A stretch of DNA of 32,896 nt from an uncultured Eubacteriales bacterium (GTDB lineage Bacteria > Bacillota_I > Bacilli_A > RF39 > UBA660): contig ONQM01000008.1 in NCBI GenBank assembly GCA_900319955.1, forward strand, positions 1 through 32,896, written 5' to 3'. The position numbers and the translations under genes are program-made. Below are positions 1-32,896 of this stretch, one piece after another. Position 1 is the stretch's first letter. Every line of letters begins with the position of its first letter. Below the pieces are notes generated by a model. The model had not been told where the DNA came from, did no database searches, and was given only the letters and a program-made list of their open reading frames with translations.

Positions 1-234
1 TCTTGATGCCATACTATCAATATCTTTTAACCAATCATATTCATTTTCTAAATTTTTAATATCTTTCTTCATATCACTAATATTATAATTAATATTTAAT
101 TCATTATAATATTTATCTTTTAACTCTAAGTAGTGGTTATATATAAATCTACTTGTTCCCATAAATGAATTGAGCTTAGATTTAGTACATTCATCAGGAT
201 ACATTCTAAACTTATATGCCTTATATATTTTCAA
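1..234 (-). CDS. tnpB: TnpB-type (IS200/IS605 OrfB) protein, N-terminal part, cut by window edge
   Basis: Read on the minus strand, 78 codons are open from a TTG at 234 to the window edge. The product begins LKIYKAYKFRMYPDECTKSK and continues with FMGTSRFIYNHYL, the usual N-terminal pattern of IS605-family OrfB/TnpB proteins (helix-turn-helix start, then the first part of the RuvC-like fold). TnpB is an RNA-guided nuclease linked to transposon upkeep in known families. TTG is chosen because AAAGGTGGTGG lies just upstream; in-frame GTG codons inside that stretch are alternatives. The catalytic domain would lie to the left of position 1. A near-copy of the same N-terminus is at 20431-20619. Family assignment is firm; whether the gene is intact cannot be seen. 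Confidence 0.85.
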   Translation of the reverse strand, partial: MKIYKAYKFRMYPDECTKSKLNSFMGTSRFIYNHYLELKDKYYNELNINYNISDMKKDIKNLENEYDWLKDIDSMASR

Positions 235-267
235 GCGAACCACCACCTTTGTAACTAACATTATTAT

Positions 268-284
268 ATCAACGTTTTGTTGAT
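268..284. repeat. Perfect hairpin just upstream of tnpB
   Basis: ATCAAC-GTTTT-GTTGAT is a perfect 6-bp inverted repeat with a 5-nt loop, about 35 bases before the tnpB start. On the minus strand its edge runs into a TATAAT-like sequence, so it could be an operator, part of the promoter, or a transposon-end hairpin. Nothing else was recognised between here and the tnpB start. Confidence 0.4.
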
Positions 285-340
285 ATTAAAAGGAATATTT
301 AAGATTTTTCATAAAATTTTCTATAACTTTCCTATTATAT

Positions 341-444
341 AAAAAAGGTTACCAAATTAATTGATAACCTAAATTTTAAATTGGCAACTAAAGCATGCCC
401 TCTCTCATTTTATATATTATATGAAGTCTTCCTTCATTTAATAC
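341..444 (-). ncRNA. Candidate small RNA of about 100 nt (promoter plus intrinsic terminator)
   Basis: On the minus strand a promoter (451-479) is followed after about 100 bases by a hairpin, GGTTATC / GGTAACC with one mismatch (347-369), and then six T (346-341), a usable intrinsic terminator. The span between has two further small hairpins, ATGAAG-GAAGA-CTTCAT and GGCA-TGCTTTAGT-TGCC. The only reading frames are tiny, such as a six-codon MKEDFI. No known RNA family was recognised. It may be an independent small RNA or an attenuated leader of tnpB, which lies downstream in the same direction. Confidence 0.35.
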
Positions 445-450
445 GTTTAT

Positions 451-479
451 ATTATAACATAATTTGATTTGAATTACAA
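451..479 (-). promoter_or_regulatory. Sigma-A-like promoter facing left
   Basis: Minus strand TTGTAA (479-474), a 17-base spacer, then TATAAT (456-451). It drives the candidate small RNA and possibly tnpB. There is no comparable promoter for yqfC on the plus strand in this gap. Confidence 0.5.
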
Positions 480-515
480 ATGTGCTTTTGATGCGACGGT
501 GTAAAATGATTTCGA

Positions 516-806
516 ATGCAAAAGAAAAGCCTCTTTTCTTTTAGTATGTTTTTAAAACTAAAAACATATAATTCTTTAGGTGATTTTATGCTTAAAGATA
601 ATACATTTAGATATACATTTTATTTAAATAGATTATATATTACTAATTACTTAGAAATTATTAGTATAACTGATACTTTATTCATAGTTAAAACATCTTT
701 TGGCAAATTAAAAGTAACTGGTAATAAATTAAAAATAAAAAAATTACTTTACAAAACTCTATTTATAGAAGGTATTATAAAAAATATTGAGGCAGTATAT
801 GAATAG
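516..806 (+). CDS. yqfC: YqfC/YabP-family sporulation protein
   Basis: A 96-residue product of the YabP/YqfC family, small proteins made in the mother cell during sporulation in Bacillus. The core pattern, a basic strand YLNRLYITNY followed by alternating hydrophobic strands ending FIEGIIKNIE, fits the family, and the gene sits directly before yqfD as in Bacillus. The start is uncertain. ATG 588 has a good AGGTGA four bases upstream, but would give only 72 residues; the segment SLGDFMLK before it aligns with the conserved family N-terminus, which favours ATG 516 or ATG 546, although neither has a clear ribosome site. The stop overlaps the yqfD start by 8 bases. Presence suggests a sporulation programme. 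Confidence 0.7.
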   Translation: MQKKSLFSFSMFLKLKTYNSLGDFMLKDNTFRYTFYLNRLYITNYLEIISITDTLFIVKTSFGKLKVTGNKLKIKKLLYKTLFIEGIIKNIEAVYE

Positions 807-1884
807 ATATAAAATTCTAATAGAAGGAAGCACTACTTCATATTTTTTTAATGAGTTATTAAAACTTAATATAAATATATATTATATAGATAAAAAATAT
901 AAAAAAATAACATTAATAATAGATAAAAAAGATTATAAAAAATTACTTTCCATTAAAACATCATGTAAAATTAAAATATTAAATAAATATGGATTTATTA
1001 AGTATAAGATGTTAGTAGAAACTTACAATTATATAACTATATTTTTTATAACAAGCATATTAATACTATTTTATATAAGCAATCTAATATTAAATATAAA
1101 GGTATATGGAAATAATAAATATGCAAATAAATATTTATACTCTCATTTTAATAAATATAAGTATAAAATAATTGATAATAAAGAAAATTTAAAAAATGAA
1201 ATATTAAAAGACAATAAAAACTTATCATACTTAGAAATAAAGAAAAATGGTACTTTATTAAAAGTATTTTATAAATATAGTAAAAAATATAAAACAAATA
1301 AAAGTAAAACACTTCATGATGTAGTAGCATTAAAGGATGCAATTGTCTTAAAAATAGAAAGTGAAGAAGGAGAAGTTCAAGCAAAAAAATATGATTATGT
1401 AAAAAAAGGAGACATATTAATTAGTGGAATTATAAAAAACAAAGATGAAGAAGTAAAAAGAGTAGATGCTAAAGGAAAAGTAATAGGAGAAGTATGGTAT
1501 AAAGTAAAAATATCTGTACCAAAGAATTATTCATCTAAAAGATATATATCACTAAATAAAAGAAGAATATTTATTAATTTTTTAAATAAAAAATATTATA
1601 ACTTTAAAGAAGTAAGCAGTTTTAATACAAATAAAATAATTACAAATACATTATTTCCTATTTACATAGGAATAGGAGATTTACACAAAATAAAATATGT
1701 AAATAAAAACTATAAAATTAAAGAAATAGATAAAAAGAAAGATGAAATAATTGAAAATAAATTTAAAAAAGATAATATAATAGATAAAAAAGTTTTGAAA
1801 AAATATGATTATGATAGTAAAATAGTGTATGTAGTATTTATAAGAATTAAGGAAGATATAACTTCTTACAAAGAAATAAAGTGA
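799..1884 (+). CDS. yqfD: Sporulation protein YqfD
   Basis: A 361-residue protein, slightly shorter than the roughly 400 residues of Bacillus YqfD. One membrane segment lies at about residues 77-97 (ITIFFITSILILFYISNL). Behind it comes the family's barrel-sandwich-like core: VVALKDAIVLKIESEEGEV, then YDYVKKGDILISGII, then DAKGKVIGEVWYKV, the positions where family members show the 'A..dG.I' and 'v..GD.lisG' pattern. The family is conserved in spore formers and is thought to act at the mother cell / forespore membrane; its exact role is unclear. ATG 799 is preferred over the in-frame TTG 787 because GAGG precedes it. It ends in TGA, evidence that TGA is a stop here. Its lysine and isoleucine content is extreme even for this region. 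Confidence 0.85.
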   Translation: MNRYKILIEGSTTSYFFNELLKLNINIYYIDKKYKKITLIIDKKDYKKLLSIKTSCKIKILNKYGFIKYKMLVETYNYITIFFITSILILFYISNLILNIKVYGNNKYANKYLYSHFNKYKYKIIDNKENLKNEILKDNKNLSYLEIKKNGTLLKVFYKYSKKYKTNKSKTLHDVVALKDAIVLKIESEEGEVQAKKYDYVKKGDILISGIIKNKDEEVKRVDAKGKVIGEVWYKVKISVPKNYSSKRYISLNKRRIFINFLNKKYYNFKEVSSFNTNKIITNTLFPIYIGIGDLHKIKYVNKNYKIKEIDKKKDEIIENKFKKDNIIDKKVLKKYDYDSKIVYVVFIRIKEDITSYKEIK

Positions 1885-1893
1885 GGTGACAAA

Positions 1894-2481
1894 ATGAATG
1901 GCATAATTAATAGTGTTATAGATGAAACACTTCCAATGATCATAGTAAGCATTGTAATAGTGTCATCTTTAAGAATATGCTATCTATATAAAAATAAAAA
2001 ACATCTTACTTTATACAAAGAACTTTTCTATTTAATTACAATTATATATGTTCTAGCACTATTCCAAATAGTTACTAGAGAAGATACTGTATCATGGTCA
2101 TCAAACAACTTTATACCATTTAGAGAAATATTTAGATATAGGATAGGTAGTAGACTATTTATTAAAAATGTTATTGGAAATATAATAATGTTTTTACCAT
2201 TTGGTTTTCTAGCATCTTATATACTGAAAAGTGATAATTATAAAGAGACAACTATACTTGCACTTCTAGCATCAGTTACAATAGAGTGCGTACAAATGAT
2301 GATTGGACGAGTATTTGACATTGATGATATAATATTAAATACATTTGGAGGATTTATAGGATTTTATTTATATAGAATTCTAAAGTATATAGGTGATAGA
2401 GTTCCAAGTATATTTAAAAATGAATATTTTCTTGATGCAATATCAATTATAATTTTACTAGGACTTTTAGCACTTATATGA
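1894..2481 (+). CDS. VanZ-like membrane protein
   Basis: A 195-residue membrane protein with about five hydrophobic segments. The VanZ-like signature is clear: NNFIPFREIFRYR, then GNIIMFLPFGFLASYIL, then an acidic ECVQ helix and RVFDIDDIILNTFGGFIGF. VanZ-family proteins sit in the membrane; VanZ itself gives low-level teicoplanin resistance, but most family members have no known role, so resistance should not be assumed. It is preceded by GAGGTGAC and starts nine bases after yqfD. It occupies the interval where Bacillus has phoH and yqfF between yqfD and ybeY. It ends in TGA. Confidence 0.85.
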   Translation: MNGIINSVIDETLPMIIVSIVIVSSLRICYLYKNKKHLTLYKELFYLITIIYVLALFQIVTREDTVSWSSNNFIPFREIFRYRIGSRLFIKNVIGNIIMFLPFGFLASYILKSDNYKETTILALLASVTIECVQMMIGRVFDIDDIILNTFGGFIGFYLYRILKYIGDRVPSIFKNEYFLDAISIIILLGLLALI

Positions 2482-2498
2482 TAAAATAAAAGGAGGAG

Positions 2499-2966
2499 AT
2501 GAAATACTTGAATATAATTAATTTTAACAACTTAACTAAAAAAGAAATAAAAGAAGAAAAAACAATTAATGAAGTATTAAAGTTTGCAATGAAAAAAGAA
2601 GGACTTCATGATACTTGCTTTGATATTATTTTTGTAGATAATTCCTATATTCATAAACTAAATAAAGAATATAGGGGAATTGATAGACCAACTGATGTTA
2701 TAACATTTGCTCTTGATGATGATGATAAAGTAATAAATGATAGTGGAGTTCATATACTTGGTGATGTTTATATATCAGTAGAAAAAGCAGAAGAACAAGC
2801 TAAAGAGTATGGACACTCATTTTTAAGAGAAATATGTTTTCTAGCAGTACACGGATTTTATCATCTTTTAGGATATGATCATCAAACAGAAAATGAAGCA
2901 AAAGTAATGTTTGGAAAGCAAGAGGAGGTGTTAAAAGAATATGGCATCACAAGAGAAAAAAGATAA
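2499..2966 (+). CDS. ybeY: Endoribonuclease YbeY (16S rRNA maturation)
   Basis: YbeY is a zinc-dependent endoribonuclease used in 16S rRNA 3'-end maturation and ribosome quality control. The 155-residue product has the metal site HGFYHLLGYDH (family HGxLHLxGYDH), so the three histidines are intact; Phe-Tyr replaces the usual x-Leu. The conserved strand RPTDVITFAL lies upstream of it. ATG 2499 lies only two bases behind AGGAGG; the in-frame TTG 2508 would give better spacing and may be the true start, shortening the protein by three residues. It overlaps the downstream dgkA, as the operon order in Bacillus predicts. Confidence 0.93.
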   Translation: MKYLNIINFNNLTKKEIKEEKTINEVLKFAMKKEGLHDTCFDIIFVDNSYIHKLNKEYRGIDRPTDVITFALDDDDKVINDSGVHILGDVYISVEKAEEQAKEYGHSFLREICFLAVHGFYHLLGYDHQTENEAKVMFGKQEEVLKEYGITREKR

Positions 2967-3414
2967 AGATTTAGACAAAACATTTTTTAACATTAATACT
3001 ATTGATAATATTAATGATATAAAAGTACTTGAAAATACAAAAAAAGAATTTAGAAGATTTAAAAATAGTGTTAAGTATTCACTTGATGGACTTAAAAATG
3101 CATACAGCAGTGAAAGAAGCTTAATAGTGCATCTTTTTTGGACAGTAGTTGTATTTGTAGTTGCATTTCTATTAAGACTTGATAGAATATCAGTTGTAAT
3201 ATCAATATGCTTAATGGGTGGAGTTTTAGCAATAGAACTTATTAATACTGCTATTGAAAGTGTAGTTGATTTAGTTACACTTGATATACATCCTCTTGCA
3301 AAAAGAGCAAAAGATATAGGATCCGCTGCATCATTTATATTTAGCGTTTGTACTATAATTGGAGAATGTATTTTGTTCTTCCCATATATTTTTAAATTTT
3401 TTGGTTGGATATAA
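2941..3414 (+). CDS. dgkA: Undecaprenol/diacylglycerol kinase, DgkA family
   Basis: A small integral membrane kinase. In Gram-positive bacteria this family mostly phosphorylates undecaprenol, recycling the lipid carrier of wall synthesis. The 157 residues include three membrane helices (about 62-80, 84-103 and 130-150) and the family core ELINTAIESVVDLVT followed by HPLAKRAKDIGSAASFI, with the active-site Glu of ELINTAIE. The first 38 or so residues, polar and acidic, are an extension ahead of the usual start (FKNSVKYSLDGL). The gene starts inside ybeY, 26 bases before its stop, behind AGGAGGTG. Confidence 0.92.
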   Translation: MASQEKKDKDLDKTFFNINTIDNINDIKVLENTKKEFRRFKNSVKYSLDGLKNAYSSERSLIVHLFWTVVVFVVAFLLRLDRISVVISICLMGGVLAIELINTAIESVVDLVTLDIHPLAKRAKDIGSAASFIFSVCTIIGECILFFPYIFKFFGWI

Positions 3415-3434
3415 TAAAAAAGGAGGGTAAGGTT

Positions 3435-4031
3435 ATGAATAATATTTTAGAAAATGAAAAAGAAACATTAAGGAAAATAGATACTTCTGTTGCAATAAAA
3501 GACTTTTCAAAAAATGATAGAAAACCAGAAGAAATGAAAGCTATACTTGAACTTTTTGATAAAGCAGTTAATCCTTTTCTTGATAAAAAAGAAAAAGATT
3601 CATCTATTGATAAAATTTCAAATTTAGAGTCTAACAATGCAAGACTTTCTATAAAAGCAGCAAGTAACTCTTGCACTATTGAAATATCAAGTCTTGCAGG
3701 AATTACAAAGTATTCTTATAATCCTTTAGGTGTTTCTTTTTCTTTAAAAACAGATTTATATGAAGTTGTACATAGATATAGAAGTGTGCCAGACAAATAC
3801 TCATCTGGTGAATGCTTATATTTAAAATCTGATACTCGTGAGTTTGAATACAATTTAACTAGTGGTATAATATATAAAGATGAATTTGGAAACATAAATG
3901 GAAATGCAAGAGCAGCAACACGCGATGATATTTCACAAGTCTATCTTAGAATGTTTTATTTTCTAGATAAAGCAGATACAATTGCATTTGATAATTTAAC
4001 AAATGAATCTAAAGTAAAAAAATATAAATAA
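3435..4031 (+). CDS. Unknown protein A of a four-gene paralog array
   Basis: I do not recognise this 198-residue protein. It has no signal peptide and no membrane segment, so it should be cytoplasmic. A helical N-terminus leads to the motif FDKAVNPFL (about 41-49), then strands, then FEYNLTSG near residue 140 and a helical end. The same motif order appears in the next three genes (3435-6491), so they are paralogs. ATG 3435 is chosen because AGGAGGGTAAGGTT precedes it; the longer frame from 3405 would begin inside dgkA. The same ribosome-site sequence, GGAGGGTAAGGTT, also precedes gene B, which suggests the array grew by duplication. The array separates dgkA from cdd, which are adjacent in Bacillus. 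Confidence 0.75.
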   Translation: MNNILENEKETLRKIDTSVAIKDFSKNDRKPEEMKAILELFDKAVNPFLDKKEKDSSIDKISNLESNNARLSIKAASNSCTIEISSLAGITKYSYNPLGVSFSLKTDLYEVVHRYRSVPDKYSSGECLYLKSDTREFEYNLTSGIIYKDEFGNINGNARAATRDDISQVYLRMFYFLDKADTIAFDNLTNESKVKKYK

Positions 4032-4049
4032 TTTTGGAGGGTAAGGTTT

Positions 4050-4982
4050 ATGAAAGATATTGAGTATAAGGTTGTATTAAAAAAGCTTGGACTAAACTGG
4101 AAAAATTTATTATGCACATATGATGGAGGTCCAAATGATATCTATCAGTATAATGGACTTTTAATTGAAAAAGATTCTATAAGAGGAAGCATTCCAGTAG
4201 ATATATTAAATAAATATGATAGATATGCAAATTTTTCATACGATAAAAATAAAAAATATGTACATTTATATATAGATGATACAGAAGGACAAAAAGATCT
4301 TAAATTTAATAGTAAAGATGATTTAATAAAATTCTTAAAAGACATCAAAAATTACTATTTAAGAATAGATGTTTTAAGAAAAATATTACTTACAAAAAAA
4401 ACTATTGATGAAAGAGTTAATGAAAAATCATTATGCAATTTAGAGCAAGCAGAAGTATCACCAAGACTTAGATATAGCTTAGATAATTTTGACATAGCAA
4501 CAAGTCCATTTACATTCCCATCAATAAAAATAAAAGATAAAATGTTGAGTGAAATATCTTTTAATGTTACAGCAGATGATATAGAAGTTAAAGTAACAGA
4601 TACTGAAAGTAAAGATACATTAAAATTTACATTATATAATGGTGGATATCAATATTCATTATCATATAATGATGAAGGTAAAAAAATTATACTTGAACAT
4701 TATTTCTATAATAACAAAGAAAAAGTTCAGTATAAAGAAATAAAAGGCAGAAATATAAAAGTTACAAACTATAACTTAACAGATAAAAAGATGTCATCAT
4801 CAGAAAAACTCGGAAATAATAATAGAATCTATGCAGAAGATTATAGATTTATTAAAGATAAATTAGATGAAGGAAGAAAAAGAGCAGAAATAATTACAGA
4901 TGGATATCAAGATGATAATTTAAACAAAGAAAAAGTAAAAACAAGAAAAAAAATATATAAGCTGGGTGATTATAATGAATGA
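4050..4982 (+). CDS. Unknown protein B of the paralog array, long form
   Basis: A 310-residue, apparently cytoplasmic protein of unknown function. The N-terminal half (about 1-130) has no counterpart in the short forms. The C-terminal half repeats the pattern of gene A: FDIATSPFTF (147-156) matches FDKAVNPFL, and HYFYNNKEK ... TNYNLTDKK matches the C-terminal strands of A and C. The tail is rich in charged residues and may be flexible. It is preceded by GGAGGGTAAGGTTT, almost the same as in gene A. It ends in TGA and overlaps the start of gene C by 8 bases, which suggests translational coupling. Confidence 0.75.
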   Translation: MKDIEYKVVLKKLGLNWKNLLCTYDGGPNDIYQYNGLLIEKDSIRGSIPVDILNKYDRYANFSYDKNKKYVHLYIDDTEGQKDLKFNSKDDLIKFLKDIKNYYLRIDVLRKILLTKKTIDERVNEKSLCNLEQAEVSPRLRYSLDNFDIATSPFTFPSIKIKDKMLSEISFNVTADDIEVKVTDTESKDTLKFTLYNGGYQYSLSYNDEGKKIILEHYFYNNKEKVQYKEIKGRNIKVTNYNLTDKKMSSSEKLGNNNRIYAEDYRFIKDKLDEGRKRAEIITDGYQDDNLNKEKVKTRKKIYKLGDYNE

Positions 4983-5571
4983 AATAGAATTTGAAAATTT
5001 AATTACCAATATGGAAGATACAAGAGAAAAATTAAATGATATATATCCTAATATTTCTATTGAAAACTGGTCTAATATTTATAATAAAAAATTAGCAAAC
5101 ATAAATAATGAATTAAGAAGTGCATTTAATAAATATGATAAAAGTGTTAATCCATTTATAACAAATATTGTAACAGTACGTGATTTTAATAGTAATGTAG
5201 ATATTTTAGTTAAAGCAGATTTTGCAGATGTATCATTTAAAATAGTAAATGATGCAAAAGATGCAACTGTTTCATACTTAAGAAATCCAAATTCAATTTT
5301 CTTTAATGTAACATATAAAAGCCAATCTTTAAATAAAACTTCCACATCACATTATTTTAAAGATAATAAAGAATATTTTTATGTTAATGATAATGGATTA
5401 GAAACTAATTATAATTTAACAGATTTAACTGCAACACAGTTTAATACAGTTCATAAACTTGATTCTAAAAATATAGAATCAGTTTATTCAAATCTATTAT
5501 ATGCAACAAATTTAGCAGAGAAAGTAACAATTGAAAACATTGATAAAGCTAAAGCCTTAGTACTGAGGTAG
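4975..5571 (+). CDS. Unknown protein C of the paralog array, short form
   Basis: A 198-residue protein, exactly the length of gene A, and its closest match in the array: YDKSVNPFI (54-62) corresponds to FDKAVNPFL, and TNYNLTDLT near the end corresponds to FEYNLTSG. HYFKDNKEYFY resembles HYFYNNKEK in gene B. No signal peptide or membrane segment is visible. ATG 4975 follows GGGTGATTATA; an in-frame GTG at 4966 is less likely. The function is unknown. The relation to A, B and D rests on motif order read by eye, not on an alignment score. Confidence 0.75.
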   Translation: MNEIEFENLITNMEDTREKLNDIYPNISIENWSNIYNKKLANINNELRSAFNKYDKSVNPFITNIVTVRDFNSNVDILVKADFADVSFKIVNDAKDATVSYLRNPNSIFFNVTYKSQSLNKTSTSHYFKDNKEYFYVNDNGLETNYNLTDLTATQFNTVHKLDSKNIESVYSNLLYATNLAEKVTIENIDKAKALVLR

Positions 5572-5573
5572 AA

Positions 5574-6491
5574 ATGAATAAAGAAGAATTTGAAAAAGCA
5601 CTTGAAAATCTTGATATATATAACTCTATATTTAATATTAATTTGGTAAAAGAAAGTCTTAGTTATTATCTATATATATGGGATAATTATTCTTTTGTTT
5701 TAGATGAAAATGGTGTTTTAAGAATATCTAAAGAAAAAAGTTTAAGAGAAAACTTAAGAAAAATTCATGAAAATATATTTTCATATCCTTATATGTCTTA
5801 TTTAAATATTAAAGATGAACTATATTACGTTCCTTTAATTAAGAAATTTAAAGTAACAAATGATGAAGAATTTAAACATTATTTACAAGTTACAAGAAGG
5901 TATGTTTCTAATAATAGATTAAATGAAAGAGAAAAATTTAAAAATCCAGAATGTAATATAAAAAATGTATTAGATGAAATTTTAATAGATAATGATGATA
6001 TAACTTATATTTATGATTATCTAAAAACATCTGTAAATATGGATGAAGAATTAAGACAAAAATTAAATGATTTTGATAAAGATGTGCTATCATTTATATT
6101 AAATCAAAATATTCTAGATAAGCATGATTTATCTATTAATCATGATGAAATAAATCATAAATATAATATATCTATGTTTGATAAAGAAGAAAGTAATGTA
6201 ATGACATTTAATTTGTCTTTAGAAACTCTTAATTTATCTAAAATAATAGATTTTGATGATAGATATATTACAATTAGTCATAAATATATCTCTAATTTCT
6301 TTGATAAACCTAGAAAAAACTTTAAATTAAGAACTAATAATGAAGAAGTCATTGTTACATATGGTAGTGTAGAAAAAGAGACAAATAGGATCTATAACTT
6401 AGATGATGATTATGAAAATTTAATAGATATTTTAAATTTAGTAAGTAATAAAGAAAGTATTGAAAAAGTAAAAGAACTAGAGTTAAAATAA
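5574..6491 (+). CDS. Unknown protein D of the paralog array, long form
   Basis: A 305-residue protein of unknown function and similar length to gene B. After a unique N-terminal half, the motif FDKDVLSFIL (167-176) takes the place of FDKAVNPFL, and IYNLDD near the end takes the place of YNLT. An N-terminal stretch EEFKHYLQVTRRYVS can be set against DDLIKFLKDIKNYYL in gene B, so B and D are likely the two long members and A and C the two short ones. It starts two bases after the stop of gene C with only AGGT nearby, so it is probably translated by coupling. No signal or membrane segment was seen. Confidence 0.72.
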   Translation: MNKEEFEKALENLDIYNSIFNINLVKESLSYYLYIWDNYSFVLDENGVLRISKEKSLRENLRKIHENIFSYPYMSYLNIKDELYYVPLIKKFKVTNDEEFKHYLQVTRRYVSNNRLNEREKFKNPECNIKNVLDEILIDNDDITYIYDYLKTSVNMDEELRQKLNDFDKDVLSFILNQNILDKHDLSINHDEINHKYNISMFDKEESNVMTFNLSLETLNLSKIIDFDDRYITISHKYISNFFDKPRKNFKLRTNNEEVIVTYGSVEKETNRIYNLDDDYENLIDILNLVSNKESIEKVKELELK

Positions 6492-6507
6492 AGATGTGGA
6501 GGATTTT

Positions 6508-6885
6508 ATGAAAGAAGAATTAAAGGAGTTATTAAAAAATAGTAAGAGCATGTATTATCACTATCCAGTTGCAAGTATTCTTGTAACAGAAGATGGTGTA
6601 ATGTTTCCAGGCGTTAATGTTGAGTGTTCATCACAAGGGTCTGGTGTATGTGCTGAAAGGAATAGTCTATATTCTGCAATATCAAATGGATACACAAAAT
6701 TTAGCCATTTATATTTGATGTGTGAAAAAGGTGATTTAATATATCCATGCTTTATATGTAGACAAGCACTGCTTGATTATTGTAATGAGAATATGCCTAT
6801 TACTATTTACTATAATGGTGGTGAAAAAACTGTAACAGTTAAAGATTTAACGCCATTTGCATTTGGAGGAGATAATTTGAAATGA
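6508..6885 (+). CDS. cdd: Cytidine deaminase
   Basis: Hydrolytic deamination of cytidine and deoxycytidine to uridine forms, in pyrimidine salvage. The 125-residue product has the zinc site GVCAERNSLYSAI (Cys-Ala-Glu with the proton-shuttling Glu) and PCFICRQAL (Cys-x2-Cys), the hallmark of small tetrameric deaminases. The early YYHYPVASIL segment replaces the usual Y.PYS.F.VGA substrate loop. ATG 6508 sits behind GGAGG; the GTG at 6496 is part of that site. The stop TGA overlaps the era start as ATGA. The cdd-era order matches Bacillus. Confidence 0.92.
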   Translation: MKEELKELLKNSKSMYYHYPVASILVTEDGVMFPGVNVECSSQGSGVCAERNSLYSAISNGYTKFSHLYLMCEKGDLIYPCFICRQALLDYCNENMPITIYYNGGEKTVTVKDLTPFAFGGDNLK

Positions 6886-7757
6886 AAATAGGGTATGTTA
6901 ATTTAGTTGGAAGACCAAACACTGGTAAATCAACACTTTTAAATAGTATTATGGGTGAGCATTTAGCAATTGTAAGTGATAAAGTTGGAACAACAAGAAA
7001 CATAATAGATGGAGTTTATAATGATAAAGATAGTCAAATAGTATTTGTTGACACTCCTGGTATTCATAAACCAGTAACACTTCTTGATAAAATGTTAAAC
7101 AAAAAAAGCTTTAATGCAAGCATAAATACTACAGTTACATTATTTTTAGTAGATGGATCAAAAGGCATTGGAAAAGGAGATAAATATATTCTTGATAAAC
7201 TTGATAAAGAATCTACTGTATTTCTAGTTATCAATAAAATAGATAACATGGATAAAGAAAATATTATAAAAGAAATTGATAAAGCTAAAGATTTGTTTCC
7301 TTTTAAAGAAATTGTGCCAATATCTGCTTCCAAGAAAAGAAATATAGATGAACTTATAAAAACAATAAAGAAATACTTACCAGAAGGAGATAAATTCTAT
7401 GAAGATGATACATATACAAATATCTCATCAAGATTTTTAGCAAGTGAAGTATTAAGAGAAAAACTCCTTAACCTAACAAATAAAGAAGTACCATACACGA
7501 TTACATGCTATACAGAAGAATTTAAAGAAACAAATAATTTAATTAGAATAAAAGTAGATGTAATAGTAGATAGAAAGAATTTAAAAAAGATAATTATTGG
7601 TAAAAATGGAACATTAATTAAAGAAGCAGGAACCGAGGCTAGAGAAGATCTAGAAAAAATATTTGGTAAAAAAATTTATTTAGAAAGCTTTGTAAAAGTT
7701 CTCGACAACTGGAGAGATGAAAAGAAAATAATAGAAGATTTAAATCTAGATGAATAA
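6882..7757 (+). CDS. era: GTPase Era
   Basis: Era is an essential GTPase that binds the 3' end of 16S rRNA during 30S assembly. The 291 residues show G1 GRPNTGKST, switch II DTPGIHKP, G4 NKID and G5 SASK, then a C-terminal KH domain with IIIGKNGTLIKEAG and the usual final strand IYLESFVKV. Length is typical (about 300). It shares four bases with cdd and is followed by yqzL and recO as in Bacillus, so it is probably co-transcribed from far upstream. Nothing unusual was seen. Confidence 0.97.
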   Translation: MKIGYVNLVGRPNTGKSTLLNSIMGEHLAIVSDKVGTTRNIIDGVYNDKDSQIVFVDTPGIHKPVTLLDKMLNKKSFNASINTTVTLFLVDGSKGIGKGDKYILDKLDKESTVFLVINKIDNMDKENIIKEIDKAKDLFPFKEIVPISASKKRNIDELIKTIKKYLPEGDKFYEDDTYTNISSRFLASEVLREKLLNLTNKEVPYTITCYTEEFKETNNLIRIKVDVIVDRKNLKKIIIGKNGTLIKEAGTEAREDLEKIFGKKIYLESFVKVLDNWRDEKKIIEDLNLDE

Positions 7758-7798
7758 AATTATATAAAATCATCATTATATATAATAGAGGTGATTTT

Positions 7799-7888
7799 AT
7801 GACAAAGGATATAGTTTGGTCTCTATTTAAAAAAACAGGTGATATAAAATATTACATGTTATATAAGAAAATTACAGGAGATGAATAA
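7799..7888 (+). CDS. yqzL: YqzL-like small protein
   Basis: A 29-codon gene between era and recO, the location of yqzL in Bacillus. The start MTKDIVWSLFKKTGDIKYYM matches the YqzL pattern (W.lF..TG.i..Yl..k). The Bacillus protein is about 47 residues, so this is a short form that has lost the acidic tail. AGGTGA lies four bases before the ATG, the spacing common in this genome. The function of the family is unknown. It ends two bases before recO. Confidence 0.8.
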   Translation: MTKDIVWSLFKKTGDIKYYMLYKKITGDE

Positions 7889-7890
7889 AT

Positions 7891-8637
7891 TTGCATATAG
7901 AAAGCGTTACAGGAATTACTTTAACTGATACTAATTATAGTGAATCAAGTAAAATTATGAATGTTCTAACAAAAGAACATGGTTTAATTGGTATTATGAG
8001 CAAAGGATGCAGAAAAATAAAATCTAAACTAAGAGGAGTAAGTCGTAAAATGCTTTATGGTAAATTTTATATTTATTATAAAGAGGGAGGACTTTCTACT
8101 CTTATTTCTGTTGATGTAATAAATGATTTCAACAATATATTAAAAGACCTAGACAAAATAACATATGCATCATATATACTTGAACTTACAAACCAAGTTG
8201 TAAAAGAAAGCACTAATCATGAAGAAATATTTAATATACTTTCAAGCAGCTTAACGAAAATAAATGATGGATTTGATTCACTTACTATAACACTTTCTGT
8301 AGAACTTAAATATTTAGACTTTTTAGGAGTTAGTCCAAACCTTTCATCATGCTCCATTTGTGGATCTACCGATAACATACTAACACTTTCTGTAGAAGGT
8401 GGGGGACTAATATGTTCTAGCTGTTATCAAGAAGGATTAATTGTAAAACCTATAACAATAAAGCTTGCAAGAATGCTTTACTTAGTTGACATATCAAAAA
8501 TTAGTAAGATTGATGTTTCAAAAGAAAACCTTAAAGAATTAAACAATTTTATAAGTGAATATTATGACAAGTATACAGGAATTTACTTAAAATCAAAAAA
8601 AATGATAGAAAAAATTACAACTTTTGTAGAAAATTAA
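7891..8637 (+). CDS. recO: DNA repair protein RecO
   Basis: RecO works with RecR and RecF to load RecA on SSB-coated DNA. The 248-residue product has the N-terminal OB fold (TGITLTDTNYSESSKIMNVL, then EHGLIGIMSKGCRK) and a C-terminal zinc ribbon with Cys-x2-Cys pairs, CSICG and CSSC, near the middle. TTG is the only suitable start: a stop lies just upstream and AGGAG is ten bases away. An ATG at 7881 is in another frame and ends quickly. This appears to be the last gene of the long operon. Confidence 0.93.
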   Translation: MHIESVTGITLTDTNYSESSKIMNVLTKEHGLIGIMSKGCRKIKSKLRGVSRKMLYGKFYIYYKEGGLSTLISVDVINDFNNILKDLDKITYASYILELTNQVVKESTNHEEIFNILSSSLTKINDGFDSLTITLSVELKYLDFLGVSPNLSSCSICGSTDNILTLSVEGGGLICSSCYQEGLIVKPITIKLARMLYLVDISKISKIDVSKENLKELNNFISEYYDKYTGIYLKSKKMIEKITTFVEN

Positions 8638-8680
8638 TTTTTTATATGTTAAAATGATAATAGTAGGAATAGTGAGCGAT

Positions 8681-9259
8681 ATGATGAAAGAAAATAAAAA
8701 TAATGAAAAAAATAAGATTAATATTAGTAGGGAAGCTAAAGTAATGGTACTTGTATTAGCTCTTATTATGGTAGTATTCGTTGGAAGTAGTTTTGCTTGG
8801 TATAATGTAACAGCATCATCAAACAATAGTGTAACACTTGATGTCGGATCACTTGATGTTACAGTTGATTCTACATCAGACTTATCACTTTCTGATGTAC
8901 TACCAGAATCAAAAGAAGATGCCCTAAAGGCAGATGGATTTAAATTTACTGTTAACAATAAAGGAACAATACCAGTTAACTATACAGTAAGCTTAAAAGA
9001 TGGAACATATGATTCAACTGAAACAAAGCTTGATGATAAATATGCAGCTTGTGTTCTTTATAAAGGAACTGAAAGTGTTCAAGATGGATATGTTTCAAAC
9101 TTTACAAATGGTGTTATGTATAATACTGATTTAGCAGAAGGCAAAAGTGATACATATGAGTTAAAATGTTATCTTGATGAATCAGTATTTGATAGTAATG
9201 CTGCTGGTAAAACATTCAAAAAAGTTGTTAATGTAAAAGCAGTACAGAAAGATTCATAA
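8681..9259 (+). CDS. TasA/camelysin-like secreted surface protein
   Basis: A 192-residue exported protein. A basic start is followed by a hydrophobic segment (about 20-38) and the cleavage region SSFAWYNVTASSNNSVTLDV, typical of TasA/CalY-type proteins, which SipW-like signal peptidases process and which can form surface fibres. The mature part has the family's beta-sandwich pattern: GSLDVTVDS, NNKGTIPVNYTVSLKD and, near the end, KTFKKVVNVKAVQ. Two cysteines in the mature part (CVLY and KCYL) could form a disulfide. ATG 8681 or 8684 is chosen because a -10-like TAAAAT (8650-8655) overlaps the upstream ATG at 8654. A related but broken gene lies at 28574-29254. Confidence 0.75.
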   Translation: MMKENKNNEKNKINISREAKVMVLVLALIMVVFVGSSFAWYNVTASSNNSVTLDVGSLDVTVDSTSDLSLSDVLPESKEDALKADGFKFTVNNKGTIPVNYTVSLKDGTYDSTETKLDDKYAACVLYKGTESVQDGYVSNFTNGVMYNTDLAEGKSDTYELKCYLDESVFDSNAAGKTFKKVVNVKAVQKDS

Positions 9260-9305
9260 TTTTTTAAGAATACAAATATTGAAATAAAATTTGATAAAAA
9301 TGTTG

Positions 9306-9345
9306 AAGTTAAAAGTTGATAATTTTTATCTTTTTTAACTTTTTC
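9306..9345 (+). terminator. Intrinsic terminator after the TasA-like gene
   Basis: AAGTTAAAA (9306-9314) pairs with TTTTAACTT (9333-9341), and inside it GATAA pairs with TTATC around a TTT loop; T-rich sequence follows. Confidence 0.7.
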
Positions 9346-9370
9346 ATTTTATCATTAACAATGACAAAAT
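9346..9370. repeat. Second hairpin without a T tail
   Basis: ATTTTATCATT and AATGACAAAAT pair around a 3-base loop with one A-C mismatch. It lies directly behind the terminator and has no T run of its own. It could be an operator or a terminator remnant. Confidence 0.35.
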
Positions 9371-9425
9371 AATTAGAAGTAAAAATATATTTGATTCTAT
9401 AAAACATATAGATGAAATAAATATA

Positions 9426-9454
9426 TTTAAATATTATTTGATGTTTGATATAAT
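9426..9454 (+). promoter_or_regulatory. Promoter of the glycosyltransferase gene
   Basis: TTTAAA (9426-9431), a 17-base spacer and a perfect TATAAT (9449-9454), 17 bases before the ATG at 9471. Confidence 0.55.
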
Positions 9455-9470
9455 GAATTAGGTGATATTA

Positions 9471-10478
9471 ATGAAAATACTTTTATATGCAGAAGGATTA
9501 AAAACAATTGGTAAAAGCGGTTTAGGTCATGCAATAGAGCATCAAAAAAGAGCATTAGAAAAAGAACATATTGATTATACATTAGATCCTAAGTGTACGG
9601 ATTATGATATTTTACATATAAATACTTATTTTGCTAAGTCATTTTTTATGTTTAAGAAAGCTAAAAAAATGGGTAAGAAAATAGTTTATCATGCGCATTC
9701 AACAGAAGAGGATTATAGAGATGGTTTTATTTTAGGACATGCAACATCTAAGCTTTTTAAGTGGTGGATTTGTTACTGCTATAAACATGGTGATGTAATA
9801 ATAACACCAACACCATATAGTAAAAAGATACTAGAAGGATATGATGCATTAAAAGGTAAAAAAATTTATGCAATATCTAATGGAATTGATCTTGATTTAT
9901 TTAAAAAAAATAAAGATGATAGAAAAAACTTCTTAAAAAGATATGGATATAAAGATAGTGATAAAATAATAATAGGTATAGGACTATACATCAGAAGAAA
10001 AGGAATAGTAGATTTTGTTGAACTTGCAAAACGCCTTCCAGAATATCAGTTTATTTGGTTTGGAGAAAGTCCACTTAGTGTTGCAACAGAAGATGTAAAA
10101 AAAGCTGTTGGAACAAAACTTCCCAACTTAAAGTTTGCAGGATATGTAGAGCAGCCTCTAATTCGTGAAGCACTTTGTGCATGCAACTTATATTTATTCC
10201 CAACACTTGAAGAAACAGAAGGAATTCCAATAATTGAAGCTTGTGCATGTGGGACAACTTCTATAATTAGAGATATTCCTATATTCGATGGCTGGCTAAC
10301 AAATAACAAAGAAGTATATAAAGCGAAAAACGTAGATGAATTTGAAGAAAAAATAAAAGACTATTTTAATGGAAAACTTCCTAAACTTAAAGATACATAT
10401 AAGATTGCTGAAGAAAGATCAATTGATAAAGTAGGAAAAGACTTAAAAAGAGTATATGAAGATGTTATGAAAGATTAA
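9471..10478 (+). CDS. GT4 glycosyltransferase, glucosyl-diacylglycerol synthase-like
   Basis: A 335-residue GT4 (GT-B fold) transferase. The C-terminal domain has the donor-site pattern EETEGIPIIEACACG, with the E-x7-E spacing of retaining GT4 enzymes, followed by RDIPIFDGWLTNNKEVYKA. That last stretch resembles the glucosyl- and diglucosyl-diacylglycerol synthases of Acholeplasma and other low-G+C bacteria (RDIPVY..WL.dg...Y.a), so a membrane glycolipid acceptor is a reasonable guess. The N-terminal domain holds KSGLGHAIEHQKRAL and YHAHSTEEDYRDGF. No membrane helix is present; such enzymes bind the membrane peripherally. ATG 9471 follows AGGTGAT. The gene stands alone between its own promoter and terminator. 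Confidence 0.82.
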   Translation: MKILLYAEGLKTIGKSGLGHAIEHQKRALEKEHIDYTLDPKCTDYDILHINTYFAKSFFMFKKAKKMGKKIVYHAHSTEEDYRDGFILGHATSKLFKWWICYCYKHGDVIITPTPYSKKILEGYDALKGKKIYAISNGIDLDLFKKNKDDRKNFLKRYGYKDSDKIIIGIGLYIRRKGIVDFVELAKRLPEYQFIWFGESPLSVATEDVKKAVGTKLPNLKFAGYVEQPLIREALCACNLYLFPTLEETEGIPIIEACACGTTSIIRDIPIFDGWLTNNKEVYKAKNVDEFEEKIKDYFNGKLPKLKDTYKIAEERSIDKVGKDLKRVYEDVMKD

Positions 10479-10495
10479 CATCTTTATTGTTTTTT
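10461..10495 (+). terminator. Intrinsic terminator overlapping the end of the glycosyltransferase gene
   Basis: GATGTTA (10461-10467) pairs perfectly with TAACATC (10476-10482); TTTATTGTTTTTT follows. The left arm is inside the coding sequence and the right arm includes the stop codon. Confidence 0.7.
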
Positions 10496-10515
10496 AATAC
10501 TTTTTTTGGTATAAT
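10487..10515 (+). promoter_or_regulatory. Promoter of the 10543 operon
   Basis: TTGTTT (10487-10492), 17 bases, then TATAAT (10510-10515). It overlaps the T tract of the preceding terminator and lies 28 bases before the next ATG. Confidence 0.6.
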
Positions 10516-10542
10516 AAAAAAGCTTTGTAAAGGAGTGGTAAT

Positions 10543-11343
10543 ATGTTAGTTGTTCCAATAATAAATAGAGATAGAATAATGAATGTAGAAATAAAACTAA
10601 AAAATGCAACTAAACTTGATAGAAAAAATATTACTCTAAAAGAAGGAGTTTCCAAAAGTAATATAATTTCACATAATAGTGATTATAACACATCAAGCTA
10701 TAATATTAATGATGATGCATCTTTAATAACAGAATATATAAGAAATAGTGGAATACTTTACAAAAAAAACTACTTCATTGTAACTAAAGAGGAAGCAGAA
10801 AGTACAGAATTTGATTCTTTTGAGGTTAAATACCCAAGACTAAGAGTTAATGAAAATATAGATAAACTATATGGCGAACTTGTAAAAGACTTAAAAAACT
10901 CAATGCCTGATAATATAAAAGGACATTATATTGATTTTGGTAAACTTGGAATTACAAAAAATATAACTAAAGAAAAATTAAAAACATTAAAAGATATAGC
11001 AGATCACTCTGATCCAAAAGATTATAAAAGAGAAATAGAAGAAAATGATTTAGATGATCTAATAATAGAACTAGAATTCTTACTTAATGAATTTGATTTA
11101 ACTATAATACCAGAATCAACTATGAAACTTGAATACTTTGATAAATTACTAGATATATTTAGTAATATCAAATCAAGAGATTACAAGGCACTTAAAAATT
11201 ACAAACAAATAGCAGACAATAATAAAGAATGTTATTCAAAAATTTCTAAACTTTATAATATTGTATATAATGATAGTTTAAACTGGATACATAAAGAAAC
11301 ACCTAAAGAAAAAGCAAAAGTTAACATGAAAAAGGCATCTTAA
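10543..11343 (+). CDS. Unknown protein, first gene of the tcdA operon
   Basis: A 266-residue protein I do not recognise. There is no signal peptide or membrane helix. The first 60 or so residues look beta-rich (MLVVPIINRDRIMNVEIKLK), and the rest is mainly charged helices, including an acidic stretch EIEENDLDDLIIELEFLLNE, with a lysine-rich end. AAAGGAGTGG lies eight bases before the ATG. It ends one base before tcdA, so the two are co-transcribed, but nothing in the sequence ties it to tRNA modification. Confidence 0.7.
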   Translation: MLVVPIINRDRIMNVEIKLKNATKLDRKNITLKEGVSKSNIISHNSDYNTSSYNINDDASLITEYIRNSGILYKKNYFIVTKEEAESTEFDSFEVKYPRLRVNENIDKLYGELVKDLKNSMPDNIKGHYIDFGKLGITKNITKEKLKTLKDIADHSDPKDYKREIEENDLDDLIIELEFLLNEFDLTIIPESTMKLEYFDKLLDIFSNIKSRDYKALKNYKQIADNNKECYSKISKLYNIVYNDSLNWIHKETPKEKAKVNMKKAS

Positions 11344-11344
11344 T

Positions 11345-12031
11345 ATGAATAATAGATTTGAAAGACTAGAACTTTTAATAGGAAAAGAAAAATTAAATGA
11401 ATTAAAAAATAAAAGAGTAGTAATATTAGGACTTGGTGGAGTAGGTGGATACGCAGTAGAAGCACTTGCAAGATGCGGAATAAGCTCATTTTTATTAATA
11501 GATTCTGATACTATTGATGAAACAAATATTAATAGACAAATAATTGCAACTAATAAAACTATAGGAAACTCTAAGGCAGAAGCATGGAAAGAAAGAGTAC
11601 ATGATATAAATAGTGATGCTAAAGTAGAAATTCTAGAAGAATTTATAGATGAAAATAACTTTAAAAAAATATTTAAAGGTAAAGTTGATTTCTTTATAGA
11701 TTGTTGTGATACAGTAAAAACAAAAGAACTGGTAATAAAGTATGCACTTTTAAACAATATAAATATTATTTCTAGTATGGGAGCAGGAGCTAGATTCAAT
11801 CCAGAAGACTTAGAAATAATTGAAATTAAAAAAACATCTTATGATCCAATTGCAAAGAAGATAAGAAAGTTTTTAAAGGATGAGAAAATAAATAAAAAAC
11901 TTATGGTAATGTGTAGTCATGAAAAACCAGTTAAAGTAGTATCGAGTATTCCATCAAATTCTTTTGTACCATCATCTGCAGGTCTATTAATTGCAAGTTA
12001 TGTATTTAAAAAACTAATAAATTATAAATAA
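11345..12031 (+). CDS. tcdA: tRNA threonylcarbamoyladenosine dehydratase (TcdA/CsdL, YrvM-like)
   Basis: An E1-like, ATP-dependent enzyme that cyclises t6A at position 37 of ANN-decoding tRNAs to ct6A. The 228 residues begin with the Rossmann motif GLGGVGGYAVEALARCG (about 29-45), then LLIDSDTIDETNINRQ with the conserved Asp and Asn/Arg residues that bind ATP in ThiF/MoeB relatives, and later DFFIDCCDTVKTK and MVMCSHEKP, characteristic of TcdA. Length fits the family (about 250). There is no dedicated ubiquitin-like partner nearby, in line with TcdA rather than ThiF. Confidence 0.9.
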   Translation: MNNRFERLELLIGKEKLNELKNKRVVILGLGGVGGYAVEALARCGISSFLLIDSDTIDETNINRQIIATNKTIGNSKAEAWKERVHDINSDAKVEILEEFIDENNFKKIFKGKVDFFIDCCDTVKTKELVIKYALLNNINIISSMGAGARFNPEDLEIIEIKKTSYDPIAKKIRKFLKDEKINKKLMVMCSHEKPVKVVSSIPSNSFVPSSAGLLIASYVFKKLINYK

Positions 12032-12050
12032 AAGTTAAGGGTGTTTCAGT

Positions 12051-12854
12051 ATGAATGATGATAAATTTAAAAAAATATATAATTCAATTGGTCATGAAAA
12101 CTATGAAAAAATGAGGTGGCTTACACTTTTAGCAGCAACAGGAATTACAAGCTATAACCTAAAAAAAGGAAATGATGCTCTTGAGCTTGTATCATCAGGG
12201 CTTGATATACTATTTATCCTTACAACATTTTATCCAAAGAAATTTTCATCAAATGATGTAAAGAAAAATGATCCAGTAGAAATATTTACAATGTTTGATT
12301 ATCTTTTAAATAATGGATATTTATCAAATGATAAACATTATGAATGGTTTGATGATGGAACAAAAGATGTTAATAAAATTCAAGGAGCAAATGTACTTAC
12401 AGGATATGCTGTATGTAGACATAACTCTGCAATGCTAAGAGATATTCTTAATGAAAAAGGAATAAAAGCATGTCAGCTTAATGTTTATTGCAAATCTGAT
12501 AAATTAGATTTAGTAGAAAAAATAGTTGGAAATCATTCAATTACATATGCATGTAATGGTATCAATAGTTATTTCTTTGATCCTACTAATTCAGTTATGT
12601 TTGAAAAAGATAAAAACAAACTTTTTAATGAAAAATATAATATTACATTTGGATATAGACCTAGTATAAAACAATATTTACAAATAAAAGATACATTAAA
12701 GTATCCAGTATTAGAAAAAGAAAAAAGTAATGAAATATCATCTAAAACAAAAATGATTTGTATAAATAATATAGATAGATTTGAAAGATTCTATGAAGAT
12801 AATAAAGAAATCTATAAAGAAGTTGCAGATAAAGCATACACTTTAAAAAGATAA
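12051..12854 (+). CDS. Transglutaminase-like membrane-associated protein
   Basis: A 267-residue protein. Two moderately hydrophobic stretches near the start (about 23-36 and 45-61) may anchor it in the membrane. The middle carries a transglutaminase-like (papain-fold) pattern: Cys122 in YAVCRHNSAMLRDILNEKGI, His162 in VGNHSITY and Asp177 in YFFDPTN, matching the Cys-His-Asp triad order, spacing and flanking residues (C.h.a..l...L...Gi, nH, .DpT). Such domains act as cysteine peptidases, amidases or crosslinkers; the substrate is unknown. It follows tcdA by 19 bases, and a terminator lies just behind it inside the convergent gene. Confidence 0.7.
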   Translation: MNDDKFKKIYNSIGHENYEKMRWLTLLAATGITSYNLKKGNDALELVSSGLDILFILTTFYPKKFSSNDVKKNDPVEIFTMFDYLLNNGYLSNDKHYEWFDDGTKDVNKIQGANVLTGYAVCRHNSAMLRDILNEKGIKACQLNVYCKSDKLDLVEKIVGNHSITYACNGINSYFFDPTNSVMFEKDKNKLFNEKYNITFGYRPSIKQYLQIKDTLKYPVLEKEKSNEISSKTKMICINNIDRFERFYEDNKEIYKEVADKAYTLKR

Positions 12855-12855
12855 T

Positions 12856-13335
12856 TTATATTTTTCTATATAACATGATAACTTTACCAATAAAGTTATC
12901 TTTATTTTTATAATGACTAATTGAAAAATCATCTAAGAGTACTAAATCATTTTCATTTACTTTAGCATATCTTTTAATTATTAAAATATCCCCTTTTAAA
13001 ATATTTTCAAAATTACAAATAGATTTAAATAAAACTAGATTATTATCATCAATCATATCTTTAGGAAATTTTAAAGACATAGAACTATCTAAAAAGAATA
13101 TCTCAGTAAAATTATTTTCATACTCATTTGGAACAAGTAATTTTATTTTTTTATTTTCATCTTTTTTAATATATCCTTTACTTTCAAGTACATTAACATA
13201 TTTATAAGCGGATGCAGAACTTGAAAGATTTATTTCTTTACATATTTCACGTATAGAAGGAGAATATCCATATTTTGCAATATATTTTTTTATCACATCA
13301 AGTACCTTTATTTGTTTAACAGTAAGTTTTCCCAT
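12856..13335 (-). CDS. LexA-like repressor lacking the self-cleavage residues
   Basis: A 159-residue protein with a clear LexA-type winged helix (LTVKQIKVLDVIKKYIAKYG, then YSPSIREICKEINLSSSASA and VLESKGYIKKDENKKI). The C-terminal half keeps the outline of the S24 domain (NILKGDILIIKRYAKVNENDLVLLDD) but not its chemistry. At the place of GDSM the sequence reads SICN, the catalytic-lysine position (TVKRF in LexA) reads SISHY, and no Ala-Gly cleavage site is visible in residues 62-95. It probably binds DNA without RecA-triggered cleavage. ATG 13335 has better spacing from AAGAGG than the in-frame ATG 13341. The genuine lexA may be elsewhere; no SOS box was found here. Confidence 0.75.
   Translation of the reverse strand: MGKLTVKQIKVLDVIKKYIAKYGYSPSIREICKEINLSSSASAYKYVNVLESKGYIKKDENKKIKLLVPNEYENNFTEIFFLDSSMSLKFPKDMIDDNNLVLFKSICNFENILKGDILIIKRYAKVNENDLVLLDDFSISHYKNKDNFIGKVIMLYRKI
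12877..12910 (+). terminator. Intrinsic terminator located inside the convergent gene
   Basis: GATAACTTT (12877-12885) and AAAGTTATC (12892-12900) pair perfectly, followed by TTTATTTTTA. It ends the plus-strand tcdA operon but is placed within the last codons of the minus-strand LexA-like gene. Confidence 0.75.
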
Positions 13336-13365
13336 AATCATAACCTCTTAAATAATATAAAGAAA

Positions 13366-13405
13366 AAATAAAAAAAAGTAAAGATTATTTTAGAGTCTTT
13401 ACTTT
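13366..13405 (-). terminator. Intrinsic terminator of the 292-residue gene
   Basis: On the minus strand AAAGTAAAGA (13405-13396) pairs with TCTTTACTTT (13384-13375) and runs into a long T tract. The upstream arm lies in the last codons of the gene, and the LexA-like gene behind it must have its own promoter or depend on read-through. Confidence 0.75.
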
Positions 13406-14263
13406 AGGTTTACTTTCAATTACTAAATCATACATATATTTATTATCATTTATTTTGTTATGATCTTCCATATATATTTTAATTAAATCTTTATAAAGTG
13501 TATTAAGAGATTTTGTAAAGTCTTTTAAACTTTCATTATCAAGAGTAAGTGCAAGATTTGCAAGCTTCTTTGATGCTAACCTATCACAATAAAGCTTAAG
13601 AGAATTTCTTTTAACCTTAGGAAAACTTTTTTTAATTTTTAAATTATTAATAAATGCAATAATACTATTAATGTCATTCAAACTTTCTATCTTTTCTCTA
13701 TATTTTTCTTTTTCTTCCATATTCATTTGAGCTCTTACACTAGATGCAGCATCAACCTTTAAAAGATTTCTTATTGTAGTTAATTTATTTTTCTTCTTTT
13801 TCTCAATATCATGCATATATTCTGATATTTCTTTAAATTCATGCCCATTTAAACAAAATACTTGATAATCAATATCCATTATTAGTCTTTCAATTATCTT
13901 ATCCTCTGATTCATTACCTTTAATTTTAATAAATATATTGTTTGTATTCTCTTTTAGATATTTCTTAACATCTTTCTTAGATACTTTTTTTCTTTTATCA
14001 TCTAAAACAAAATATAAGCTTTCAGCTTCTACAAATAATTTTTTATTAATAATTCCAGTAACACTAGGAACTATTATTGGAATAACATCACCATTTAAAA
14101 TATTTGTAAATACCTTTTTAGAATCATCATAAGTAACGAGTAACTTCTGAGTATTAAATTTATCTCTTAATTTCTTTTTAGTACTTTTACGAGTTAACCC
14201 AATATTAACACTTTCTTTATCTTTTTCCATCTTATATGCTGATATTTCATATATATTTTCCAC
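13385..14263 (-). CDS. Unknown lysine-rich protein
   Basis: A 292-residue protein not recognised. It has no signal peptide or membrane segment. Residues 1-90 look beta-rich with a possible small barrel (LLVTYDDSKKVFTNILNG, then IPIIVPSVTGIINKKLFV); the remainder is mostly charged helices, including EYMHDIEKKKKNKLTTIRNL, which could be a coiled coil. The start is GTG 14263, supported by AAGGAGG seven bases upstream. It faces away from mraZ, and a TATAAT on the minus strand at 14296-14291 can serve it. Its stop lies in the terminator hairpin. Confidence 0.72.
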   Translation of the reverse strand: MENIYEISAYKMEKDKESVNIGLTRKSTKKKLRDKFNTQKLLVTYDDSKKVFTNILNGDVIPIIVPSVTGIINKKLFVEAESLYFVLDDKRKKVSKKDVKKYLKENTNNIFIKIKGNESEDKIIERLIMDIDYQVFCLNGHEFKEISEYMHDIEKKKKNKLTTIRNLLKVDAASSVRAQMNMEEKEKYREKIESLNDINSIIAFINNLKIKKSFPKVKRNSLKLYCDRLASKKLANLALTLDNESLKDFTKSLNTLYKDLIKIYMEDHNKINDNKYMYDLVIESKPKVKTLK

Positions 14264-14375
14264 TTATCTTCCTCCTTCACACAAATATTTATTATACATC
14301 TTTTTCTTAAAATTTATGTGAAAAAATTATGAATAATTTGTAAAGTTTACATATAAATTTTAATAATTAATTTAT

Positions 14376-14404
14376 TTTTATTAATTAATGTAGTAATATA
14401 TAAT
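14376..14404 (+). promoter_or_regulatory. Promoter of the mraZ operon
   Basis: TATAAT at 14399-14404 with a weak T-rich -35 around 14376-14381. The expected transcript start falls on the first AGTGG box. Confidence 0.5.
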
Positions 14405-14409
14405 TACGT

Positions 14410-14434
14410 AGTGGATGATAGTGGGGAAAAGTGG
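14410..14434 (+). promoter_or_regulatory. MraZ operator: three AGTGG boxes at 10-bp spacing
   Basis: AGTGG occurs at 14410, 14420 and 14430, exactly one helical turn apart, directly before mraZ. MraZ is known to repress its own operon by binding short direct repeats of this kind (TGGGN in Escherichia coli, AAAGTG-type in mycoplasmas), so this is the likely autoregulatory site. The third box overlaps the ribosome site. Confidence 0.8.
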
Positions 14435-14442
14435 TGATTAAA

Positions 14443-14874
14443 ATGTTCATGGGTGAGTTTCATCATAATGTTGATGATAAATCAAGACTTATAATTCCTT
14501 CTAAATATAGAGAAGAGTTAGGAAAAAAGTTCGTTTTAACACGTGGTATAGAACGCTGCCTTTATGTTTATCCAGAAGATAAATTTAATGAAATAGTTAA
14601 AAAACTAAATACTATACCATTTACAAAAAAAGATGCCCGTGAATTCATTAGATTTTTCCTATCAGGCGCTACAGAAGTAGAATTAGATAAGCAGGGAAGA
14701 ATCTTAATTCCAAATACATTAAAAAATTATGCAAATATCAAATCTTCTTGTACTATATTAGGAACTGGAGAGAGATTAGAAATATGGGATGAAGAATCAT
14801 ATAGTGAGCTTTATAATTCTACATTTGATAATATGTCTGATATAGCAGAGACACTTTTTGATACTAATTTGTAG
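14443..14874 (+). CDS. mraZ: Transcriptional regulator MraZ
   Basis: MraZ is a DNA-binding ring-forming protein with two SpoVT/AbrB-like domains that controls the division and cell wall cluster. The 143 residues are the standard length and show the double signature: DDKSRLIIPSKYREELG near the start and ELDKQGRILIPNTLKNYA in the second half. ATG 14443 gives the usual MFMGEF start and follows GGTGAT; the GTG codons at 14431-14436 belong to the operator and ribosome site. rsmH follows nine bases behind. Confidence 0.96.
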   Translation: MFMGEFHHNVDDKSRLIIPSKYREELGKKFVLTRGIERCLYVYPEDKFNEIVKKLNTIPFTKKDAREFIRFFLSGATEVELDKQGRILIPNTLKNYANIKSSCTILGTGERLEIWDEESYSELYNSTFDNMSDIAETLFDTNL

Positions 14875-14882
14875 GTGATAAT

Positions 14883-15806
14883 ATGAAACATATTAGTGTA
14901 CTAAAAAAAGAAGCAGTAGAAAGTCTTAATCTTAAAGAAAATAGCATAGTAGTTGATGCAACACTCGGCTTTGGAGGACATAGCAGTAGCATCTTAGAAA
15001 AGATAAAAAAGGGGCATTTATATGCATTTGATAGAGATAGTGAAGCGATAAGCTATAGCAGTGAGTTTTTAAAAAAATATGGCACAAACTTCACTATCAT
15101 CAAATCAAACTTTAAGAATATGAAAGAAGAACTAAATAAGTTAGGAGTTTCAAAAGTTGATGCAGTTCTATTTGATTTAGGAGTTTCAAGTGTTCAGCTA
15201 GACGAAGCGGAAAGAGGCTTTTCTTATCAAAAAGATGCAAGGCTTGATATGAGAATGGATGAAAATCAAATGCTTGATGCATACTACATTGTAAACAACT
15301 ATACTGAAGATGAACTAATAAGAATATTTAGAAAGTATGGTGAATCAAAGTATTCCAAAAGCATTGCAAGAAAGATAGTTTCTGAAAGGAAAAAAAGACC
15401 TATTGAGACAACACTTGAACTTGCAGAAATTATTAAAGATTCAGTTCCAGAACATGAAAGAAGGAAACACCATCCGGCACGTCAAATATTTCAAGCAATT
15501 AGAATTGAAGTAAATGATGAACTAGGAAGTCTTAAAAAGGGACTTAATGATTCACTAGATTTATTAAACATTGGAGGAAGAGTTGCAGTTATATCTTTTC
15601 AAAGCTTAGAAGATAAAATTGTAAAAGGAACATTTAAAGAAAAAACTTTTATTCCCGAAAGACTAAGGGGACTTCCAAATGTTAATCCAAGTGATATGCC
15701 TGACTTTAAATTAGCTAGTAAAAAAATAAAACCAAGTGAAGAAGAAATAGAAAGTAACTACAGAAGTCATTCTGCAATACTTAGAGTCATAGAAAGGGTA
15801 AAATAA
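14883..15806 (+). CDS. rsmH: 16S rRNA m4C1402 methyltransferase RsmH
   Basis: RsmH (MraW) methylates N4 of C1402 in 16S rRNA using S-adenosylmethionine. The 307 residues include the SAM motif VVDATLGFGGHSSSIL, DAVLFDLGVSSVQLDEAERG, and the substrate-domain signatures KSIARKIVSERKKRPIETT and RQIFQAIRIEVNDELGSL, ending with VAVISFQSLEDKIVK. All the usual blocks are present and length is normal. It starts behind AGGTGAT and ends one base before ftsL. Confidence 0.97.
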   Translation: MKHISVLKKEAVESLNLKENSIVVDATLGFGGHSSSILEKIKKGHLYAFDRDSEAISYSSEFLKKYGTNFTIIKSNFKNMKEELNKLGVSKVDAVLFDLGVSSVQLDEAERGFSYQKDARLDMRMDENQMLDAYYIVNNYTEDELIRIFRKYGESKYSKSIARKIVSERKKRPIETTLELAEIIKDSVPEHERRKHHPARQIFQAIRIEVNDELGSLKKGLNDSLDLLNIGGRVAVISFQSLEDKIVKGTFKEKTFIPERLRGLPNVNPSDMPDFKLASKKIKPSEEEIESNYRSHSAILRVIERVK

Positions 15807-15807
15807 T

Positions 15808-16110
15808 ATGAAAAAGAATAAGAAGAAAAACAAAAATAAAACTAATAAATTTGAAAAACTTTTATTTGTAGTAGCATTTATATTTGCAGTCATGGCTCCA
15901 ATATCTATAGTATTTTCAAAAGCAACACTTTCTGAGCTTAACTATAAAGTAGAAAAGAAGAAAAGCTTAATAGAAGAACAGGAAAAAAATAATAATAGTC
16001 TTGCTATGACAATAGATGAGCTTGCATCTTTATCCAAAGTACAGCAAGTTGCAAGTGAAGCAGGATTGAGTTATAATAATGCTAACATAAAAGTAGTTCA
16101 AGATAAATAA
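15808..16110 (+). CDS. ftsL: Cell division protein FtsL-like
   Basis: A 100-residue bitopic membrane protein. A lysine-rich cytoplasmic start is followed by one membrane helix (about 18-38), then a heptad-like region (LNYKVEKKKSLIEEQEKN) and a short end, SKVQQVASEAGLS. FtsL forms a coiled-coil complex with DivIC/FtsB and activates septal wall synthesis. Sequence conservation in this family is weak, so the call rests on topology and on its place between rsmH and a class B penicillin-binding protein. Confidence 0.85.
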   Translation: MKKNKKKNKNKTNKFEKLLFVVAFIFAVMAPISIVFSKATLSELNYKVEKKKSLIEEQEKNNNSLAMTIDELASLSKVQQVASEAGLSYNNANIKVVQDK

Positions 16111-16128
16111 AAAATAAAAGGTGATTGT

Positions 16129-18264
16129 ATGCGAAAGAAAAAGAGAAAAAATAACGGCGTTAAGTATAGTTTCTTAGTTATTATGTTTTCTCTTTTTTTG
16201 TTTGGAGTAATGACATATAGAATGTTTGAACTTTCATGCAGCAAGAAAATAGATGGAACAAACCTTCAAAAACTTGCTAGTAAAAGAACAATGCGTACAG
16301 AAACTATTAAAGCAGAACGTGGAACAATATATAGTAATAATAATGATGTACTCGCCCAAAACGTATCATCATATACTTTAATTGCATATCTAGATCCTAA
16401 AAGAACAACAAATAAAGAAAATCCACAGCATGTAGTAGATAAAGAGATGACTGCAGAAAAACTTTCTAGCGTTCTAGGCACTTCAAAAGATGAAATACTT
16501 AAATACTTAAATAAAGAAGGAGTTTATCAGACAGAATTTGGTAAAATAGGAAGAAACTTGTCAGAACTTGATAAAGCAAAAATAGAAGAATTAAAACTTC
16601 CTGGAATAGATTTTATTGAAAAAAGTAAAAGATACTATCCAAAAGGAAATTTTATGTCATATACATTAGGATATGCAACAGAAGATGATGAAGGAAATAT
16701 ATCTGGTAAAATGGGGCTTGAACTCTATTATGATAAAATTTTAAAAGGTGAGGATGGAAAAAGAACATATCAGAAAGATTTAAGAGGATATAAAATTTCT
16801 GGTACTAAAGAATATACAAAAGATGCAGTAAACGGAAAAGATATATATTTAACAATAGATTCAAATGTACAATTTTTCATAGAACAAGCTCTAAAAAAAG
16901 CAAAAGATGAATATGGATATGAATGGGTTACAATGGTAGTTGCAGATGCAAAAACAGGTGCAATACTTGGAATGAGTTCTAATCCTAACTTTGATCCAAA
17001 CACAAGAGAGGGCATTACAAACTATCTTGATCATACAATATCATCACCATATGAACCAGGAAGTACAATGAAAACATTTACTTATATGGCTGCAATGGAA
17101 GCAGGCGTTTACGATGGATCTGAAACATATCACTCTGGAACATATACAACATCAGATGGAACAGTAATAGGAGATTGGAATAGAAATGGTTGGGGTGATA
17201 TTACATTTGATAGGGGATATGCAATGTCATCAAATGTTGGAATAATTAACCTAATTCATAGACATATGAATAGTGGAATGCTTAGAAGCTATTTTAGAAA
17301 ACTAGGATTTGGTAGAAAGACAGGTATCCAGCTTCCAAATGAAGCAAAAGGATCTTTAAACTTTAAATATGAAACCGAAATATTTAATGCTGGATTTGGA
17401 CAAGGTATTACAACAACACCAATGCAAAATATACAGGCATTAACATCACTTACTAATGATGGTGTTATCATGAAACCTTATCTTGTTAAAAAAATAGTTG
17501 ATAAAGATACAGGTGAAGCAATATATAAAGGAGAAAAAAAAGAAGGAGAAAGAGTAGCATCAGATGCAACAGTTACTAAGATGAGAAGCTTAATGAATGA
17601 TGCAGTAAATTCTGAAGGAGCTGCAGCATCTGCTTATGCAATACCATCTGGTGAACTTATTGGAAAAACAGGAACAGCACAGATAGCAGACCAAAATGGT
17701 TCTGGATACTTAACAGGCAAATCAGATATTATTTCATCTTTTGCAGGTATATATCCTAAAGATAATCCAGAAATAATAATATATACATCTATGTCTCGTC
17801 CAACAAATGGTTCTCAAAGACCTCTTATTAATGCAGTTAAAGAAGTACTTTCAAACATTGCAAAATATTATGGAGAAACAGTAGAAGAAACTGATACAAC
17901 AGATAAAGTAACATATTACAAAATGAAATCATTTGTTAATGAAACTGTTGATAAAGCAAAAACAACATTAAATTCAAATGGAATTAATGATGTTACTGTT
18001 CTTGGACATGGAACAAATGTAATTAATGAATATCCAGAGGCAGAATCTAAAATAAATAATAAAGATAAAGTATTCTTACTTACAGATGATACCAAAGAAA
18101 TACCAGATATTAAAGGATATTCGAGAAGTGATGCAGAACATCTTTTAAACCTTCTTGGATATAAAATAGTTATTAATGGAAAAGGATATGTTACAGACTA
18201 TATCATAAATGGTGATACTGTAACACTAAACTTAAATCCGAAATTTGTAGAAAGCGGTGAATAA
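16129..18264 (+). CDS. pbpB: Class B penicillin-binding protein (PBP2B / SpoVD type) with PASTA domains
   Basis: A septal peptidoglycan transpeptidase of 711 residues. Layout: short cytoplasmic tail, one membrane helix (about 13-33), dimerisation domain (GTIYSNNNDVLAQN, GYATEDDEGNISGKMGLE), transpeptidase domain and two PASTA domains (about 590-710). All three active-site motifs are present: Ser312-x-x-Lys315 in PGSTMKTF, Ser367-Ser-Asn369, and Lys513-Thr-Gly515 in GKTGTAQ. PASTA domains bind wall fragments or beta-lactams in relatives. SpoVD and PBP2B cannot be told apart safely from sequence alone; only one such gene follows ftsL here. The murE and mraY genes that usually follow are absent. 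Confidence 0.95.
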   Translation: MRKKKRKNNGVKYSFLVIMFSLFLFGVMTYRMFELSCSKKIDGTNLQKLASKRTMRTETIKAERGTIYSNNNDVLAQNVSSYTLIAYLDPKRTTNKENPQHVVDKEMTAEKLSSVLGTSKDEILKYLNKEGVYQTEFGKIGRNLSELDKAKIEELKLPGIDFIEKSKRYYPKGNFMSYTLGYATEDDEGNISGKMGLELYYDKILKGEDGKRTYQKDLRGYKISGTKEYTKDAVNGKDIYLTIDSNVQFFIEQALKKAKDEYGYEWVTMVVADAKTGAILGMSSNPNFDPNTREGITNYLDHTISSPYEPGSTMKTFTYMAAMEAGVYDGSETYHSGTYTTSDGTVIGDWNRNGWGDITFDRGYAMSSNVGIINLIHRHMNSGMLRSYFRKLGFGRKTGIQLPNEAKGSLNFKYETEIFNAGFGQGITTTPMQNIQALTSLTNDGVIMKPYLVKKIVDKDTGEAIYKGEKKEGERVASDATVTKMRSLMNDAVNSEGAAASAYAIPSGELIGKTGTAQIADQNGSGYLTGKSDIISSFAGIYPKDNPEIIIYTSMSRPTNGSQRPLINAVKEVLSNIAKYYGETVEETDTTDKVTYYKMKSFVNETVDKAKTTLNSNGINDVTVLGHGTNVINEYPEAESKINNKDKVFLLTDDTKEIPDIKGYSRSDAEHLLNLLGYKIVINGKGYVTDYIINGDTVTLNLNPKFVESGE

Positions 18265-18266
18265 AT

Positions 18267-18734
18267 ATGGATTATGTAGTTAATTATTTACTTAAAAATC
18301 ATTTAACAATAAGTACAATGGAAAGTGCAACAGGAGGAGAAGTAGCATCATCAATTACAAACATACCTGGTGCAAGTGAAGTACTTTTCTTTTCAGCAGT
18401 TACATATTCAAATGAATATAAGATAAGGTTTGGAGTTCCAAAAGAAGTAATAGATAAGTATACAGTCTATAGTAAAGAAACAGCAAGAAGTATGGCAAAA
18501 GCAATATCAGATTATACAGGAAGCACAATAGGAATTGGTACAACTGGAAAAATGAATAGAGAAGATAAAGCAAATCCATATGGAGAAAATGATATTTTAT
18601 ATGCATCTATATATGATAGTAGAATAAAAAAATATAAAGATATAAAATTAAAAATGACTTATGAAGAAAGGTCGAAAAACAAAGAACTTGTTGTAGAAAG
18701 TCTTTCTAAAGAGTTAAAAAATATGTTATACTAA
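18267..18734 (+). CDS. CinA C-terminal domain (PncC-like) protein, altered
   Basis: A 155-residue stand-alone CinA C-terminal domain, which in PncC removes the amide of nicotinamide mononucleotide in NAD recycling. The catalytic Ser20 in MESATGG (usually ESCTGG) and Lys52 in TYSNEYK are kept. The family's glycine motif TGIAGP, however, reads TGKMNREDKANPYG, an insertion or replacement near the active site, so activity or substrate may differ. It starts two bases after pbpB and is probably co-transcribed with it. Confidence 0.8.
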   Translation: MDYVVNYLLKNHLTISTMESATGGEVASSITNIPGASEVLFFSAVTYSNEYKIRFGVPKEVIDKYTVYSKETARSMAKAISDYTGSTIGIGTTGKMNREDKANPYGENDILYASIYDSRIKKYKDIKLKMTYEERSKNKELVVESLSKELKNMLY

Positions 18735-18755
18735 ATAAAAAAAGGAGATGTTATT

Positions 18756-19292
18756 ATGGCCTCAAGAAAAACAAAAAAGGAAATAGTTAAGCAATTATTA
18801 AATGCAGATATTGATGAAAAAGATGAAGAAGAACTTCTAGATTTACTAGTTGATCAACCAATATCAATTGATGTGGATAAGGAAGAAGAAAGAAAAAAGA
18901 CAAAAGGAGACATTATAGCAGACAAAATATCTGAAGTAGCAGGTTCATGGAATTTTATAATAGTATTTGTTTTGTTTCTAGCTTTTTGGATAATATTTAA
19001 TACAATTACTGGTAAAAATGCACCAGATGGTTATCCATTCATTTTACTTAATCTTGTACTTTCATGCATTTCTGCACTTCAAGCTCCAATTATAATGATG
19101 AGTCAAAATAGACAAGGAGCTAAAGATAGTTTAAGAGATCAAAATGATTATAGAACAGATTTAAAAAGCGAACTAATACTAGAAGAGTTACACATAAAAA
19201 TAGAAAAGATATTAAAAGATCAAAAAGAAATAAAAAAAGCATTAATAGATAATGGTATGATTAAAGAGGATGATAAGAATGAAGAAAAATAA
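18756..19292 (+). CDS. DUF1003 membrane protein
   Basis: A 178-residue protein of the DUF1003 family. After an acidic cytoplasmic start comes the family block DKISEVAGSWNFIIVFVLFL, a second helix starting at GYPFILLNLVLSCISALQAP, and the very conserved IIMMSQNRQGAKD, then an acidic coiled-coil-like end. Two membrane helices are clear. The function of the family is not established. AAAGGAGATG precedes the ATG, and it overlaps the next gene by 14 bases. Confidence 0.9.
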   Translation: MASRKTKKEIVKQLLNADIDEKDEEELLDLLVDQPISIDVDKEEERKKTKGDIIADKISEVAGSWNFIIVFVLFLAFWIIFNTITGKNAPDGYPFILLNLVLSCISALQAPIIMMSQNRQGAKDSLRDQNDYRTDLKSELILEELHIKIEKILKDQKEIKKALIDNGMIKEDDKNEEK

Positions 19293-19749
19293 ATTATTAA
19301 TAATTATACCAATACTTCTTTTAATATTTGTAACAGGATGCAGTACTAATAAAAAAGAAAAGAAGTTAGAGTGTTCTTTGAATGTTGAAAATGAAAATGA
19401 GAACTATAAAATATCTCTTGAAAGAGTTGCATACTATGACAAAAATAAGAATGTCACAAGAACAGTTTCAAATGATATAGTAGAGTCAACTGATTATAAT
19501 ACACTTGATACTTATGAAAAACAATTTAATTCAGTAAAAAATATGTATAAAGGAATTAAATATTATGATGTTACAGTATCACAAAATGGTAATAAAGTTG
19601 AAGCTGTTACAAAAGTTGATTATACAAAAGTAGATACAAATGCTTTAATTAAAGTAACTAACAATAATAATTTCTTTGAAAAAGATGGAACGCTTAAACT
19701 TTCAACACTTAAGAAGTCTTATGAAGATAGTGGACTTACATGTAAGTAA
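19279..19749 (+). CDS. Lipoprotein, DUF1307/YehR-like
   Basis: A 156-residue lipoprotein: basic start MKKNKLLIIIPILLLIFVTG followed by the lipid-modified Cys (lipobox VTGC). The mature part resembles the YehR/DUF1307 family: KNMYKGIKYYDVTVSQNG, then TKVDYTKVD and a final LKKSYEDSGLTCK. Two more cysteines in the mature part (ECSL and LTCK) may form a disulfide. The role of the family is unknown. ATG 19279 is preferred to ATG 19270, which would leave almost no gap to GAGG. Confidence 0.78.
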   Translation: MKKNKLLIIIPILLLIFVTGCSTNKKEKKLECSLNVENENENYKISLERVAYYDKNKNVTRTVSNDIVESTDYNTLDTYEKQFNSVKNMYKGIKYYDVTVSQNGNKVEAVTKVDYTKVDTNALIKVTNNNNFFEKDGTLKLSTLKKSYEDSGLTCK

Positions 19750-19758
19750 GTCTTTTCT

Positions 19759-19833
19759 GTCTAGGTAGTTTAATGGATAAATCGCTTTCCTCCGAAGAAA
19801 GAGATATAGGTTCGATTCCTATCCTAGACACCA
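19759..19833 (+). tRNA. tRNA-Arg (anticodon CCG)
   Basis: A full cloverleaf with acceptor GTCTAGG / CCTAGAC, anticodon stem CTTTC / GAAAG around loop CTCCGAA, T arm ATAGG-TTCGATT-CCTAT and an encoded CCA end. It reads CGG, a rare codon in this window. It begins ten bases after the lipoprotein stop and may be cut from the same transcript. Confidence 0.93.
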
Positions 19834-19902
19834 TTTATTAAAAAAATATACTTTTAATTCTATTTTAAATGTGATAACGTTAATTATATGGGAAGTGAAT
19901 AT

Positions 19903-20343
19903 ATGAAATGTGATGATGCTTTTTTAAAAGTAGGATATTTATTTAAAAGAAATGAATTAGATTATGATAATAAACATTATATGGTATATGAGTTTATCGA
20001 TTATGTAATCGCAATAGTATATGGCAAATATGATGATATTTTATACTTTAATGTTGCAAGTGGAGATAGCAAAGGAATAACTGGCACAGTTATTGGATAC
20101 TATGAGGATGAATTAAATAGTAGGATAGGAAAATTTACATATGGAATTCTTACAAGGGATATATATAAAGAATTAAAGTTTAGTGATAATATTCCGGACT
20201 TTGATAAAATTAGGGAATACAAAATGTCACATACTAGTAAATATTATATTCTGAATGAAAAAAACTCTCATTTAACTGATTTATATGAAACACATCTTTA
20301 TTCAAAAATAAAGAAAGATGAAAAAAAGTTAGTAAAAAAATAA
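19903..20343 (+). CDS. Unknown protein after tRNA-Arg
   Basis: A 146-residue, apparently cytoplasmic protein with no recognised family. It looks beta-rich in the first half (YMVYEFIDYVIAIVYGKYDD, then SKGITGTVIGYYEDEL) and helical and lysine-rich at the end. ATG 19903 follows GGAAGTGA; the in-frame ATG at 19888 overlaps that site. It lies between a tRNA and the tnpB remnant, so it may be accessory. Confidence 0.6.
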   Translation: MKCDDAFLKVGYLFKRNELDYDNKHYMVYEFIDYVIAIVYGKYDDILYFNVASGDSKGITGTVIGYYEDELNSRIGKFTYGILTRDIYKELKFSDNIPDFDKIREYKMSHTSKYYILNEKNSHLTDLYETHLYSKIKKDEKKLVKK

Positions 20344-20362
20344 AAGTATAAGTGGAATTCAC

Positions 20363-20379
20363 AAACTTTTTAAGTTTTT
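20363..20379 (+). terminator. Weak terminator candidate
   Basis: AAACTT-TTT-AAGTTT followed by a short T run, 20 bases after the unknown gene. The stem is only six A/T-rich pairs. Confidence 0.35.
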
Positions 20380-20733
20380 ACTTGTAATAATCTTCCTTTC
20401 GATATTAAAGTATTAAAAGAAAAATCACCTAACTCAAGAGCGAATAAAGCTTATAAGTTTAGAATGCATCCTGATGAATGTACTAAATCTAAACTTAATT
20501 CATTTATGGGAACAAGTAGATTTATATATAACCACTATCTTGATTTAAAAGATAAATATTATAATGAGTTAAATATTAATTATAATACTAGTGATATGAA
20601 GAAAGATATTAAGAATTAGTAAAATAAAATTATTAATTACAAAAATAAAAGGGTAGCGACTATCCAGTACTGGTCTATGGAGAAACCATTAGGATTCTGT
20701 GAAGTAGAAAAAAAAGTCCGTGAGGACTTCTAA
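20374..20733 (+). pseudogene. tnpB: Internally deleted tnpB copy
   Basis: The stretch 20431-20619 encodes NKAYKFRMHPDECTKSKLNS and onward to DMKKDIKN, then stops at TAG 20617-20619. It matches the tnpB N-terminus at 1-234, differing at about a dozen bases over some 190 by eye. The stop comes from loss of one T (AAGAATTAG where the other copy has AAAAATTTAG). After about 30 unrelated bases a second frame (20647-20733) ends QYWSMEKPLGFCEVEKKVRE, plausibly the TnpB C-terminus, closed by a perfect hairpin. The catalytic middle is gone. There is no start codon with a ribosome site. It reads as a transposon relic between a gene and a tRNA cluster. Confidence 0.75.
20714..20729 (+). repeat. Right-end type hairpin of the tnpB relic
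   Basis: AAGTCC-GTGA-GGACTT is a perfect 6-bp stem with a GNRA loop at the very end of the relic frame. IS200/IS605 elements and their guide RNAs commonly end in such hairpins at this position. Confidence 0.55.
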
Positions 20734-20760
20734 GTGATTAATAAATATATTTATATTAGT

Positions 20761-20793
20761 AAAAAAAAGAACTTTTTCAAGCTCCTGAAATTC
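20761..20793 (-). terminator. Terminator of the tRNA-Arg/tRNA-Leu transcript
   Basis: On the minus strand GAA and TTTCA pair with TGAAA and TTC, with a three-base bulge, followed by eight T. It starts four bases after the tRNA-Leu end. Confidence 0.6.
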
Positions 20794-20796
20794 AAA

Positions 20797-20879
20797 TGGT
20801 GCTCCCATTCGGATTCGAACCGAAATGCTTTCGCAAAGGATTTTGAGTCCTTCGTGTCTACCAGTTTCACCATGGGAGC
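20797..20879 (-). tRNA. tRNA-Leu (anticodon CAA)
   Basis: A class II tRNA: acceptor GCTCCCA / TGGGAGC, GGTAGACAC in the D region, anticodon stem AAGGA / TCCTT around CTCAAAA, a variable arm TGCGAAAGCA, T arm TTCGG-TTCGAAT-CCGAA and an encoded CCA. It reads UUG. Confidence 0.95.
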
Positions 20880-20884
20880 AGAAA

Positions 20885-20960
20885 TGGTGTCCCCAGTAGG
20901 ACTTGAACCTACCTTTCACCCTTAGGAGGGGTGCGCTCTATCCAGATGAGCTATAGGGAC
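20885..20960 (-). tRNA. tRNA-Arg (anticodon CCT)
   Basis: Acceptor GTCCCTA / TGGGGAC with one G-T pair, anticodon stem CACCC / GGGTG around CTCCTAA, T arm GTAGG-TTCAAGT-CCTAC and an encoded CCA. It reads AGG. It lies five bases upstream of tRNA-Leu; a minus-strand TACAAT at 20979-20974 may be the -10 box of the pair. Confidence 0.95.
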
Positions 20961-21044
20961 AACATATGTCTATATTGTACAATACTTTTAAAAAAAATAA
21001 AATAGAAGTTATATACTTTTTACCAAAATTATAAATAAATGTGT

Positions 21045-21050
21045 TATAAT
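21045..21050 (+). promoter_or_regulatory. -10 box before the 90-residue gene
   Basis: A perfect TATAAT without a convincing -35 at 17 bases. It overlaps the ATG at 21049, which argues for the downstream start at 21085. Confidence 0.5.
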
Positions 21051-21084
21051 GGTTATGGATAATGAAGTAGGGAGAGTAGTAAAG

Positions 21085-21357
21085 ATGAAAAAAGGAATTG
21101 AAAGAGCTTATATGTATTTAGATTATATTGATGATAATGATAGTGATGATATCATTGCATATTTAGATATTGATTGTAAAAATATATTTGGAAATATAAA
21201 AAATAAAATAAAACAAATTCATGTAGGAGATAGTTTATATAAAGTAACTAGAGGTGTACCTGAATATAAAACTTATATTGTTGAAAATATTACATCAAAT
21301 AGTGTAAAATTTGAAAATGGTATAACAATTAAACTTGGTGAAACAAGGGAGAGATAA
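21085..21357 (+). CDS. Small unknown protein
   Basis: A 90-residue product not recognised. It starts with a helix (MKKGIERAYMYLDYID), then an acidic patch DDNDSDD and likely short strands (KQIHVGDSLYKVTRGVPEYK, then NSVKFENGITIKLGE), which could be a small barrel. GGGAGAG lies eight bases before ATG 21085; the longer reading from 21049 would begin in the -10 box. It stands alone ahead of the L19 leader. Confidence 0.6.
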   Translation: MKKGIERAYMYLDYIDDNDSDDIIAYLDIDCKNIFGNIKNKIKQIHVGDSLYKVTRGVPEYKTYIVENITSNSVKFENGITIKLGETRER

Positions 21358-21374
21358 TATTTTATTTTCAAAAA

Positions 21375-21404
21375 TTGTTGATTTTTAAAGTAAGTTATGA
21401 TAAT
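21375..21404 (+). promoter_or_regulatory. Promoter of rplS
   Basis: TTGTTG (21375-21380), 18 bases, GATAAT (21399-21404), about 15 bases before the leader stem. Confidence 0.5.
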
Positions 21405-21418
21405 ATAAGTAAGTCATA

Positions 21419-21452
21419 TGAGTGATCCGCTGGCAAGAGTTATGATCATTTG
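21419..21452 (+). promoter_or_regulatory. Ribosomal protein L19 leader
   Basis: AGTGATC (21421-21427) pairs with GATCATT (21444-21450) with one G-T pair, extended by two more wobbles, and the loop holds CGCTGGCAAGAGTTAT. This fits the L19 leader known from Firmicutes, in which L19 is thought to regulate its own mRNA. The call rests on the position before rplS and on recollection of the CCGCTGGCAAG core. Confidence 0.65.
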
Positions 21453-21482
21453 AAAAATATATATAGAAAGGAATTGATACTT

Positions 21483-21827
21483 ATGAATTTAATTGACAAG
21501 ATTAATAAAGAACAAATTAAATCTGATATTCCTGATTTCAGAGTAGGAGATACTGTAAGAGTAGACTACAAGATTATTGAAGGCAATAAAGAAAGAATTC
21601 AGGCATATGAAGGATTAGTTGTTGCAAGACGTGGTGGTAGTGTTTCTGAAACATTTACTGTACGTAAAATGTCTTCTGGAGTTGGAGTTGAAAGAACATT
21701 CCCAATTCATTCACCAAAGATAGCAGGTATTACTGTTGTACGTAAAGGAAAAGTAAGACGTGCTAAACTAAATTTCTTAAAAGGAATGAATGGTCAGTAC
21801 AGAATCAAGGAAAGAGGACAAAAATAA
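21483..21827 (+). CDS. rplS: 50S ribosomal protein L19
   Basis: The 114-residue L19 sits at the 30S-50S interface. Family blocks are present: [60 protein letters not shown] and the final [12 protein letters not shown] 21483 with AAAGGA upstream gives the normal length; the in-frame ATG at 21450 lies inside the leader. It has its own promoter and a strong terminator, so it is a single-gene unit as in many Firmicutes. Confidence 0.98.
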
Positions 21828-21852
21828 GGACCATATAAGTCCTTATTTTTTT
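21823..21852 (+). terminator. Strong intrinsic terminator of rplS
   Basis: AATAAGGAC (21823-21831) pairs perfectly with GTCCTTATT (21839-21847), followed by T residues. It includes the rplS stop codon. Confidence 0.85.
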
Positions 21853-21860
21853 AATTTATT

Positions 21861-22367
21861 ATGAAAAGATTTTGTAAGGAAATTTTACCATATATATTAA
21901 TAGTAGTTATTGTACTTCTAATTAAAGAATTTTTAATCGCTCCTGTTAAAGTAAACGGACTTTCAATGTATACAACACTTCATGATGGAGATGTAATGCT
22001 TCTTAATAAGATTGTGTACAAATTTAATCCTATTAAAAGAGGAGATATTGTTGTAGCATCTTGGAAAGATGAATACATTATAAAAAGAGTAATAGGTCTT
22101 CCAGGTGATACAGTTGAATTTAAAAACAATAGCTTATATATAAATGGAAAAAAAATAAAAGAAAATTATACTAGGGGTAAGACAGAAGACTTTAATATAA
22201 CACTTTTGGGCTCAAAAAAAGTACCTAAAGGTTATTATGTAATACTAGGAGACAATAGAGAAGACTCTGTTGATAGTAGAATATTTGGCTTTATGAAAAA
22301 AGAAAACATTTTAGGAAGATGTAAAGTAACAATATTCCCATTTAATAGAATTGGAACAAAAAAGTAG
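21861..22367 (+). CDS. lepB: Signal peptidase I
   Basis: A type I signal peptidase that cleaves signal peptides at the outer membrane face. The 168 residues include one N-terminal helix (about 8-27), the nucleophile Ser35 in VNGLSMYTTL, the base Lys75 in YIIKRVIGLPGD, and the later LGDNREDSVDSRIFG. It is of the bacterial Ser/Lys (P) type, not the Ser/His SipW type. The ATG lies only eight bases after the rplS terminator and has no visible ribosome site, so expression may depend on read-through or an unusual start. Confidence 0.95.
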   Translation: MKRFCKEILPYILIVVIVLLIKEFLIAPVKVNGLSMYTTLHDGDVMLLNKIVYKFNPIKRGDIVVASWKDEYIIKRVIGLPGDTVEFKNNSLYINGKKIKENYTRGKTEDFNITLLGSKKVPKGYYVILGDNREDSVDSRIFGFMKKENILGRCKVTIFPFNRIGTKK

Positions 22368-22379
22368 TGGAGGACAAAA

Positions 22380-23048
22380 ATGAATAAAAAGAATATTGAA
22401 ATGATGAATTATGACAATAATAGATTTCTTTTAGAAAATAATATACTATATGATAAGAAAAATAATAAAAAATATGATTTCTCTAAAGAAAAAATATTTT
22501 ATTTAAAAGAAATAAATGATGATGATATTATTTCAATATCTTTATTAAATAGTAAAGTAGTATATAGACATATAATATTTAATGAATATATTGCAGAAAT
22601 TATTGCAAGATTTATATCAGATAGTACTATTTCAGAAAATCTAAAACATAATGATAAAAAAAGTAATATTTTATTTATAAAAAATAAAACATCTAGCGAT
22701 ATTCTATATAATCCTTATATTAAAAGAGCATTAAGAGAAGATATTGTAGAAGATATAGATGGTAATTATTTATGTATAAAAGATATCAAAGGTGCAAATG
22801 TAAATGATAGATTATGTTATGTAGTTGATGATAATTTAGAAACAACAGGATTTTATTCAATGAGTTTAGATAAATTTATCCCATTACTTACAGATGAAGA
22901 AATAGATAGAAAAAATAAAATGTTTGTTGGTGGATCTTATAAATATAGATTTAATTCAACTATAAAGAATAAAATACTACCAGAAATTATTCAAAAAAAA
23001 ATTTATGAATCAAAAGAAAAAGGCTTAACATATGTAAAACATGTTTAA
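22380..23048 (+). CDS. Unknown protein after lepB
   Basis: A 222-residue, apparently cytoplasmic protein without a recognised family. It is rich in Asn, Lys and Ile; a run of hydrophobic and charged helices (FNEYIAEIIARFISD) is followed by likely strands (GNYLCIKDIKGANVNDRLCY) and a basic end. GGAGG precedes the ATG. Its last codons form one arm of the terminator shared with the convergent methyltransferase gene, and the two genes overlap by four bases. Confidence 0.7.
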   Translation: MNKKNIEMMNYDNNRFLLENNILYDKKNNKKYDFSKEKIFYLKEINDDDIISISLLNSKVVYRHIIFNEYIAEIIARFISDSTISENLKHNDKKSNILFIKNKTSSDILYNPYIKRALREDIVEDIDGNYLCIKDIKGANVNDRLCYVVDDNLETTGFYSMSLDKFIPLLTDEEIDRKNKMFVGGSYKYRFNSTIKNKILPEIIQKKIYESKEKGLTYVKHV

Positions 23049-23056
23049 GCCTTTTT
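23017..23056. terminator. Bidirectional terminator inside both convergent genes
   Basis: AAAAAGGCTTAA (23017-23028) pairs perfectly with TTAAGCCTTTTT (23045-23056), giving a T run on either strand. It encodes the end of the 222-residue gene on the plus strand and the end of the methyltransferase on the minus strand. Confidence 0.85.
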
Positions 23057-23815
23057 GGTAATTATTAGTGCATGACGAGAAAGACCAATCATTTCTTTTT
23101 TATTTGAAATTTTTAAAACATAATTCTTAAACATATCAAAAGTTTCACTATCCATATTATTAATTATTTTTCTCATATATTCGGTAGGACCTTCTTCACT
23201 TACTATTTCAAGTATTTGAAGTCCTAATTTGTTATTTAATTTTTTTATATAATCTAAATCTACAAAAGAATATAAATTATCTTCATCTTTTACATTATTA
23301 AAATCTTTATCAATATTATTTTTTTTCAAATCATCTTTTATATTATTATCAATAAATCCATGCTTTAATATTGCAAAATCTTTTAAAGTAAAGCATTCAA
23401 ATATAATGCCACCTTTTTTAGTAACCCTTAAAGCTTCACTTAAAGCTTTTTCTTTTTCTTCATTTGTAAGAAGATGATAAAGGGGCCCAAAAAGTAAAGT
23501 AATATCATAAGTGTTATCACTAATACCATTTAAATTAGTTGCATTTAAATTTAAACATTTGATGCCATCTACTTTTTCAATCTCTCTAATATTATGTTTA
23601 ACAAGTTCAACAGCACATACATAATACCCTTTATTAAAATAATATTTAGAGTATACGCCAGTACCAGCACCTATATCAATTATCTTATCATTTTTATTTA
23701 AATATTTATTAATATAGTTTGTTACAACAAAAAATTCAACCTCACCATGTCTTGTTTTAAGACGTTTGTCTTCATTAAATTTATTGTAATAATTAATTAA
23801 ATTTTCTTCATTCAT
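23045..23815 (-). CDS. SAM-dependent methyltransferase (class I)
   Basis: A 256-residue class I methyltransferase. Motif I KIIDIGAGTGVYSKYYF (about 44-60) binds SAM; the acidic end of strand 2 is in YYVCAVELVKHN; LLFGPLYHLLTNEEKEKALS matches motif IV of methyltransferase families that act on small molecules, and RVTKKGGIIFE is the next strand. The substrate cannot be told. ATG 23815 is preferred over the in-frame GTG 23824. Confidence 0.85.
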   Translation of the reverse strand: MNEENLINYYNKFNEDKRLKTRHGEVEFFVVTNYINKYLNKNDKIIDIGAGTGVYSKYYFNKGYYVCAVELVKHNIREIEKVDGIKCLNLNATNLNGISDNTYDITLLFGPLYHLLTNEEKEKALSEALRVTKKGGIIFECFTLKDFAILKHGFIDNNIKDDLKKNNIDKDFNNVKDEDNLYSFVDLDYIKKLNNKLGLQILEIVSEEGPTEYMRKIINNMDSETFDMFKNYVLKISNKKEMIGLSRHALIITKKA

Positions 23816-23830
23816 ATAAATCACATTAAT

Positions 23831-23859
23831 ATAATATATTTTTTAGTATTTTTTTTCAA
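23831..23859 (-). promoter_or_regulatory. Promoter of the methyltransferase gene
   Basis: Minus-strand TTGAAA (23859-23854), a 17-base spacer and TATTAT (23836-23831). Confidence 0.6.
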
Positions 23860-23867
23860 GGAAAAAA

Positions 23868-23897
23868 TTGACTTAATATGCTGTTTTGATTTAAAAT
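23868..23897 (+). promoter_or_regulatory. Promoter of the ABC exporter operon
   Basis: TTGACT (23868-23873), an 18-base spacer and TAAAAT (23892-23897), about 68 bases before the ATG at 23966. Confidence 0.55.
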
Positions 23898-23965
23898 ATA
23901 AAAGCAAGTTAGTGATAAAAAGTTAATAAAAACATATACTTAATAATTAGAAAGGAGTTAATTAA

Positions 23966-25726
23966 ATGATTAAATTACTTAAAAATTTTAAAAAAATTGA
24001 TTTTTTTTACTTATTAATAGTAATAGGACTTATTGTATTTCAGGTTTATCTTGATTTGAAACTTCCTGATTACATGTCTAATATTACAGTTCTTGTTAAA
24101 ACAGAAGGATCTAAGATAAGTGATATCCTAAGTGAAGGATCTAAGATGCTTCTTTGTGCAGGAGGATCACTTTTATCTGCAATTATTGTATGCTACTTTA
24201 CAAGCTTAATTTCTGCACGTTATTCTAGAAATTTAAGAAAGAAATTATTTATGAATGTTGAAAGCTTTGGAATGGAAGAGATGAAGAAATTTTCAACAGG
24301 ATCTTTAATTACAAGAACAACAAATGATATTACAAACGTACAAATGTTTATTTCAATGGGAATGCAAATGCTAATTAAAGCACCAATTACAGCAGTATGG
24401 GCAATTATTAAGATACTTAATAAAAACTTAACATGGAGCGTTATGACTGGTGGTTTTGTAATTGCAATGCTTGTTGTTATTGGAACGCTTATGAGTATTG
24501 TTCTATCTAAATTTAAAATAATTCAAAAGTTAATTGATAATATTAACAGTTTAATGAGAGAAGAATTAACTGGCATTAGAGTTGTTAGAGCATTTAATGC
24601 AGAAAAATATCAAAATAAAAAATTCTCTAAAGTTAACAATGAGCTTACTAAAACAAATCTATTTACTCAGAAAGCTATGAGTATAATGTCTCCTACGATG
24701 TATTTAGTTATGAATCTATTAACACTTGGAATATATTTCTTAGGAGCAGGATTAATTGAAAATGCATCACTAGGATCTAAAATAGGACTATTTAGTGATA
24801 TGGTTGTATTTTCATCATATGCAATGCAAGTTATAATGTCATTTTTAATGCTTGCAGTTATATTTATAATGTATCCTAGAACATCTATTTCTATGGATAG
24901 AATTGAAGAAGTTATTAATACTAAATCAAAAATAAATGATGGTACATTTAAAGCACTTACAAGAGAAAAGGGAGAAGTTGAATTCAAAAATGTTAGTTTC
25001 AAATATCCTGATTCTGAAGAATATGTTTTAAAAGATATTTCATTTACTGCAAAAAAAGGTGAGACAGTTGCATTTATTGGATCAACTGGATCTGGTAAAT
25101 CAACACTACTTAACTTAATACCAAGATTTTATGATGTAACAGAAGGTGAAGTAAAAGTAGATGGAGTAAATGTTAAAGAATATACTTTAAAATCACTTCA
25201 TAATAAACTTGGATATGTTTCACAGAAAGCTATGATGTTTAATGATAGTGTAAAGGATAATGTTACATATGGTGATAATGGAAAAGGAAGAATTACTAAA
25301 AAGAAGCTTTCTGAAGCATTAGAAATATCTGAAAGCAAGGAATTTGTTGATAAACTAGAAGGAAAAGAAAACTATAAACTTGCAGAAGGAGCTATTAATG
25401 TATCTGGCGGACAAAAGCAAAGACTTTCTATTGCAAGAGCTATAGCTCGTGATCCTGAAATATATTTATTTGATGATACATTTAGTGCACTAGATTATAA
25501 AACAGATGCAAAATTAAGAAGCAATTTAAAGAAATATACAAAAGATGCAACCATACTTATAGTAGCTCAAAGAATTGGAACAATTATGAATGCAGATAAA
25601 ATAATAGTACTAGAAGACGGAAAAGTTGTTGGTATGGGTCGTCATAAAGACCTTCTTAAAACTTGTAAAGTTTATAAAGAAATAGCATATTCTCAGCTTG
25701 GAAAGGAGGAACTCCATAATGCCTAG
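23966..25726 (+). CDS. ABC exporter half-transporter, subunit 1 (degenerate ATP site)
   Basis: A 586-residue half-transporter with six membrane helices followed by an ATPase domain. Walker A GSTGSGKST (Lys378) and signature VSGGQKQRLS are intact. Walker B ends LFDD503-504, Asp in place of the catalytic Glu, and the switch position reads AQR where His is usual. This is the pattern of the non-hydrolysing site in heterodimeric exporters such as LmrCD and TM287/288. Substrate is not predictable: drug, lipid and peptide exporters share this fold. Its stop overlaps the second subunit's start by 8 bases, so the pair is made together. Confidence 0.93.
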   Translation: MIKLLKNFKKIDFFYLLIVIGLIVFQVYLDLKLPDYMSNITVLVKTEGSKISDILSEGSKMLLCAGGSLLSAIIVCYFTSLISARYSRNLRKKLFMNVESFGMEEMKKFSTGSLITRTTNDITNVQMFISMGMQMLIKAPITAVWAIIKILNKNLTWSVMTGGFVIAMLVVIGTLMSIVLSKFKIIQKLIDNINSLMREELTGIRVVRAFNAEKYQNKKFSKVNNELTKTNLFTQKAMSIMSPTMYLVMNLLTLGIYFLGAGLIENASLGSKIGLFSDMVVFSSYAMQVIMSFLMLAVIFIMYPRTSISMDRIEEVINTKSKINDGTFKALTREKGEVEFKNVSFKYPDSEEYVLKDISFTAKKGETVAFIGSTGSGKSTLLNLIPRFYDVTEGEVKVDGVNVKEYTLKSLHNKLGYVSQKAMMFNDSVKDNVTYGDNGKGRITKKKLSEALEISESKEFVDKLEGKENYKLAEGAINVSGGQKQRLSIARAIARDPEIYLFDDTFSALDYKTDAKLRSNLKKYTKDATILIVAQRIGTIMNADKIIVLEDGKVVGMGRHKDLLKTCKVYKEIAYSQLGKEELHNA

Positions 25727-28034
25727 ACCAAATAGAAGAATGAATGATAAACCAAAAGATTTAAAAGGATCTTTAGTTAGAATATTTAAATCTTTAGGTG
25801 ATTTAAGAAAATATATGTTTATTGCAGTAGTACTTGCAGCATTAGGATCAATACTTTCAATAATAGGTCCTAATAAGATAAGTGATTTAACAGATACAAT
25901 ATCTAATGGAATAATGATTGATAGTAAAGCATTAAAGGAATTAAGCAGTAACATTGAAGGCAACTTAAAAGATAATACTCCAAATATCTCAAAAGAAGTA
26001 TTAACACCAGATCTTACTTCAAGTACTATTTCATCTATTATGTCTGATACAACCATTCCTGCAGAAGATAAAGCATCTTTAACTGCACTACAAACTGGTA
26101 ATACTGATATTAGTACAATTATCAATTTACCTAATAGTATTAAAAATGTTCTTTATAATGATAAAGAAATAAATGGAGTAAAAGTATCTAAAGAAGATAG
26201 ATTAAAATTCTTAGAGTTATCTTCTTCTGTTAATTCAAATAGTGATAGAAAAACTCTTATAAAGACTGTTAATAGTTATCCAGAAAGCATAAAGAAGTTA
26301 ATATTTGAAGATTATGAGTATAAAGGCGTTAAAATATCTTCAAACGATAAAATTAAATTCTTGAGTGTAATGTCAGGTGTAAAATATTTTAATGATGGTA
26401 CCGCAATATATAAAACACTTGATAAATTGCCTAAAAGTATTAAAAATGTTATAAAACCTAAAATGAATATGAAAAAAGTAAAAAGTCTTTCTCTATTTCT
26501 TTTAATACTTTACATAATTAGTGCAGTATTTAATTATTTACAAAGTGTTTTAATGGCGATAGTTTCAAATACTTATACAATGAGATTAAGAGATAAAATG
26601 TCTGATAAAATAAATCATTTGCCATTAAGATATTTTGATAGAGTAAGTGTAGGTGAAATACTTTCTCGTACAACAAATGATATAGATACAATAGGACAAG
26701 CAATGTATCAAAGTATGTCACAATTAGTTGGAGCAGTAACACTATTTATTGCATCTATAATAATGATGTTTGTAACAAATAAAGAAATGGCACTCGCTGC
26801 AATTATATCTTCACTAATTGGATTTGTATTAATGTTTATAATAACATTTAAATCACAAAAATACTTTAATAAAAGACAAAAAGAACTTGGTAAATTAAAC
26901 AGTGATATTGAACAGGCTTACTCACTTCATAATATAATTAAAGCATATAATGGAGAAAAAATAGAGGAAGAAAAATTTAATAAATTAAATGAAAGCGTTT
27001 ATGATGCAAATAGAAAAAGTCAGTTTCTAGCAGGCCTAATGCCACCAATTATGAGTTTCATTGGTAACTTTAGTTATGTTGCAGTATGTGTTGTTGGAGC
27101 ATATCTTACAATGAAAGGGAATATTTCATTTGGTGTCATTGTTGCATTTATGATTTATGCAAGATTATTTACATCACCACTAAGCCAAATAGCACAAGGA
27201 GCAACTAGCATTCAACAGATAGCAGCATCATCAGAACGTGTATTTGAAGTATTTGATGCAAAAGATATGGATAAAGAAAAAGAAATTAAATATCTAGATC
27301 CAAAAGATGCTAAAGGCAACATTGAATTTAAAAATGTTAAATTCTCATATGATGCATCAAGAGTAATTATAAAAGACTTTAGTGCTAAAATAAAAGCAGG
27401 ATCTAAAGTTGCAATAGTAGGACCAACTGGTGCTGGTAAAACAACAGTGGTCAACCTTCTTATGAAATTCTATAACATTGACTCAGGAGATATTATAATA
27501 GATGGAAATAGCATAAAAGATTTAACAAGAGAAAATATACATGATTTATTTACAATGGTTTTACAAGATACATGGCTTTTTGAAGACACTATTAGAAATA
27601 ATGTAAAATATAATGGTAAAGCAACAGATGAAGAAATATGGAAAGCATTAGAAGCAGTAGAAGTTGATCATTATGTTAAAACTCTTCCAGGTGGACTTGA
27701 CTATATTCTTAAAGATAATGGAGAAATTTCAATAGGACAGAAGCAGCTTCTAACAATAGCAAGAGGTATGCTTAAAAATGCACCATTCTTAATTCTTGAT
27801 GAGGCAACATCATCAGTTGATACAAGAACTGAAGAACAAGTACAAAAAGCAATGGATAAATTAATGGAAGGCAAAACAAGCTTCATAATAGCACATCGAC
27901 TTTCAACTATTAAAAATTCTGATTTAATACTAGTAATGAAAGATGGAGATATAATAGAAAAAGGAACACATGAAAGCTTACTTAAGAAAAAAGGCTTTTA
28001 TGCAGAACTTTATAATTCTCAGTTCAAGAAGTAG
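25719..28034 (+). CDS. ABC exporter half-transporter, subunit 2 with large extracellular insert
   Basis: A 771-residue half-transporter, about 180 residues longer than usual. After helix 1 (about 32-50) a hydrophilic insert runs to residue 250, and helix 2 starts near 253. The insert holds a repeat with an exact 50-residue period: LPNSIKNVL at 137, YPESIKKLI at 187 and LPKSIKNVI at 237, with GVKVS/GVKIS and KFL in the full copies. The ATPase has Walker A GPTGAGKTT (Lys574), the catalytic Glu695 in ILDEATSSVD and AHR, but a weak signature SIGQ, which complements subunit 1. ATG 25719 follows AAAGGAGG; the in-frame TTG 25698 is unlikely. Confidence 0.93.
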   Translation: MPRPNRRMNDKPKDLKGSLVRIFKSLGDLRKYMFIAVVLAALGSILSIIGPNKISDLTDTISNGIMIDSKALKELSSNIEGNLKDNTPNISKEVLTPDLTSSTISSIMSDTTIPAEDKASLTALQTGNTDISTIINLPNSIKNVLYNDKEINGVKVSKEDRLKFLELSSSVNSNSDRKTLIKTVNSYPESIKKLIFEDYEYKGVKISSNDKIKFLSVMSGVKYFNDGTAIYKTLDKLPKSIKNVIKPKMNMKKVKSLSLFLLILYIISAVFNYLQSVLMAIVSNTYTMRLRDKMSDKINHLPLRYFDRVSVGEILSRTTNDIDTIGQAMYQSMSQLVGAVTLFIASIIMMFVTNKEMALAAIISSLIGFVLMFIITFKSQKYFNKRQKELGKLNSDIEQAYSLHNIIKAYNGEKIEEEKFNKLNESVYDANRKSQFLAGLMPPIMSFIGNFSYVAVCVVGAYLTMKGNISFGVIVAFMIYARLFTSPLSQIAQGATSIQQIAASSERVFEVFDAKDMDKEKEIKYLDPKDAKGNIEFKNVKFSYDASRVIIKDFSAKIKAGSKVAIVGPTGAGKTTVVNLLMKFYNIDSGDIIIDGNSIKDLTRENIHDLFTMVLQDTWLFEDTIRNNVKYNGKATDEEIWKALEAVEVDHYVKTLPGGLDYILKDNGEISIGQKQLLTIARGMLKNAPFLILDEATSSVDTRTEEQVQKAMDKLMEGKTSFIIAHRLSTIKNSDLILVMKDGDIIEKGTHESLLKKKGFYAELYNSQFKK

Positions 28035-28052
28035 AAAAAACTACTTCTTTTT
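28026..28052 (+). terminator. Intrinsic terminator of the ABC exporter operon
   Basis: AAGAAGTAG (28026-28034) pairs perfectly with CTACTTCTT (28041-28049), followed by T. It includes the stop codon. Confidence 0.8.
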
Positions 28053-28101
28053 AGTATAAAATTATTTTTTCTTTCCATAATAGTTAGTGGAGGGATGAAA
28101 A

Positions 28102-28278
28102 ATGAATTTCACAAATAAAGATTTAGATTATTTAAAAGATATTTTCAGTTGGAATTATATTGCATGTAATAATTTAAGTATGATTAATGATAATGATGAT
28201 GAATTACTTGAAGATGTTCATGAACTTTTTGATTCTAATATGAAACATATCTTAAATATTTTAGGAGGTGCTATATAA
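28102..28278 (+). CDS. Small spore-coat-associated protein, partner of the CotF-like gene
   Basis: A 58-residue protein: NFTNKDLDYLKDIFSWNYIA at the start, then an acidic stretch and HELFDSNMKHILNILGG at the end. This matches the short proteins found beside CotF-type genes in Firmicutes (KDL.Y..D.f.WNy.a ... H...l..il). It is too short for common gene finders. GGAGGGATG precedes the ATG, and it shares one base with the next gene, so the two are translated together. Confidence 0.7.
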   Translation: MNFTNKDLDYLKDIFSWNYIACNNLSMINDNDDELLEDVHELFDSNMKHILNILGGAI

Positions 28279-28532
28279 TGGAAGAAGATATTTACTGTAT
28301 TGTTTTAACAAATTTAAAATCAATAGAAAAGAATTATACAGTAGCACTTACAGAAGCATCTAATGATAAACTTTATGAAGAATTAAAAAAAGATTTAGAT
28401 AAAGTAGCTCTTATGCAAAGAAAAGTTTTTAACTATATGAACAATCAAGGATATTATGATTTAAAATGTGTTAAAGATTCTGATATTTCTAAATTATATA
28501 ATGAACTTACTGAAAAATATGGAAATTTATAG
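28278..28532 (+). CDS. Coat F domain (CotF-like) spore coat protein
   Basis: An 84-residue single Coat F domain. The signature is seen in NYTVALTEASNDKLYEEL and MQRKVFNYMNNQGYYDLK (family: tEasn.elr..l ... mQ..vf..m..kGwY). CotF-type proteins occur in the spore coat of Bacillus and in many Firmicutes that carry sporulation genes. It overlaps the preceding small gene, has AGGAGGTGCT before the start and is followed by a terminator. With YqfC and YqfD it supports a sporulating ancestry; it does not prove that the organism forms spores. Confidence 0.82.
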   Translation: MEEDIYCIVLTNLKSIEKNYTVALTEASNDKLYEELKKDLDKVALMQRKVFNYMNNQGYYDLKCVKDSDISKLYNELTEKYGNL

Positions 28533-28536
28533 TAGG

Positions 28537-28562
28537 AAGAGATTTTGATAATCTCTTTTTTT
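28537..28562 (+). terminator. Intrinsic terminator of the coat gene pair
   Basis: AAGAGATT (28537-28544) pairs with AATCTCTT (28550-28557), followed by T. The end of the T run forms TTGACA, a possible -35 for the next frame. Confidence 0.8.
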
Positions 28563-28573
28563 GACACATTAAA

Positions 28574-29254
28574 ATGTAAAATTTAAAAGATAAGAAAAAA
28601 GTAAAGATAGCAATTGTAGTACTTATCGCAGCATTAATACTTGCAGTTGTTTGAGTAACTTATGCAGTATTTAATTTTACTGGACAAGGAAGCATTGCAA
28701 ACTCTATTTCAACTGGAGTTATGTCAATGACATATACTGAAGCTGATAACAAGATAAGTATAACAAACGCTATGCCAATAGAGGATACAGTTGGAAAGGC
28801 ACTAACTGGAACAGATCAAGTATTTGATTTTACAGTAGAAACAAATATAACTGGAAAATAATCAATAGCATATGAATTAACAGCATTAAAAACTGATACT
28901 TCAACAATAGATGATAAAGATGTAAAATTATACTTAGAAAAGAGTACAGAGGTATCAAAAGATTATGAGGTTACAAAAGACTCTAAATCTTTTACGGTAA
29001 CAATAAATGTATATAGAAAAGATACAGAATTTAAATGTGATATAACAATTCCAACATGATCATCGGGTACTAAAAGTTATAAAGCAAATTGGGAAAGAAC
29101 TATGACTCAATGTAAATATGACAATTATGTATGCTCAACTACTGATTCTTGTATTAGTAATAGTATGGGTGATTGCACATATGATATGGGAGATGGAATA
29201 GAAGAACATGAACTTCTTACTGGTGGCTCTCTTCCAGAAACAATTCCGTGCTAA
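28574..29254 (+). pseudogene. TasA/camelysin-like gene with four in-frame stops
   Basis: One continuous frame of 226 codons reads like a TasA-type surface protein: a basic start NLKDKKKVKIAIVVLIAALI, VTYAVFNFTGQGS at the signal-peptide end, and a beta-rich body ending GGSLPETIPC. It contains TAA at codon 2 (28577), TGA (28652), TAA (28859) and TGA (29057), yet no frameshift. TGA is a normal stop elsewhere in this window, and TAA is never sense, so recoding is unlikely. The cysteine-rich end (CKYDNYVCSTTDSC) is not shared with the gene at 8681. A terminator follows. It may be a recently silenced paralog. Confidence 0.75.
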
Positions 29255-29256
29255 TA

Positions 29257-29286
29257 AAAAATGGTTAGCTTTCGCTAATCATTTTT
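29257..29286. terminator. Bidirectional terminator between the TasA relic and tetR
   Basis: AAAAATGGTTAGC (29257-29269), loop TTTC, GCTAATCATTTTT (29274-29286), with one G-T pair. It overlaps the end of the tetR coding sequence. Confidence 0.75.
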
Positions 29287-29843
29287 CTTATGCTATCAAA
29301 AAGAATTGGTTTGTACTCAGTTAAACTTACTGGATTATCTTCAGTAATTACTGATAAACATGTACTAGATACTAACTCTATAATCATAAAAAGTATTATT
29401 TCAGGATTTTTAATATTAATATTATCTTCTTTTAATCCATCTATAAACAAATCTTTTATTGAAAGAGAACTATTAGATATAATATCAGGTATTCTATCAC
29501 TATATAGTCCAAAAGATAAATTCTTTGATATAAATTTTAAAAGTAATTTATTGTTATTTAAATTATCTAGTATATCATTAATTATAAATATTAATTTATC
29601 TGAGAAAGTTTTTAAGTTCTCCTTATCACATTTATTAAGAGCAGATTTAAAGAGTTCATTTGATTTTTTAACAACTAGTTGCTCTTGAAGATCATATTTA
29701 TCTTTAAAATATAAATAAAATGTTCCTTTAGCAACTCCTGCACTTTTAGTTATTTCATCAATTGATGTATTTTTAGTACCTTTCTTTCTAAATAATTTAA
29801 AACTTTCATCAAGTATTTTATTTTTTTTATTATTTTCTTTCAT
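29265..29843 (-). CDS. TetR-family regulator
   Basis: A 192-residue TetR-type repressor. The helix-turn-helix is clear: LDESFKLFRKKGTKNTSIDE, then ITKSAGVAKGTFYLYFKDKY. The C-terminal ligand domain has no close match. It is divergent from the MMPL-type gene at 29964, and two palindromic operators lie between them, so it most likely represses both. Ligand unknown. Confidence 0.93.
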   Translation of the reverse strand: MKENNKKNKILDESFKLFRKKGTKNTSIDEITKSAGVAKGTFYLYFKDKYDLQEQLVVKKSNELFKSALNKCDKENLKTFSDKLIFIINDILDNLNNNKLLLKFISKNLSFGLYSDRIPDIISNSSLSIKDLFIDGLKEDNINIKNPEIILFMIIELVSSTCLSVITEDNPVSLTEYKPILFDSIRKMISES

Positions 29844-29868
29844 ATATCATCCCTCATATTCATATGAT

Positions 29869-29897
29869 ATTATATGCCAAAAATGACTAATAGTCAA
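29869..29897 (-). promoter_or_regulatory. Promoter of tetR, -35 inside operator 1
   Basis: Minus-strand TTGACT (29897-29892), 17 bases, TATAAT (29874-29869). The -35 box forms part of the first operator. Confidence 0.75.
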
Positions 29898-29918
29898 TTT
29901 TATATTGACTAATGGTCA
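29884..29918. promoter_or_regulatory. Two TetR operators, TGACTAATAGTCA and TGACTAATGGTCA
   Basis: TGACTA-A-TAGTCA (29884-29896) is a perfect 13-base palindrome; TGACTA-A-TGGTCA (29906-29918) differs by one base. Their centres are 22 bp apart, two turns of the helix. Each covers the -35 of one of the divergent promoters. This is the typical setting for autorepression by the adjacent TetR protein. Confidence 0.8.
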
Positions 29919-29933
29919 TTTTAGTGGTAAGAT
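29905..29933 (+). promoter_or_regulatory. Promoter of the MMPL gene, -35 inside operator 2
   Basis: TTGACT (29905-29910), 17 bases, TAAGAT (29928-29933). The -35 is the left part of the second operator. Confidence 0.75.
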
Positions 29934-29963
29934 ACATAATGATTATGGGAGGTTTAGAATAAA

Positions 29964-32896
29964 ATGAATAAATTCAGCAAGTTCATATGTGAACATAAAA
30001 TATTAATTTTAGTTATCTCAATTATACTTCTTGTTCCAGCAGTTATTGGAATGGAAAAAACTAAGATTAACTACGATATATTAGTTTATCTACCTAAAGA
30101 CATTGAGACAATAAAAGGTGAAGATATACTAACAAATGACTTTAATATGGGATCTTTTGCAAGTATAGTAACAGAAGGTATGCCTGCTAAAGATATGTTA
30201 GAGTTTGAAAGCGATATAAAGAAAATAGATGGTGTTGAAAAAGTTATAAGTATGTATGATGTAACTGGTACAACAATTCCAGATAGTATTTTGCCAAAAG
30301 ATGTACTTAAGAAAGTAAAATCGGGTGATGATACACTACTTCTTGTAACATTTAAAGGATCAACATCAGATGAAAAAACACTAGATGCTTGTAAAGAGAT
30401 AAGGCACTTAGCAGGTAATCGTGCTAAAATGGGTGGCATGAGTGCAGTAGTTTTAGATACAATGAACCTATCAAACAAGGAAGTTACAATATACGTAATA
30501 ATTGCAGTTGTACTTTGTATAATAGTTTTAAGTTTAGCACTTGATTCTTACTTAGTTCCATTTTTACTTCTTGCAAATATTGGTATTGCAATACTATACA
30601 ATATGGGAACTAACATATTCTTAGGAAATATAAGCTATATCACGAAAGCTATTAGTGCAGTATTGCAGCTTGGAGTTACAACAGACTTTTCAATATTCTT
30701 ATATCACAAGTATGAGCATTACAAGGAAAAATATGGTGATATAAATAAAGCTATGGAACGTGCTATATATGAAACTATGACAAGTATTATTGGAAGTAGT
30801 TTAACAACAATTGCAGGATTCTTAGCACTATGCACTATGAACCTAACACTTGGTAAAGATATTGGTATAGTAATGGCAAAAGGAGTTCTTTTAGGACTAG
30901 TTTGTGTCTTAACAGTTTTCCCAGCACTTTTACTTACATTTGATAAATTACTTAATAAGACAAGTCATAAAGAATTAATTCCACAGTTTACTCATCTTAA
31001 CAATTTCTTATCAAATCACTATATAACAATATTTATAATATTCTTAATATTACTTGTTCCAGCTTGGTATGGACAAAAAAATGCTAAAGTATATTATAAC
31101 CTTGATAAGAGTTTGCCAGATACTTTGGAATCATCTGTTGCAAATAAAAAATTAAAAGATGAATTTAATATTGTTTCACCTGAAATGATACTTGTATCAA
31201 AAGACTTAAGTACAAATAAAGTAAATAGTATGGTTGATGAAATAAAGAGTGTTAAAGGAATTGATATGGTCCTTAATCCTTCAGAGCTTTCAAAAACTGG
31301 ACTTGATAATTTACTATCAAGTGATGTAAAAGAAATGTATGAAACAGATAAATATAAAATGATAATTATTAATTCTAGTTATAAAGCTGCAACTAATAAG
31401 TTAAACAGTCAAATAACAGATGTTAATAAGATAATTAAGAAATATGATAAGAATGCGATTCTTGCAGGTGAAGGTCCTCTTATGAAAGACTTAATTACAA
31501 TAAGTGACACAGATTTTCATAATGTTAACTATGCAAGTTTAGCAGCAATATTTGTAATTCTAATATTTGTACTCAAGAGTATCTCACTTCCAGTAATTCT
31601 AATATTTATAATTGAATTTGCAATATTTGTAAATATGGGTATTCCATATTATACAGGAACAACAATTCCATTTGTTTCATCAATTGTAATTGGAACAATT
31701 CAGTTAGGAGCAACTATTGATTATACAATTCTTATGACAACTAAATACCTAGAAGAGAGAAAAGAAGGAAAGAAGAAACATGACTCTATTAAAGCATCAC
31801 TTGATGCATCAGTTAATTCAATATTTGTTAGTGGTATGTGTTTCTTTGCAGCAACATTTGGAGTTGGAGTTTATTCAAAACTTGATATGATAAGTTCACT
31901 TTGTACATTAATATCAAGAGGTGCAATAATAAGTATGATTACAGTTATAATGGTACTTCCATCATTCTTAATTATATTTGATAAATTAATTATAAAGACT
32001 ACAAAAGGTTTTAAAGGTTTTAAGAAAGAAGGCAAAAATATGAAAAGTAATAATAAAAAAGTTACTAAAAAAACAACTAGAAGAGCAGTTAAAGCAGCAG
32101 GAACATTACTTATTAGTGCAACTTTATTAGGATCACTAAATGTTAATGCTCTTACAAAAAATGAAACAGTTTATGAAAAATTAGATTATAATGGAAAAGT
32201 TAAATCAACTATTGTTAATGAACATTTAACACATATAGGTGATTCTAAAGAAATAAAAGATAAAACAAACTTAACAAATATATTAAATGTAAATGGTAAT
32301 GAAAAATTTAATTTACAAGATAATATTTTAACTTTTGAAAATAAAGGTAAAGAAATATACTATCAAGGAGAAACTGAAAGTAAAAGTCCAGTAAGCATTA
32401 ATGTTTCATATAAGTTAGATGGTAAACAAATTAGTCTAAATGACTTACTTGGTAAAAGTGGTAAAGTAGAAATTAATCTAGCATATAACAATGAAAGTTA
32501 TGAAACAGCTTATGTAAATGGTAAAAGAAGAACTATTTATACACCATTTGTTGCAGTAATGACAACAGTAATTCCAACCAAGAATGTATCTAACGTTGAA
32601 GTTACAAATGGTAAAGTAGAATCAACTGGAAATAATAACATAATAGTTGCTTTAGCAACTCCAGGTCTTTCAACAAGCCTAAATAGCAATAAATTAAATT
32701 CATTAAACTCTATTACTATAAAATACGATGTTAAGAACTTTAAATTAAATGCTATTTATAACGTTGTATCAAATAAATTAATAGATGAAGACGATATAGA
32801 TGTTTTAGATAATGTTGATGAAGTATATGATAATGTAACACTTCTTGCAAATTCATCTAAAGAGCTTGTTAGTGGTACAAATAAATTAAGAGATGG
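29964..32896 (+). CDS. MMPL/RND transporter fused to a YhgE-like N-terminal region, cut by window edge
   Basis: An open frame of more than 970 codons runs off the right edge. Residues 1-692 are an MMPL/RND-type transporter with two repeats, each with an external domain and several helices; NYDILVYLPKD and VYYNLDKSLPD open the two external domains, and GVTTDFSIFLYHKYEHY and GATIDYTILMTTKYLEERKE carry the conserved Asp of each half. From Met 693 (32040) a second unit begins with a basic, signal-like segment (KAAGTLLISATLLGSLNVNA) and then ETVYEKLDYNGKVKSTIVNE, like proteins usually encoded next to MMPL genes. AAGAAGG lies before that ATG, so an internal start is possible. GGGAGG precedes 29964. 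Confidence 0.85.
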   Translation, partial: MNKFSKFICEHKILILVISIILLVPAVIGMEKTKINYDILVYLPKDIETIKGEDILTNDFNMGSFASIVTEGMPAKDMLEFESDIKKIDGVEKVISMYDVTGTTIPDSILPKDVLKKVKSGDDTLLLVTFKGSTSDEKTLDACKEIRHLAGNRAKMGGMSAVVLDTMNLSNKEVTIYVIIAVVLCIIVLSLALDSYLVPFLLLANIGIAILYNMGTNIFLGNISYITKAISAVLQLGVTTDFSIFLYHKYEHYKEKYGDINKAMERAIYETMTSIIGSSLTTIAGFLALCTMNLTLGKDIGIVMAKGVLLGLVCVLTVFPALLLTFDKLLNKTSHKELIPQFTHLNNFLSNHYITIFIIFLILLVPAWYGQKNAKVYYNLDKSLPDTLESSVANKKLKDEFNIVSPEMILVSKDLSTNKVNSMVDEIKSVKGIDMVLNPSELSKTGLDNLLSSDVKEMYETDKYKMIIINSSYKAATNKLNSQITDVNKIIKKYDKNAILAGEGPLMKDLITISDTDFHNVNYASLAAIFVILIFVLKSISLPVILIFIIEFAIFVNMGIPYYTGTTIPFVSSIVIGTIQLGATIDYTILMTTKYLEERKEGKKKHDSIKASLDASVNSIFVSGMCFFAATFGVGVYSKLDMISSLCTLISRGAIISMITVIMVLPSFLIIFDKLIIKTTKGFKGFKKEGKNMKSNNKKVTKKTTRRAVKAAGTLLISATLLGSLNVNALTKNETVYEKLDYNGKVKSTIVNEHLTHIGDSKEIKDKTNLTNILNVNGNEKFNLQDNILTFENKGKEIYYQGETESKSPVSINVSYKLDGKQISLNDLLGKSGKVEINLAYNNESYETAYVNGKRRTIYTPFVAVMTTVIPTKNVSNVEVTNGKVESTGNNNIIVALATPGLSTSLNSNKLNSLNSITIKYDVKNFKLNAIYNVVSNKLIDEDDIDVLDNVDEVYDNVTLLANSSKELVSGTNKLRD

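Follow-up and report, generated by a model that had tools for sequence, protein, structure and literature searches.

Background

Lineage-specific ORFan families with birth-and-death turnover are patchily distributed, duplicated, truncated and decayed, and contain no known domain. The protein family reported here is like them in all of these respects, but differs in that its conserved polar signature is unusually clear and that one member has a confidently predicted fold. TipC-type and CDI immunity proteins, which are small partner-binding proteins, show a weak Foldseek resemblance to the family. In the case of the TipC-type fold, the comparison gave a Foldseek prob of 0.41 (E 1.1) and a VIA Z of 4.8 (rmsd 6.9 over 120 residues). 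The family differs from these immunity proteins in that no toxin partner was found and a signal sequence is lacking, and the scores are not significant. Among other described structures, the C-terminal domain of phage T4 MotA can be compared with the N-terminal domain (N-domain) of the family (Z 6.6, rmsd 3.1, 93 aligned residues; a level common for unrelated models), and the N-terminal region of TarM, the TCP domain of CPAP, p32, and OSBP-related domains have a chance-level fold likeness to its C-terminal domain (C-domain). What is alike in all of these is the general arrangement of helix and antiparallel strands; they have no sequence similarity to the family and share no context with it.

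In the present study, we analyzed a stretch of 32,896 nucleotides from an uncultured Eubacteriales bacterium (contig ONQM01000008.1; hereafter, the window), in which four genes, A to D, lie between dgkA and cdd. We found that they belong to a real, undescribed and lineage-restricted family of accessory genes, ordinary in kind and with fast turnover. The family is absent from the libraries that we searched; it now has a profile, a predicted fold for one member, and a short residue signature, with which others can find and test it.

Results and discussion

The four-gene block between dgkA and cdd

The four genes were located where a first-pass annotation of the window had placed them, with the same lengths (Table 1). 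The genes on the 5' side of the block are yqfD-like, VanZ-like, ybeY, and dgkA, and those on the 3' side are cdd, era, and recO. B and C share an 8-bp overlap at the end of B, and a gap of 2 bp separates C from D. Under a simple composition model, open frames of these lengths in AT-rich DNA have a chance of 2e-10 to 8e-16 per start; thus, it is very improbable that A to D are open by chance. When read by eye, none of the four proteins had an obvious signal peptide or membrane segment.

The ribosome-site sequence GGAGGGTAAGGTT, which the annotation had described as common to A and B, occurs twice in the whole genome, immediately 5' of each of these genes. It is nearly kept, as GAGGGTAAGGTT, ahead of A and B in the sister genome G006. 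This restriction to A and B, together with the near-conservation in G006, fits a common origin of the 5' flanks of the two genes. Promoter-like sites were found at chance level only and were uninformative on internal promoters.

Table 1. Positions of the family genes and their features in the window
Feature	Position	Strand	Description
Gene A	3435..4031	+	198 aa; linker and C-domain, without N-domain; signature D42, H113, E126, Y139
Gene B	4050..4982	+	310 aa, full length; signature D148, H217, E224, Y241
Gene C	4975..5571	+	198 aa; linker and C-domain, without N-domain; signature D55, H126, E133, Y146
Gene D	5574..6491	+	305 aa, full length, most divergent; signature D168, H236, E257 or E258, Y274
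N-domain of B	4050..4364	+	about residues 1-105; from alignment and AlphaFold2 model
C-domain of B	4449..4904	+	about residues 134-285; from alignment, profile, and AlphaFold2 model
Ribosome-site 13-mer GGAGGGTAAGGTT before A	3422..3434	+	one of two genome copies
Ribosome-site 13-mer GGAGGGTAAGGTT before B	4036..4048	+	other of two genome copies

Relationship among the four proteins

Direct BLASTP comparison linked A with C (E=5e-5), B with C (4e-6), and C with D (6e-4); the pairs A and B, A and D, and B and D gave no significant match. We therefore used leave-one-out family profiles as well, with the search size set to 1000 sequences. Each of the four was matched (A 9.6e-14, B 8.6e-21, C 2.8e-24, D 5.2e-7), and the best of 2000 shuffles reached only 0.015-0.054, so that D, the weakest of the four, still scored above all of the shuffles. 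From these direct links and profile matches, we conclude that the sequences of A to D are true relatives with C as the hub, as expected from the tandem paralogy proposed in the annotation. A profile that contained no sequence of this locus or of its G006 orthologues still recovered A, B, and C with E values of <=1.9e-13; its match to D was weak (2.2e-4). The profile matches of B (residues 1-301) and D (residues 1-278) both begin at position 1, and the match of the N-domain of D alone is weak. In each of the four proteins, the motif noted in the annotation starts 138-163 residues before the C-terminus. The later YNLT/YNLD strand, which the annotation gave for three or four of them, is also present in all.

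Distribution of the family

Within the same taxonomic family, the first profile found members in 17 of 291 genomes. A broader profile found them in 28 of 386 genomes, in 20 of 150 genera, with a few of the matches weak or fragmentary. One match among the family counts, in G184, is a Nudix regulator and was rejected as chance. Convincing matches in a class-wide sample of 395 genomes were confined to the same taxonomic family. The relatives that carry a name come from genomes of uncultured Bacilli, Erysipelotrichaceae, and Tenericutes, including one obtained from goat colon. Viral contigs, phage records, and plasmid records gave no relatives at the sensitivity used.

As the annotation had stated, A to D belong to no known family: no model in Pfam, NCBIfam, PHROGs, or PADLOC matched them above threshold (chance-level matches only), and none of the PDB sequence families did. 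Weak single-sequence matches to MiaB, a histidine kinase, GyrB, a coiled-coil protein, and a Nudix regulator were read and judged to be chance. PDB profile matches to ParC (0.0024) and NAP1 (0.005), which covered part of a domain only, were also taken as chance.

The usual form is one stand-alone full-length gene per genome, at housekeeping sites that differ by genus. The genome of the window (G000) contains a fifth member (G000:C19, 308 aa), flanked by pilin-like and PDZ-protease-like genes, and G006 has two more members elsewhere in the genome, beyond its copies of A, B, and C.

The operon site and neighboring genes

In G001-G005, all of the same genus, dgkA is directly adjacent to cdd, and this also holds for most of the other relatives in which the operon is kept; this bears out the earlier remark that the block splits an otherwise conserved operon. 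The block is thus either a gain in the line of G000 and G006 or a loss elsewhere. As A, B, and C pair cleanly with their G006 orthologues, these three genes are older than the split between G000 and G006.

Across genera, family genes adjoin unrelated housekeeping genes (glyS, serS, typA, def/aspS, thyX, ribosomal genes, and others; most of the neighbor names were assigned by eye from translations). Their position is shared within genera, namely in G000/G006, G086/G271/G706, and G303/G662/G721. In the neighborhoods read, no partner gene recurred across genera, and no defence island, mobile element, partner, or target was consistently linked to the family. Because the neighbors differ between genera and no partner recurs, the linkage to dgkA and cdd gives no clue to function.

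Two features of the operon in related genomes were also observed. For cdd (window 6511-6885; L090), the gene of G005 shares only 43% identity with that of the window, although era, dgkA, and ybeY of G005 are closer to the window than the G001-G004 genes are; a replacement of cdd in one line is possible. Two related genomes have two tandem dgkA copies at this operon (L086, L089).

Domains and conserved residues

Full-length members consist of about 310-400 aa and have two domains. The core of the N-domain is of the GxIPxE...YHIDTKEGL type, and the linker is often VNPxLSxxxWM. The C-domain contains R..L..FDxxVNPF, in which the D is invariant, followed by H, E, and YN(L/I)T. Among 33 members, D is present in all 33, E in 32, H in 31, Y and P in 30 each, and R in 29; two members have Y in place of H. 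The D/H/E/Y signature is carried by A, B, C, and D. The mean column identity of the 33 members is about 24%, and the conservation of the polar signature despite this divergence shows that a biochemical or structural role of some kind is maintained.

One member (L073:5154-6731) is extended at its C-terminus by about 130 residues. The same contig also encodes a 932-aa protein that ends in a HAD-type domain.

Predicted structure

An AlphaFold2 model of a relative, L074, made with ten other sequences, had a pLDDT of 82.6 and a pTM of 0.80, and a model of B had a pLDDT of 73 and a pTM of 0.56. Both have the same order, that is, an alpha/beta N-domain and then a helix, a beta-meander, and a helix. 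The meander of the modeled C-domain is antiparallel, with about eight strands between the two helices. In both models, the residue two positions beyond the Glu is the cross-sheet partner of both the His and the Tyr (DSSP hairpin registers), and the helix that precedes the sheet has the signature Asp at its end. Judging from strand registers rather than coordinates, His, Glu, and Tyr are probably on one face of three consecutive strands.

Foldseek found nothing significant; the best E values against PDB were 0.19 (L074) and 0.03 (B), and matches in a viral structure library were at E 0.025 or weaker. VIA-align Z values were <=6.6, the usual level for models without relatives. The absence of a structural match does not show a new fold. 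PcyA and PebS, which have a Glu/His/Asp active site, were considered and rejected; the order of the residues differs, and a Z of about 5.4 is not significant.

Rate of evolution, decay, and possible domain exchange

The family was shown to evolve far faster than its neighbors, under purifying constraint. For A to C, dN was 0.30-0.51 with a dN/dS of about 0.4, and for the operon neighbors dN was 0.10-0.16. Between G086 and G706, glyS is 99% identical and the family member 68%. As an N-domain dS of 0.99 suggests paralog replacement, we split this contrast by domain. The C-domain comparison is the safer one, with dN 0.17 and dS 0.55 for the family and dN 0.01 and dS 0.50 for glyS.

Decayed copies were found in G354, G708, and G012. 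In G086/G271/G706 (L050, L051, L143), the N- and C-domains have discordant nearest relatives, which suggests domain exchange between paralogs.

Short and long forms

The lengths of the four genes alternate in the window, and the ribosome-site sequence is common to A and B. On this pattern, the annotation had proposed that a short+long pair was duplicated and that the proteins make a two-part complex in two versions. Neither idea is supported by the wider comparison. G006 has A-B-C at the same site (identity to the window 60% for A and 52% for C) without D, and B matches C, not D. The core-domain tree places A apart from C and B apart from D, with AU tests rejecting neither grouping (A+C and B+D, p 0.28 and 0.29). 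The grouping of all four together is neither supported nor rejected (AU p 0.26-0.29 over the groupings tested), and beyond the orthologue pairs of A, B, and C with G006 the tree is poorly resolved. Most other genomes hold the single stand-alone gene, with no short partner. With no recurring partner and with unrelated neighbors across genera, a short+long complex is unlikely, and we give the whole proposal very little credence.

The short proteins A and C are better described as the long form minus its N-domain. Their profile matches start at the linker, and the N-domain is absent; as B and D have both domains, the alternation is a row of full-length and N-domain-less copies.

Possible function

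We lean weakly toward an accessory protein that stands alone, has a conserved site in its C-domain, and possibly takes part in conflict. The putative polar site of the C-domain (Asp, with His, Glu, and Tyr on the same side) would bind or act on a target, the N-domain and loops would give specificity, and each protein would work alone, without an obligate short+long pair. A role in biological conflict is suggested by the fast turnover and tandem expansion; a guess would be the binding or neutralizing of a phage or competitor factor, rather than dgkA/cdd metabolism. We hold this reading of A to D, as a lineage-restricted accessory family that has a conserved polar site in the C-domain and is perhaps driven by conflict, only tentatively. 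In a more specific form, the C-domain would be an uncharacterized enzyme or effector-neutralizing fold whose site consists of Asp, His, Glu, and Tyr, and the family would form a new conflict system (defence or immunity) of gut Bacilli whose specificity is tuned by loss of the N-domain and by domain exchange between tandem paralogs; we consider this form improbable. Should the family prove to be a conflict system, it would be one from a gut lineage that is mostly uncultured and has been little studied. Otherwise, it clearly exemplifies accessory genes of fast turnover inside housekeeping operons.

Fast change, patchiness, duplication, and decay fit conflict or weak constraint alike, and the fast evolution may simply reflect weak constraint. 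The genes would then be dispensable, with a minor housekeeping or regulatory role, and would drift quickly in a fast-evolving lineage without any arms race. The dN/dS of about 0.4, the patchy presence, the decayed copies, and the lack of associated defence or mobile genes in the neighborhoods read all agree with such drift, whereas the near-invariant D, H, E, and Y at so low an identity and the repeated tandem duplication (in the window and in G086) argue for a maintained function; we regard weak constraint as a serious possibility, though short of an even chance. It is rather unlikely that the proteins are binders of small molecules or lipids, with the C-domain an open calycin-like beta-barrel and the conserved residues in its pocket. 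The low-scoring structural neighbors of B do include OSBP-related domains, FABPs, CpeT, Diels-Alderase barrels, and PcyA/PebS, and B has a sub-threshold Lipocalin_4 match (E 0.47), but none of the structural scores rises above chance (Foldseek E no better than 0.03, Z <=6.6), and the linkage to dgkA is not conserved between genera. The copies are also tandem, fast-evolving, small, and single-domain, as would suit orphan immunity proteins in an array that shields the cell from toxins of its neighbors, and Foldseek gave weak likenesses to TipC2 (values as above) and to a CDI immunity protein (E 0.09). These likenesses are not significant, however, and no toxin gene is adjacent. An LXG immunity role is not supported, since LXG toxin was found in none of the 40 genomes examined, with a positive Bacillus subtilis control; we think a shielding array quite improbable.

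Other open reading frames in the window

Outside the block, the window contains ORFs of 266 and 292 aa (10543-11343 and 13385-14263), which match neither Pfam nor the A to D family. The ORF at 8654-9259, which has a hydrophobic segment at its N-terminus and the motif SSFAWYN, may resemble secreted TasA/camelysin-like proteins.
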